Shown one piece after another: positions 1 through 64,000 of a DNA stretch of 64,000 bases. The DNA comes from Arcobacter sp. (lineage in GTDB: Bacteria > Campylobacterota > Campylobacteria > Campylobacterales > Arcobacteraceae): contig QKDL01000010.1 of NCBI GenBank assembly GCA_003252105.1, positions 1 to 64,000 of the forward strand, written 5' to 3'. The notes beneath the pieces are model-generated. The model was not told the origin of the DNA, did no database searches, and saw only the letters and a program-made list of their open reading frames with translations. A program made the translations under genes and the position numbers. Position 1 is the stretch's first letter. Each line of letters opens with the position of its first letter.

Positions 1-20
1 AGTTTGTTTGATACTCATAT

Positions 21-137
21 TGCTGGTGGTTATAGCGAGGTGGAAATACCCGGCTCCATTCCGAACCCGGAAGTCAAGCACCTCTGCGCTGATAATACTG
101 CAGGGTCCCCTTGTGGAAACGTAAGCCGCTGCCAGCT
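21..137 (+). rRNA. rrf: 5S ribosomal RNA
   Basis: Conserved 5S-like sequence ctggtggttatagcgaggtggaaatacccggctccattccgaacccggaagtcaag...ccgctgccag with closing helix ctgg/ccag; exact ends approximate. Confidence 0.93.
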
Positions 138-151
138 CTTGAGTATTTTAC

Positions 152-204
152 AAAGCTTAGTTATTTATACTTCTTAGAAGTATTCTTAACTAAGCTTTTT
201 TTTT
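152..204 (+). terminator. rRNA operon intrinsic terminator
   Basis: Perfect stem aaagcttagtta (152-163)/taactaagcttt (187-198) with nested hairpin, followed by T tract. Confidence 0.88.
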
Positions 205-314
205 AGCCTTTTTTTAGTATCTTTTAATCATTTTGTAACTTTTCTTTTTTTACGTCTTATTTTAATAAGTAATTTAATATAATCTGCAATTATTAAATTA
301 AGGGTATTTAAATT

Positions 315-1766
315 ATGTTGGATAGTAGATTTGATCTTAGAAAACTTATGAATCATAAATTGAAGTTTTCTATTACTCATTCTGTGTCGAGATTTATCTT
401 TTCACTTATAATAGCATTTATAATTGCAATTGTACCAGAATATCAATCTTTATCTAATGAAGCGTCATTAATGCTCTTTATATTAACTTTTTCTGCTTTT
501 TTATGGATGACAGAAGCAATTCCCGCTTTTGCTGTTGCTTTTCTTCTAATATCATTAGAAATATTACTATTGGGATTTAAAGATTTTAATTTTGATAGTA
601 ATTCTAAGGAATGGGTAAATTTCTTAAATCCTTGGTCATCTCCTTTGATATTTTTGTTTATTGCAGGATTTATTTTAGCAATTGCAGCATCTAAAACAAA
701 ACTTGATTTGTGGTTAGCAAAAAAAGTTTTATTTTATTTTGGGAATTTACCACATAATGTATTAACGGGATTGATGCTAATTACATTTGTATTATCTATG
801 TTTATTTCAAATACCGCAACAACAGCTATGATGATGACAATGTTAATGCCAATACTTAAAAATATGAATGAGAATAATCCTTTTCAAAAAGGGATATTAC
901 TAGCAATTGTAGTATCTGCAAATATTGGAGGGATGGGAACAATTATTGGGACTCCACCAAATGCAATTGCAATTGGTATTTTAGGAGATAATGCTCCATC
1001 CTTTGTCGAGTGGATGATTATGGCTCTTCCTCCTGCTATATTAATTATGATTTTTTTTAGGTATATAATATTAAAAAGATATAAATCGACAGAAGATGAA
1101 ATTAACATAGATAAGATTAAAAAAGTATCTCACTTTGATGATTCTACAACTACATTTACAAAAGTTCCTACGATTCCTAGTTGGAAAAAGTCCTTAGTTA
1201 TTTTAGTCTTTACAGCTACTATTTTATTGTGGTTAACAGGACCTTTTCATCATATTCCTACTACTGTTGTCTCTTTATTGCCAATTGTGATATTTTCTAT
1301 TTTTGGAATAATTGGAACTGATGATATAAGAGAGATACGATGGGATGTTATTATATTAATAATTGGTGGTTTATCTTTAGGAAATGGTGTAGTAAAAACT
1401 GGACTTGATGTTTGGATCGGAACACAATTTAATTTAGAAGGTCTTAATATATATTTGATAGTTTCTTTGTTTTCATTAATTGTTGTACTTATATCAAATT
1501 TTATGAGTAATACTGCTGCAACAAATATTATTTTACCTCTAGTTGTAGCATTAGTAAGTAGTATGGGTGATAATATTGTATCATTTATGGTAATTAGTGT
1601 TGCCTTGTGTGCATCATGTGCAATGATATTACCAGTATCAACTCCACCAAATGCAATTGCATTTTCATCTGGAAAATTAAATTCAAAAGATTTTTTATTT
1701 ATTGGGAGTTTATCTGCACTTATAGGACCAATATTTATACTTAGTTTATTAAGTATCTATTTATGA
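315..1766 (+). CDS. SLC13/DASS family anion (dicarboxylate/sulfate):sodium symporter
   Basis: 483 aa, multi-TM; SNTATTAMM and SNTAATNI repeats plus TPPNAIA motifs typical of the DASS family. Confidence 0.88.
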   Translation: MLDSRFDLRKLMNHKLKFSITHSVSRFIFSLIIAFIIAIVPEYQSLSNEASLMLFILTFSAFLWMTEAIPAFAVAFLLISLEILLLGFKDFNFDSNSKEWVNFLNPWSSPLIFLFIAGFILAIAASKTKLDLWLAKKVLFYFGNLPHNVLTGLMLITFVLSMFISNTATTAMMMTMLMPILKNMNENNPFQKGILLAIVVSANIGGMGTIIGTPPNAIAIGILGDNAPSFVEWMIMALPPAILIMIFFRYIILKRYKSTEDEINIDKIKKVSHFDDSTTTFTKVPTIPSWKKSLVILVFTATILLWLTGPFHHIPTTVVSLLPIVIFSIFGIIGTDDIREIRWDVIILIIGGLSLGNGVVKTGLDVWIGTQFNLEGLNIYLIVSLFSLIVVLISNFMSNTAATNIILPLVVALVSSMGDNIVSFMVISVALCASCAMILPVSTPPNAIAFSSGKLNSKDFLFIGSLSALIGPIFILSLLSIYL

Positions 1767-2113
1767 TTTAAACTTGTAGATTCTTCTATTATAATTTTTC
1801 CACATACCTCTTTTATTTCACCTATTTTAAATAGTGTTTTTTCTTTTTTGTCTGTTATAAAAATATCAAAACGCATTTGTTTCATTGTAAAAAATCTACA
1901 GGTATCTTCATCATATATAAAAAACATTTTTCCTTTACAGTGTTGTATAAATTGTAAATTTGTATTAAAGCGTGTCAATCCTAAGTGTTTTTGAGATGGT
2001 GTTTTGACAATACAGTATCCCTCTTTTGAATAAAAGTCGGGCTTTAATATATTTTGAGCTAAAAGTGTTTTACTCATAAAAAGTAAAAATAGTATAATGG
2101 ATAAATTTTTCAT
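1757..2113 (-). CDS. hypothetical exported protein
   Basis: 118 aa ORF with N-terminal signal peptide-like segment; convergent with the transporter. Confidence 0.6.
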   Translation of the reverse strand: MKNLSIILFLLFMSKTLLAQNILKPDFYSKEGYCIVKTPSQKHLGLTRFNTNLQFIQHCKGKMFFIYDEDTCRFFTMKQMRFDIFITDKKEKTLFKIGEIKEVCGKIIIEESTSLNHK

Positions 2114-2192
2114 AACAAAAATATTTTAGCCTCCTAAATTGATAATAGAATTGTTTATAGTATAATACACTTTTTTAATAAGGACTAATTTA

Positions 2193-2387
2193 ATGTTAAT
2201 TCAAGTAATTATATTTTTTATTATAGGATTTGTAATACCAAAGTTTATCGTAGATAAAAAAAAGGCATTTATTTTAATGGCTACAATTGCAATAGTTTGG
2301 GGAGTTGTTTATGCTCCAATGTGGGGGCTTGTAAGTTTAGGTGAAATGTTATTTGGGTATTTTGTATTTAAATTTACTAAAGATTGA
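2193..2387 (+). CDS. small membrane protein
   Basis: 64 aa, two hydrophobic segments, upstream aaggac RBS-like. Confidence 0.6.
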   Translation: MLIQVIIFFIIGFVIPKFIVDKKKAFILMATIAIVWGVVYAPMWGLVSLGEMLFGYFVFKFTKD

Positions 2388-2401
2388 AAAAAAGTAGAAA
2401 T

Positions 2402-2434
2402 AAAAAAAGGCCAGTTAAAAAACTGACCTTCTGG
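2402..2434 (-). terminator. ancestral rpsU terminator, displaced by element insertion
   Basis: Hairpin aaggccagtt/aactgacctt (2407-2416/2421-2430, one G-U wobble in minus-strand RNA) followed on minus strand by T tract; directly abuts the left 38-bp repeat. Confidence 0.75.
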
Positions 2435-2472
2435 AAATAACGAATTACTACAGTCTAGATTCGTATCTTCTA
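2435..2472. repeat. attL direct repeat (rpsU 3' end)
   Basis: aaataacgaattactacagtctagattcgtatcttcta, identical to 28972-29009. Confidence 0.92.
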
Positions 2473-2598
2473 GAAGTCCAGTATTTGCAATTTTAAACAA
2501 ACCTTTTTAATCCTTCTCAATGGCCCTTGTATTAGGCTTTATAGTATGTTATAATGTTTCAACATAATTATCAAACTTTTGCAGTTTTTAACATAAAT

Positions 2599-2619
2599 GG
2601 TTATACCGTTAGTTAACTT
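2599..2619. repeat. 21-bp subterminal direct repeat, left copy
   Basis: ggttataccgttagttaactt, identical to 28890-28910; just upstream of the integrase. Confidence 0.85.
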
Positions 2620-2621
2620 AT

Positions 2622-3818
2622 TTGGAGATAAATTTGGAAAATATAGATATGTCAAAAAAATTAAACAGTATTAAAAAAAACCCAAAAATAAAAAGTAAAA
2701 AATTTACAGGAGTATACTATCAAAATATTCTTACTAATGGAAGAATAGATAAAAACTTTTTTTTTACATTTAAAGATAAAAATGATTTAAATCAAAATGG
2801 ACAACCAAAATTAAAATGGGTAAAAGTTGGAAAAGAATCTAATGGCATAAATTTAGAAATTACAAATAGAGAAAGAAATTCTCAAATTAGTAAAATGAAT
2901 AGTGGTAAAGATATTACATTAGTTGCAAATAAAAAAAATAAGAAAAAAGAGTTATTAAAGTTTCAAATTCTTGCAGAAAGATATTTTTTAGATAAACAAA
3001 TTACTAAATATAGAGTAAATAGATATAATAATCATATTAAAGGAATTTTTGGACATTTAGATGCTCTAACAATTACAAAAAAACAAATAAAAGATTTTCT
3101 TAATAATTATGCAGTAGTAAATGAACCTGCAACAGTTAATGCAATAAGAGAAATTATAACTGCAATATTTAATCATTCCATAAAAGAGTATGATTTAGTA
3201 ATAAGTAACCCCTGCACAGGAATTCCAAGACTTAAAACAGATAATGAAAGAGAACGATATTTATCATCAGAAGAGATAAAACTACTATTAGATATTTTAA
3301 TGGATAATAAACCAATATGGTTAACAGTTAAACTATCATTATCTACAGGTGCAAGAATAATGAGTATAATTGATTTACAAAAAAAAGATTTAAATTTAAA
3401 TGTAGGGACAGTAACTATTAAGAATTTTAAAACAGGTTCAACTTATAAAGGTTTTTTACAAACAGACTTGATTGAGTTTTTAAAAGAATATACAAGTAAA
3501 ATGAAAATGAATGATTACCTTGTAAGTATCAATTGTGGAGAGAAAGCAACTTTTAAAAATATACAGTGGAGAATTAAACCAATATTAGACAAACTATTTA
3601 ATACAGAACTAGATGCAAATGATAGAAAAAATAGAGTAGTAATTCATACCTTCAGACATACATTTGCTTCTCATTTAGCTATTAATGGTACACCAATTTT
3701 TACAATTCAAAAACTTATGGATCACTCAAAAATAGAACAAACTTTGAGATATGCAAAACTTGCACCAGATAGTGGTAAAGATGATGTTGAAAAACTTTAT
3801 TTAAGAAAGTATAGTTAA
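2622..3818 (+). CDS. site-specific tyrosine recombinase/integrase
   Basis: TGARIMSIIDL, HTFRHTFASHL, DHSKIEQTLRYAKL catalytic motifs; start is TTG at 2622 or ATG at 2649. Confidence 0.93.
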   Translation: MEINLENIDMSKKLNSIKKNPKIKSKKFTGVYYQNILTNGRIDKNFFFTFKDKNDLNQNGQPKLKWVKVGKESNGINLEITNRERNSQISKMNSGKDITLVANKKNKKKELLKFQILAERYFLDKQITKYRVNRYNNHIKGIFGHLDALTITKKQIKDFLNNYAVVNEPATVNAIREIITAIFNHSIKEYDLVISNPCTGIPRLKTDNERERYLSSEEIKLLLDILMDNKPIWLTVKLSLSTGARIMSIIDLQKKDLNLNVGTVTIKNFKTGSTYKGFLQTDLIEFLKEYTSKMKMNDYLVSINCGEKATFKNIQWRIKPILDKLFNTELDANDRKNRVVIHTFRHTFASHLAINGTPIFTIQKLMDHSKIEQTLRYAKLAPDSGKDDVEKLYLRKYS

Positions 3819-4414
3819 TTTTTTATCAAAGTTGCTGTGAAACTTAGATTTTCAATTTTTTTATCTTCTGGAACCATAAGTATTGTTGAGTATTTTGTTT
3901 CCTTTTCAGTGATAACTTCAATATTATAAATACCTGGGTAAAGGTCAATATAATTATCTAGGTGAAATTTTTCATTATCAATATCAATTTTATTTCTTTT
4001 AATATCTTTAATTGTTATATTAACTGTTTTTTCTGGAGAACTATCATTTAATTTAAAACTTACACGTTTAATAACACCTAATAAGAAATCAATATTCCTT
4101 TCACTCATACCCATAGCTTGGTAGTTTTTTCTCATTTCTATATCCGAAAAGACTCCTTCTTGTATATAAAGTTTAACTGTTTTTGATGGAAGTTTACTTT
4201 GTTCTTCTTTTGAAAGGTTACTGTAGATTGATAATTTGACTGTTTCTTTTTTAGAATCTTTATATTGGCTAGTAAACTTTTTTACTAGGTCAATTACATT
4301 TCCATAGCCTGTTAAAAAAGGTACTACCGTTGCTAAAAAACTTAATATACTAGTGAATATAATAACTTTTCCAATGATGGTATTAGTAAACTTTTTTATT
4401 TTTTCAAGTATCAT
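3815..4414 (-). CDS. hypothetical membrane-anchored protein
   Basis: 199 aa, N-terminal TM segment; 4-nt overlap with the integrase 3' end. Confidence 0.65.
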   Translation of the reverse strand: MILEKIKKFTNTIIGKVIIFTSILSFLATVVPFLTGYGNVIDLVKKFTSQYKDSKKETVKLSIYSNLSKEEQSKLPSKTVKLYIQEGVFSDIEMRKNYQAMGMSERNIDFLLGVIKRVSFKLNDSSPEKTVNITIKDIKRNKIDIDNEKFHLDNYIDLYPGIYNIEVITEKETKYSTILMVPEDKKIENLSFTATLIKN

Positions 4415-4548
4415 TAGTATCCTTTTTTATTTGATATTTTAGATATAAGATTTAAGTAAATAAATTATAATATTATGATGAAAATTTACTAAGTATTTAG
4501 TTAAGTATATTATAGTAAATAATTTAATTATTAGCCTGGAGATTTATA

Positions 4549-5670
4549 ATGAGTAAATATTTATCTAGAAGTGATGAGATATATAAAGAAATCGAAAGTT
4601 TTGAAAAATATGAATTAACTCATTGTATTGCCTATGAAATGGGAATCAGAAATGAAGAAGTAAAAAAAATCATTAACATATTGGATGATTTAACTTATCT
4701 TAATAAAAATGTTGAAAAGAATAATTTTTTTAATGAGTTTGAAGATAGAAATTTATGGATTAGTATGTTTATTGACATATTAAAAGAATATGATGTATAT
4801 AAATGTTACACATCAGATATAGAGGATATAGATAATATAAATATAAATACATCTTATTCAATAGTTAATAAATTAAAAATGGAATTGGAAGAGAACTATT
4901 TTATTCCGTATGATGGTAGATCAGTTATACTTGAAGGGATGGAAGATGAAATAAATTTAAGTAACTACTTTGAACCTGACAGTTCTCAAAGTCGCCATAT
5001 TAATGAAATTCTTTCAGATAATTCAAAAGACTATTATAAAGATTCTTATAGTGTAGTTGACGGTTATGAAGTATATCAAGGTGCGTATGATGGAGATAAA
5101 AATTTTAACTTCAATAAAATATATCCAAATTTTAAAAGACCTTTGAGAACTTTTAACCAAATGGAATTCCCTATAAACATTTCTTTACCAAAAGAAGAAA
5201 TATTAGCTTATATTGAAAAAATAAAAGATAATTACGATAATAAAAGTTCATCCATTAAAAATATTTTTGAACTATTAGAAGAAGATATCAATATAGATAC
5301 AATCGATTATAAAAATATGTCTGCAAAAGAGTGGGCAGATTGTTTATATATATATGATTACTATAAAGAAAATTTTGAAATATCAAGTAGTATAAAGAAA
5401 GATATTGTAGAAGATATTCAGTTTAAACTTACAAAATATAATGGATTAAAAATAAGAAAAGAAGTAAAAGAAATAAAAAATAAAAAAGATACAAAATATA
5501 AAATAGTTTCTTATGCAGATTATATTAGGAATCATTGTATTGATGACATTGAAGACCTTGATGATGATAAACATTATTATTCATCTAAGACAATTTCTCA
5601 ACGTAATCAATTAATGAAAAAACTTATTGAAGGGAAAAATCCTAAATATAAGGTTTTAGTCTCAAAATAG
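4549..5670 (+). CDS. hypothetical protein
   Basis: 373 aa ORF with upstream gcctggagattt RBS-like; no recognised family. Confidence 0.7.
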   Translation: MSKYLSRSDEIYKEIESFEKYELTHCIAYEMGIRNEEVKKIINILDDLTYLNKNVEKNNFFNEFEDRNLWISMFIDILKEYDVYKCYTSDIEDIDNININTSYSIVNKLKMELEENYFIPYDGRSVILEGMEDEINLSNYFEPDSSQSRHINEILSDNSKDYYKDSYSVVDGYEVYQGAYDGDKNFNFNKIYPNFKRPLRTFNQMEFPINISLPKEEILAYIEKIKDNYDNKSSSIKNIFELLEEDINIDTIDYKNMSAKEWADCLYIYDYYKENFEISSSIKKDIVEDIQFKLTKYNGLKIRKEVKEIKNKKDTKYKIVSYADYIRNHCIDDIEDLDDDKHYYSSKTISQRNQLMKKLIEGKNPKYKVLVSK

Positions 5671-5753
5671 AAAAAACTACCTCTTCTTTTTTTCCAAGCA
5701 CAAAAATTTTCAAAATATTACAATTCTCCTATAACTTTGAAAAGGAGAATCAA

Positions 5754-5954
5754 ATGTCTACAATACTAGAACAATTACAACAAAGACATAAAAAAACATT
5801 GTTATCAAAAAAAGAGGCTGCTAAAGAATTGAGTATTTCAGAAGCAACATTGGATAGAATCAGAAAGACTGGAGAAATAAAAGCTAAAAAAATTGGTGGT
5901 GGTATTTTTTTCACAATAAATGAAATATCTTCATTCTTAGGAGATTTAGGGTGA
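5754..5954 (+). CDS. helix-turn-helix (excisionase/MerR-type) DNA-binding protein
   Basis: 66 aa: LLSKKEAAKELSISEATLDRIRKTGEIKAKKIGGGIFFTINEI; strong RBS aaaaggag; overlaps the next gene. Confidence 0.8.
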   Translation: MSTILEQLQQRHKKTLLSKKEAAKELSISEATLDRIRKTGEIKAKKIGGGIFFTINEISSFLGDLG

Positions 5955-8425
5955 AAAATACTACTTTGTCATTAAACGAGATTTATATAAATATATTTCC
6001 TCAAATAGGTATAATTTTAGAAGATAATGGTTCAATTTCTATTATTCAAGATAATAAGAAAGAGTTAGTTACTTATAATAAAAAACCATTAATGATGAAA
6101 AACAATGCTATAAATTGTATTTCATTTAATCCTACTACATTAAAGTATAATTGCACTTGTCATATGCTAGAAAATCAAATACTTAAAACTCTTTCATCAA
6201 AAATAAATCTATTATTTATATACTTGATAAAATCTATAATAGATAAGAATCTAATAGAAGAATCTAATACAGAGTTGAATGATCTTGTACTTAGATTATA
6301 TGAGAATAACATTGATTTTGAAGAAGAAAGTATAGATAAAGAAATTTTAGATAAATGGACTGAAATTTATAATATCTTAGAGAATCAAGAATCTAAAAAT
6401 TTATTAATAAAGTTTAATTTTTTTAATACACCAGCCTTTATTAATAGGCCAGAGCATATTAATAATGATGAGTATAATATTGGGGATGATGATATAGTTA
6501 AGTTTTCTTCTCTTCAACCATTTATTAAAGTTACATTTCCACTTTATGAATTATTAGAAGAAGTAAGTGATAATAAATTGTTAGGGCTGACCATTGAAGA
6601 TAAATATACCAGAATATTTAAGTCAATATATGAATATCTTTTTAAAGATATTCATGTAAACAATAGTCATATTTATCCTGAATGTTTTATGTTAAAGGAC
6701 TTTATAAATGATAAGAAATATAAATCAAAAAAGTATACAATTATATCTTGCTATCCAATACGTAGAGCCAAATCATTACTATTATTACGTACATTTGTAA
6801 GTTTAGCAAATAAAATTGATATTTTGTTAAATAGAATTTTATTTCTAGACGAAATAAAAATAGAAAATGAAATGTTTAATTTGTCAATTCCTGAAGAACT
6901 AGTCAAAAACTTTGAAGAAGAAAATGAATATTCAAATGATTGTGAAGATGAAGAAGACTTACGCAATGAGATAAAAAAGATAAATATAGTAAATATTAAG
7001 ATATTGAATAATAACTTGAATAATATAGGCATTAAGAAAAATGATTTAGGATTGCTTTCATATTTGAACAAAAAGAATAGAAATTTTAATAAAAAAAGAA
7101 GACTAACACTTTTTGATGCACCTAATATTGATAATCTAATAACTTTAGATCCTAAAATATTGTTAGATCCTGATAAAGAAGATTTTAATGAATTCATTCC
7201 AAAAGAGGAAAGATTAAATCATACTTTATCTCTAGGAGCATCAGGGACAGGCAAATCTGAACTTATCAAAACATTGCTATACAATGATATTCAAAAAAGT
7301 GAATCAAGTATAGTTCTTTTAGATCCTCATGGAGATTTAGCCTTTGAAGTCAGTAGGATGATTAAAGAAAAGAAAAGATTGATATATATTGACTTAGATA
7401 TTTGTAAAGATAAAATATTTACTATAAATCCTTTTGACATTAAAAGTAAGGATGAAAGTGTTATTTCAACTATGACACAAGAATTGTTAAGTGCTTTAGA
7501 AGTTGGACTTGATATTGAATGGTCAAATAATATGGAGGCAATATTAGAGCCTTGTATTTCAACACTATTAAGAAAAGGTGATACAGATTTATATGAACTT
7601 CAAAGATTTATGGAAGACAGTAAAAATGAAGATTTGGTTGAGTTAGGTAAAAAAAGTCCAATAAAAGGACATAGAGAGTTTTTTTATAGTTATTTTAAAA
7701 AAGAAAAATTTACAGTTTCAAAAGATGCAATTGCTATAAAACTTCAAGTATTATTAAATAATCCAACTTTATCAAATTCAATTACAGGAAAAAGCACTAT
7801 TGATTTGGAAAAAGAGATTAATACTAAAGGGAAAGTTATTATATTTAAATTGTCAAAAGGAAAAATGAAAAAAGCATTTAACCTTTATAATAAATTAATA
7901 ATGGCAACAATCCAAGGGATAGTATTAAGAAGAGCAAATATATCAAAAGATTTAAGAACTAGTACACATCTTTATATAGATGAATTTAAAAATTTTATAG
8001 GTTCTACTATCGAAGAAATTTTAACAGAATCTAGAAAGTATAAACTTTTCCTAACTTTTGCAAATCAATCACTATCTCAAATTGATAAGAGATTAAGAGA
8101 TATTGTTCTAAGTAATACAAACATAAAAATTATTGGTAAAAATTCAAATGAAAACCTTAGATTAATGGGTAAGGAAATACAAGTGGATATTAATAAGTTA
8201 GAAAATTTGAATAGAGGTGAGTTTTTTCTGAAAGTAGGTACTAGTGAATCTATCAAAATACAAAATACAGACAAGTTTATTGGGGATAAAGCAGTTATTA
8301 ATAATAGTTTGTGGGAAGAGTATTTAGAGTATCAGTTTAAAAACTATTATAGAAATATAGCTGATGAGAATAATCAATTAGAGCTTAAGGAAAAAAATCT
8401 GAAGCCATTACTAGAAGACTTTTAG
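5951..8425 (+). CDS. VirD4/TraG/HerA-like DNA-translocating ATPase (coupling-protein-like)
   Basis: Walker A GASGTGKSE, LLDPHGDLA, Walker B HLYIDEFKNF, downstream ANQSLSQID; GTG start. Confidence 0.82.
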   Translation: MKNTTLSLNEIYINIFPQIGIILEDNGSISIIQDNKKELVTYNKKPLMMKNNAINCISFNPTTLKYNCTCHMLENQILKTLSSKINLLFIYLIKSIIDKNLIEESNTELNDLVLRLYENNIDFEEESIDKEILDKWTEIYNILENQESKNLLIKFNFFNTPAFINRPEHINNDEYNIGDDDIVKFSSLQPFIKVTFPLYELLEEVSDNKLLGLTIEDKYTRIFKSIYEYLFKDIHVNNSHIYPECFMLKDFINDKKYKSKKYTIISCYPIRRAKSLLLLRTFVSLANKIDILLNRILFLDEIKIENEMFNLSIPEELVKNFEEENEYSNDCEDEEDLRNEIKKINIVNIKILNNNLNNIGIKKNDLGLLSYLNKKNRNFNKKRRLTLFDAPNIDNLITLDPKILLDPDKEDFNEFIPKEERLNHTLSLGASGTGKSELIKTLLYNDIQKSESSIVLLDPHGDLAFEVSRMIKEKKRLIYIDLDICKDKIFTINPFDIKSKDESVISTMTQELLSALEVGLDIEWSNNMEAILEPCISTLLRKGDTDLYELQRFMEDSKNEDLVELGKKSPIKGHREFFYSYFKKEKFTVSKDAIAIKLQVLLNNPTLSNSITGKSTIDLEKEINTKGKVIIFKLSKGKMKKAFNLYNKLIMATIQGIVLRRANISKDLRTSTHLYIDEFKNFIGSTIEEILTESRKYKLFLTFANQSLSQIDKRLRDIVLSNTNIKIIGKNSNENLRLMGKEIQVDINKLENLNRGEFFLKVGTSESIKIQNTDKFIGDKAVINNSLWEEYLEYQFKNYYRNIADENNQLELKEKNLKPLLEDF

Positions 8426-8447
8426 TAGAAGGGGGGATAAAATAAAA

Positions 8448-9299
8448 ATGTATTTAAAAGATAAAGAAATTGAAGTAATTGAATTATTAGCAAAGTTTAA
8501 ATTTTTGACCTCTTCTCAATTTGTAAAATTAGAAGTATATAAAAATAGGGGAGATGTAACAAACTTTTTAAAAGAAATAATAAAACAAAAGCGACCAATA
8601 GTTGATAAAATTGTATTTTCAACAGATCCTCAAAAAGGTAAATTAGAATACATTTATTATTTAACTAAATATGGGGAAAAGGTATTGGTTGAAGATTTAG
8701 ATTATTCTATTGACATGATAAAGAAAATTCCTAAAAGTAAACCAATATCTACAAAAGATTACTTTCATAGAAAAAGTACTATTGATTTCTACATATATTT
8801 AAGTCAGTGGTTAAATAATGTTCAGGGTGAGATTCTTTTTTTGAATTATTATTTTGATAAGGTTGGTAGTACCAAAGGAAAAGAAAATAATTACACCCAA
8901 GGTTTAAATAGACTTTTTCTAGATAATGGCAAATCATTTATTCCAGATATTATTACAAAATTTAAAGTTAACAATGAAGAATATCTTTTTTTATTTGAAC
9001 AACATAATGGAACTGATGTTAAGAGATTAATAGTACAACTATATATTCATCGTCAAGCAATATTAGAAAGAATTGCATCTAAAAAATATGATTTTAATAA
9101 ATCAAATAGAGTTGTTGTTATTTGTGAATTTGGGAAGGTTAAGAACAATGTTATTAAAAAATTACAGAAAATTGATGATTTTAAAGAGTTTTATAATTTC
9201 TTTATTTTTAAAACTAATGAAGAGTTAAAAGAGGACTTTTTTAATAATTGGATGTTGATCAACAATCAGCAAGTTAATTTTATTCAAAAAATGCAATAG
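8448..9299 (+). CDS. replication-relaxation family-like protein (mobilization/replication)
   Basis: N-terminal winged-HTH pattern (LLAKFKFLTSSQFVKL...YYLTKYGEKVL), adjacent to the VirD4-like ATPase. Confidence 0.65.
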   Translation: MYLKDKEIEVIELLAKFKFLTSSQFVKLEVYKNRGDVTNFLKEIIKQKRPIVDKIVFSTDPQKGKLEYIYYLTKYGEKVLVEDLDYSIDMIKKIPKSKPISTKDYFHRKSTIDFYIYLSQWLNNVQGEILFLNYYFDKVGSTKGKENNYTQGLNRLFLDNGKSFIPDIITKFKVNNEEYLFLFEQHNGTDVKRLIVQLYIHRQAILERIASKKYDFNKSNRVVVICEFGKVKNNVIKKLQKIDDFKEFYNFFIFKTNEELKEDFFNNWMLINNQQVNFIQKMQ

Positions 9300-9307
9300 A
9301 TATTTTG

Positions 9308-9333
9308 GTATCTTACCTTTTTGGGTAAGATAC
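9308..9333. terminator. strong hairpin between convergent genes (possible terminator)
   Basis: Perfect 10-bp stem gtatcttacc/ggtaagatac, loop tttttg, just after the 8448-9299 stop; no strong T tract. Confidence 0.5.
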
Positions 9334-9642
9334 ACATTACCTATTTTGTACCACATTTTGAAGACTATTATGTAAACTAGTTGAATATGCAAGTGCACTC
9401 CTAGTACTAGGATATATAGAGGATGTTTTTTAATTCAAATATATTAATCTCTATCTTAAATTTAATTTAGTTTTTTATTAAGTTGCGTTCCAATATTTTT
9501 ACAATGAGACTAAGTTAAGAAATGATAATGATATATTATTAGTGCTTTTGGTTTAGACTTAAAATATTTTATTATAAAATCTTATTTGTTACAAGTTAGA
9601 TTTATAAAAGACTACTAATGCTTGAGGAATTATAATACAATT

Positions 9643-12600
9643 TTAATCTATAGCTGACTTTGTACTATGTCTTAAGTTATCACTTATTAAAAAACTATCG
9701 ATGAGGTCTAAAATTTTCTCTTTCTTTTCATTAGACTTTGTTCTTGTATTAAGTTCCAGAATAAATTCTATTAATGGTTTTGAATCATAATAGCTAACTT
9801 CTTTTTCATTATCTATATTCTCTATTAATCCTTCTAGAAGTTCAAATATTTTATCACTTAGTCCAGTATCTGAATAATACTCATTTTGAAGATACTCAAT
9901 AAAGCTTTTTACTTCTCTTCGAATATGTAAAGATGAAACCAAAGCTTTTATAAAATTAAAATCATCTTGAATAAAATTTAAACCATTCATTTTAGTTAAA
10001 CTTAGAGTATAAAAATAGTCGTTTTTTTCATTGTTTTTAAACTTCAAAATAAACTGTTTTGATATTTCAATTTTACGTTTATCTTTTGAATGTAATTCCT
10101 CTTCAAAGATTTGATGTAATATTCCATGAATTACTTTACTGTTCAAGGATATAGATTCATTAAGTAGTTCTTCAAAAATTATATTTTTCTTTGTTAGATA
10201 ATAATAAAATAAAAACATTCCTAAATTATTAACATAATTAGTATCTTCACCATCATTTACTAGAATGATAAATGATATACATTTTTTAATATATACTATT
10301 AATTGTTCTTCTGATACAAAGTTATTCAAATACAAATAGTGAAAGTTTTGTAAAGAGTAGATTGAGACTTGTCCTACTGTGTCATTATCTATTATTTTTA
10401 ATAAGAATTCAGCAAATTTTCCTTGATTAACTGACTCAATACTTCCTAATGTTCTTAATAATCCAAATATAACAAAGTCAATATTTTTAGTAATTACTTC
10501 ATTTATTAAAAATTCAACTCTATTTTTCAAATTATCATTTATATATACATATTTATAAACTACTGGTAATAATTCAGCAAAGTCACCTTCAAAAGAGTTA
10601 ATAGAACTAGTCATATGATCATGAATTGTTTGAAATTTATTCTCTTCTCTTATGATTCCTTCATAATGAATATTTTTATTATTCTCTAAAAATTCTATAA
10701 GTTTTTCATCAAAAACTTTTTTTTCTAATAAATATTTAATAGCCTTCAATATTGTTCGTTTTAACCAGTTATCGTTTACATGAGAATATTTGTGAATAAT
10801 GTTTAGAATTTTATTTTCATCGTAGTTTGCTGCAAGCAAACCATTCAAACCAGCAGATAGATAATCAGGATGCACTTCCTCTTGTTCCAAAATTAATAGA
10901 AAAGGATAAAATCTATCAGGATTTTTAATGATTTCTTTTTCAAATTGCCTATAATGTTCTGTTTTTCCTCCTCTTAAAAAATCTCTATCATTTTTTCGTG
11001 ATTTTTTACCATCAAAAACTTTCATTGATTGAAGCCAATTATTTAAACTCATTTTTGAATAAACACTACTATCTAAAGGTGTGCCTACCCAACCTCCTTT
11101 AGATTTATGAGGTTTTTCAAATTTATACCAATGAAATTTTCTTTGTAACTCCTGGTACTCTTTAATATAATTAAATTTTTTTATATCTTCCTTATCAATC
11201 TGACATAAAAGTTCATATTTCTTTAATCCTCTATATTTGCCATTATACTTTCCTGCTGACCATCTATTTTGCCATTTTGGACTAACTTGAATTATTGTAT
11301 TAAATACTTCTTTTTGCTCTTGTTCGTCAAAGAACTTAAATGATTTATTTAGAAGTAATGCAAATTCATATCCATTATCATAATCTAAATCTAATTCTTC
11401 TAAAAGCTTTTTATTTGTGAGTAAAGTAAAAATTTCATTTTTATATTCTTTAGGACTTTGTGAATAACCAAATATAAGAAATGTAATCAAAGATGAATGA
11501 TTGATATTTTTATATGGGCTTATTAATTTCAAAAATTCTTCTTTATCATTTAGTGCTAATGCTGTAACTGATTTAAGTGTTTTCCCATACAATGCCCATG
11601 TACTGTTATGTAAGTCATCAAACTGCCACATTAAATAATCAAAGACCTTATCAGTAATTAAAAACTCTTTTTTTGAATATTCATTTTTAAACTTTTTACT
11701 TATTTTATATATTGCTGATAAATTCATTTCTAATATCTTAATATTATTTTGTTTTATCAAAAATTTGAATATTTCATACCAATCATGATTTAATACTTCT
11801 TTTCTATCTGTATCATCAATTTCATTAATTCTTAAATCTAGGAAATTAAAAAATAAATTGATTGCATATTCTTCATCAATTGAATAAACTTTTTTATATA
11901 GTTTCTCTAAACTAAATCTAGCAAAGTTATCTTCATATATTAAACTTTCATATTTTTTAAAAATATTAAAATTATAATCATCCCAACTATCTAATCTTTC
12001 TAAAGAATGCATTATAGCTTCACTTTTAATTTTTATATTACAGCCACAAGTATCTAATATTTCAAATACTAAATTACTTTTTGAATTAACAAATGTCTCT
12101 AATCTATATTGTAAGTTATATTGTTCAAAGTTTTTGTCGGTAAAGAAATTTGCTTTTTTAAAGGAAATTAGCCAGTCAGAAGAAATCCAACTTTCAATAA
12201 AATACCTCTCATATTTCTTGTCATGTTGAAATAAGTTTTGAATAAAATTGAATTCTTTATCAGTTGGGTTATCAAGACTTCCTAAGTAAGATACTAATAG
12301 TAGTTTAATGTGAAACCTGACTTTATCTGAATAAATTATATTCTCTAATTCTAATAAATACTTTTCTTCATCAGTTCCTCTTAAAAACTGAATTATTTGT
12401 TTAAATTGTTCTCTAATACTTAAATCTTGACTTGTAGTTAATATATAGTCATATAAAGACATCTCCTTTTGAGCAAAGTTTCTTGCAAAAGCATAATCAT
12501 AAAAAGTTTGATGGAAAAAAGAAATTTTATTTCCTTCTTTATTTAAAATATTTTTACTTTGGAGAATATTTAATTCATCTTCATATTCATCTTGATAGTG

Positions 12601-13920
12601 TAAAATAGGTACTTCAATTTTTTTAAGACTATTCATTTTTTCAACTATTGAATTTAAAAGTTTAATCATCCTTATTCTTATACTCTTATCAATTTCTTTA
12701 TCTTGAATTTTTTGTTCCCAAAGTTTGTCATATAAATCTTGTAAAGTTTTAATAGATATACAACTATTATCAATTGGATATAACTCAATAAAAATTGAGA
12801 GATGTAAAGGTAATCTCAGTAGTTCAATTAATGTTTTATTTATCTTTTCAGATTCTTTAATAAATAATTTTAATTTTTCATTTACATATTCAAAACTTAA
12901 CAACTGAATGCTAACAATATTTGAATTATCTAAACTTTTAAATAAAGGGTCATTCTTTAAATCATATTCTCTAATTGAAACAATTATTTTGACATTTGAA
13001 ATATATTTTAGTTGTTCTATAAACTCTAATATTATATTGACTGTTTTTTTATTTGATGACATGGTTAATGAAAGAGCATCAAGTTGGTCTATAAGTATAA
13101 TTACTTGTTCTTTTCTTGATAATTGTCTAATAGAATGTAGAATATTTTCTACTGCAAAGAATTTTGAGAAAGAATTTTTATCTTCAATATCAAACTTGTC
13201 ACATTTAATACTTAAGTAAGTGGTCTTATTTTGAATTAAATCATTTTGTATTTTACTAAGGATAGCTGTTTTCCCAATGCCTGGTTTTCCCGTTAATACA
13301 AGTAAATCATCTTCAAAATCATTACTATTAATAAAGTCATTAATATTATTTATTTCAGGCATTTTTATAAAACTATTTTGGATATATAGATTTTGAGAGG
13401 ATAGTAAAGTTAGTGAGTTTTCTTGAAATCTTTCTTTTATATCATTTTCAGACAATATATTTTTATCAAATATTTCGGGATAATACTTCTTTGCAACATT
13501 TAGATGTATTTCAAGGAGCCCTTCAATTTCTTCCCAACTCCAAGAGATAACACTAAATCCATATTTAGTTGATAAATCTACAGCTTTATCTTGTATTACA
13601 GTATCTTGTTTATATGAATTTGCAAAAATAAATGTATCTATATTAGTAAACTTTTTACTTGCAGATATTACTTCATTTTCAATATCTTCAAGAAGTTCTT
13701 TCTTTATTTTTTGTTCATCTCTTATAATAAACTTATTTTTACATTGATAAACAATTTGTTTTTTATTACTTGAAAAAGAAATGCCATCTATACCATTTTG
13801 ATTTTGACCTTTTCTTCCATAAACTTGGAACTCTATACCAAATTTTTCTATACATAAATCATTTACTAAAGATTCAAACTCTTTTTCATCTTTTAAAGGT
13901 GGAAATTGATATTTACTCAT
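9643..13920 (-). CDS. restriction-endonuclease-like (Mrr/PD-(D/E)XK) - STAND NTPase, Avs/nSTAND-like
   Basis: 1425 aa; N-terminal NGIDGISFSSNKKQIVYQCKNK nuclease-like core; Walker A LTGKPGIGKTA, Walker B VIILIDQLDAL; long alpha-helical repeat C-terminus. Confidence 0.82.
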   Translation of the reverse strand: MSKYQFPPLKDEKEFESLVNDLCIEKFGIEFQVYGRKGQNQNGIDGISFSSNKKQIVYQCKNKFIIRDEQKIKKELLEDIENEVISASKKFTNIDTFIFANSYKQDTVIQDKAVDLSTKYGFSVISWSWEEIEGLLEIHLNVAKKYYPEIFDKNILSENDIKERFQENSLTLLSSQNLYIQNSFIKMPEINNINDFINSNDFEDDLLVLTGKPGIGKTAILSKIQNDLIQNKTTYLSIKCDKFDIEDKNSFSKFFAVENILHSIRQLSRKEQVIILIDQLDALSLTMSSNKKTVNIILEFIEQLKYISNVKIIVSIREYDLKNDPLFKSLDNSNIVSIQLLSFEYVNEKLKLFIKESEKINKTLIELLRLPLHLSIFIELYPIDNSCISIKTLQDLYDKLWEQKIQDKEIDKSIRIRMIKLLNSIVEKMNSLKKIEVPILHYQDEYEDELNILQSKNILNKEGNKISFFHQTFYDYAFARNFAQKEMSLYDYILTTSQDLSIREQFKQIIQFLRGTDEEKYLLELENIIYSDKVRFHIKLLLVSYLGSLDNPTDKEFNFIQNLFQHDKKYERYFIESWISSDWLISFKKANFFTDKNFEQYNLQYRLETFVNSKSNLVFEILDTCGCNIKIKSEAIMHSLERLDSWDDYNFNIFKKYESLIYEDNFARFSLEKLYKKVYSIDEEYAINLFFNFLDLRINEIDDTDRKEVLNHDWYEIFKFLIKQNNIKILEMNLSAIYKISKKFKNEYSKKEFLITDKVFDYLMWQFDDLHNSTWALYGKTLKSVTALALNDKEEFLKLISPYKNINHSSLITFLIFGYSQSPKEYKNEIFTLLTNKKLLEELDLDYDNGYEFALLLNKSFKFFDEQEQKEVFNTIIQVSPKWQNRWSAGKYNGKYRGLKKYELLCQIDKEDIKKFNYIKEYQELQRKFHWYKFEKPHKSKGGWVGTPLDSSVYSKMSLNNWLQSMKVFDGKKSRKNDRDFLRGGKTEHYRQFEKEIIKNPDRFYPFLLILEQEEVHPDYLSAGLNGLLAANYDENKILNIIHKYSHVNDNWLKRTILKAIKYLLEKKVFDEKLIEFLENNKNIHYEGIIREENKFQTIHDHMTSSINSFEGDFAELLPVVYKYVYINDNLKNRVEFLINEVITKNIDFVIFGLLRTLGSIESVNQGKFAEFLLKIIDNDTVGQVSIYSLQNFHYLYLNNFVSEEQLIVYIKKCISFIILVNDGEDTNYVNNLGMFLFYYYLTKKNIIFEELLNESISLNSKVIHGILHQIFEEELHSKDKRKIEISKQFILKFKNNEKNDYFYTLSLTKMNGLNFIQDDFNFIKALVSSLHIRREVKSFIEYLQNEYYSDTGLSDKIFELLEGLIENIDNEKEVSYYDSKPLIEFILELNTRTKSNEKKEKILDLIDSFLISDNLRHSTKSAID

Positions 13921-13962
13921 TAACTCTTCTTAATATTTTTTTACTACCATTTATAATGCGAC

Positions 13963-15666
13963 CTAATTAATTATTGTTTCAATTCTATAATTTCTTGTCT
14001 GAATATAATTAGGAACATGTTCAAAAAATGTATAATTATCTTTTAATGTTATTTTTTTATCTTTTTCTATTATAGTTGAATTTAATAAATATTCAATAGT
14101 CTCATCCAGCTTTTCTATTTCTAAAACCTCACTAGATTGTGTAATTGAATCTAATTCATGCAAATTTTGTGCTGTATTAAATCTCAACCCATATTGTAAG
14201 ATATTTCTAAAACTATTCCAATCATATAGAATAACATTTTCTATTTGCTGAAAATCAAATAGAGGCATGGTATGTAGTAAAATAAGATGTGTGTTATCTA
14301 AATTTATTTGGCTTAATCCAATTTGTTCAAGTTCTATCTTTAACTTATTATCCTTGTTGTAGAAATAACTAAATGAGTTTAGTTGTTTAACACCCTTATC
14401 AATCAAGTCTTTACTATTACAATAATGATATACTTCTTCTTTTAAATATGCTTTTGCATAAGTTGAATGTTTTGCTTGTATTAAAAAATATTTCTTTCTA
14501 ACTTTATCTACTAAAATGAAATCAATATCTAACTTAATTTTTTTCTCATCTATTTCATCTGTAAAAGTTTTATCAAATCTATAAATATCATAATTTTCAA
14601 ATTCTTTTTTCTGACTATTAATATAATTAAAAATATATTCTTCAAAAATGAAACCTTTTTTTTGATTAAAAGTGTTCTTATTTTTAGATTTCATATAATC
14701 ATTAAAGTACATTCTCATAACATAATCGTAAGCAGTACCATCTATGAAGGATATATTATTCCCTTTTATTTTAAAACCTTTATTTAGATTAGTTTTTAGA
14801 TTACTTTCATATATTATCAGATTTAAAAAATCATTATCAAGTCCTATTTGAGAGAATCTTTTATTATTTTTTAAATGAATTTTACTTTTTGAATAATATC
14901 CATACAATAGATATGCAAAAAATATGCAAAGATTGTTCATATATATTAATGCCTCTAACTCAAAATTCTTATGGTGAATATAATTTTTATTAAAATAAAA
15001 AACTCTATCAAAAAGGAAAGTACTTAAACTTTTTATATAATCGTTTATGTTATTAACTCCACCTTCCATGAAAATCTTATGATTTAGAACTGAACTATAT
15101 TCAAAACTTGATTTATCCCAATTTATTGCCATCCATCTTTTTTTTAAAAGTGTTTTTAGTTCTGGTGTTGGTAATATTGATATTGTGTTCTTATCCATTT
15201 TTAATTCAGCACTATTTAACAATACATAAAAAATTACTTCTTTCAAGTATACAAAAGCTAAAGCAAGTGAAATATCATCTATATTAATCTTATTATTTCC
15301 ATTAAATATATCAATATTATATTCATCAATTATATAATCTAAACAGTATAAAAGAAATCCAGGAAAATAGTCTTGATTACTCTGAATATACATTTTTAAT
15401 TGTTTTATATTTCCTTCATTTAAGATTTTTATAGTGTTTTTAATATTATGTTTTAATTGTAATTGTAATAGGAATACCTCTTTATATAAAATTCTACGTA
15501 TATATTGTTGTTTCTTTTTGGTTGAGAAAAAACTTAATATTTTGTCTAATGAGTTGTTTTTTTTAGTAGCTTCTGGTAAAAATTTTAATATGTCATCAAG
15601 TATTTTCTCATTTAAAAAAGCTTTTCCTTTTGTAGATAATATTTTTATGTCGGTGTGAAAAAACAT
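13963..15666 (-). CDS. protein with PD-(D/E)XK nuclease-like domain
   Basis: 567 aa; FEEYIFNYI...KLDIDFILVDKVRKKYFLIQAKHS core; 42 nt upstream of the STAND gene on the same strand. Confidence 0.68.
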   Translation of the reverse strand: MFFHTDIKILSTKGKAFLNEKILDDILKFLPEATKKNNSLDKILSFFSTKKKQQYIRRILYKEVFLLQLQLKHNIKNTIKILNEGNIKQLKMYIQSNQDYFPGFLLYCLDYIIDEYNIDIFNGNNKINIDDISLALAFVYLKEVIFYVLLNSAELKMDKNTISILPTPELKTLLKKRWMAINWDKSSFEYSSVLNHKIFMEGGVNNINDYIKSLSTFLFDRVFYFNKNYIHHKNFELEALIYMNNLCIFFAYLLYGYYSKSKIHLKNNKRFSQIGLDNDFLNLIIYESNLKTNLNKGFKIKGNNISFIDGTAYDYVMRMYFNDYMKSKNKNTFNQKKGFIFEEYIFNYINSQKKEFENYDIYRFDKTFTDEIDEKKIKLDIDFILVDKVRKKYFLIQAKHSTYAKAYLKEEVYHYCNSKDLIDKGVKQLNSFSYFYNKDNKLKIELEQIGLSQINLDNTHLILLHTMPLFDFQQIENVILYDWNSFRNILQYGLRFNTAQNLHELDSITQSSEVLEIEKLDETIEYLLNSTIIEKDKKITLKDNYTFFEHVPNYIQTRNYRIETIIN

Positions 15667-15899
15667 TTTATTTCCTTTTTATAATTATAGTAAATAATCA
15701 AAATTTTTTAAAAAAAGTGTCATTTTGTAATATTTTAATTTAATTATTCAACATACTTAATTTTCAATTAAGAGCAGTTCCAATATTTTTTTATGTAAAA
15801 ATATGTATCTCAAAAACATTTCATCTACATATCATCAATCCGATAAGAGTCAAGTAGTCTTTTAAAAACAAAAAAGATTAAAAACTAAAAGGAGAAAAA

Positions 15900-16019
15900 A
15901 TGATTGTAGATAAAGAAGCCATCCATTCCAAACCTCAAGAGATAATAAAAAAGCTTTTAAGATGTACTTTTAAACAAAGTGCAAACAATAAAAACTTTCA
16001 ACCATTAAAAGGAGCCTAA
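15900..16019 (+). CDS. small ORF (39 aa)
   Basis: MIVDKEAIHSKPQEIIKKLLRCTFKQSANNKNFQPLKGA*, preceded by aaaaggagaaaaa RBS; below ORF-track cutoff. Confidence 0.5.
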   Translation: MIVDKEAIHSKPQEIIKKLLRCTFKQSANNKNFQPLKGA

Positions 16020-16103
16020 ATGATTCCACCTAATGTATTACTAACCATAGTTATTGCAACAGCAACCATAATCAAAGAATCACTAGATAGTGAAGATAAA
16101 TAG
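16020..16103 (+). CDS. small hydrophobic ORF (27 aa)
   Basis: MIPPNVLLTIVIATATIIKESLDSEDK*, preceded by aaaaggagcctaa RBS; below ORF-track cutoff. Confidence 0.5.
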   Translation: MIPPNVLLTIVIATATIIKESLDSEDK

Positions 16104-16160
16104 CTTTTAAAAAACTACAAAAACTCTTAGTAAAAAAATAAACAATAAAAAGGAAAAACA

Positions 16161-16976
16161 ATGTCAGTAAATGTAAAACCATTAAGTAATGAGAAGTTGT
16201 ATGAAGTTGCACCAACACTTTTTACTCAAAGAGCTCATGGTGATGTAAGTGAAAAATATCACTTTATTCCAACAATAGATGTGATTGAAGAGATAAAAGC
16301 ACATAATTGGCATCCAGTTAGTGTAAGTCAAGCAAATGTTAGAGATTTAGAAAAGGAAGGTTTCCAACAACATTGTGTCAGATTTAGACACTTTGAAGAT
16401 TTTTTAAACCCACAAGATAATGCAGTTGAATTGTTACTGTTTAATTCTCACGATAGAACTAAAGCATTTAGTATAAGTGCAGGTATCTTTAGATTTGTAT
16501 GTAGTAATGGTCTTGTTATCTCAGATAGTGTATTTGAAAGCTATAAGATAAGACACTTAGGTTCTAAAGATAATGATGTAGCAAATGCTATTTTAAAAAT
16601 AACAGCTATAAAAGATAAACTCCTTGAAAAAGTAAATAAATTGTCTTCTATTACACTAAATGAAAAAGAGAAACAATCTTTTGCTAAATCAACTATACCT
16701 TTAAGATTTGAAGAACATTTAGAAGTAGATGCAAATGATTTATTACTTCCACATAGAGATGAAGACTTAAAAGATGATTTATACACAACACTAAATGTTA
16801 TCCAAGAAAATCTAATTAGAGGAAATATTAGTGGAGTAAATAAACAAACTAATAGAAAATTTACTTCTAAACAAATAACTTCAATCTCTACAGATGCAAA
16901 ACTAAATAAATCCTTGTGGGATATGGCTGAAACAATTGCATCTATTAAAGATACTAGTTATGAAATAGCAGCATAA
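16161..16976 (+). CDS. DUF932-domain phage/plasmid-like protein
   Basis: 271 aa; HWHPVSVSQANVR-like N-terminus, HDRTKAFSISAGIFRFVCSNGLVI. Confidence 0.82.
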   Translation: MSVNVKPLSNEKLYEVAPTLFTQRAHGDVSEKYHFIPTIDVIEEIKAHNWHPVSVSQANVRDLEKEGFQQHCVRFRHFEDFLNPQDNAVELLLFNSHDRTKAFSISAGIFRFVCSNGLVISDSVFESYKIRHLGSKDNDVANAILKITAIKDKLLEKVNKLSSITLNEKEKQSFAKSTIPLRFEEHLEVDANDLLLPHRDEDLKDDLYTTLNVIQENLIRGNISGVNKQTNRKFTSKQITSISTDAKLNKSLWDMAETIASIKDTSYEIAA

Positions 16977-16986
16977 GGAGTGAAAA

Positions 16987-17580
16987 ATGAAACTAGTAAA
17001 CTATACCTTACAAAATCAAATAGAGTATTTAGGGGAAAATAAATCAAACTTAAACTTTAAAGAGTATCTTCAATCAATATTAGAAGATACTTCTACTCCA
17101 TACTATCAAAGAGCAGATTATATTGGTTTATCTCTAAATGAGATAAAAACAAAGATTGATTATCTTTCAAAGGATATTCAAGAGCTACAAGCATTTAAGA
17201 AAAAGCTTTCAATAGCATTGGATATAGCAAAAGAGCAAGTAGCTGATATTTTTATATCAAATGGTATAGATAGAATAGATGGAAATATTATCTCATCTTT
17301 AACTCTTTCAAAAGAATCCTCAAAACAAAAAGATGTTCTTAAAATCATTGATGAAAATAAAGTTATGGGCTTAGGGTATGTAAAGTTTGATGTAGATATT
17401 AAAGCAGTTGAAAAAGCACTAAACACAAAAGAGGGTAAAAAAGAGCTTGATGGTTTAGTTGAGATAACAACTATTACTGAAACATCCTCTTCAAAAATTA
17501 AAGTTAATACAAAAAGAACTTCATCAAATAACACAAATGAAACCCAAGAGATTCTAATTGTAGAAGAACAAGTAGCATAA
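16987..17580 (+). CDS. siphovirus Gp157-like protein
   Basis: 197 aa; coiled-coil N-terminus IGLSLNEIKTKIDYLSKDIQELQAFKKKL; sits between DUF932 and Rad52-like genes. Confidence 0.6.
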   Translation: MKLVNYTLQNQIEYLGENKSNLNFKEYLQSILEDTSTPYYQRADYIGLSLNEIKTKIDYLSKDIQELQAFKKKLSIALDIAKEQVADIFISNGIDRIDGNIISSLTLSKESSKQKDVLKIIDENKVMGLGYVKFDVDIKAVEKALNTKEGKKELDGLVEITTITETSSSKIKVNTKRTSSNNTNETQEILIVEEQVA

Positions 17581-17589
17581 GGAGTTAGT

Positions 17590-18312
17590 ATGTTTAATGA
17601 TAATCAAATTAAAACTTTAAATAATGAACTAGATTCATCAAGAATAAAAACAAGAGAAAAAGGAAATATCAATCTTTCATATCTTGAAGGCTTTGATGTA
17701 ATAGAAACAGCTAATAGTATCTTTGGCTTTGGCAACTGGTCTTATAATGTTTCAAAATTAGAACAGGTATCACAAGAGGTAAACTCTAATCAAAACCATG
17801 TAGTATGCTATAAAGCAATAGTTAAAATCCTTGTTGAAAACAATCAACATACACAAAGTATTAGTAGAGAAGATGTAGGGTTTGGAAGTGGTATAGCAAA
17901 GACTTTAGCTGATTGTCATGAAAATGGTGCAAAAGAAGCTATAACAGATGCCCTTAAACGTGCTTTGCGTTCATTTGGTAATCAGTTTGGTAACTCATTG
18001 TATGATAAAACAAGAAATCATAATACTCAAAATCAAGCAAATAACTCAAACTCAAATAAAGTTCCATCTTCTACTAATGTATCTAATACTACAGCTACTT
18101 CTTCAAACAATCGTTCTAATACTCAAAGCTTTAATCAGTATGAGTATCAATCATTGTATAACTTAGGATTAAATATAGTTGAACATAGTGGATTTTTAAT
18201 TGTTGTAGGTGATGATATCTTTTCTAAGAAAGATTCTATAAAAGCTTGTGGGTTTAGATGGGATGGTAAAACTAAACAATGGTATAAGCAAATAGAAGAG
18301 GGTGTTGCATGA
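17590..18312 (+). CDS. Rad52/Rad22-family single-strand annealing protein
   Basis: YLEGFDVIETANSIFGFGNWSYNV...GFGSGIAKTLADCHENGAKEAITDALKRALRSFGNQFGNSLYD, characteristic of Rad52-like proteins. Confidence 0.88.
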   Translation: MFNDNQIKTLNNELDSSRIKTREKGNINLSYLEGFDVIETANSIFGFGNWSYNVSKLEQVSQEVNSNQNHVVCYKAIVKILVENNQHTQSISREDVGFGSGIAKTLADCHENGAKEAITDALKRALRSFGNQFGNSLYDKTRNHNTQNQANNSNSNKVPSSTNVSNTTATSSNNRSNTQSFNQYEYQSLYNLGLNIVEHSGFLIVVGDDIFSKKDSIKACGFRWDGKTKQWYKQIEEGVA

Positions 18313-18382
18313 TGAATTGATAGTCAACTACTAGTTATGAATTATTTATGATATTTTATTAAAATCTCTTTCCTTCCCCCTA

Positions 18383-18403
18383 TAGAGGGCCTTCGGCCCT
18401 CTA
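18383..18403. terminator. GC-rich hairpin after the Rad52-like gene
   Basis: tagagggc cttcg gccctcta, 8-bp stem. Confidence 0.45.
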
Positions 18404-18538
18404 CCCCCATCCTTTCTCAAGAATAGTTATAGATTATGATATATTAGATTGTTACTAGACATAGTTGCTGGTCGTTCGTTATCGCTTGGGGCTAACACTC
18501 ACTAATTGCTTTCTTTTTATGGGTTGTTCTACTTCTCT

Positions 18539-18656
18539 CCTGAGATGCTGCTCAGGTCATCAAGTTAGCCTAACATTTGTTAGGATATTTTAGTCTCTCC
18601 TTAGTTGGAGAATCTCTTTCTTCTCATTGGGCGTTCTGATAGTTTTTAATCTATCA
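18539..18656. other. cluster of short stem-loops in a ~430-bp gene-free region
   Basis: Hairpins cctgag/ctcagg (18539-18556), cctaaca/tgttagg (18569-18584), tctcc/ggaga (18596-18611), tgatag/ctatca (18637-18656). Confidence 0.5.
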
Positions 18657-18787
18657 TATAATAGTAAAAATATTTTTTAATATTAAATTCATCTAATTAT
18701 AAAACTAATTCAAGATGTAGATAAAACGACATAACCTTTCGTTTGCTCATGTTAAACTTCTTATATAAAACAAAAAAGGAGTTAATT

Positions 18788-19432
18788 ATGTTACCAATAT
18801 TTATTATAGGTGGAGTAGCATTAGCAGCAACTGGTTATGGATTAAAAAAATATATTCAAGATAATGATAAAGAAGATGACTTAGTAGACGCAGTTCATAA
18901 CTTTACTAATTGGGGAGATGAACTTGGAAGAAAGATAGCTGATTTTGGAGATAGTTTTTTTGAGAATAAAGATGAAGAAGAACCTAAAGATGTAATTGAA
19001 GAGTTTAATCTAATTCATAATGGGTTTTATGAAGAGATTGTACCTTCCTTCCTAGAAACTTATGGAAGTTTACAAAATTTACCTGATTTAGATATGGATA
19101 GTTTCTATAAACTTGAATCAAAAACTGAAACAAATGTCTTTGACATTAATGAGCAAGAAAAAGCTGAATTGGATAAATATGTAGTGAAGTTATCGAAAGG
19201 GATTTGTGCTATTTGGACGGAGTTAAAAGAGATTAGACTATTACAAAAAGAGAATCATGATTTTAACCATTTTTCAAAAAGTACAAAAAGAAAAATTGAA
19301 GATGTCCATGTGTTAATGGATGAACTTATTAAAGTTTATAAACTAAAGGTTATCAATGATAAAGGTGAACTAAGAGAAAAGTTTAAAAAAGCACTTGATT
19401 CTATTGAGTTGGCTGCTGATAAAATAATCTAA
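18788..19432 (+). CDS. hypothetical membrane-anchored protein
   Basis: ORF track starts at 18743 but ATG 18788 has RBS aaaaaaggagttaatt; N-terminal LPIFIIGGVALAATGYGLKKYI TM segment. Confidence 0.72.
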   Translation: MLPIFIIGGVALAATGYGLKKYIQDNDKEDDLVDAVHNFTNWGDELGRKIADFGDSFFENKDEEEPKDVIEEFNLIHNGFYEEIVPSFLETYGSLQNLPDLDMDSFYKLESKTETNVFDINEQEKAELDKYVVKLSKGICAIWTELKEIRLLQKENHDFNHFSKSTKRKIEDVHVLMDELIKVYKLKVINDKGELREKFKKALDSIELAADKII

Positions 19433-19662
19433 GGTTTAAAAAAATCACAGAGTTCTACATTTAGAATTTTTGAGATTTTTAATAATTGTTCAAGATTAAA
19501 ATGTTTGCCATTATAGTATATCTCAGCACCTGATACTACAGAGACTGATTTATATCCCATTTTTAAAGATAATTCAAGTTGAGATAACTTTTTTTCTTTT
19601 CTATAATTGGCAACATTTTTACCAATAGTTTTATAAAGCTGTTCAGGAGTGATATCTTGCAT
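19429..19662 (-). CDS. XRE-family HTH transcriptional regulator
   Basis: 77 aa; IGKNVANYRKEKKLSQLELSLKMGYKSVSVVSGAE...KHFNLEQLLKISKILNV. Confidence 0.85.
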   Translation of the reverse strand: MQDITPEQLYKTIGKNVANYRKEKKLSQLELSLKMGYKSVSVVSGAEIYYNGKHFNLEQLLKISKILNVELCDFFKP

Positions 19663-19870
19663 ATTAATACAACCTACTATAAGAGATAATAATGGAAGTC
19701 TATCTTATGTGTAAGGATAACACAATCAATACAAATACAATGTATAATAGTAGATAAATAAAATATATATTATAATAATATTTATTTTGTTACTATGTTG
19801 TGATAAAAATAGGTTATAACTATGTATTAAGTTTATTGAAGTTCATAAGAAGAGACTCAATAGGAGTTAT

Positions 19871-19913
19871 TGCAATAATTGCATCTTTGTAAATTATTCT
19901 TTAGTAAAGAATA
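19871..19913. promoter_or_regulatory. two adjacent inverted repeats upstream of the 19957 array
   Basis: tgcaat-a-attgca (19871-19883) and tattcttt-agt-aaagaata (19895-19913). Confidence 0.5.
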
Positions 19914-19956
19914 GTACATAGTTGAATATATATAGGAAATAATACAAAGGAAAATA

Positions 19957-21585
19957 ATGAGTGTAAATGTTTATATAAAAGAAAATGTGAAAAAAATTGC
20001 GGAAAAAGAAAAAAATGTTTTAGTTACTCCAGACATCCCTGAAAACAAACTAAATAATGCAGTAAAAGCATTTAAATGTGAAGATTTTTATGAATCTATT
20101 TTAGCAATTTATGATGACAGTATGTTTAATAATGCCAAATGTGGATTAGTATTTACAGGTGAAAGAGTTATTCATAATTCTTATGGTACTTTTGTCTATG
20201 CTGATATAGAATCTGTTGAACATATAGTAAATATTACGGTGAATGATAAAGGTAAAGAGAATACTGATGAATTTATAGTTATCAAAACCAAGGATGGGAA
20301 AGAACATAAAATCAAAGATGATTTGACTTTTGCAAATAAAAAGAACCTTGCAGAATTTTTAAATACAATAATTACAGATTTTAAAGACTTTAAAGAAGAA
20401 AATCAACTTACTACAATTTCAGAAATGTCAGAAGAATTTAAAAAAGCATATTTAAAAATTATAGTAAATATGACATATGTAGATGATGGAGAAATTGATG
20501 AAAAAGAGCTAGCTGAGATTTTACTTCTTATGACAAGATTGGAATTAAGTAAAGATTCTAGATTTGATATAAGAACATACCTTACTGAAATATCTTATGA
20601 AAACTTAGTAAGTATCGAAGACTTTATAACAATAATTAAAGAACACTCTGAATCAAGTCACTTTCAATCATTAATGATTTCTCTTGCTAAAGATATGATA
20701 AATGTACATTTTAGTACTAATGATTCGATGAGTAGAGATTTTAAATTTTTGACTGAAAATCAAAGTTTATTTAACTTATCAGATGATGAAATCGATTTGG
20801 CATTCAGTGCAGTTGAAAATGATTACAAAATGCTAAAAGAAGACCTAGATGATAATGCAATTAAAAAGAATGCAGAGGATTTAGCTACAAAAGCAGCAGC
20901 TGCAGGTGCTCCACTAGCTGCAGTTTATATTTCAGGTTCTGTAGTCGGTATGTCAGCAGCTGGTATTACATCAGGATTGGCTACTCTAGGAATGGGTATG
21001 GGTATGACTGGTGGTTTAGTTGTGGTAGGATTAATTGGAATCATGACATATAAAGGGTTGAAACACCTTACAGGTGCAAATGAACTAGATAAATATAAAA
21101 CAAGAGAATTAATGTTGCATGAAGTTATTAAACAAACACAAAAAACTATTTCTTTAATAATAGATGATATTAACTTTGTTGTTCAAAAACTAAATGATGT
21201 AACATTAAATCATGCAGAACAAAGTGAAAAGATTAAAAAACTTGTACAAATGATGGCAAAATATCAAAGCGCCATTAAAACAGTAGATAACAAAACAAAT
21301 CATTACCAGAACTCAGCAAATAGATTACAATGTCCAAGAGAATTAGATATATCAAGATTAAAGTCATTGACAGCAGAAGCTACAAAAAAACCACTTTTTA
21401 ATTTTATCATCGAAAATTATAAAGAAGAATCAATTCAAGTTGATGGAAAACAGAGAAATGCATTCCTTCTTAGAGACAATATTGATACAGAAATACTTGA
21501 TAAAATGGGTGAAATATTTAAATCATTAGAATATTTTGATATGGGTAATATTATGAAAGGTAAGGTTAAAGGTATTTTTGGATGA
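19957..21585 (+). CDS. PH-like/TerB-like protein with glycine-rich hydrophobic segment
   Basis: 542 aa; CGLVFTGERVIHNSYGTFVYADIESVEHI; TerB-like IVNMTYVDDGEIDEKELAEILLL; GSVVGMSAAGITSGLATLGMGMGMTGGLVVVGLIGIM. Confidence 0.7.
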   Translation: MSVNVYIKENVKKIAEKEKNVLVTPDIPENKLNNAVKAFKCEDFYESILAIYDDSMFNNAKCGLVFTGERVIHNSYGTFVYADIESVEHIVNITVNDKGKENTDEFIVIKTKDGKEHKIKDDLTFANKKNLAEFLNTIITDFKDFKEENQLTTISEMSEEFKKAYLKIIVNMTYVDDGEIDEKELAEILLLMTRLELSKDSRFDIRTYLTEISYENLVSIEDFITIIKEHSESSHFQSLMISLAKDMINVHFSTNDSMSRDFKFLTENQSLFNLSDDEIDLAFSAVENDYKMLKEDLDDNAIKKNAEDLATKAAAAGAPLAAVYISGSVVGMSAAGITSGLATLGMGMGMTGGLVVVGLIGIMTYKGLKHLTGANELDKYKTRELMLHEVIKQTQKTISLIIDDINFVVQKLNDVTLNHAEQSEKIKKLVQMMAKYQSAIKTVDNKTNHYQNSANRLQCPRELDISRLKSLTAEATKKPLFNFIIENYKEESIQVDGKQRNAFLLRDNIDTEILDKMGEIFKSLEYFDMGNIMKGKVKGIFG

Positions 21586-23186
21586 ACAAAGACTATTTAA
21601 AGAACGAGGGAAATGCTTTAAAAGTCCAAAAACACCAATTAAATCAATCTGAAAATAAATTAGCAGAGATTGATAATATATTATCAAATATTCAATCAAG
21701 TCAAGAACAAGATAATCTCTTGTTAGATAATATGTTATTAGATATGGAAGAATTGTTAGGAACTACTGATAACACTGTAGATTCATACTCTCAAGGTGAT
21801 ATATTAAATATTGAGAAACAATTAGAAATAACAGTTGATCCTGAAAATTTAGCTGTTGTTGAAGAATTAGATAAGGTTGATTTTGATGATAATATTTCTT
21901 GGGAAGAATATATGAATTCTATTGAAGAATATAGTTTTAAGAATAATCTTGATTTAACAGAAGACCCTTTTAAATCACTAATGACTAAGTCTCAACAAGT
22001 AGAACTTCAAAAGAAAATTAAAGACGAATTTACTTTAAAAAATGCACAGTGTGATAAATACGACTATATGATTGCAGGAACATGTGGTGTAATAGCTGGT
22101 TTAGTAGATATTTTATTTGTTGGTGCTCCTAGAGATAGTAAACTTGGAGATATTGCAGATGGGCAAGCAAATAAGATTACAGAGAAATTTGCAGGATTTG
22201 TTGGATGGAAGAAAGAACAAGTTGATATTGCTTATCAGAAGCATATTGACAATTTTCAAATGCAAGGAAAAGTACCTCAGTCTTATGAAAACTTTAAAAA
22301 ACATAATATGCTTAATTTCTTAGAAAATAAGTATAAAGTTAATTATGATCAAGTAAGTACTTCACATAAAAACTCAAAATTGGGTACTGGTGGTGCTGTT
22401 GAAGGACTAGAAGCATCAAATCATCACTTAAAAAGCTTAGGACATTCTCCCGATATTATAGGTTTGTTTTTTTCTATTTTAAATCAATTTACTAGTACAT
22501 CAACTTTTATAAGTAATGGACAAATTGTTACTATAGATACTGAAAATTTCAATCTTGAAGGTCATAATTTTATTGCCAAAATATTTTGTGGATTTGCAAA
22601 TTGGTTTGGGCATCTTATGTCTGACTGGGCAGGCTCAAAAACTTCTGCAAAAAAAGGGAATAGAGGTTCAGGTGCTCCTATACCATTTTATAACCTTCTT
22701 CAGCTCTTGAATGTAGGTAGCTTTGGTGAAAAAGAAGAAACCTTTGCACAAATCACAACTAAAGTTTTTGAAAAAGGTTATGATTCGAGGCATGCTATGG
22801 CTATGGCAATTCCCGTATTAATAAATGAATTACTTATTCGATTTATGTACACAATGAAAGCAAGATTTTATCATGAAAAAGAGTGGAGAGATTGTATACC
22901 AAAAGGTAATATTCCTGAAGTAAGAAGAATGTTATTAGTTGGTCATGGTGTATTATGTATAATTGATGGAGCAGATGCATATATTCGTTCAGGTTCTGGT
23001 GCGGATATGGTTACTTTCTTATCAAGAACAAACTTACTTGCTTGGACTAGATTTGGACAACTTGCATTAAAAGAACTATATGCATGGTATAACAGCGGGC
23101 ATATTGATGTTGAAAAAGTTGATGAATATTTAGATGAAGAATTAAAAATGATGCTTAAAAAAAATAATTATGAAAAAATCACATGA
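21582..23186 (+). CDS. conserved-looking hypothetical protein of unknown family
   Basis: 534 aa, 4-nt overlap with upstream gene; hydrophobic YMIAGTCGVIAGLVDILFVG. Confidence 0.72.
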   Translation: MNKDYLKNEGNALKVQKHQLNQSENKLAEIDNILSNIQSSQEQDNLLLDNMLLDMEELLGTTDNTVDSYSQGDILNIEKQLEITVDPENLAVVEELDKVDFDDNISWEEYMNSIEEYSFKNNLDLTEDPFKSLMTKSQQVELQKKIKDEFTLKNAQCDKYDYMIAGTCGVIAGLVDILFVGAPRDSKLGDIADGQANKITEKFAGFVGWKKEQVDIAYQKHIDNFQMQGKVPQSYENFKKHNMLNFLENKYKVNYDQVSTSHKNSKLGTGGAVEGLEASNHHLKSLGHSPDIIGLFFSILNQFTSTSTFISNGQIVTIDTENFNLEGHNFIAKIFCGFANWFGHLMSDWAGSKTSAKKGNRGSGAPIPFYNLLQLLNVGSFGEKEETFAQITTKVFEKGYDSRHAMAMAIPVLINELLIRFMYTMKARFYHEKEWRDCIPKGNIPEVRRMLLVGHGVLCIIDGADAYIRSGSGADMVTFLSRTNLLAWTRFGQLALKELYAWYNSGHIDVEKVDEYLDEELKMMLKKNNYEKIT

Positions 23187-24069
23187 TAAGATAGCTATAA
23201 GATTGGCTTCAATTCTTACAAAACTTAATAGTGGTGAAAGATTCACTACTATTGAGTTAGCAAAAGAATTTAATGTAACAGAAAGAACAATACAGAGAGA
23301 TATTAAAGAAAGACTTCTGTATATACCACTTGAAAAAAATGGTAACTATTATAGTTTGGCTAGTTATGCTCTAGGAAAACTTACCTTTGAAGATATTAAA
23401 AACTTTGCAACACTTAGTGGTATAAAGTCTCTTTACCCATCTTTATCAAATGAATTTTTAACTGATATTTTAAATAAAAAACTTAATCAATCCTATCTTA
23501 TAAAAAATCAAGGTTTTGAAAATATTAGTGATAAGGAAGAATTATTTGAGATATTAAGTGCAGCTATAGTTAAAAATAGTTCAATAAGTTTTTTTTATTC
23601 AAAGAAGGAAAGAAAAGTTAACCCTTACAAATTAATCAATAATAATGGAATATGGTATTTGTTAGCTGATGAAAGTAATGAATTAAAAACATTTACATTT
23701 TCAAAAATCACAAATTTTAAATGGAAAGATGAAACTAAAAGTTTTAAGCCTAAAAAGAAGTATTTAGAGCAAATTGAAAAAAATGAAAGTATTTGGTTTA
23801 CAGATAGAATTGAAGTTATTTTACAAATAGATAATGAAGCTAAAGAGTATTTTGAAAGAAAAAATAACTTAGCTAATAAAAAGATAGTTGAACAGAATGA
23901 GAAGTATTTAATTGTCTCTACTAAAGTATCTTATGATGATGAGATATTGAAGATCGTTAAGTACTGGTTACCTTATATTAAGATTCTAGAACCTAAGTAT
24001 TTAAAAGAAAAGTTACAAAATGTATTAAAAGAATATATCCTTGAAGAAGTAAATGATTATGAATTATGA
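23170..24069 (+). CDS. WYL-domain transcriptional regulator
   Basis: HTH ERFTTIELAKEFNVTERTIQRDIKERL and NPYKLINNNGIWYLLADESNELKTFTFSKI. Confidence 0.88.
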   Translation: MKKSHDKIAIRLASILTKLNSGERFTTIELAKEFNVTERTIQRDIKERLLYIPLEKNGNYYSLASYALGKLTFEDIKNFATLSGIKSLYPSLSNEFLTDILNKKLNQSYLIKNQGFENISDKEELFEILSAAIVKNSSISFFYSKKERKVNPYKLINNNGIWYLLADESNELKTFTFSKITNFKWKDETKSFKPKKKYLEQIEKNESIWFTDRIEVILQIDNEAKEYFERKNNLANKKIVEQNEKYLIVSTKVSYDDEILKIVKYWLPYIKILEPKYLKEKLQNVLKEYILEEVNDYEL

Positions 24070-24119
24070 TATTTATATAGATTTTGTTATAATAGATATA
24101 AATTAATAGGAGGAATAAT

Positions 24120-25106
24120 ATGGCAAAAGCATCACAGCTAAAAGCACTTATCAAGTCACATTATGACAATGATTATACCAGATTTGATACTTTATCATTA
24201 CAATTAGCTGCACATGAAGCTACTTTGGGTCATAATTCCTTAGCATTAGAAGTTAAAAAGCTTGTTGATAAATCAAAAGAGAGTAGAACACCAGAATCAA
24301 TCAACTCTAAAAATATTAGATTATATAATAACACGATAGATGAGTTATTTATTCATTCTAGACCTATTTTAGATATGTATGATATTATTCTTCCTCGTTC
24401 AAACCAAGATAAAATATTGAAGATACTAAGTGAATATAATAATCAAGAAAAGTTAAAAAAACATGGTTTGAAACATAGAAGAAAAATCCTATTGTCTGGA
24501 CACCCTGGTACAGGTAAAACTATGACTGCATCAGTTATAGCTTCAGAACTACATTTACCTTTATATGTAATTCAAATAGATAAAATTATTACAAAGTTCA
24601 TGGGTGAAACAGGTGCAAAATTAAGACAAATATTCAAAATGATAGAAATGCAAAAGGGTGTTTATTTTTTTGATGAATTTGATTCTATAGGTACAGATAG
24701 AAGTAAAGATAATGAAGTTGGAGAAATGAGAAGAGTATTAAACTCATTTTTACAATTTTTAGAAAATGATAACTCTGATAGCTTAATATTAACTGCTACA
24801 AATAATATATCTTTATTGGACAGAGCTTTATTTAGAAGGTTTGACGACATCTTGTACTATGACATACCAACAAAAGATGAAATACTAAAACTTTTAAAAT
24901 TGAGATTTCAAGCATTTACAGTTAAGTTTGATTTATCTGGAGTTTTAGCTAAAGCATCTGGATTAAGCCATGCAGATATCGTGAAATCTTGTGATGATGC
25001 TATTAAAGAAGCTATTATCAATGATAAAAAGTATATTTCTAAAACATCATTGATAAATAATTTTCAAATTATAAAAGAATCATATAAAAAAATCAGTGAG
25101 TCGTAA
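24120..25106 (+). CDS. AAA family ATPase (classical clade)
   Basis: Walker A LLSGHPGTGKT, Walker B VYFFDEFDSIG, sensor LTATNN, RALFRRFDD. Confidence 0.92.
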   Translation: MAKASQLKALIKSHYDNDYTRFDTLSLQLAAHEATLGHNSLALEVKKLVDKSKESRTPESINSKNIRLYNNTIDELFIHSRPILDMYDIILPRSNQDKILKILSEYNNQEKLKKHGLKHRRKILLSGHPGTGKTMTASVIASELHLPLYVIQIDKIITKFMGETGAKLRQIFKMIEMQKGVYFFDEFDSIGTDRSKDNEVGEMRRVLNSFLQFLENDNSDSLILTATNNISLLDRALFRRFDDILYYDIPTKDEILKLLKLRFQAFTVKFDLSGVLAKASGLSHADIVKSCDDAIKEAIINDKKYISKTSLINNFQIIKESYKKISES

Positions 25107-25109
25107 GAT

Positions 25110-27587
25110 ATGCCTGATTTACGACCCATATTTATTAGTGAACAATATAAAACTGACATAAAATTCACATCACCTCAAGGAGGAGGTGGTGACTCATCAT
25201 TACCTTACAGAAATGTAAGTAGTCATGGTAATAAATTATATGGGAAATTAGAAACTCTTTTAAATATCCAAAACAAACAAATAATAGAAAATGACTCTTT
25301 AAATAAAGGTATTTATTTAGAGGTTTCTGGGACACAAGAATGTGAGTTAAATATTGAATCACTTGAAAATATACCAAGAGAGATTAGATTAGCAAATTTT
25401 AAAAATTCTTATCCTCAGAAAGCTACATTTTTTTTACCATTAGAAGAAAGAGATTTTTTAGAAAAGAAAATAATTGAATATACAAATAAAGTAACAGCAA
25501 AAGGAAATCCTAAACATAATAACCTAATAGCTACAATAGAAGATTTTAAAACTGCAACGATTAGTTCATTTTGGAATGGTAAAGAAGACAAAGTACCTAC
25601 CGATATTAAAGTGTGGTGTGAAGTATGGTTAATCAATAATAAAGATACTCATGAGGTAGATGTTATTTCAAGATTTGAAAATATTGCTCAAACTCATGGT
25701 ATAGAAATACAAATAGAATCAAATATAAAGTTTCCTGAGAGAATAATAACTTTAGCAAAATTAAATGCAGAAGATATTTTAAATCTGATTAATTCTTATC
25801 CGTATCTAGCTGAAATTAGACCTTATTCAACTCCTAATATAGCTTACACAAGTATTGAATATAGTGAACAGAAAGAATGGGTTCATGAACTAAAAGATAG
25901 AGTTATTGTAAATTCAGATAGTAATGTTTCTGTATGTATTTTAGATACAGGAGTAAATAATATTCATCCATTACTGGAAGATATTTTACTAGATGAAGAT
26001 AAGCATACGTATTTAACATCATGGGGTATAGATGATCATGATAGTCATGGCACAGAAATGAGTGGAATAGTTGCTTATGGAAATTTAAATGAACATTTAA
26101 CTGGTCTATTAGATATTGAATTGAATCATACTTTATCATCTTATAAAATACTACCTCCAACAGGAAGTACCGAGAAAAGCTTATGGGGATATATTACAGA
26201 ACAAGCTGTTGCAACTAGAGAAATTGAAAAGCCTAATAAAATACATATATATTCGATGTCTGTTACTGCTAAAGATACAGATGGTGATGTATTAGATGGT
26301 ACACCAAGTTCATGGTCATCTGCAATAGATAATATATTATTTAATAGTGATACTAAAAAACTTTTTTGTATTTCAGCAGGTAATGCAGATATAGATGATG
26401 TATCATTTACATATATGGCAAGTAATATAATATCTCCTATAGAAAATCCAGCCCAATCTTGGAACTCTCTAGTCATTGGAGCTTTTACAGAAAAAGATTC
26501 AATAACAGATGAAGATAATGAATATATTGATTATGATGTAATAATGGCAAAAAAAGATGAAGTATCACCATTCACAACAACTTCTCGCCTATGGGATAAG
26601 CAATGGTGTATAAAGCCTGATATTGTATTTGAAGGTGGAAATCTTTTACTAGATACAATGAGAAATGATAAAACTGCTCATGAAGATTTGTCCCTTTTGA
26701 CAACACATTCAGATGTTAGACGAGATTTAATTACTTGGACTTATGCAACTAGTGCAGCAAATGCATTAGGAGCTAATTTTGTAGCAAGATTATATTCTTC
26801 CTTTCCAGAAGCAACACCTGAAACAATTAGAGGATTAGTTATTCATTCTGCTAATTGGACAGATAATATGTTTGAACAATTTAAAGAGAGTTCTGATTCT
26901 GATAAGGATGTGTATAAGAAGCTGTTAAGAAGTTGTGGCTATGGAGTACCTAGTTTTGATAAAGCAGTTAATTGCTACACAAATAGTTTAACATTAATTG
27001 CTGAAGATACTATTCAACCATTTATTAAAGTTGGTAGTGATGTAAAAACAAACGTGATGAATCTTTATGAACTACCATGGCCAAGAGAAGCTCTAGAAGA
27101 GTTAGGCTCTCAAGAAGTAGAAATGAGAGTTACTCTTTCTTATTTTATAGAACCAGCTCCTACAGAAATGATTGTAAGTAATTTTAATCGATATAATTAT
27201 CCCTCTCATGGATTAAGATTTGAAGTAAATCATCCAACTGAAGATATTGAGCAATTTAAAACTAGATGTAATAAACATGGAAGAAATAAGGAATTTAGAC
27301 CCAGTGGACTTAGTACTAGAGATTATTGGAAAATAGGTAAAAATACCAGAGATAGAGGAAGTATGATATCTGATGTATGGAAGGGTACGGCTGTAGATTT
27401 GGCTTCTTGTAATCACATAGCTGTTTTTCCAATAAATGGATGGTGGAGAACAAGAGAATACTTAGGAGCTTATGAGAATGTGGCTCGATATACATTAATT
27501 GTAAGTATATATTCGCCATCACAAGAGACAGATATATATACACCTGTAAAAGTTCAGGTCGAAACGCCAATAGCAATAGAAACATAA
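25110..27587 (+). CDS. S8 family (subtilisin-like) serine peptidase
   Basis: Triad motifs VCILDTGVNN (Asp), DSHGTEMSGIVAYG (His), TYATSAANALGANFVARL (Ser); 3 bp after the AAA gene. Confidence 0.9.
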   Translation: MPDLRPIFISEQYKTDIKFTSPQGGGGDSSLPYRNVSSHGNKLYGKLETLLNIQNKQIIENDSLNKGIYLEVSGTQECELNIESLENIPREIRLANFKNSYPQKATFFLPLEERDFLEKKIIEYTNKVTAKGNPKHNNLIATIEDFKTATISSFWNGKEDKVPTDIKVWCEVWLINNKDTHEVDVISRFENIAQTHGIEIQIESNIKFPERIITLAKLNAEDILNLINSYPYLAEIRPYSTPNIAYTSIEYSEQKEWVHELKDRVIVNSDSNVSVCILDTGVNNIHPLLEDILLDEDKHTYLTSWGIDDHDSHGTEMSGIVAYGNLNEHLTGLLDIELNHTLSSYKILPPTGSTEKSLWGYITEQAVATREIEKPNKIHIYSMSVTAKDTDGDVLDGTPSSWSSAIDNILFNSDTKKLFCISAGNADIDDVSFTYMASNIISPIENPAQSWNSLVIGAFTEKDSITDEDNEYIDYDVIMAKKDEVSPFTTTSRLWDKQWCIKPDIVFEGGNLLLDTMRNDKTAHEDLSLLTTHSDVRRDLITWTYATSAANALGANFVARLYSSFPEATPETIRGLVIHSANWTDNMFEQFKESSDSDKDVYKKLLRSCGYGVPSFDKAVNCYTNSLTLIAEDTIQPFIKVGSDVKTNVMNLYELPWPREALEELGSQEVEMRVTLSYFIEPAPTEMIVSNFNRYNYPSHGLRFEVNHPTEDIEQFKTRCNKHGRNKEFRPSGLSTRDYWKIGKNTRDRGSMISDVWKGTAVDLASCNHIAVFPINGWWRTREYLGAYENVARYTLIVSIYSPSQETDIYTPVKVQVETPIAIET

Positions 27588-27767
27588 AATATTAGAGTAT
27601 ATTTATTTTTTGGTACTTTTTAATACAATATACACTTTTCTTCCTAACTTTACATATAATAAATGATGATATGTTTTTATTTAAAAAGTCTTTACCTAAA
27701 TTTATTAAATTTTACTATATAATAATTTTATTATATATTTTAGAATAATAATGTATATCAATATAAT

Positions 27768-28174
27768 ATGGAAGATTCTACTTCAAGACAACTGGCAGCT
27801 TGTATCCTTGATGATGAGATATAATATATACTAAAAAACAATTAAATAGTTTTGAATTATTACCAGAACCGCATGTTCTTTATTATTCGAAAATTGATGA
27901 GAATAAAAATACGACTAGTTCAATACATCTTGATTCAAGATTTTATGCAGATTTTAGTATTATTCAAAAGATACAAGGTTTCCCTCTATTATTTTCAAGG
28001 AAAAAGACATTGAAAAAAAATGGTACATGTTTACCTGATTCATGGTTAAAACAGTTAGATAAAATATTTTTAGTATATTCATTTGTAGAAGGACTAGATA
28101 TAGACTTTGCACCAGATATATTTAAATTATTTAATATGAGAATAACTGCATCTAACTATGAGTTTATTAAATAA
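27768..28174 (+). pseudogene. frameshifted small gene
   Basis: ATG frame MEDSTSRQLAACILDDEI* ends near 27824; another frame stays open to TAA 28174 (YTKKQLNSFELLPEPHVLYYSKIDENK...ITASNYEFIK*) without an evident start. Confidence 0.5.
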
Positions 28175-28189
28175 AGAAAAGAAAAAATA

Positions 28190-28825
28190 ATGAGTAAATT
28201 AAAAAATATTACAGATGAAATCATGAGTTTTGCAGAAGAAAATGATTTATTGTTTTCTAATGGGGCAAGTATACTATTTAGTATCTTGGTTGAAGATATA
28301 GAAAAAAAAGGCATAGTTAGAATCTCAAATTCTACACCAATTATCTCATATCCTAAATATAATAAAAAAACTATTCTGTTATATAATGATTATTATAAAT
28401 CAGGTTTTGATAAAACAACATTAGTGCCTTCTGAATACTTTATATATATTTATGATTTGAATTTATTACTTATGAAAGAGGGTGCATCTCATAGATTAGC
28501 TGCTATACATAGATATGTAAATGACAAGAATAACAATAAGTTAGAATTGGAAAGTAGCTTTTTAAGTCCAAGGAAAATTAATATTGAAGAATTAAAAAAG
28601 TATCAAATTAATAAAAAAAAGCAAAAGATATATTATTTTGATAAAAATAACAAAAAAATATTTATAGTAGATAATCTTTTTATATCTCTAATTATATTTC
28701 TCCAAAAAAAATATTTAAACAAAACTAATAATCTTTCTTATCTTGGATATTTAAAATTTAAGTATATATACAAAGAGAGTCAAGATTCATTTTCATTGGC
28801 ACTTATGAAGTTAAGAAACTATTAA
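28190..28825 (+). CDS. hypothetical protein
   Basis: 211 aa ORF after the broken reading frame; no recognised family. Confidence 0.6.
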   Translation: MSKLKNITDEIMSFAEENDLLFSNGASILFSILVEDIEKKGIVRISNSTPIISYPKYNKKTILLYNDYYKSGFDKTTLVPSEYFIYIYDLNLLLMKEGASHRLAAIHRYVNDKNNNKLELESSFLSPRKINIEELKKYQINKKKQKIYYFDKNNKKIFIVDNLFISLIIFLQKKYLNKTNNLSYLGYLKFKYIYKESQDSFSLALMKLRNY

Positions 28826-28889
28826 TATGTATTTAAATAGTAATAAGAGAAGTCTTACTTATAACATAGATTTATTAATATTTTGAATT

Positions 28890-28910
28890 GGTTATACCGT
28901 TAGTTAACTT
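28890..28910. repeat. 21-bp subterminal direct repeat, right copy
   Basis: ggttataccgttagttaactt, identical to 2599-2619. Confidence 0.85.
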
Positions 28911-28937
28911 TTTGGATATTTCAATGTGAGTATAAAT

Positions 28938-28964
28938 AAAAAAAGCCCCGATAAAATCGAGGCT
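28938..28964 (-). terminator. rpsU terminator supplied by the element
   Basis: Hairpin agccccgat-aaa-atcgaggct (28944-28964) followed on minus strand by T tract. Confidence 0.82.
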
Positions 28965-28971
28965 CTGGATA

Positions 28972-29009
28972 AAATAACGAATTACTACAGTCTAGATTCG
29001 TATCTTCTA
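28972..29009. repeat. attR direct repeat within the rpsU 3' end
   Basis: Identical to 2435-2472; contains RRYESRL-stop of rpsU. Confidence 0.92.
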
Positions 29010-29206
29010 AGCATGTACAATCTTTTAAGCATTTTCTTTCTAGCGTTAATTTTTTGCTTCTTTCTTTTTTCAGTCATTGGCTCAAAAAATCTTCTAGCTC
29101 TAGTTTCAGTAACAATAAGATTTCTATCACATTGTTTCTTAAACCTTCTATATGCTTCGTCAAAAGATTCGTTATCTTTAACTTTAATGCCTGGCACTAA
29201 AATCAC
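28985..29206 (-). CDS. rpsU: 30S ribosomal protein S21
   Basis: 73 aa; [50 protein letters not shown]. Confidence 0.96.
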
Positions 29207-29312
29207 CCTCTTTCTTTTAAAATTTGAGCAGTATTATATTTAAAGTTTGCTTAATCCTAATTTAACTGTATTGAAGGTATAATTATTACTATTAAGACTT
29301 TAAAGGATATTT

Positions 29313-29786
29313 GTGCAATTAACTCATTTAGATGAAAAAGATAGACCAAAAATGGTTGACGTATCAGATAAAAATGATACTAAAAGAGTTGCTGTTGCTT
29401 CTGGATTGATTTCGATGTCACAAGAAGCATATAATGCAATTATTGAAAATAATACAAAAAAAGGTCCAGTTCTTCAAACAGCAGTTATTGCAGCAATTAT
29501 GGCCACGAAAAAAACTAGTGATTTAATTCCTATGTGCCATCCACTTCTTTTGACAGGTATCAATTGTGATATTGAAGAGCAACCTGAGTTAGCAGGATTT
29601 AAACTAATTGTTACAGCTAAACTTAATGGACAAACAGGTGTTGAAATGGAAGCTCTTACAGGTGTATCAGTAGGTTTACTTACTATATATGATATGGTAA
29701 AAGCTATTGACAAATCAATGATAATTTCTCAAATTCAATTGGAAGAAAAAAGTGGTGGTAAAAGTGGAGATTTTAAAAGGAACTAA
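29313..29786 (+). CDS. moaC: cyclic pyranopterin monophosphate synthase MoaC
   Basis: [42 protein letters not shown] start. Confidence 0.96.
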
Positions 29787-29791
29787 AAAAT

Positions 29792-30055
29792 ATGATAGAT
29801 TTAAGTAAAGAAAAACTTCAATTAGATTATCCATGTAATTGGAAATATAAAATTGTAATATTGGAAACTACATCTGTAAAAACTGTGACAAAAGAAGTTT
29901 TTTCTGATAGACCTCATAGTGTAAAAGAATCAAATGTAAGTAAAAAGGGTAAGTTCAAAAGTTATACAATAGAACTTATTGTTGATAATGAAGATGATAG
30001 AAAAGAGTTATACTCTTTGTTAGGTAAACATTCTGAAATAAAGATGGTATTATAA
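29792..30055 (+). CDS. DUF493 (HP0495/YbeD-like) family protein
   Basis: 87 aa; LDYPCNWKYKIVI...GKFKSYTIELIVDNEDDRKELYSLLGKH. Confidence 0.8.
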   Translation: MIDLSKEKLQLDYPCNWKYKIVILETTSVKTVTKEVFSDRPHSVKESNVSKKGKFKSYTIELIVDNEDDRKELYSLLGKHSEIKMVL

Positions 30056-30061
30056 AAATAT

Positions 30062-30958
30062 ATGAAAAGAAGAGATTTTTTTAGATATTTAGTTTTATTT
30101 AACAGTATCATCCTTTCACAAAAGATGCATGCTTCTTCTCAAGAAGACAATATTTTTGATTTTTTTAAAAATATATTTAAAGAAGAAAAAGCAATCAATA
30201 AAATTGATGAAATACAAAATACTCAAAATAATGCATTTATTGAAGAGATTGTTGATAATGTACATGAAGAAAAATATATAAGTCCATACAAAGAGATATA
30301 TTTAGATACAAAATATGAAAAAATTTTAGTTTCTACTCAAAATAAATTAAATAAAATACAAAGTCATGTTGGGTATGGAAATTTTAATATAATAAGTTTT
30401 GATGAGATATTAACTCTTTCAAAACAAAATACTTTTATAAAACCTTTTAGTAAAGAAGAATTAGAGTTTTTGGAATATATTTTTTATTATGACCCTGAAT
30501 ATCATGGTTTTTATGGTGAAAGAATTTCCAAAAGTATAACAGAAACAATCGATAAAAGAAGGATAATAAAAGTACCTCATACTGGACATTATCTATTTAA
30601 AGATGGACCTTATCAGACCTATTTAAGAATGTGTGATGATATTGGAAGTTCTTTAGTTTTGACTTCAGGAATAAGAAGCATAGTAAAACAAACAAAACTA
30701 TTTTTAGATAAGTTAGAAAGAGAGAATGGAAATTTATCTATATGTTCTAAATCTATAGCCCCTCCTGCATTTACATATCATACTATCTCAGATTTTGATG
30801 TTGGGAAAAAAGGGTTTGGATATGCAAATTTTACATCAGAGTTTGCTCTTACAGAAGAGTTTTTCCAAATGAAAAAATTAGATTATATTGATATTAGATA
30901 TACAGTAAAAAATTTAGATGGAGTTAGGTATGAGCCTTGGCATGTTAAGATTATTTAA
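30062..30958 (+). CDS. Tat-exported M15-like D,D-carboxypeptidase
   Basis: Twin-Arg MKRRDFFRYLVLF; ISDFDVGKKGFGY and EPWHVKII metal-ligand-type motifs. Confidence 0.72.
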   Translation: MKRRDFFRYLVLFNSIILSQKMHASSQEDNIFDFFKNIFKEEKAINKIDEIQNTQNNAFIEEIVDNVHEEKYISPYKEIYLDTKYEKILVSTQNKLNKIQSHVGYGNFNIISFDEILTLSKQNTFIKPFSKEELEFLEYIFYYDPEYHGFYGERISKSITETIDKRRIIKVPHTGHYLFKDGPYQTYLRMCDDIGSSLVLTSGIRSIVKQTKLFLDKLERENGNLSICSKSIAPPAFTYHTISDFDVGKKGFGYANFTSEFALTEEFFQMKKLDYIDIRYTVKNLDGVRYEPWHVKII

Positions 30959-32330
30959 AATTTTTATTTATTTAAGTTTATTTATTACTTTATTAAATGC
31001 ACAAAAAATAAATGAAAGTGATAATCATTTAAAAGATTTTGATTTTATTAAAAAAGGCTTTGAAAGTGATAATACACTTCTTGTAATTGGTGGAATTCAA
31101 GGTGATGAACCAGGTGGATTTATGGCTGCTTCTTTATTGGCAACACATTATGAGATAAAAAAAGGTTCTGTTTGGGTTATCCCTAATTTAAACTTTTATT
31201 CAATAATAAAAAGATCTCGTGGACCATATGGTGATATGAATAGAAAATTTGCTTATATTGAAACCCATGATCCTGATTATAAATCTATAACAAGAATTAA
31301 AAACTATATTACTGATGAAAATGTGAAATTAATTTTAAATCTGCATGATGGAAGTGGTTATTATAGAAAAGAGCATGTAGATTGGCTTCATTCTCCAGAT
31401 AGGTGGGGACAAAGTTCTATAATAGATCAAAAAAATTTAGATATAAAAAAGTATGGAAATTTAGAAGAGATTTCTTCTGAAGTATGTGAATATATCAATA
31501 GTTATCTTATAAGAGAAAAAGATTTTTATACTATAAAAAATACAGAAACAAGGCTTGGTGATAAAGAGATGGAAAAAAGCCTTACTTATTTTGCCATAAA
31601 TAATGGTAAGGCAGCATTTGCAAATGAGGCAAGTAAATCTTTACTTTTACATGAAAGGGTTTATTATCATCTCTTAGCATTAGAAAAATATATGCAAATT
31701 ATGGATATAAAATATGAACGTAAATTTGATTTAGAACCTTTATCTATAAAAGATGTGATAGATAATGATATCTATATCTCTTTTTATGACAATAAAATAC
31801 AACTTCCATTAAGTGAAGTAAGAAGTATATTAAATTATTTTCCTATAAAAAAAGATGGAAGTTTACAATTTAATGTGTCAAATCCATTAATGACTGTGGT
31901 AAAAGAAGAAGAACATTATGTAATCCATTATGGTAATAGAGAGATTGCAAGATTAAGCCCTGATTATATGGATATAATAGAAAAAGAAGATTCTATTAAT
32001 TTGGAAGTTGATGGGGAAAATAAAACGGTACAATTTGGTTCAATTGTTAATGTAAATGATAATTTTATGATTACTTCTATGGAAAATATTAGAGTTAATG
32101 TTATAGGTTTTGTTAAAAAAGGTGCAAAAGATGAGGCTGGAATAAAAATAGAAAAATCTGATATTTTACAAAGATATTCAATAGATAAAAGTGGAAATAT
32201 TTTTAGAATAGAGTTTTATAAAAACGATAAATTTACAGGGATGATTTTAATAAACTTTGATAAGGAATTTGACTATGAAAACTTATCAAAGATTATGAAT
32301 AATTCAACTAAAAAAGAGCTATCTTTGTAG
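30942..32330 (+). CDS. M99-family peptidoglycan carboxypeptidase (Csd4/Pgp1-like cell-shape enzyme)
   Basis: GGIQGDEPGGFMAASLLATHY, NLNFYSIIKRSRGPYGDMNRKF, LILNLHDGSGYY; ATG 30942 more plausible than track start 30918. Confidence 0.85.
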   Translation: MLRLFKIFIYLSLFITLLNAQKINESDNHLKDFDFIKKGFESDNTLLVIGGIQGDEPGGFMAASLLATHYEIKKGSVWVIPNLNFYSIIKRSRGPYGDMNRKFAYIETHDPDYKSITRIKNYITDENVKLILNLHDGSGYYRKEHVDWLHSPDRWGQSSIIDQKNLDIKKYGNLEEISSEVCEYINSYLIREKDFYTIKNTETRLGDKEMEKSLTYFAINNGKAAFANEASKSLLLHERVYYHLLALEKYMQIMDIKYERKFDLEPLSIKDVIDNDIYISFYDNKIQLPLSEVRSILNYFPIKKDGSLQFNVSNPLMTVVKEEEHYVIHYGNREIARLSPDYMDIIEKEDSINLEVDGENKTVQFGSIVNVNDNFMITSMENIRVNVIGFVKKGAKDEAGIKIEKSDILQRYSIDKSGNIFRIEFYKNDKFTGMILINFDKEFDYENLSKIMNNSTKKELSL

Positions 32331-32331
32331 A

Positions 32332-32592
32332 TTAGATATCTACAAGCTCTTTTTTAAATAATTCTTGATTTAACTTTTTACAACAGTTATTGTAAAGTTC
32401 TTCAACTCTTTGTTCATCTGTTTTTATATGTGTAGCAATTGTTTTTTTGTCAACTCCACACTCAATGCCAGTGAATACTTTTAATTCTTTTTTTGTAAAT
32501 TTTCTTTTTAAAACCTCTTTTAACTCTTCTTCACTTTTTAAAGTTCCAACAAGTTTTTCAATATGGTTTGTTAATGATTGTGTATAGTTCAT
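32332..32592 (-). CDS. hypothetical protein, sigma-70 region 4-like HTH
   Basis: 86 aa; LKRKFTKKELKVFTGIECGVDKKTIATHIKTDEQRVEELYNNCCKKL. Confidence 0.65.
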   Translation of the reverse strand: MNYTQSLTNHIEKLVGTLKSEEELKEVLKRKFTKKELKVFTGIECGVDKKTIATHIKTDEQRVEELYNNCCKKLNQELFKKELVDI

Positions 32593-32593
32593 T

Positions 32594-33382
32594 TTATTTT
32601 TGTATCCAGTTTTCTAATTTTTTTATATCATCATATGCTGTTAAGTCAAGCATTACAGGTGTGATTGAAACATAATTTGCTTTTATTGCTTCAAAGTCAC
32701 AATCTTTATTTGTGCTTTCTTGCCAAATTAGTGGATGTAAACCTATCCAATAATACTCTTCACCTCTAGGATTAAAGTGTCTATGGGTATCATTTCCATA
32801 TTCTCTGTATCCAGCTTTTGTTATTTTAATCCCTTTACACTCCGTTGGAGTTATTGGGGGAATATTTATATTTAAAAATCTTCTTTGTCCCAAAGGAAAT
32901 TTATCTTCTAGAATCAAAGATACAATTTTAGTAATAGTTTCCTTAGCCAAAGCAAAATCCCAGCTACTATTTATATCTTGACATTTATCTTTACATACTT
33001 GTGAAATAGCTATAGAGGGAACACCTTGAAGTACCGCTTCCATTGCAGCAGCAGCTGTTCCACTATAAGTGATATCCTCACCCATATTTGCTCCAATGTT
33101 TATCCCACTTATAACTAAATCGGGCCTAAATCCCTCTTTGAATAGATTATTTAATGAGATAAATACACAATCTGTTGGTGTGCCATCATCAATCTTATAA
33201 TAATCATCATCAACATTTACAAGTCTTAAAGGTCTATCAAGAGTCAAAGAGTGCCCACATGCAGATTTATTTTTTGCAGGAGCTACAACTATTATTTTAG
33301 CAATTGGTTTTAACACTTCTATTAAAGCTTTTAAACCAATAGCCTCAAAACCATCATCATTTGTTAAAAGTATTTGTTTCAT
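32594..33382 (-). CDS. surE: 5'/3'-nucleotidase SurE
   Basis: LLTNDDGFEAIGLKAL, APAKNKSACGHSLTL, SGINIGANMGEDITYSGTAAAAMEA. Confidence 0.96.
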   Translation of the reverse strand: MKQILLTNDDGFEAIGLKALIEVLKPIAKIIVVAPAKNKSACGHSLTLDRPLRLVNVDDDYYKIDDGTPTDCVFISLNNLFKEGFRPDLVISGINIGANMGEDITYSGTAAAAMEAVLQGVPSIAISQVCKDKCQDINSSWDFALAKETITKIVSLILEDKFPLGQRRFLNINIPPITPTECKGIKITKAGYREYGNDTHRHFNPRGEEYYWIGLHPLIWQESTNKDCDFEAIKANYVSITPVMLDLTAYDDIKKLENWIQK

Positions 33383-36300
33383 GCTACTACATAAGCTCCT
33401 TGAATTTGTTCAATTCTCTCTTCTACTACATTTGAGACTTTAAATCCTGTATCAAGTTCAATATCTCCTAGTTTTGATTTAACTAAAATTTTTAGTTCCC
33501 TTTTCCCTTGGTTATTTGCTACCAAATCAAAAAGTTTGTACATCAATTCATCATTGTCGTTAAATGGTAAGGCTATTGTTATTGGTGGTTCTTGTTTTTC
33601 TACATGTTTTGTTTTTACTTTGTCTTTTTGTGCATCTTTTAATGATTCAAGTTTTAAAAGGTTTAATCTTGTAAAATCTCCATCTTTTGTAACTCTTACT
33701 TTAAAAGCCAACGGCTCATTTAAATCAAAATCATCTTCAAGCTCTTTTAGTCTATTTTCAAAAAGCATAAGTTCAATATTTCCATGTAAATCTAGGATAT
33801 TTGCAATACCAAATTTATTACCTTTTTTAGAAATTTTTTCAGTTATCTCTTCAATTTTTCCTACAAGTAGAGCTTGCGAACCATCAGCAATATCTTCAAG
33901 TTCTGAACTTAATGTACAATTGATTTTTTCAATCTCATCTCTATATCCATCAAGCGGGTGACCTGATACATAAAATCCAAGGGATGCTTTTTCAAACTCT
34001 AAAATCTCTTTTGGTTGAAACTCTTCAAGATTTTCTAGTTCTATTTCAACTCTCATCATCTCTTCATCTTCACCAAATAAAGAAGAGGTAGTTTGTTTTT
34101 TTAATTGCATTGCCTTACCAACAGTATCACCAATCACTTCAATTTGTTCAAGTAATGCTTTTCTACTATAAGCAAAGCAATCCAAAGCACCAGCTTTGAT
34201 TAGTGATTCAATTACTCTTTTATTTACTTTACTTCCATCAATTCTTGAGATAAAATCACTTAAGTCTTTAAAGTCTCCATTTTTTCTTCTCTCATTTAAA
34301 ATAGAATTAATAGCTACATCTCCAGCACCTTTGATGGCACCCATACCAAACATAACTACTTCTTTATCATCAATTTTTGTTGCTGAGAAAACAAGGTCAG
34401 ATTTATTTATATCAGGAGGAAATAGATCTATTCCTAATCTTTTTACTTCATCAACATATTTTACAACTTTATCTGTATTATCTTTCTCAAGTGTTAGTAA
34501 AGCTGCCATAAACTCTGTAGGATAATATTTTTTCAAGAAACTTGTATAGAATGTTACAAGTCCATAGGCTGCTGAGTGAGATTTGTTAAAACCGTATCCG
34601 GCAAATTTAACAATCAGGTCGAAAAGCTCTTCACAATGCTCTTTTACATAACCTTTTTTTACTCCACCTTCTGCAAATTCACCTTTTAGTCTATCCATCT
34701 CTTCTTTAATTTTTTTACCCATAGCCCGTCTAACTAAGTCGGCACCACCAAGTGAAAAACCACCAATAGTTTGTACAATTTGCATAACTTGCTCTTGGTA
34801 AACAATAACCCCATAAGTTGGTTCAAGTATTGGTTTTAAAGGTTCTACAAATTCATCATAGAAGTATGAAATTTCGGCACGTCCATGTTTTCTATCGATA
34901 AAGTCATCAAGCATCCCTGATTCCATTGGCCCTGGTCTATAAAGAGCTAGCATCGCAATAATATCTTCAAAACCAGATGGCTTAAGTCTTTTTGCTAAAT
35001 CTTGCATACCAGCAGATTCTATCTGGAATAATCCAATTGTATTTCCTGATTGGATCAATTCATAAACACCTTTATCATCTACATCTTCTAAGATAAAGTT
35101 GATTCTTTTTCCATGTCTTTTTTCTACAAGTTTATTTGCTTCTTCAATAACTGTTAGGGTCTTAAGACCCAAGAAGTCGAATTTAATTAAGTCAACATCT
35201 TCAACATATTTACCATTGTATTGGGTTGCCAGTGTATCTAATCCACTTGGCTTAAATAAAGGTGTTTTTTTCCATAAAGGTTCATTTGAGATAACAACAC
35301 CTGCTGCATGGGTACCAGCATTTCTATTTAATCCTTCAAGTGCCAAAGCAAATTCCCATACCCTTTTTGCTTGTGGGTCAGTATCACACAACTCTTTTAT
35401 TTTTGGTTCTTTTTCATAAGAACTTGTAAGGTTAATTCCTAATTCATCAGGGATAAGTTTTGCCATTGCATCAGCTTTTGAATAAGGCATATCTAAAACT
35501 CTGGCAACATCTCTAATAACCCCTTTTGCAAGAAGTTTACCAAAAGTGATAATCTGTGCCACGTTTGAACGACCATATTGTTGAACAACATAATCAATAA
35601 TCTCACCCCTTCTACTTTGACAGAAGTCCATATCAATATCGGGCATCGATACCCTTTCTGGATTTAGGAATCTCTCAAAAAGTAAACCATAAGGCATAGG
35701 GTCAATATCTGTAATAAATAAACAATATGCAACTAAACTACCAGCAGCAGAACCCCTTCCAGGTCCTACTGGTATTTTCATCTGTTTTGCAACAATTACG
35801 AAATCCCAAACGATTAACATATATCCTGGGAATTTCATATTATTGATAATAGTTATCTCTGTTTCAAGTCTTTGTCTGTACTCTTCATGTTTCTCTTTTG
35901 GAACTATTTCAAGTCTTTTTTCTAGCCCTTCTCTACATTTAAATTCAAATAGAGCAATATCATTTTCTAAAGAGTATTCCTCTTCTGGTTTAGGAATTTC
36001 AAGATTTACTTCTGTTAATTTTTGTCTTGTAAATTTGAAGTTTGGAGGAGTTGGATTTCCTAGTTTTATCTCCAAATTACATTTATCTGCTATCTCTTGT
36101 GTAGCTGCAATTGCTTCTGGCATATCAGCATATAATTTTGAGATTTGTTCAGGAGATTTTAGATAGAACTCATGAACAGAGTGTCTAAGTCTGTTGGGAT
36201 CATCATAAAGTTTATTCATAGCAATACACATAAAAGCTTCATGTGCATCAGCATCTTTTTGCTCTAGATAGTGTGTATCATTTGTTGCAACTATTTTGAT

Positions 36301-36924
36301 GCCTGTTTCTTTTGATATCTTTAAAATCATATCATCCACAAAAAGTTGATCTGCAATTCCGTGCCTCATTATCTCTAAATAAAAGTCATCACCAAATATC
36401 TCTTTGTATTCTAAGGCTATCTCTTTTGCTCTTTCATACCCTTTTGCACCAAATTTAACATTTCTTTCATTGTTTGTATTTAGGTGCCAGTTTATTTCTC
36501 CTTGCAAACAAGCTGCACTACAAACTAATCCTTCTGAATTTTCTCTAAGAAGTTTTTTATTGATACGAGGGTAATAGTAAAAACCATTCATATATGCTTG
36601 GCTAGATAGATACATAAGGTTTTTATATCCAACTTCATTTTTAGCATAAAGGCATAAGTGAAATCTTTGTTTTGTAGTTTTATCATCTAATTCTTCTGAG
36701 TTGTGAATATATGCTTCCATCCCAATGATTGGTTTTATCCCTTCAGCCTTCATTGTAGTATAGAAGGTGATTGTTCCAAACATATTCCCATGGTCTGTCA
36801 TGGCAACACTTTTCATGCCCATTTTTTTGACTTTTTTTGCTAAGTCTTTTATCTTATTGGCACCATCTAAAAGTGAATATTCTGTATGTAAATGTAAATG
36901 TGTAAATTCTGGTATTTGTGACAT
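33379..36924 (-). CDS. dnaE: DNA polymerase III subunit alpha
   Basis: PHP domain FTHLHLHTEYSLLDGA; GPGRGSAAGSLVAYCL, PDIDMDFCQSRR. Confidence 0.97.
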   Translation of the reverse strand: MSQIPEFTHLHLHTEYSLLDGANKIKDLAKKVKKMGMKSVAMTDHGNMFGTITFYTTMKAEGIKPIIGMEAYIHNSEELDDKTTKQRFHLCLYAKNEVGYKNLMYLSSQAYMNGFYYYPRINKKLLRENSEGLVCSAACLQGEINWHLNTNNERNVKFGAKGYERAKEIALEYKEIFGDDFYLEIMRHGIADQLFVDDMILKISKETGIKIVATNDTHYLEQKDADAHEAFMCIAMNKLYDDPNRLRHSVHEFYLKSPEQISKLYADMPEAIAATQEIADKCNLEIKLGNPTPPNFKFTRQKLTEVNLEIPKPEEEYSLENDIALFEFKCREGLEKRLEIVPKEKHEEYRQRLETEITIINNMKFPGYMLIVWDFVIVAKQMKIPVGPGRGSAAGSLVAYCLFITDIDPMPYGLLFERFLNPERVSMPDIDMDFCQSRRGEIIDYVVQQYGRSNVAQIITFGKLLAKGVIRDVARVLDMPYSKADAMAKLIPDELGINLTSSYEKEPKIKELCDTDPQAKRVWEFALALEGLNRNAGTHAAGVVISNEPLWKKTPLFKPSGLDTLATQYNGKYVEDVDLIKFDFLGLKTLTVIEEANKLVEKRHGKRINFILEDVDDKGVYELIQSGNTIGLFQIESAGMQDLAKRLKPSGFEDIIAMLALYRPGPMESGMLDDFIDRKHGRAEISYFYDEFVEPLKPILEPTYGVIVYQEQVMQIVQTIGGFSLGGADLVRRAMGKKIKEEMDRLKGEFAEGGVKKGYVKEHCEELFDLIVKFAGYGFNKSHSAAYGLVTFYTSFLKKYYPTEFMAALLTLEKDNTDKVVKYVDEVKRLGIDLFPPDINKSDLVFSATKIDDKEVVMFGMGAIKGAGDVAINSILNERRKNGDFKDLSDFISRIDGSKVNKRVIESLIKAGALDCFAYSRKALLEQIEVIGDTVGKAMQLKKQTTSSLFGEDEEMMRVEIELENLEEFQPKEILEFEKASLGFYVSGHPLDGYRDEIEKINCTLSSELEDIADGSQALLVGKIEEITEKISKKGNKFGIANILDLHGNIELMLFENRLKELEDDFDLNEPLAFKVRVTKDGDFTRLNLLKLESLKDAQKDKVKTKHVEKQEPPITIALPFNDNDELMYKLFDLVANNQGKRELKILVKSKLGDIELDTGFKVSNVVEERIEQIQGAYVVA

Positions 36925-36952
36925 GACTAAAACTTTTTTATTGTGATTTTAG

Positions 36953-37708
36953 TCAGATTATATCTAAAAAATGTTTTTGAACCTCTTTATATCCAAAATT
37001 AAAACACTCATTTAATTCTTTAAAAGTAAACATTTTAAAGTTTAACAAATTTTGATGAGTTATGTATATATTTGAGTGTTGAATAGAATAATTTACATTA
37101 TCAAACCAGTGAGAGAATATCTTCTTTTTTAATTTTTTTATTGGATTAAAGCTTCTTCTTTTTACAAGGTTTATTTTTCTTGGCATTAAATCAATTGTAC
37201 AGATTTTATGCTTACCATCTAAAAAAGGTTTCACAGGAAGATTGTCAATTAAACCCCCATCAACCAAATACATATGTTCGCAAGATATAGGTTTAAATAT
37301 GGGAATTAAAGCACTAGATGCCATACAAAGCTGATGAGTTAAACCTTGATCAAAATAGTGTAGTTGTTTTTTCTTTAAGTCATAAGCATTTACATAAACT
37401 TTTGTTGGTATATCTTCTAGTTTTCCTATTGGTAAAAGTTGATTTAAAATTGGATTATTTGCATCAATTTTTATCAAACCATTTTTAAAATAGTTAAATT
37501 TCAAAGTTTTTTTTAAATCTTTTGAAGAGAAAATTTTTAATTGCTCTTTTGCACTTACTCCACTTGCATGAGATGTTGCAATAATTGCTCCTATGGAACT
37601 TCCTGAGTAAGCATCAATTTTAATATTTTGTTCTTCAAAGAACTGTAAGGCTCCCAAGTGAAAAGCACCTCTTGCAGCACCTCCACCTAAAACTAAAGCA
37701 AATTTCAT
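36953..37708 (-). CDS. patatin-like phospholipase
   Basis: LGGGAARGAFHLGAL, GSSIGAI, DGGLIDNLP. Confidence 0.92.
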   Translation of the reverse strand: MKFALVLGGGAARGAFHLGALQFFEEQNIKIDAYSGSSIGAIIATSHASGVSAKEQLKIFSSKDLKKTLKFNYFKNGLIKIDANNPILNQLLPIGKLEDIPTKVYVNAYDLKKKQLHYFDQGLTHQLCMASSALIPIFKPISCEHMYLVDGGLIDNLPVKPFLDGKHKICTIDLMPRKINLVKRRSFNPIKKLKKKIFSHWFDNVNYSIQHSNIYITHQNLLNFKMFTFKELNECFNFGYKEVQKHFLDII

Positions 37709-38442
37709 CTATCTAACCAATTAATTATTTTAAATTCTCCATCATAAGTTTCAACTATAGCAGTACAAGATTCTACCCAATCTCCACAGTTTAGGTATTC
37801 GATTGAGTCTATCTTTTTTATTTCTGCTTTATGAATATGTCCACATATTATGCCATCATATCCTTTATGTTTTGCATGACTAGATAGGATAGCTTCAAAA
37901 TCTGTAATAAAAGATACAGAAGATTTTACATTATCTTTTACATATTTTGATAGTGACCATTTTGATTTAATACCTAATCTAATTCTAATATTGTTTAAAA
38001 GCTGATTTATATTTAATAGCAAATCATATCCATAATCCCCTAAAATGGCAAGCCATCGTTTAGTCATGGTAATAGAATCAAAAAAATCTCCATGGGTTAT
38101 AAGATATTTTTTACCTGTAACAGAGGTATATTCAATTTCGTTTTTAATATCTAAAGAGTTACCAAGAACTAAAGGAACAAAGGGTCTTAAAAATTCATCA
38201 TGGTTACCTGTTATAAATACAACACTACAACCTTTTCTAGCTTTTTTTAAAATCTTTTGAATAACATCAGAGTGGGATTGTGGCCAAACAAGTTTTCTTT
38301 TGATGGCCCAACCATCAATTATATCTCCAACTAAATATAGATTATCACTCTCATTGTGTTTAAAAAAATCAAGAAGTTTTTTTGTGTTCGAAAACTTTGT
38401 TCCTAGATGAACATCTGATATAAAAATGCTTTTGTATTTCAT
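37705..38442 (-). CDS. UDP-2,3-diacylglucosamine diphosphatase-like metallophosphoesterase
   Basis: ISDVHLGTK, LVGDIIDGW, FITGNHDEFLR, GIICGHIHKAE. Confidence 0.86.
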   Translation of the reverse strand: MKYKSIFISDVHLGTKFSNTKKLLDFFKHNESDNLYLVGDIIDGWAIKRKLVWPQSHSDVIQKILKKARKGCSVVFITGNHDEFLRPFVPLVLGNSLDIKNEIEYTSVTGKKYLITHGDFFDSITMTKRWLAILGDYGYDLLLNINQLLNNIRIRLGIKSKWSLSKYVKDNVKSSVSFITDFEAILSSHAKHKGYDGIICGHIHKAEIKKIDSIEYLNCGDWVESCTAIVETYDGEFKIINWLDR

Positions 38443-38520
38443 AAAAGAGATTTTATTTTAATATGATTACAACTTAATGACATGTAATACAGTTGTAATC
38501 ACTCTTATATAAAATCAGTC

Positions 38521-39660
38521 ATGGAAAATTTAAAGATATGTTTAATTAGTGATACAGTTTATGATGTAAATGGAGTTTCAAGATTTATTCAAGATTTTGC
38601 AAAGGAAGCATTGGCTTTTGAAAAACCTTTTTTTGTGATAACTTCAACAAAAAAAGAGCATTATGAAAAAATTGAAAATGTTATAAATCTTAAGCCTTTA
38701 TTTGTCATGAAAATGCCATTTTACAAATCTTTAGATTTAGTAATACCTAATTTTTTTAAAATCTATAAAAAAATAAAAGAGATAAATCCTTCACTACTAC
38801 ATATTTCAACACCTGGTACAGTAGGTCTTTGTGCTTTAATTAGTGCAAAAATATTAAAAATACCTGTTGTAGGAATTTATCATACTGACTTTCCTTCATA
38901 TTTATATAAAAATACAAAAAGTAAATTTGTTAAAAATGGCACAGTTTTATTTTTAAAGCTTTTTTATAAAGGCTATAAAGCAATTTTTTTAAGATCCGAA
39001 GAGTATTCTAATATAGTTCAAGAGCAATTAAACTTTAAAAAAGAGAATTTGTATTTAGTTAAAGCCGGTATAAATATAAAAAGTTTTGATAAGTCATTTA
39101 ACGATGAGACCATTTGGGATGGATACCAAGTACAAAAAGATAAATTCAAAGTTTTGTATGTGGGAAGGTTATCTGTAGAAAAAGGGGTTGATACCCTTAT
39201 ATCTTATTGGAATGAGTTTAATTTAAGTGATTGTGAACTTATTTTAGTGGGAGATTTAGAGTTTGAGCTAAATCAAAAAGAGTTAAAGAATATTAAAATA
39301 ATAGGTAGAAAACAAAAAGAGGATTTATCAAAACTATATGCTTCAAGTGATTGTTTTATATTTCCCTCTACGACTGATACTTTAGGACAAGTTGTAATGG
39401 AAGCTTTGTCTTCTGCACTTCCTGTAATAGTTACTAATCAAGGTGGGCCAAAAACTTTTGTATCCCAAGAATTTGGATATATTTTAGATTTTAAACAAAA
39501 AGATGAGGTGAAAAAAGCAATTTTAGAGTTGAAAAATCATAAAGAGATATATGATTATAAATCTTCAAAAGCTTATGAATTTATGAGAGATATGTCAATC
39601 TCTCATAGTTTTTTAGATTTCTGGTCGAAAAATGAACAGTTCTCAAAGGTTTGCAAGTAA
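38521..39660 (+). CDS. GT4-type glycosyltransferase
   Basis: VLYVGRLSVEKGVDTLI, FIFPSTTDTLGQVVMEALSSALPVI. Confidence 0.9.
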   Translation: MENLKICLISDTVYDVNGVSRFIQDFAKEALAFEKPFFVITSTKKEHYEKIENVINLKPLFVMKMPFYKSLDLVIPNFFKIYKKIKEINPSLLHISTPGTVGLCALISAKILKIPVVGIYHTDFPSYLYKNTKSKFVKNGTVLFLKLFYKGYKAIFLRSEEYSNIVQEQLNFKKENLYLVKAGINIKSFDKSFNDETIWDGYQVQKDKFKVLYVGRLSVEKGVDTLISYWNEFNLSDCELILVGDLEFELNQKELKNIKIIGRKQKEDLSKLYASSDCFIFPSTTDTLGQVVMEALSSALPVIVTNQGGPKTFVSQEFGYILDFKQKDEVKKAILELKNHKEIYDYKSSKAYEFMRDMSISHSFLDFWSKNEQFSKVCK

Positions 39661-40191
39661 ACCGTTTCTAACCTCTTGGTAAATTGATTCACCTTGTAGT
39701 TGTTTAACAAGTTCTAAAGCAAAAGTCATAGCAGTTGCTGGTCCTTGAGAGGTGATAACTTTGTCATCTATTACAACTTTGTCATCTTTTTTATAAGTTG
39801 CTGAATCAATTTTTTTCTCAAAACTTGGATAACAAGTATAATTTTGATTTAATACGCCAGCACAGTGTAAAGCATAAGGAGCTGCACATATAGCCGCAAC
39901 ATATTTATTTGTTTGTTTAAACTTTTTTAAAGTCTCTTGAGTTAATTCATCTTTAGCTAAATTAAAAGTATTTTCAGCTCCACCTGGTAAGACTACCATC
40001 TCGTAATCCTCAACTTTTACATCTTTTAAGAATATATCAGAATCAATACCTATTTGATGTGCCCCTTTTGTCAACTTTTCCGAAATAGTTGAAATAGTAA
40101 TTTCAATATTTGCCCTTCTTAATATATCAATAATTGTAATTGCTTCAATCTCTTCAAATCCTGTAGATAAAATAATAAGTACTTTAGTCAT
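39643..40191 (-). CDS. DJ-1/PfpI family protein
   Basis: ILSTGFEEIEAITIIDILRRA, LPGG, YVAAICAAPYAL. Confidence 0.9.
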   Translation of the reverse strand: MTKVLIILSTGFEEIEAITIIDILRRANIEITISTISEKLTKGAHQIGIDSDIFLKDVKVEDYEMVVLPGGAENTFNLAKDELTQETLKKFKQTNKYVAAICAAPYALHCAGVLNQNYTCYPSFEKKIDSATYKKDDKVVIDDKVITSQGPATAMTFALELVKQLQGESIYQEVRNGLLANL

Positions 40192-40321
40192 GGATAATCC
40201 TTTTTTATTTTTTATAATTTTAACATATTAAACATCCTAATTATGATTATTTGTAGGTACTTTTAAGGATATATAAGTTATTTTTAAATAAAATTTAAGC
40301 AATTATTAAAAGGGGAAATAT

Positions 40322-41005
40322 ATGATTAAATCAATTTCTAAGATAGGTTTAATAGGTACTTTGTTATTTGGTCTTTCAGGTTGCTATACTAAACAAGTTG
40401 TTGAAAATGATAGTAGCTATAATAAAGAAAACAAAGTAGCTGCAGATATAGAAAAATCTATTGCCGATGTTCAAGTAACAAAAGAATATATGGAGATAGC
40501 TAGAGATCAAGAGTATAATGTAAATACTCAAAGAACTTTAGAAGGGACAATCAATTCTTTAGCAACTCAAATGATGAGAAATAATAAAATGGTTACTAGA
40601 AAACCTGTATTAATTACTTCATTTGTTAGACTTGATAATTTCAAAAAAACAACTGAATTTGGTAGAATCGTTAGTGAAAGTTTGATTAATGAGATGTCAA
40701 ATAGAGGATTTAATATTATTGAATACAGAGGTCAATTAGCTGTATCAATAAATGAAAAAGGGGAATATTTTATTAGTAGAGACCCTTATAAAATCAAAGA
40801 TGAAATTCCAAATACTTACGTTGTAGTAGGTACTTATTCTAGACAATATGGTAAAATCATTTTAAATGCAAGAGTTATAGATAATGTTACAGGTAGAATT
40901 ATATCTACGGCTAGAGTTACTTATTTACATAGTATGAAAGATGATTGTACACTATTTAAAGATTGTAAACCAGCAAGAAAAATAAAAATCATTAAAGAAA
41001 AATAA
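40322..41005 (+). CDS. FlgO-family outer membrane lipoprotein
   Basis: Lipobox LFGLSGC; FVRLDNFKKTTEFGRIVSESLINEMSNRGF...INEKGEYFISRD. Confidence 0.82.
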   Translation: MIKSISKIGLIGTLLFGLSGCYTKQVVENDSSYNKENKVAADIEKSIADVQVTKEYMEIARDQEYNVNTQRTLEGTINSLATQMMRNNKMVTRKPVLITSFVRLDNFKKTTEFGRIVSESLINEMSNRGFNIIEYRGQLAVSINEKGEYFISRDPYKIKDEIPNTYVVVGTYSRQYGKIILNARVIDNVTGRIISTARVTYLHSMKDDCTLFKDCKPARKIKIIKEK

Positions 41006-41007
41006 TA

Positions 41008-41631
41008 TTGAATACAAAATATTTCACCTTTAAATTAGTTTTTTATTTTTTACTAATTTTATCATTTTCTGGATGTTCTTTAAAATCAATTATTGATGAT
41101 ACTCCAAGATATAATGATGAAACAATAATGTATAAAGTAAATGAGAATAAAATTTATGATAATTTAAATGGTGCAATAAACTCTTTGTCAAATCAATTAT
41201 TTTTAAATAATAGCAAAGATTTAAATAAATCTTATGAAAAAATAGCAATTTCCACTTTTACAAACAATGACAATATCAAAAAGACCTCTACTTTAGGTAG
41301 AGTTCTTTCTGAAAGTCTAATAAATGACCTTCACACAAAAGGTTTTAGAATAATTGACCTTACTACAAAAAATGACCTTTCTATCAATGATAAAGGGATA
41401 TTTTATTTATCAAGAGAGTTAAAAGAATTAAAAGAAAAAAATGGAGATATTTTAGTTCTTACAGGGACTTATTCTAAATTTGATTATGATTCAATTGTTC
41501 TTAATGCAAGACTATTAGATGTTCAAACAAGTGATGTAATATCTACGGCTAGAGTTATTTATACATATAAAGATTGTTCTTTAGTAGATTTGTGTGATGA
41601 TGAAAAAATCAGGGTTATAAAAGATAGATGA
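41008..41631 (+). CDS. FlgO-family lipoprotein (paralogue)
   Basis: Lipobox SFSGC; STLGRVLSESLINDLHTKGFRIID...SINDKGIFYLSRE; TTG start. Confidence 0.8.
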   Translation: MNTKYFTFKLVFYFLLILSFSGCSLKSIIDDTPRYNDETIMYKVNENKIYDNLNGAINSLSNQLFLNNSKDLNKSYEKIAISTFTNNDNIKKTSTLGRVLSESLINDLHTKGFRIIDLTTKNDLSINDKGIFYLSRELKELKEKNGDILVLTGTYSKFDYDSIVLNARLLDVQTSDVISTARVIYTYKDCSLVDLCDDEKIRVIKDR

Positions 41632-42212
41632 TGAGAATATTTAATATCTTTTTGTTACTAAGTGCAATGTTTTTATTAAATGGTTGTATTCCAAAAGCAA
41701 ATATACCATTTTTAGATATTGATGAATCTACTGATTTTAAAAAAGCAACTAAAGAGTTGGTTTCTGATATGCATGATGAGATTACACTAATAATTCCTCG
41801 TTCAAATAATCTTATATATGTGTCAGATTTTGTGAATATAAAGAATTTGAAAGTTACTTCTCAATTAGGTTTATTTCTTGCATCAGAAATCAAATCTCAT
41901 GTTACAACACACTTCAATGTAAAAATTAAAGAGATTGAATATTCAAAATATTTTAAAATAGATAATTCAGGAACTAAAATTTTATCAAGAGATATTGATG
42001 ATTTAAATGGATTGTCTTCTAAAAAGACCTTTATTTTAGCGGGAAGTTATGCACTAACATCAAGACAGTTAATGATGTATTTAAAACTTATTGATATGAA
42101 AACAGGAGAGCTTCTTCAATCTACTTCTACTAGTATCCCCCTAAACAGTGAAATAATAGATTTAGAAAATGAAAGAAATACTCCTTTTGTTATACCTCAC
42201 GTAGTACTATAA
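41628..42212 (+). CDS. FlgO-like lipoprotein (divergent paralogue)
   Basis: Lipobox LLNGC; TSQLGLFLASEIKSHV...IDNSGTKILSRD. Confidence 0.72.
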   Translation: MMRIFNIFLLLSAMFLLNGCIPKANIPFLDIDESTDFKKATKELVSDMHDEITLIIPRSNNLIYVSDFVNIKNLKVTSQLGLFLASEIKSHVTTHFNVKIKEIEYSKYFKIDNSGTKILSRDIDDLNGLSSKKTFILAGSYALTSRQLMMYLKLIDMKTGELLQSTSTSIPLNSEIIDLENERNTPFVIPHVVL

Positions 42213-42214
42213 TC

Positions 42215-42394
42215 TTAATAACCACATTGATTTGAATAATCACAATATACACTTCGAGGTTTTATTAATATAAGTTCCTTCGAATAGTTTGGATGATAAT
42301 ATCCATGCTGATAATACCCATGATGATAATCATGATAATAACAACCTGAGAATAAAAATACTGTAACTATTAGAGCAAACAATAATTTAAACAT
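42215..42394 (-). CDS. small His/Tyr-rich lipoprotein (59 aa)
   Basis: MFKLLFALIVTVFLFSGCYYHDYHHGYYQHGYYHPNYSKELILIKPRSVYCDYSNQCGY*; upstream aaaaaggga RBS-like; just under ORF-track cutoff. Confidence 0.72.
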   Translation of the reverse strand: MFKLLFALIVTVFLFSGCYYHDYHHGYYQHGYYHPNYSKELILIKPRSVYCDYSNQCGY

Positions 42395-42471
42395 AGTTTC
42401 CCTTTTTGATTTTATAACCTTAGTTTATCATTTTCTTAATAAATTTAAAATTTCAATCAAATTTTTATACC

Positions 42472-44037
42472 TTAAAGTATCTCTTGGATTAAAAATTGTG
42501 GGGAAATCTCACCTCTAAATTCATTTTTGTTTACAGAAACAATAATATCAATTGTATTAGATTGAATATTTTCATCAGCATGAAATTTTAAAGCTTCAAA
42601 TACAACCCCATCATTATCAAGAACAAGTTTTAAATGGTTTTTATCTTTTCCAAAAAATTGTGTTTTAATAATATTTGAATTTGATATTTTAAATACCGGA
42701 CGGTTGTTTTCTAATCCATATGGTTCAAATTTTTCAATGATATTTAAAAACTCTATATCAACACTAGCAATATCAAGTTCTCCTAAAACATTTAAATCAA
42801 TATGAAGTTCTTCCGGAGCTATATTTAATAACTGGTTAATTCTTTTTTTAAACTCTTCCAGATTTGATGCTTTTAATGATAATCCAGCAGCATTTTTATG
42901 CCCTCCAAAACCTATTAATAAATCAGAAGTTTTTTCAATGATTGAATGAAGATTTATATTTGCATTTGCCCTTGCACTACCTTTTGCTATTCCATTGTTT
43001 ATTGAAAAAATAAATGCAGGTTTTTTATAGCTATTTGACAGTTTAGATGCAACAATCCCTATAACTCCCTCATGCCAATTTTCTCCCCAAACTACTACAG
43101 CATTGTCTTGGGCATTTGAAGCTTCATTTGCTTTTTTTGAGATATCTTCTTGTAAAGTTTTCCTATAACAATTTAATTCTTCTAATAGTTGAAGTGTTTC
43201 ATTAGCTTCATATTCATTTGAAGCCAATAAAAATGATAAAGCAATAGAAGCATCATCCATCCTTCCTGCACTATTTATTTTTGGAGCAATTGTAAAACCA
43301 ACATCATCAGATACAAAAATATTTTTTTGCATCATATCATTGATTTTTTTAAATGCAGGTCTTGATGAGGTTTTAATCATCTTTAAGCCATGTTTTACCA
43401 TAGTATAATTTAGATTCTTCATAGGCATTATATCAGCTATGATTGCCACACATAAAAGGTCAAAATAGCTTTGAAGGCTTATATCAAAATTCAACTCTTT
43501 TTTTATAGCTGCACATAAATACCAAGCAACTTGCGCTCCACAAATATCTTTGAATGGAAATGTACAATCTTTTTGTTTTGGATTTATTATAGCTAAGGCT
43601 TGTGGTATTTCAAGACCTACTGTATGATGATCTGTTATGATTAAATCAATATTTTTTTCTTTTAATTTTTTAGAAGCTTCGACTGCTGAAATTCCATTGT
43701 CAACTGTAATTACAAGTCCTGAATCAATCATATCAACTATTTTTGCAGATAAGCCATAACCATGTTCAAATCTATTTGGAATAATGTGTTTGACTTTTTT
43801 CCCAACTTTTGAAAAGAAATCAACAATAATTGCTGTTGATACAACTCCATCAACATCATAATCTCCAACAATAGTAATAGGTTCATTATCTAAAATAGCT
43901 TTTTTAATTCTTTGAGTAGCAATTTGTATATCTTTAAAACTATCAGGTGTAGGAATATTTGCCAATCGAGAGTATTTATTGCTCTCGTGGCGTTTTGAAA
44001 GTATTTTATATAACTCTTCTTTTGTAATTTTATTCAT
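42472..44037 (-). CDS. recJ: single-stranded-DNA-specific exonuclease RecJ
   Basis: IVGDYDVDGVVSTAI, LIITDHHTVG, GGHKNAAGLSL. Confidence 0.94.
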   Translation of the reverse strand: MNKITKEELYKILSKRHESNKYSRLANIPTPDSFKDIQIATQRIKKAILDNEPITIVGDYDVDGVVSTAIIVDFFSKVGKKVKHIIPNRFEHGYGLSAKIVDMIDSGLVITVDNGISAVEASKKLKEKNIDLIITDHHTVGLEIPQALAIINPKQKDCTFPFKDICGAQVAWYLCAAIKKELNFDISLQSYFDLLCVAIIADIMPMKNLNYTMVKHGLKMIKTSSRPAFKKINDMMQKNIFVSDDVGFTIAPKINSAGRMDDASIALSFLLASNEYEANETLQLLEELNCYRKTLQEDISKKANEASNAQDNAVVVWGENWHEGVIGIVASKLSNSYKKPAFIFSINNGIAKGSARANANINLHSIIEKTSDLLIGFGGHKNAAGLSLKASNLEEFKKRINQLLNIAPEELHIDLNVLGELDIASVDIEFLNIIEKFEPYGLENNRPVFKISNSNIIKTQFFGKDKNHLKLVLDNDGVVFEALKFHADENIQSNTIDIIVSVNKNEFRGEISPQFLIQEIL

Positions 44038-44040
44038 TAA

Positions 44041-45654
44041 TTACTTTTTATTAGATTGTTTTACAAACTCTAAAATAATTGGATTTGGTGTTTCAAGGTG
44101 AGAAGTAAACTCAGGGTGAAATTGTACACCAACAAACCAAGGATGTTCTTTTAGTTCAATTGCTTCAATTAGACCATTTGATTGTCCAGAGATTATCATC
44201 CCTGCTTCTTCTAATCTATCTTTATATGCAGGATTAGCTTCATATCTGTGTCTATGTCTTTCATAATACACTTCTTCTTTTCCATAAGCTATTTGAAGTT
44301 TCGAACCTTTTAATGGTTCAAAAGGGTATTCACCTAATCTCATAGTACCACCCATTGGAGATTCATGTGTTCTTAATTGTTTATTTCCACTTTGGTCTAT
44401 AAATTCATCAATTAAATAGATAATTGGTTCTTCACAGTTTTCTTCAAACTCAATTGAGTTAGCTTTTTCTATACCTAATACATTTCTAGCAAACTCTACA
44501 ATAGCTAACTGCATACCTAAACAGATACCAAGATATGGGATATTGTTTTCTCTTGCGTATTTAATTGCTTGAAGTTTTCCATCAACTCCTCTGTGCCCAA
44601 AACCACCTGCTACTAGAATACCATCAGCATTTCCAATAATATCATATGCTCCTACATCTTCAATTCTTTCACTATCACACCAGTGGATATTTACTTTTGT
44701 ATTTAGATGTGCTCCTGCATGAACTAGAGCTTCGATTAGAGATTTATAAGATTCTTTTAAATCTAAATATTTACCAACAAATGCAATAGTTACTTCATCT
44801 TGTGGTACTAAAATATTTTTTACCAATGTATCCCATTTTTCCATATTTGGCTTAATCTTGATATAAAAATGCTCTGATAAAGCGTTTAATATTCCCTCTT
44901 TGATAAAGTGTAAAGGAACTTGGTAGATTGATTGTGCATCACCTGCTTCAATAACTGCATTTTTATCAATATCACAAGATAAAGCTAATTTATCTTTTAA
45001 ATTTTTTGGAAGAGGTTTTTCTGTTCTACAAACTAACATATGTGGAGTAATACCAATTCTTCTTAACTCTTGAACTGAGTGTTGAGTTGGTTTTGTTTTT
45101 AATTCACCTGCAGCTCTAATATAAGGAACTAATGTAACATGGATATTCATAGTATTTGTTTTTGGAAGTTCATGTCTTATAGCTCTTATTGCTTCCATAA
45201 AAGGTAAACCTTCAATATCTCCTACTGTTCCACCAAGTTCAATGATTAAAAAATCATTATCATCTGCTGCTGCGTAGATTCTGTCTTTAATCTCATCTAC
45301 AACATGGGGAATAATTTGGATAGTTTTACCTAAATAACCACCTTCTCTTTCTCTTTTAATTACACTTTGGTAAACTTGCCCAGTAGTAAAAGAGTTTTTT
45401 GCTGTTAGTGTTTGGTCTATAAATCTTTCATAGTTTCCTAAATCTAAGTCTGTTTCTGCTCCATCGGCTGTAACAAAAACCTCTCCATGTTCAAGTGGAC
45501 TCATTGTTCCTGGGTCTACATTTAAATAAGGGTCTATTTTTAACATAGATACTTTAAACCCTGATTGTTTTAATATTGTCGCAATAGAAGCTGAGGTAAT
45601 ACCTTTACCAAGTGAACTTAAAACTCCACCTGTTACAAATATAAATTTAGTCAT
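44041..45654 (-). CDS. pyrG: CTP synthase
   Basis: [22 protein letters not shown]; GATase [16 protein letters not shown]. Confidence 0.97.
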
Positions 45655-45768
45655 TATGAAAAACTCCGTAATATGTAATAGTTATGATTGTATATGAATT
45701 ATTCGGCGATTATAGCTAATCGATGGTTAATATGTTGTTAAATAAAGAAGAGAGTTCTCTTCTTTATT

Positions 45769-47154
45769 TTATTTCTTTAATTTATCTGCTCTAGGATAGA
45801 TAAATACTGCTTCTCTTAAAACAGATACTCTTTGAGGCTCATCCTCTGCATAAGCTCTAATTGTAACAGTGATTGGTGTATCTTTTGTTACATCATTTAC
45901 TAATAATTTATCAGTAGTTAAAATTACAACTTGTTTAGAAAGTTTTTTTGGAGCCAATGTAAATGGTTTAAATCTCTCAATTTTAATATCTGGATGATCA
46001 ACAACCTCTAAATTATATTTATGTGGTTTTGAATCAGTATTTTGGAAAAGGAATAAGAAGTTATTTGAAACAACATTTCCCTCTTTGATTTTGTATAATT
46101 GAGTAGTTTTATTTACATTTAACAACATATGCTCTTTTTCTCCACCCATAACAAATAATAAAGCTAAAATTAAAATCAATGCTGCACTATACATAATTGT
46201 AGATTTTCTTACAACTTTAGTAGGAATATCTTTTTCTATTTTGTTTGTACTTGACCATTGAACAAGAGATTCTTTTCCTAGTTTTCCCATAACTTGAGTA
46301 CAGGCATCAACACACTCTAAACAGTTTATACATTCAAGTTGTAAACCTTTTCTAATATCAATATGAGTAGGACATACAGTCACACAACTTTCACAAGTAG
46401 TACACTCATTTGCAGCATCTGGTAAATCTTTTTGTTTGAAAATAATTTTTTCTCTACTATCATTATAGATATTACCACCTCTTTTAGTTGAGTAGATAGC
46501 TTGATATGTATTGTCATCATATAATACTGATTGAACCCTTGAATATGGACATACATAAACGCAGAAGTTTTCTTTCATCCAAACAACATCATATACTAGA
46601 AAACCTGCAATTGCTAAAACAAAACCAATTAAAAACCAGTGCTCTGCTGGGTCTTGAAGATATGCAAAGAAATCTTCAGGAGGTACAAAATACCACATAA
46701 AATCCGCTGCTGCGATTAGTGATAAAGCTGTCCAAATCAAAATTGCAACTACTTTTTTAGATGCATTTTCTGCTTTTTTCCAGTCAGGTTCTTTTTGTTT
46801 ATTTTTAATTCTTCTAAGACCTAATAGTTTACTCTCTATAAAATCTCTATAAATCACCCTAAATATTGTTTGTGGACATGCCCATCCACACCAAGCTCTT
46901 CCTCCAATTGCAGTAACTGCAAAAATACCTAAAAAAAGCAGCATTAATAAAAATGGCATTAGATATAATTCTTGCATATCAAATGCTACTCCCATTAGAT
47001 GCAGTTGCTTTTTATCAAATGATAATAAGAAAATATGGTTACCATCAATTCTTATAAAAGGCAATGCCAAAGATATTATCGTTGCAAGTGCATATGCATA
47101 ATATCTTTTTATTCTGTAAGGAGTTTGTTTTACTGCTGTAGTAGTTCCTTCCAT
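45769..47154 (-). CDS. ccoG: cytochrome c oxidase accessory protein CcoG
   Basis: GRAWCGWACPQTIFR; CTTCESCVTVCPTHIDIRKGLQLECINCLECVDAC. Confidence 0.95.
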   Translation of the reverse strand: MEGTTTAVKQTPYRIKRYYAYALATIISLALPFIRIDGNHIFLLSFDKKQLHLMGVAFDMQELYLMPFLLMLLFLGIFAVTAIGGRAWCGWACPQTIFRVIYRDFIESKLLGLRRIKNKQKEPDWKKAENASKKVVAILIWTALSLIAAADFMWYFVPPEDFFAYLQDPAEHWFLIGFVLAIAGFLVYDVVWMKENFCVYVCPYSRVQSVLYDDNTYQAIYSTKRGGNIYNDSREKIIFKQKDLPDAANECTTCESCVTVCPTHIDIRKGLQLECINCLECVDACTQVMGKLGKESLVQWSSTNKIEKDIPTKVVRKSTIMYSAALILILALLFVMGGEKEHMLLNVNKTTQLYKIKEGNVVSNNFLFLFQNTDSKPHKYNLEVVDHPDIKIERFKPFTLAPKKLSKQVVILTTDKLLVNDVTKDTPITVTIRAYAEDEPQRVSVLREAVFIYPRADKLKK

Positions 47155-47360
47155 TTTCTCGTCCTATATTAATTTTTCTAATTTTATATAAATTAACCTT
47201 ATAATAAGCATAAACTATTATAAGTTTAAATTATGATAAAAAGTATGCTTATTTTTTAAATTGCTTTATTTTTCAAGACTTTTTAATTCTTAAATTAGAA
47301 TAAGTTTAAAATTCATTAATATCTTTTTTAATAATCATAAGTTATAAAAAGATGGGTATT

Positions 47361-48431
47361 TTATATTAAATCAGATAATTTAGATACCATATATAATAAC
47401 TCTTCTTTTTCATTTAATCCATCAATAAATCTTTGTGGGATATTTTCAAAACCAACTTGCGCACCAATAAGTGCTCCTGTTAGAATAGCTCTTGCTTGGT
47501 TTTGTCCACCGCCATTTATAGCGTGTAAAACTCCACTTTCAAAATCATCTTTAAATCTAGCTGCTAGATAATAACTAGCTGGTAGTATATGATAAATAGC
47601 ACAAGGCATTCCATATACAAGTGATACCTTCCATGCAGGTTCTATTTTTATATCTTTATCCTCAGCTGCTTGTGCCATAAATGAGGGTGAAAGTAGGGCA
47701 TCTGGAGATGCAAAAAGTCCAATATTTGAAGGGTCTTTACTTCCTACTTTTGGTGGTTGGAAGTTATCAGAGGTAACAGCATGAAATGGCAAATCTCCAT
47801 TTTTAACTAGTTTCATTAGTTTTGCAGAGATTTTTTTATCTAATTTTTTCCCTTGGATAAGTTGAGCTAAAACAGCTCCATATGCTACAGTCATGGAACC
47901 TATTATATCATCTACTTGAGTTAAAAAAGTATTATGAGAGATAGATTTTGCAAGTTCTTTTGGCTCATATGCATATCTTATAGCAAGAGCAAGTGTTCTC
48001 TCAATTGCTTCTGTTGTATCTGCTCGACTTCCAACTTTATCCCATGGAAGGTTTTGCTCAACCCTTTGTCTATAAACTTCCCTAATAGATTGGGAAGTAT
48101 ATCCACCAACTCCATGGGTAGGAATACCATCAATTTTGGTAAACAAATCCTCATCAAGTTTTTTACAAAAATCCTCTTGATTGTATCCATTGTTATCTAG
48201 TATAGATTGAACCATAAGTTTGAGTATATATCCAGCTTGAGATAAATCACCTGCTTTTTGATTTTCATGGTATCTTCCTTTTTTAGGATTTGTATAATCA
48301 TTTATCCACGTACTATAATCTTTGTGTTGTTCCTCTAAATCATAATACCAATGACACCCCAAAGCCAAAGCATCTCCAATAAATGCTCCAATAAGTGCCC
48401 CTTTAGCTCTATCTTGTTTTGAAATACTCAT
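47361..48431 (-). CDS. ADP-ribosylglycohydrolase family protein
   Basis: RAKGALIGAFIGDALALGCHWYY, GGGQNQARAILTGALIGAQVG. Confidence 0.88.
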   Translation of the reverse strand: MSISKQDRAKGALIGAFIGDALALGCHWYYDLEEQHKDYSTWINDYTNPKKGRYHENQKAGDLSQAGYILKLMVQSILDNNGYNQEDFCKKLDEDLFTKIDGIPTHGVGGYTSQSIREVYRQRVEQNLPWDKVGSRADTTEAIERTLALAIRYAYEPKELAKSISHNTFLTQVDDIIGSMTVAYGAVLAQLIQGKKLDKKISAKLMKLVKNGDLPFHAVTSDNFQPPKVGSKDPSNIGLFASPDALLSPSFMAQAAEDKDIKIEPAWKVSLVYGMPCAIYHILPASYYLAARFKDDFESGVLHAINGGGQNQARAILTGALIGAQVGFENIPQRFIDGLNEKEELLYMVSKLSDLI

Positions 48432-48460
48432 AATAACTCCTTGGTAATTTTTATAAAATA

Positions 48461-50179
48461 TTAATCCTCATTATTCAAACCATTATGAAGTTTCCTTATT
48501 GTTTCATAATCATCTTTTCTAAAATAGGTTAATATCTCTATAACTTCTTCTCTTGTTCTTCCTAGATTTAGAAGAGTTTCAGCTCCTAACCTTAGACTTC
48601 CTTCTGATGATTCTGGCATAGCCCACGAAGCACCATGACTTAAGAGTGCATCTCTTGTTTTCATATTTTTTGTTCTTGATAGGATTCTTAAACTTGGAAA
48701 TTGATTTCTTATATGTGAAACAATTTTTGATGAAGTATGATGGCTATCAACAGTGACAATAACTGCTTGCGCTTTTTCCAAACCTATTTGGGATAGAAAG
48801 TCAAGATTACTTAACTCTCCATAATAAACAGCTCTTCCCTCTTTTTGACCAAGTTCTACTCTTTGGGGGTCTATATCAAAAGCTACAAATGGTACATTTG
48901 CATGGTTTAACATCGTTGCAACAAGTCTTCCTACTCTTCCGTAACCTGCTATTATAACACCTTCCCATTCATCATTTGGAACATAAGCAGACTTAATCTC
49001 AATAGGAGTTGTATCAAATTTTATTGATAGTTTCTCACTTATATTTACAACAATAGGAGTGATTAACATACTAAATGAAATGATTGTAACAGCTGCAACA
49101 AACATCTCATCTGAGATAACACCTAAAGCTTTAGCTGCTCCAAAAACAACAAATCCAAACTCTCCACTTTGGGCTAATAAAAAAGAAACAGAGATAGCAG
49201 TTGAACGTTTATAACCCATAAAAAGCATAATTGAAAATAAAACTACAATTTTTATACCCATAATCACAACTAAATGTTGAACCAAAATCAAAGGGTCGTT
49301 TAACATAGCTTTTAAGTCAATTGACATCCCCACTGCTACAAAAAACAGTGTCATTAAAAGACCTTTATACGGTTCTACATGCGCTTGTATTTGATAATGG
49401 TATCTAGAACTTGACAAAATCATACCCATAATAAATGCACCCAATGCCATAGATAAACCTGCATGTTCCATTGCCCAAGCTGCAAATACAACTGATAAAA
49501 TTACAGAGAAAAAGAATGCATCTTTGTTTTGATTTCTTGCTAAATAGTCTAATACTTTAGGTATCACAAATTTTCCAAGAACAAGTAATAGTAAAATAAG
49601 TGCTACAGCTATTAAAATTTGTTGCCATAAAGGATGGCCATCTGTTAGATTTCCTTTATCAGCCAAAATTGGAACAAGTGCCAATAGCGGTACAACTGCT
49701 AAATCTTGCATCAATAAAATGGAAAAACTACTTTTACCCATAGGGGAATAAAGCTCCCCTTTCTCTTGTAAAATCTGCATAACAAAAGCAGTTGAAGAAA
49801 GGGCGAAGGTTAAACCAACCAATATTGCAACTTGCCATGAGCTAGAATAAAAAACAGAGTATAAAAATATAAAAAATCCAGAAACTAAAATCTGAGCACT
49901 ACCAAGACCAAAAACCTCTTTTCTCATACTCCATAATTTTTTTGGTTGCATCTCTAAACCAATTACAAAAAGTAGTAATACCACTCCAAACTCAGTGATA
50001 TGACGAACCGCTTCAACTTTATCAGTTAAAATTGGTCCAGGTGAATAAGGTCCTACAATAACCCCTGCAACTAACAATCCTAATATACTACCCAAACCTA
50101 AATATTTTGATAGGGTGATTAAGACTGTAGCAACAACAATTAAATACAAGGTTGAATTTAGTAGTTCTGCATTTGTCAT
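48461..50179 (-). CDS. monovalent cation:proton antiporter-2 (Kef-type) with TrkA-N domain
   Basis: LGLLVAGVIVGPY, 12-TM region, GVIIAGYGRVGRLVATML. Confidence 0.9.
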   Translation of the reverse strand: MTNAELLNSTLYLIVVATVLITLSKYLGLGSILGLLVAGVIVGPYSPGPILTDKVEAVRHITEFGVVLLLFVIGLEMQPKKLWSMRKEVFGLGSAQILVSGFFIFLYSVFYSSSWQVAILVGLTFALSSTAFVMQILQEKGELYSPMGKSSFSILLMQDLAVVPLLALVPILADKGNLTDGHPLWQQILIAVALILLLLVLGKFVIPKVLDYLARNQNKDAFFFSVILSVVFAAWAMEHAGLSMALGAFIMGMILSSSRYHYQIQAHVEPYKGLLMTLFFVAVGMSIDLKAMLNDPLILVQHLVVIMGIKIVVLFSIMLFMGYKRSTAISVSFLLAQSGEFGFVVFGAAKALGVISDEMFVAAVTIISFSMLITPIVVNISEKLSIKFDTTPIEIKSAYVPNDEWEGVIIAGYGRVGRLVATMLNHANVPFVAFDIDPQRVELGQKEGRAVYYGELSNLDFLSQIGLEKAQAVIVTVDSHHTSSKIVSHIRNQFPSLRILSRTKNMKTRDALLSHGASWAMPESSEGSLRLGAETLLNLGRTREEVIEILTYFRKDDYETIRKLHNGLNNED

Positions 50180-50576
50180 TGTAATCCTTGAATAAAGTAA
50201 TTTATAATTAATATCAATATTATATTTTACTGAATAATATTAAAGAAATGATTAGAGATGTTTTAAAATATATAAGAAACTTTAAAATAATAATATTGGT
50301 ATATTATCAGATTAACTGCTAATATAATGAAAGTCAGAATTTATTTTTTATTAATGTAAGATACATTAGTTATTGAGAATATGAAATAATTGTTGAAATT
50401 TCACCTCAATTAGGAACTTGATTTTTAATTCTATATATACTTCAAAGTCAATTTTTAATTAATAATATAAGTTTACTTACTAATCCAATCAATGCAATTA
50501 TAATAGAAGCCAACATTGTTTTTTGAATTGGTTTTTGATAGTTATAGTTAGATTAACTTAAATATTTAAAGGCACC

Positions 50577-51134
50577 TTATTTTTCTAAAATTCCATATCC
50601 TAAATTTTCATTACTTAATTTTTTTATAGTTTTCCAACCATTTTTTGAAAGCCCATTAACAATAAATCTATTAATCAAACCACTTCCAACTAAAATAATA
50701 GAGTTGTATTGATTCGACATCTCAATTAGTTCATTCACAGAAAGTTGGACTCTAATTTTAGACTCTTTGAATGATTCTGAATATTTTGAAAAACCTAAAA
50801 ACCATAAAACTCTATAAATTACCAACCACATTTTAGGTTTTAATCTTAGTAGTTTATTTTTACTATATGGAATCTCAAACTCATTAAATATAGAGTTCTC
50901 TTCAAAAATGTCTTTATTAAAAAGTTTGATAGTGTCTTTACTTCTTTGTAATTTACTACTTAACACAATGTCACTATTATTAAAAATTTCAATTAAATCA
51001 TCATTGATATGGTTTGGTATGTTAATTTTAGTATTGTTGTATTCTTCAATCCATTTACCAAATTCATATGATGTAATATTATTATGATAATCTATATCCA
51101 CTTCACTATGCCTAACTAAAATAATTTGCTTCAT
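50577..51134 (-). CDS. histidine phosphatase family protein
   Basis: IILVRHSEVD, SSKLQRSKDT. Confidence 0.78.
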   Translation of the reverse strand: MKQIILVRHSEVDIDYHNNITSYEFGKWIEEYNNTKINIPNHINDDLIEIFNNSDIVLSSKLQRSKDTIKLFNKDIFEENSIFNEFEIPYSKNKLLRLKPKMWLVIYRVLWFLGFSKYSESFKESKIRVQLSVNELIEMSNQYNSIILVGSGLINRFIVNGLSKNGWKTIKKLSNENLGYGILEK

Positions 51135-51181
51135 CTTATCTCTTTATATTTACTCTAGAATTTATAGAATTAAGTCTAGAG

Positions 51182-51769
51182 TTATTTAACCTTTTCATAG
51201 CTTTTTAATAAAAACAATAATTGTTTAGTGTGATTAATAAAGTTTTCTTTTGTAGCAATTGTAGGTGATAAAGATATTTCACCCCAAGTAGAAGTAATAA
51301 AAAACCTTGCAAGTGCACGTGTATTAAAACCTTCTACTTCCCCTTTATCAATTGCTGTTTGTAATAATGATGAAAGATTGTTTACAAAGGTTTCAAATTT
51401 ACTTATAACCAATGTATCAAAATCTTTATCCAAAGAAGACATCTCAACCATAATTCTATGTAAAGGGCAACCATGAGTTATTAATAACTCATGATCAGTC
51501 ATTTTTTGGAATATATTCTCTAGTGTTTTAAAAACACTACAATCTCTTTCTTCTTGAAAATTGAAAAACTTATCCATCTTTGGTGAAATTCGCTCATTTA
51601 TTACGGCAAGACTTAACTCTTTTTTTGACTTAAAAAAATGATATAAACTTCCTTTTGGAACACCTGCATTTTTTAAAATAGATGAAATTGATGCTCCATG
51701 ATAACCATTTGTATAAATCTCTAAAAATGCAGCATCAATTAATTTATCTCGTGTATCATTTATCATCAT
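51182..51769 (-). CDS. TetR/AcrR family transcriptional regulator
   Basis: DTRDKLIDAAFLEIYTNGYHGASISSILKNAGVPKGSLYHFFKSKKEL. Confidence 0.92.
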   Translation of the reverse strand: MMINDTRDKLIDAAFLEIYTNGYHGASISSILKNAGVPKGSLYHFFKSKKELSLAVINERISPKMDKFFNFQEERDCSVFKTLENIFQKMTDHELLITHGCPLHRIMVEMSSLDKDFDTLVISKFETFVNNLSSLLQTAIDKGEVEGFNTRALARFFITSTWGEISLSPTIATKENFINHTKQLLFLLKSYEKVK

Positions 51770-51797
51770 TCTAATAAAACCTTTTTATGTAAGTATA

Positions 51798-52991
51798 TTA
51801 AAGTTTTGCAAAAATGATTGCCCCATTTGTTCCTCCAAATCCATAATTAGTACTCATAACACAATTTAATTCTTTTTTTCTAGGTTTATTAGGAATATAG
51901 TCTAAATCACTAGTAAATTGGTTAATTGTAGGAGGCATTATATTTTTATTAAGTGCCATAATAGAAACAACTGCTTCTATTACACCTGTTGCTCCTAAGC
52001 AATGCCCAGTGCTACCTTTTATTGAACTAAGTGGAGGAACTTCTCCAAATACTTCTTTAAAAGCTTTTGTTTCATTTGCATCTCCCAATGGAGTACTTGT
52101 ACCATGAGCATTAATATAATCAATTTTTACATTACCAGACATAGATAATGCAGCGTTCATTGCACGTACTGGTCCATCAGTAGAAGGAGAAGTAATATGC
52201 TCTGCATCTGCACTTTCACCAAAGCCAGAAATTTTTGCATATATTTTTGCTCCTCTTGCTTGTGCATGTTCCAATGTTTCCAATACTAAAGCAGCTGCAC
52301 CTTCACCCATTACAAAACCATCTCTATCTTTATCAAAAGGGCGAGATGCAGTTTTTGGATCATCATTCCTTGTAGATAGAGCTTTCATTACACTAAATCC
52401 ACGTATCCCCATAGATGATATGGTTGATTCACTACCAAGAGCTATCATCACATCTGCCCCATTAGTCATAATTGTTTTTGCAGCCTGTGTTATAGCATGT
52501 AGTCCAGCAGTACATGCTGTAGTTGATGATAAATTAGGTCCTTTAAAATTATGATAAATTGATGCATATCCTGCTAGTAAATTTGTGATAGTTCCAGGTA
52601 TAAAAAATGGAGAAATTTTCTTACCTTGAAAGTTGTTTTCAGTATTTTGTTGAATCATTGGAAGGCCTCCAATACCTGTTGCAGCACTTACTCCAACACG
52701 AGTTGGATTAAAATTATTTGAGTTTAGGTCTGCATCTTTAACTGCTTCATTTAATGCATGCATACCTAAATGTATAAACCTATCTGTTTTTTTAATATCT
52801 TTAGGTCTCATTGAGTTTTCAGGAGAAAACCCTTTTACTTCACTTGCTATTTGTACAATATCTTTAGAAGCATCAAACTGAGTTATAAAATCAACTCCAC
52901 TTATTCCATTTAACATAGCTTGAAATGACTCTTCCGCAGTATTTCCTACTCCTGTTATCATTCCAATTCCTGTAATAACAACTGTTTTCAT
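51798..52991 (-). CDS. fabF: beta-ketoacyl-ACP synthase II (FabF-like)
   Basis: TACTAGLHAITQA (Cys), NAHGTSTPLGD (His), KGSTGHCLGATG (Lys/His). Confidence 0.92.
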   Translation of the reverse strand: MKTVVITGIGMITGVGNTAEESFQAMLNGISGVDFITQFDASKDIVQIASEVKGFSPENSMRPKDIKKTDRFIHLGMHALNEAVKDADLNSNNFNPTRVGVSAATGIGGLPMIQQNTENNFQGKKISPFFIPGTITNLLAGYASIYHNFKGPNLSSTTACTAGLHAITQAAKTIMTNGADVMIALGSESTISSMGIRGFSVMKALSTRNDDPKTASRPFDKDRDGFVMGEGAAALVLETLEHAQARGAKIYAKISGFGESADAEHITSPSTDGPVRAMNAALSMSGNVKIDYINAHGTSTPLGDANETKAFKEVFGEVPPLSSIKGSTGHCLGATGVIEAVVSIMALNKNIMPPTINQFTSDLDYIPNKPRKKELNCVMSTNYGFGGTNGAIIFAKL

Positions 52992-53051
52992 AATTTCTCC
53001 CTGTAAAATTAATTTTGGGTTAGTACGAAAAATATAGTATTATATCCATTT

Positions 53052-53117
53052 TACTAAACCAAATAGTCTAGTTAATTTTACATTTGAAATCCTTTCACTA
53101 GACTTAATGGTCTAGTG
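53052..53117. promoter_or_regulatory. two TetR-operator-like palindromes upstream of fabF-tetR
   Basis: tactaaac-N6-gtctagtt (53052-53073) and perfect cactagac-N6-gtctagtg (53096-53117), start points 44 bp apart. Confidence 0.65.
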
Positions 53118-53404
53118 TAATGTAAAAGATGTGAATATACATTAAGTTTTAATAGATAAATGTAGACAAATAATAAATCTCTTCATCTACTGTAAAAACA
53201 GTTCTTTCATATGTTCATATTTTATGTAATTTATTAGTAAAAGATTAGTATGTTTTTTTCTAGTTTTAGTTGAAGAACCTAAATATAAAGAGGTAAGAAG
53301 ATATGATTATTCGGGGTTATATACTTGATAAAGGAAGAAAAAATAATAGTTTACTTTTTATAGTTCTATTCTTCCTATCAACTCTACAATAGCATTTAAT
53401 TTAA

Positions 53405-53460
53405 AACTAGAAAATTGACCTTTTGAAGTTTGCATAAAATTAAGGGTCAAATTTCTAGTT
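53405..53460 (-). terminator. long inverted repeat downstream of mnmG (possible terminator)
   Basis: 16-nt arms aactagaaaattgacc / ggtcaaatttctagtt, one mismatch, 24-nt loop; 26 bp past the mnmG stop. Confidence 0.5.
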
Positions 53461-53486
53461 GAAGTTGGCATTTAAATTCTCATTAA

Positions 53487-55355
53487 TTAATGTTTCTTAC
53501 AATTAATGTTTAAGTACATATGAATAATATCAAGTGAGGCTGGTGTAATACCCGAAATTTCACTTGCATTAAATAATGTAGGTGGTCTAAATTTTTCTAG
53601 CTTTTCTACTACTTCATTTGATAATCCAGGGATTGATTTGAAATCAAAATTTTCTGGGATTTTCATTTGAAGCATTTTTTTCATTTTTTCTATTTGTTTT
53701 AGTTGTTTTGCTACATATCTATAATATTTCGCTTCTATAATAATTTGCTCTTTTAGATAATCTTCTATGTCTGCTAAACTAGAAACTAGTTTATCAAACT
53801 TGTATTTATCTACTGTGCTTCTTCCAACAATGTCTATTAAAAGAGATCTGTCTTTGATTCTTTCTTCACCTAAGCTTTCTAGTAGTTCTAGATTCTCTTT
53901 TTTTGAAGTAAACCATTCATTTGCCATAAAATCAACTGCTTCTTGAATTACTTGCTTTTTATGTTCCACTTTTGCCATTTGTTCATCATCTATTAGTCCA
54001 AACTCATGACCATAGTGCGAAAGTCTCATATCAGCGCTTTCTTCTCTTAGAAGTAGTCTGTATTCAGCTCGGCTTGTAAACATTCTATATGGTTCATTTG
54101 TACCTTTTGTTACTAAATCATCAATTAAAACACCAATATATGCTTCATCTCGTCTAAGTACAAATGGTTCTTTTCCATCTATTGCTAAACAAGCATTTAT
54201 CCCTGCCATAAGTCCTTGTGATGCTGCTTCTTCATAACCTGTTGTTGCATTTATTTGACCTGCATTGTAAAGGTTATTTATCTTTTTTGTTTCTAAGGTA
54301 TGTTTTAATTCTGTTGGGTCTACATAATCATACTCGATAGCATATCCATATCTTATGATTTTTGCATTTTCAAGTCCCTCAATTGAGTGTATCATCTCTT
54401 TTTGAACATCTATTGGTAGTGAAGTTGAAAGTCCATTTATATAGTATTCTGTTTTCATAGCTGTTTGTGGTTCTAAAAATAGTTGGTGTCTTTCTCTTTC
54501 ACTAAATCTATTGATTTTATCTTCAATACTTGGACAATATCTTGGACCTCTACCTTCTATTTGACCTGTAAACATTGGAGCTCTATGGAAGTTGCTAGAG
54601 ATTTTATCATGTGTTTTTAGATTTGTATATGTTATATAACAAGGGTGTTGTGTAGGGTTAAAATTACTTTTATCTGTTCTAAATGAAAAAGGTGTAGGTT
54701 TTTCATCTCCACCATGCTCTTCCATAACATCAAAGTTAATAGAACTTGCGTCTATTCTTGCTGGCGTTCCTGTTTTAAGTCTCCCAACATTTAGTCCTAA
54801 CTCTTTTAATTGTATTGATAGAGTTGAAGAGGGTAATTCCCATGCACGACCAGCATCATATTTGTTTTCACCAATATGAATAAGTCCTCTCATAAAAGTA
54901 CCCGTTGTAAGGATAACTTTTTTTGCTTTGAACTCCTCACCTAGTTTCGTTTTAACACCATAAACTGTGTTGTCTTCAACTATTAGAGAACTTACTTCAT
55001 CTTGGTAAACTTCAAAGTTTGGTGTGTTGTGACAAACTTTTCTCATATACGTTCTATATTTGTCCATATCTATTTGCGCACGGCTTCCTTGTACTGCTGC
55101 ACCTTTTGAAGCATTTAATACTCTAAATTGAATACCAGCTTCATCAGTACAAAGTCCCATCTCTCCACCAATTGCATCAAGTTCTCTTACTAAGTGACCT
55201 TTAGCAAGTCCACCAATAGCAGGGTTACAACTTGCAGCTCCTATTTGCTCTACTAACATAGTTATAAGTAGGGTTTTTTTACCCATTCTTGCAGCAGCTA
55301 ATGAGGCTTCTATACCTGCATGACCACCACCTACGACTATTACATCATATTCCAT
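53487..55355 (-). CDS. mnmG: tRNA uridine-5-carboxymethylaminomethyl synthesis enzyme MnmG
   Basis: [42 protein letters not shown]. Confidence 0.97.
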
Positions 55356-55435
55356 TAATTTCCTTTTTTAAAAACCTATATTTTAAGTTTTGCAATATAT
55401 TTAAAATGATTGGCTTTTTTTATTTTTTTAAGAGG

Positions 55436-55479
55436 AAATTTCTTAGATAAATGTTTTCTTCCACTTATCTAAGAAATTT
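55436..55479. repeat. 15-bp perfect inverted repeat between mnmG and ribE
   Basis: aaatttcttagataa (55436-55450) / ttatctaagaaattt (55465-55479), 14-nt loop. Confidence 0.85.
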
Positions 55480-55648
55480 ACAGATTCGTTAAAATTAGCT
55501 TCTTAATAATTTTTCGGTATTATACCAAATTATTAAAAAATTACAAAGAACAATTCATTGTTATTTTTAGCAAAATTTAATTTTTGTGCTAAAAAAAAGA
55601 TATAACAACAAAGTCCCTTTTTAAATGGGACATTTTAAAAGGAATTTT

Positions 55649-56260
55649 TTGTTTACAGGTTTGATTCGAGAGATGGCTGAGGTAATCAGTTTTAAAAACA
55701 ATTTTCTTACACTAAAAGCGAAATATAAAGCTAAAATTGGAGACTCTATTGCTGTAAATGGAGCTTGTTTAACTGTTGTTAGATTTACAAGTGATACTTT
55801 TACTGTGGAGCTTTCACCAGAATCTCAAAAAATTCTTGCAATGGAAAACTATAGAGGTAAGGTTCATATAGAACCAGCTATGATGATGGGTGATAGATTT
55901 GAAGGACATATTGTCCAAGGTCATGTGGATTGTTTAGGTACAATAAAGTCTATAAAAAACAATGGAAATTCAACTGATTATATTATCTCAATTCCTAGTG
56001 AGTATGCAAAATATATTATTCCAAAAGGAAGTGTCACTATAGATGGAGTATCATTAACTGTAAATGAGGTTATGAAAGATTCATTTAGACTTACAATTAT
56101 TCCCCACACTATTGATAACACTTTATTTAAAACTTACAAAGTGGGTTCAAAAGTAAATCTAGAAACAGATATGTTTGCTAGATATATTTATAATATGTTT
56201 AAAGGAAAAGATGAAGGATTGACTTGGGATAAAGTTGATTCAATTATGGCTTCGTATTAA
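55649..56260 (+). CDS. ribE: riboflavin synthase subunit alpha
   Basis: FTGLIREMAEV...GDSIAVNGACLTV, EGHIVQGHVD, TIDGVSLTVNEV; TTG start at 55649 gives canonical MFTGLI. Confidence 0.93.
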   Translation: MFTGLIREMAEVISFKNNFLTLKAKYKAKIGDSIAVNGACLTVVRFTSDTFTVELSPESQKILAMENYRGKVHIEPAMMMGDRFEGHIVQGHVDCLGTIKSIKNNGNSTDYIISIPSEYAKYIIPKGSVTIDGVSLTVNEVMKDSFRLTIIPHTIDNTLFKTYKVGSKVNLETDMFARYIYNMFKGKDEGLTWDKVDSIMASY

Positions 56261-57014
56261 TATCATTTTTTCTATAAATAAAAAAATTTTCCTCTTTTAG
56301 TACATGTGCATAGGGTTGGATTAGAGCTTCTTGCATATCTTGCATTTTTGTTATGGATAATACTTTCCCAACTTTAAGCCCTTCAAAGAAGATATTATCC
56401 ATACCTGAAGTTATAACTTCATCCCCTTCATTTACTTCATAAATTATAGGGATGTATTTTATTTTTAAAAGACCTTGTTTTCCTGATGCATGGATGATTC
56501 CAGGGGCTTTATTATTTCCTATAAAAACTGCATAGTTACATTTTTCATTTCCATTTAATAAAGCTTTTGCTTTGTTATTGTCATTTACTACGATACCCGC
56601 AGCATAGTTTTTAGAAATAAGACCTAAAATCTTACTATCTTCCATCGTGTAATCTAACCATACTTTGGTAAAATCATCAAAAGAGATATAAGAAAGTACA
56701 TGTGAAAAAGTAACTTTTTCTTCATACTCTTTTTCTACACCAAGATTTTCTTTTATATTATTTAGTCTATTATTTGCTGATTGGTATAAAATTTTATAAG
56801 TTTTTAAATCAGCATTCTCTTTCTGAAGATTTTGAATTGTTGTTACTTGATAAAAATATTTTTGAGTTGTATTTACAATCGATATTGAAGTGTCTATATA
56901 AAACTTTTTTATCGATGTAAATGGATTAAAATTTGTTGCAATTACTTTGTCTAATTCAAAAATATACCCTAAGCTAATTGCAACAAAAACAAGAAAAAAA
57001 ATGAATTTATTCAT
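56244..57014 (-). CDS. mreC: rod shape-determining protein MreC
   Basis: N-terminal TM, coiled coil, EGDEVITSGMDNIFFEGLKVGKV; overlaps mreB. Confidence 0.92.
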   Translation of the reverse strand: MNKFIFFLVFVAISLGYIFELDKVIATNFNPFTSIKKFYIDTSISIVNTTQKYFYQVTTIQNLQKENADLKTYKILYQSANNRLNNIKENLGVEKEYEEKVTFSHVLSYISFDDFTKVWLDYTMEDSKILGLISKNYAAGIVVNDNNKAKALLNGNEKCNYAVFIGNNKAPGIIHASGKQGLLKIKYIPIIYEVNEGDEVITSGMDNIFFEGLKVGKVLSITKMQDMQEALIQPYAHVLKEENFFIYRKNDINTKP

Positions 57015-58038
57015 TTGTAATTAATTTTAGTAAATCATCCTGATCTAAAACATTACTTGTACCATAAGCAACAGCTAATAATGGCTCTTCGGCAACTTTT
57101 ACAGGTAATTTGATAATATCTGATAGATATTTGTCTAAACCTCTAATTAAAGCACCACCACCAGTTAGGATAACACCATTATCTACAATATCTCCTGCTA
57201 AATCAGGTGGCATATCTTCTAACACTGATCTTACTGCTGATACAATCTCTCGTAAAGGTTCTTTGATAGCTGTTCTAACTCCTTCACTTCCTAGTTCAAT
57301 TGTTGAAAGTAAACCAGAGTTATCTCTACCTTTTACTTTGATTTTTAATTCTTGGTCTTGTTTGATAGCTGAACCAATTTCGATTTTGATATTTTCTGCT
57401 GTTCTTTCCCCAATGTATAGGTTATAGTTTTGTCTTACATATTCCATAATTGATTTGTCAAATTTATCACCAGCTACTTTAATTGATTTAGATAATACAA
57501 GTCCCCCAAGAGAAGTTACACCAATCTCAGTTGTACCACCACCAATATCAACAACAACATAACCAGATGGATCAGCAACAGGAATACCAGCACCAATAGC
57601 AGCTGCCATTGGTTCTTCTACAAGAAATACTTCTCTTGCTCCTGCACTTAAAGCTGATTCTTTTACCGCTTTTCTTTCAACTTGAGTAATACCAAAAGGG
57701 ATACAGATAATTATTCTTGGTCTGATAAACGATTTTCTAGCGTGAGCTTTTTCGATAAAATATCTAATCATCATCTCTGTCATTTCAAAGTCAGCAATAA
57801 CTCCATCTTTCATAGGACGTACCGCTTGAATATTAAGTGGCGTTTTACCAATCATTTGTTTAGCTTCTTGCCCAACTGCTAAAATCTTATCTTTTCCATA
57901 TCTATTACTTTGTACTGCTACAACTGAAGGTTCATTTATAATGATACCTTTTCCTTTTACTGACACAATTGTATTTGCAGTACCTAAATCTATCGCCATA
58001 TCATTAGAAAATAGACCAATTAATTTATCAAACAACAT
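57007..58038 (-). CDS. mreB: rod shape-determining protein MreB
   Basis: MAIDLGTANTIVSVKGKGIIINEPSVVA, VVDIGGGTTEIGV. Confidence 0.98.
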   Translation of the reverse strand: MLFDKLIGLFSNDMAIDLGTANTIVSVKGKGIIINEPSVVAVQSNRYGKDKILAVGQEAKQMIGKTPLNIQAVRPMKDGVIADFEMTEMMIRYFIEKAHARKSFIRPRIIICIPFGITQVERKAVKESALSAGAREVFLVEEPMAAAIGAGIPVADPSGYVVVDIGGGTTEIGVTSLGGLVLSKSIKVAGDKFDKSIMEYVRQNYNLYIGERTAENIKIEIGSAIKQDQELKIKVKGRDNSGLLSTIELGSEGVRTAIKEPLREIVSAVRSVLEDMPPDLAGDIVDNGVILTGGGALIRGLDKYLSDIIKLPVKVAEEPLLAVAYGTSNVLDQDDLLKLITNE

Positions 58039-58050
58039 ATCAAATCCTCT

Positions 58051-59271
58051 TTAAGCTATTTTAGGTTCTTTTTTTAGTGTAACTACCTCTTTCGTGATTG
58101 TTACAGTTTTATCTTTATACGATGGAAGATCATACATAATATCAAGCATAATATCTTCTAAAATTGATCTTAATCCTCTTGCTCCAGTTTTTCTTTCAAT
58201 TGCTAGTTTTGCAACTTCTTTTAGAGCATCTTTTTCAAATTCTAATTTTACACCATCAAGATTGAAAAGTTTGATGTATTGTTTAACTAAAGCATTTTTA
58301 GGTTCAGTTAAAATATGTACCATATCATCTTCACTAATTTCATTTAATGTTGCTATCATATGAAGTCTTCCTATAAGTTCAGGAATAAGTCCATATTTAA
58401 CTAAGTCATGAGCTTCAACATCAGAGATTATGGCATCATCAGTTTTGCTTTTTTTCTCTTGATTAAAACCTAAAACATTTCCACCTTTTTTCTTTTTGAT
58501 GATATCTTCAAGACCATCAAAAGCACCACCACAAATAAATAAAATATTTGTTGTATCAACTTGGATAGCATCTTGACCAGGGTGTTTTCTTCCCCCTTTA
58601 GGTGGAACATTTACCAAAGAACCCTCTACTATTTTAAGTAGTGCTTGCTGTACACCTTCACCTGATACATCTCTCGTGATTGATCTGTTTTCACTCATAC
58701 GTGCTACTTTATCAACTTCATCTATAAAGATAATACCAGTTTCAGCTTTTTTTACATCACCATTTGCAGCTTGTAAAAGTCTTGTTACCACATTTTCAAC
58801 ATCATCACCAACATATCCAGCTTCTGTTAAACTTGTAGCATCTGCAATTGCTAAAGGAACATCAAGATATTTTGCTATTGTTTGAGCCAGTAGTGTTTTA
58901 CCAGAACCAGTAGGTCCTATTAAAAGAACATTTGATTTATTGATTTCTGTATCATCATCTTCAAGTTCATCTTTTCTAAAAATTCTTTTATAGTGGTTAT
59001 ATACTGCAACAGATAAAACTTTTTTTGCTCTGTTCTGACCAACTACATAATCATCTAAAATCTCTTTTAATTGTGCAGGCGTTCTTAACTCTAATTCTTT
59101 TGTTATCTCTTCAGAAGAATACTCTTCCTCATCATCGTCAGATTTTGCTCCTGTCATAATTTCGTAAGCTGCATTTACGCAAGCTTTACAAATACAAGCA
59201 TTGTCTCCTGATATTATCGGGTTCTCATTAGAGTCAGGAGATCCACAAAAATCACATTCTAATTTACTCAT
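58051..59271 (-). CDS. clpX: ATP-dependent Clp protease ATP-binding subunit ClpX
   Basis: N-terminal Cys4 zinc finger, [44 protein letters not shown]. Confidence 0.98.
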
Positions 59272-59285
59272 ATAAAAAAATTCTC

Positions 59286-60068
59286 CTATTTTCTATTAAA
59301 AGGTATGCCTCTTTTAGTATTTAGCACAAAATTTGCTAACTCTAAAACATATCTATTGTCATTTGTTTCAATAAGCTTTTTTGCTATATCTGAAATAGGA
59401 TACCCTGATTCAAAAATAGCTTTATATGCTTTTTTAATCTCATCTATGTCACTTCTATTCTCAAGTCTTCTTCTAAGACCGTTTAAGTTTAGACCTCTTA
59501 AAACAGCACGATTTCCTTCTGCTAAACAAAAAGGTGGAATATCTTGGGTAATTACTGAACCTCCAGCAATCATAACATTTGAACCAATTTTACAAAATTG
59601 ATGAACAGGTGTTAATCCACCTACAACTACATGGTCATCTATTTCTACATGACCAGCAAGTGTTGCTACATTTGCAAAAATACAATTATTTCCAACTATT
59701 ACATCGTGAGCAACGTGGGTATATCCCATGAATAGGTTGTTATCTCCTATTTTAGTTATAGAACCACCACCTTGTGTTCCTGGATTAAACAAAGTATATT
59801 CTCTGATTTTATTATTGTTCCCAATAACTAGTTCTACATCTTCTCCACCAAACTTTAAATCTTGTGGAATTGAACCAAGTGTTGCATGAGAAAAAATTTG
59901 GTTATTTTCTCCAATAGTCGTTTTCCCTTCGATAAGAGTGTGACTTGCAATTGTAGTACCATTGCCAATTTTTACATCTTTGCCAATAACCGTATAAGCA
60001 CCAATTGTGATATCATCACCAAGTTGTGCTCCATCTTCAATAATAGCTGTTTTGTGAATATTATTCAT
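59286..60068 (-). CDS. lpxA: acyl-ACP--UDP-N-acetylglucosamine O-acyltransferase
   Basis: Hexapeptide repeats; [26 protein letters not shown]. Confidence 0.96.
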
Positions 60069-60079
60069 TCGATTAAACT

Positions 60080-60523
60080 TTATTTATCTACTATCATAGC
60101 TTTTAGTTCTGCTTCAGCAACTAAAGCATCATCTACATAAGCTTTACCATCAAGAACGATTAGCGTTCCTCTTAATTTTTTGATTTCAATTCTATATTCT
60201 AATTTGTCACCAGGTTTAACAGGACTTCTAAATTTAGCTTTATCAATACTCATAAAATATATAACTTTTTTAGCTAATTCCTCTTTTGATAGGTCATTGC
60301 TTTTTAGTGCTAAAACTCCACCAGCTTGTGCCATACCTTCAAGGATTAATACTCCTGGATAGATTGGATGACCTGGGAAGTGCCCCATAAATGCAGGCTC
60401 ACTAATTGAGATATTTTTGTATCCAGTAACTGATTTTCCTTTTTCCATCTCAGTGATTCTATCTACTAATAAAAAAGGGTATCTATGTGGTAAAATATCT
60501 TGAATTTCCATTACATCTAACAT
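60080..60523 (-). CDS. fabZ: 3-hydroxyacyl-ACP dehydratase FabZ
   Basis: [36 protein letters not shown]. Confidence 0.97.
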
Positions 60524-60575
60524 TCTTATATTCCTATGTCTGTTTTAAAAATCATATATTTTATCCAAAACAAAA

Positions 60576-61619
60576 TTAGTTTTGAATTATTTTTGCAACA
60601 TTTTTAGAGCTGCCATATTTTAAATACTCTCTTAACACTGAAACCTTTTTTGAAAACTCTTTTCTATCCATGTTTTGATACTCTTCGTATAAGTTCTCTA
60701 CGGTAACATCTTCTTGTAAAAATTCTTTATGAATAATATCCTTACCCATTTTTTCAAAAAAGATATTAGATAGACCAATATATGGAAGTTTTACAAACTT
60801 CCTACCTATAAAATAATCAAGTTTTTTTGCTATATAACATAAGGTAAAAGGTGTACCAATAAGAGCAGTTTCAAGTGTAGCAGTTCCTGAACAAATAAAT
60901 CCAAATTCTGCTTCATAAATCTCTTTATGTGTATCATTTGAAATTTTAAAATTTTCTAAATTTCCATAAGTTTTTTTTATATATTCTTTATCAAACTTTG
61001 ATGGAATAATCAAAACATGTTCTTTATCTTTTATTTTAGAGCTTAGTTCTCTAAAAATTGGCATAAGATTTGTAATTTCTGTTTTTCTGCTCCCTGGCAT
61101 ATAAACTATTTTGCCACTATTTATAAGTTCTTGTTTGAAATTTTTTATCTCATCTAAAAGTGGATGTCCTACATATGTGATTTTATTTTTATCATTGTAG
61201 ATTTCACTTTCAAAAGGGATGATAGAACAAAGTTTATCACAATACTTTTCTAGTTTTTCAACTCTTTTTCTTTTCCAAGCCCAAGCTTGAGGTAAAATAT
61301 AATAAATAATCTCTTTATTTGGATATGTTTGTCGAAGTTTTTTTGCTAAGGGCAGATTAAATCCTGAGCTATCCATTAGTAAAACCTTATCGCAGTCCCT
61401 AGCAAGTTCTACTAACTCATCTCTTAGTTTAAAAAAGAATCGTATTTTTTTTATAGCATCAACAAATCCCATAATAGCAAGGTGTGAAAGGTCATAAAGG
61501 GGAATTCCTAACTCTTTGTCAAAAACCCCTTTTAGTTCTATATTTTGATCTAAATGTTTTACAAGTTCTTTTAAATGGATATTTGATGAAGTTTCAAGTG
61601 CACTTACTAAAAGCTTCAT
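60576..61619 (-). CDS. lpxB: lipid-A-disaccharide synthase
   Basis: LPQAWAWKRKRVEKLEKYCDKLCSIIPFE, GHPLLDE, GSRKTEI; adjacent to fabZ-lpxA. Confidence 0.93.
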   Translation of the reverse strand: MKLLVSALETSSNIHLKELVKHLDQNIELKGVFDKELGIPLYDLSHLAIMGFVDAIKKIRFFFKLRDELVELARDCDKVLLMDSSGFNLPLAKKLRQTYPNKEIIYYILPQAWAWKRKRVEKLEKYCDKLCSIIPFESEIYNDKNKITYVGHPLLDEIKNFKQELINSGKIVYMPGSRKTEITNLMPIFRELSSKIKDKEHVLIIPSKFDKEYIKKTYGNLENFKISNDTHKEIYEAEFGFICSGTATLETALIGTPFTLCYIAKKLDYFIGRKFVKLPYIGLSNIFFEKMGKDIIHKEFLQEDVTVENLYEEYQNMDRKEFSKKVSVLREYLKYGSSKNVAKIIQN

Positions 61620-62689
61620 ATAATCACTTCTTTTACATCTTCATAAACTATAGAATCTATTTCAAATTCATATTTTCCATCTATTACTTCATCTACTACA
61701 ACTATTGTAGATAAGCCATAAGGATTGTTTGTAACTTTATCTCTAATGTTTAGTTCCGATTCAAAAGTAGGGGGATTAAACATCAAATCTTTTACACTTC
61801 TATATGTACTATTTCCTATCTCATTAAATCTTGTTAGAGGTAAAATTTTTACTTCATCTCTATTTAGATAATAAATTTCATCTTTATCATAGATGATTCT
61901 TCCATTTGTTTTATGTTTACCCAACACTGAATAACATAAAAAATAAGAGGGAATGATTTTCCTATCAATTTTTGTAAGACCACTTAACAATCTATAGTTT
62001 AAAAATCTTTGTTTGATTATTTTAAATGGTATATCTTTTGCTTCTAAATCATCTCTTTTTCTATATAGTTCTAATCTACTTTCAATTGATTCAGGAACAA
62101 TTTGATTTGAAATTGGGGAAAACATCTCATCCATAATTTTATCTTGGTGCTCTCTTTGTGCAGTTAGTGCATAGATACAACCACAATAGTTTTGTCTATA
62201 TAGTGAGTTTTCTTTTACAACTTCACCTTGTTCTTGTGTACCATTTCCGCTTCTATAATCTTTGAAAATAAATTGGCAGTTGTATTTTTCTTCTAGTTCT
62301 TTTCCTATTTTTTCTAATTTATCTTGAGATTTTTTAGGAGAAATAAGTAATGAAGTAGTAAATTTGTTATGTCCTAATTTTAAAGCTTTTTTTACACTAA
62401 CTTCAAGTCTATCATCAAAACACACAGTGCATCTGTCACCTTTTTCCGGTTCGTTTTCTAGTCCTTTTACTTTTTTTAGCCATTCTTTTAGGTTATATGG
62501 TCCTTCAAGTAAAGTTATTCCAAGTTTTTTACAAGAGTATTCAACGTCTAAATATCGTAATCTATACTCCTCATAAGGATGTATATTTGGATCGTAAAAG
62601 AAACCTACAAGCTCTTCATTAGGAAAATCTTCCCTAAGCTTTTCTAAAAAATAATGAGAATCAACTGCACAGCAAATATGAACTAACAA
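61616..62689 (-). CDS. queH: epoxyqueuosine reductase QueH (with C-terminal extension)
   Basis: MLVHICCAVDS, FYDPNIHPYEEYRLR, RCTVCFDDRLE, YRQNYCGCIYAL. Confidence 0.88.
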   Translation of the reverse strand: MLVHICCAVDSHYFLEKLREDFPNEELVGFFYDPNIHPYEEYRLRYLDVEYSCKKLGITLLEGPYNLKEWLKKVKGLENEPEKGDRCTVCFDDRLEVSVKKALKLGHNKFTTSLLISPKKSQDKLEKIGKELEEKYNCQFIFKDYRSGNGTQEQGEVVKENSLYRQNYCGCIYALTAQREHQDKIMDEMFSPISNQIVPESIESRLELYRKRDDLEAKDIPFKIIKQRFLNYRLLSGLTKIDRKIIPSYFLCYSVLGKHKTNGRIIYDKDEIYYLNRDEVKILPLTRFNEIGNSTYRSVKDLMFNPPTFESELNIRDKVTNNPYGLSTIVVVDEVIDGKYEFEIDSIVYEDVKEVII

Positions 62690-62711
62690 AAACTACCTTT
62701 GATGATTTTTT

Positions 62712-63134
62712 TTGTATTATAGTGAAATTTTTTATAACAAAGGATTAGGTATAAAAACTATATTTGCAATTATAATTACAATTTTTATATTTTTTGGCTG
62801 TGCAAATAGACAACCGAAACTGGTTTCGAGTGCAACAATTTTGATAAAAACACCCACTATGAAGTTTTATGATAAAGGTTTCATCTCAAAATATAGTGAC
62901 CATATTAATGTACAAATCTTTTCTGCAGGAAGTGTTATTTTAAATTTAGATATTTTTGATAATAGGGTTTGTAAAGATACTTTTAGTTGTGAGATAAATA
63001 GCTCTTTTAATAAAAAGTATCTTGATAAAAGTTACAAAGATAGTTTTTTAAAAGAACTATTCAGTCAAAATAAAAAACAAATTATCCATAGGGACAAAAA
63101 GAATAATATTTTAATAAAAATCTTAAAAGATTAA
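62712..63134 (+). CDS. hypothetical lipoprotein
   Basis: Lipobox-like IFIFFGC; ORF-track start is TTG and the true start is uncertain. Confidence 0.65.
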   Translation: MYYSEIFYNKGLGIKTIFAIIITIFIFFGCANRQPKLVSSATILIKTPTMKFYDKGFISKYSDHINVQIFSAGSVILNLDIFDNRVCKDTFSCEINSSFNKKYLDKSYKDSFLKELFSQNKKQIIHRDKKNNILIKILKD

Positions 63135-64000
63135 ATACCTTTTTTTAGTTTTGAATAACCTGTTTTGATCAGTTTTAATAAAGGTTTTCTATATGAACTA
63201 AAAACATAATGTTTTATTTCATATGCAAGTCTTCCTTTTACATGGAATAAGTCATAAATACTTCCTGCTGCATATTTCCCACCAAGAGCAATTAATATAC
63301 CTTCAAGTTTTGGATCACAAGGGATTAGTTTTTTATTTTTTATCATATTTAAAACATTTTTACCTGCATTTGTTCCACTGATTCTCGCAATTGTTACATT
63401 TGGAGGCATTAGTTCACCTTTTTGATTTCTAATCTCTGCTGCATCACCGATAGCAAAAATGTGGTCATCTTTGTCACTTTGCATAAATTCATTTACAATG
63501 ATTTGACCTTTTGGATTTAGGCTTACATCTAACTCTTCAGTGATTTTATTTGCTTCTACCCCACCAGTAAAGATTAAAAATGAGTTGTAGATTTTTGTAC
63601 CATTTGAAAGATAAGCAAAACCATCTTCACATTTTTGAAGTTTTGTATTAGTAATAACATTGATTCCTAACTCTTTTAATCTGTTATGGGAAATCTCAAT
63701 AAGTTTTGAATGTAGTCCCGGTAAGATTGTATCCGAACTACTAATCAATGAGATTTTTAAGTTATCACAACTGAAATTTCCTCTTTTGAAAAACATTTTA
63801 GAGTTGTATGCCATCTCTGCTGCTATTTCAACTCCCGATAAACCAGCACCTACAACTACGATGTGAGTATCGTCACATTTTTTTGCTTCATCTTGAATTT
63901 TTTTAAATAATTGATTCTCAAAACTTTGTTTAAAATACATTGCCCAGTGAAGTTTTTTGATATCGTGGGCATTATTTAAACCTGGAATTTGTGGTGGGAA
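63131..64000 (-). CDS. NAD(P)/FAD-dependent oxidoreductase (type II NADH dehydrogenase-like), truncated by window end
   Basis: IVVVGAGLSGVEIAAEMAY, HIFAIGDAAEIRN; frame stays open upstream of Met at 63940 to the window edge (FPPQIPGLNNAHDIKKLHWAMYFKQ...). Confidence 0.85.
   Translation of the reverse strand, partial: FPPQIPGLNNAHDIKKLHWAMYFKQSFENQLFKKIQDEAKKCDDTHIVVVGAGLSGVEIAAEMAYNSKMFFKRGNFSCDNLKISLISSSDTILPGLHSKLIEISHNRLKELGINVITNTKLQKCEDGFAYLSNGTKIYNSFLIFTGGVEANKITEELDVSLNPKGQIIVNEFMQSDKDDHIFAIGDAAEIRNQKGELMPPNVTIARISGTNAGKNVLNMIKNKKLIPCDPKLEGILIALGGKYAAGSIYDLFHVKGRLAYEIKHYVFSSYRKPLLKLIKTGYSKLKKGI

Follow-up and report, generated by a model that had tools for sequence, protein, structure and literature searches.

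Five consecutive genes at positions 19957-27587 of the 64,000-nucleotide stretch of Arcobacter sp. DNA analysed here (hereafter, the window) belong to two named anti-phage systems, Bunzi and IetAS, and we consider it highly likely that these lie side by side as independent cassettes within an integrative element. Both systems are already known, Bunzi reportedly from the original description and phage assays of Millman et al. 2022, and IetAS from original phage assays said to be those of Gao 2020. The Bunzi half comes with a small protein of membrane type, hitherto undescribed, and with a pair of regulators; these recur as a shared frame around several different defence systems in related bacteria.

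The first two genes, bnzA (19957-21585, plus strand, 542 aa) and bnzB (21582-23186, plus strand, 534 aa, encoding a membrane-type protein), are adjacent and overlapping, in this order, and their products match the respective PADLOC models over the full length (BnzA, PDLC03833, E 4.9e-168, residues 1-541 of 542; BnzB, PDLC03834, E 1.6e-189, residues 1-527 of 534). The third gene (23170-24069, plus strand, 299 aa) encodes a transcriptional regulator belonging to the Bunzi cassette, which PADLOC also labels a WYL regulator, with the Pfam domains WYL and WCX, both over the cut-offs, and HTH_11. Next come ietA (24120-25106, plus strand, 328 aa) and ietS (25110-27587, plus strand, 825 aa), encoding an AAA ATPase and an S8 subtilase, respectively, identified with PADLOC (IetA, 4.3e-69; IetS, 5.9e-32). 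Given these PADLOC, Pfam and NCBIfam identities, the array is Bunzi plus IetAS, with the WYL gene between them. The original prediction described the architecture correctly: the ORF coordinates confirm five genes on the same strand with a 4-nt overlap at 21582-21585, a 17-nt overlap at 23170-23186, the genes for the AAA and S8 proteins being 3 nt apart. Its ATPase-protease pair is IetA/IetS, and the defence role that it proposed agrees, as a prediction, with the PADLOC matches to named anti-phage systems. The array is, however, not the undescribed system it was taken for, as the PADLOC check assigns its genes to Bunzi and IetAS. The Bunzi locus extends beyond the array and includes two previously overlooked upstream genes, for an anchor protein (18788-19432) and an XRE-type regulator (19429-19662).

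A five-gene unit would be expected to recur, and it does not. Among 397 Campylobacterota genomes (the phylum being judged by matched records, e.g., Helicobacter saguini and Sulfurimonas), BnzA matches with E <1e-100 were found in seven, including this one, an eighth (G325) having a decayed copy, and true IetA (E <1e-68) was found in eight, the remaining matches being housekeeping AAA proteins. IetA and full-length BnzA occur together in this genome only (1/397). No IetAS genes were detected near any other of the approximately 80 BnzB loci gathered from GTDB and viral contigs with BnzB as the query, and no Bnz or WYL genes adjoin the IetAS relatives, which are up to 91% (IetA) and 79% (IetS) identical to the window pair. 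One five-gene system was therefore rejected for lack of conserved co-occurrence across genomes and loci. The Bunzi locus of Helicobacter aurati (L026/L100) is fragmented, representing a decayed copy.

The Bunzi and IetAS cassettes both reside inside an integrative element of about 26.5 kb whose insertion site is the rpsU 3' end (rpsU encodes ribosomal protein S21). The left end, attL (2435-2472), is a 38-bp copy of the rpsU 3' end and an exact direct repeat of attR (28972-29009), the 3' end of the intact rpsU on the minus strand, where the translated S21 ends at the repeat. The element encodes a tyrosine integrase (2622-3818, plus strand; Pfam Phage_integrase, 5e-21), a TraD-like ATPase and a replication-relaxation protein. 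In two congeners (L177 and L178), rpsU lies between the same neighbours without an insert, and another congener (L180-L182) carries a different element at the rpsU site. An Rfam search of the left 34 kb of the window yielded only 5S rRNA. On the minus strand at 9643-15666, the element encodes a 1425-aa protein with an AAA/nSTAND/NACHT-type P-loop and a weak PDC-M54A match, beside a 567-aa protein without a family match; this pair is a candidate second defence unit. A 211-aa ORF near the right end (28190-28825) has no Pfam or PADLOC match.

The catalytic motifs of the IetAS pair, predicted to be intact, proved to be so. IetA, with the Pfam AAA domain, contains the motifs GHPGTGKT (Walker A, at 127) and FFDEFD (Walker B, at 183) together with the RRFD residues, all invariant among eight IetA relatives, and in IetS, with the Pfam Peptidase_S8 domain, D279, H313, N425 and S548 are invariant among seven relatives. 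The organization, an AAA ATPase followed by an S8 protease with intact catalytic residues, is that of IetAS of pTiC58, S026/S025 of SGI1 and the anti-phage IteA/IteS of NCBIfam. The window pair differs in being divergent: its scores fall below the NCBIfam equivalog cut-offs (NF042959, IteA, 192 bits versus 510; NF042956, IteS, 55 bits versus 900), so it represents a divergent branch rather than the narrow equivalog, and close copies are found only within the same family, where stand-alone pairs in L065 and L066 are 89-91% (IetA) and 75-79% (IetS) identical to it.

According to PMC5006074 and PMC8562856, AAA/subtilase pairs act as toxin-antitoxin modules, with AAA-restrained subtilase toxins in Agrobacterium, SGI1 and mycoplasma, and IetS/IetA of pTiC58 and S025/S026 of SGI1 maintain their elements in this manner. 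Because of this precedent, and with the pair located near the right end of the integrative element, it is a possibility that we take seriously, but do not favour, that IetAS mainly stabilises the element rather than acting in phage defence; ietAS is also listed among anti-phage systems (PMC9958689, and the NCBIfam name), a role compatible with the former, and stand-alone copies exist outside this element. Our preferred reading is that IetAS is a separate AAA-controlled protease toxin/defence pair that, by analogy, most likely works like the AAA-restrained subtilase toxins: IetS would be restrained or loaded by IetA and freed on infection or on loss of the element.

Like the BnzA and BnzB models in PADLOC, the Bunzi half of the window contains bnzA and bnzB, but it adds the anchor, XRE and WYL genes. 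The mechanism of Bunzi is listed as not known (PMC12926258), and TerB is listed for the system (PMC10952713). The original description of the first protein as TerB/PH-like is only faintly borne out: window BnzA has no Pfam match to a TerB or PH domain, and such features appear weakly in a few of 34 BnzA homologues (DUF533 in three, best 4e-6; TerB in one, 0.018; bPH_3 in one, 0.0068). The glycine-rich hydrophobic segments predicted in the first two proteins are evident from hydropathy, which shows hydrophobic segments in the anchor, BnzA and BnzB and none in IetA or IetS. BnzA has a glycine-rich hydrophobic hairpin at about 314-368, with borderline hydropathy values, and BnzB contains at least one segment of strong hydrophobicity (163-181). 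No meaningful match was obtained for BnzA or BnzB against PDB sequence profiles. Homology of BnzA with either PDC-M09A or the TerB protein encoded in some related loci (see below) was not supported, nor was homology of BnzB with PDC-M40B. In L025 (321-4269), BnzA carries a C-terminal glycine-rich/TerB-like extension, and its partner is PDC-M40B in place of BnzB. A distant BnzB relative (26% identity) is encoded, with no obvious partner gene, on enterobacterial conjugative plasmids (e.g., IncHI1B), in L071 (7776-9044) and several hundred plasmid records.

The anchor gene (18788-19432, plus strand) encodes 214 aa from an ATG, the ORF list placing its start at a TTG at 18743, and was characterized by hhalign, HMM matches, hydropathy and co-location with WYL genes. 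The protein begins with a single glycine-rich hydrophobic helix, MLPIFIIGGVALAATGYGLKKY. The C-terminal approximately 70 aa of the anchor family are homologous to PDC-M09A of the PADLOC candidate system PDC-M09 (hhalign probability 97.7, E 1.8e-12), a link that for the window anchor rests on family profiles, the single-sequence PADLOC search having given no match. When a profile of this C-terminal domain was compared with 2040 ORFs, it recovered its own family and, apart from that, almost exclusively M09A genes adjoining BnzB. In Bacillota, the partner of BnzB-type proteins is PDC-M09A, which has a long glycine-rich middle that is absent from the window anchor; the latter adjoins BnzA instead of replacing it. 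The anchor gene flanks BnzAB in the window, L021, L022, L024 and L081, and in L025 only a short fragment matches the anchor N-terminus. Proteins with the anchor N-terminus are also encoded in genomes of genus g27 (e.g., G019, G021 and G045) that lack this WYL family. The XRE-type HTH regulator gene (19429-19662, minus strand, 77 aa; Pfam HTH_3, 2e-7) converges with the anchor gene, is transcribed away from bnzA, and is 72-79% identical to anchor-adjoining genes in L024, L243, L244, L245 and L259.

Next to BnzB in 78 loci, BnzA alone was found in 33, M09A alone in 36, both in one and neither in eight, counts that depend on the profiles built here and on neighbourhoods of three genes. Hence M09A and BnzA look like alternative partners of BnzB. 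The sole locus with both, from Sulfurimonas (L084, the same locus as L024), is arranged like the window, and the Bunzi loci of Campylobacterota appear to keep a reduced M09A-type protein besides BnzA.

The WYL gene goes with Bunzi, not with IetAS. It lies beside BnzAB or a few genes away in the window and in L021-L024, L078, L079, L081, L086 and L101, upstream or downstream of the pair depending on the locus, and adjoins BnzA in L025, whereas no WYL gene occurs near any IetAS relative within the stretches read. The originally suggested tie of this regulator to defence genes is thus borne out by its domains and by the adjoining Bnz genes in many loci. BrxR-type WYL repressors adjoin diverse defence systems (PMC9122601), and the window protein, like the BrxR/CapW-type regulators (PMC9122601, PMC9122588), combines WYL and WCX beside varied defence cargo, so that from its domains it is a putative repressor; no description of a recurrent WYL-anchor pairing was found in that literature.

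This pairing extends well beyond Bunzi. The WYL family is present in 43 of the 64 anchor-positive genomes compared with 105/394 overall (Fisher p 6e-14, a descriptive value because the genomes are not phylogenetically independent), and 48 of 80 anchor matches are within 15 kb of a WYL gene, 33 of the 38 genomes concerned lacking full BnzA. The cargo found in the WYL-anchor frame includes a TerB protein with PDC-M40B (L243, L250, L251 and L254), Leo-type dynamin GTPases (L247), other dynamin-like GTPases (L245 and L246) and PDC-M09A (L259, L261 and L262). The module identities are mosaic, the nearest relatives of window BnzA/BnzB being in L021 (73/73% identity), that of the WYL gene in L024 (72%) and that of the XRE gene in L243 (79%). 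The DUF932-Gp157-Rad52 genes (window 16161-18312) are also present in several frame loci, which implies that the mobile elements carrying the cassettes are related.

The presence of the anchor and XRE genes beside other cargo without BnzA in 33/38 genomes, and their evolution separate from that of BnzAB, would be expected of element passengers without a Bunzi role. We consider this explanation rather unlikely, as the anchor shares its domain with PDC-M09A, the alternative BnzB partner, and repeatedly flanks BnzAB itself. Instead, we tentatively propose that a common frame of WYL and glycine-zipper anchor genes, often with XRE, exchanges membrane-acting effectors (Bunzi, PDC-M40, PDC-M09 and Leo GTPases) in Campylobacterota, and that the anchor, a relative of the BnzB partner PDC-M09A, is a genuine third Bunzi component.

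The spacing between the WYL gene and ietA is only 50 bp, so read-through or shared control of the two cassettes is possible; a promoter scan (79 sites versus 65.5 expected) was uninformative. That the five genes nevertheless form one functional system here, albeit one rare elsewhere, with IetAS as the protease effector of a Bunzi sensor, is very improbable: the genes are contiguous on one strand with short gaps and without a terminator-like site between WYL and ietA, but this is the sole such case among the approximately 80 BnzB loci and the eight IetA-positive genomes, IetAS stands alone in L065 and L066, and each cassette is complete without the other.

With Bunzi and IetAS taken as independent cassettes, the WYL and XRE proteins would keep Bunzi expression low and release it upon infection or DNA damage, a restraint modelled on BrxR and its island (PMC9122601). 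BnzA, with its glycine-zipper hairpin and TerB-like family features, and BnzB may then come together at the inner membrane, with the anchor as a further member or as a regulator, and stop phage growth through membrane action, probably to the detriment of the cell itself. Judging from the sequences, Bunzi would be a membrane-acting, probably abortive defence; we lean slightly towards membrane action, and it is from the features described above that we infer membrane location, triggering and killing.

The two nearly mutually exclusive partners of BnzB, BnzA and PDC-M09A, join two systems that have been catalogued separately, and the presence of BnzA together with a reduced M09A-type protein in the loci of Campylobacterota provides a testable third component of Bunzi. 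The common frame ties Bunzi to dynamin-type systems, and the dynamin-type GTPases in it point to the membrane as the site where Bunzi may act.
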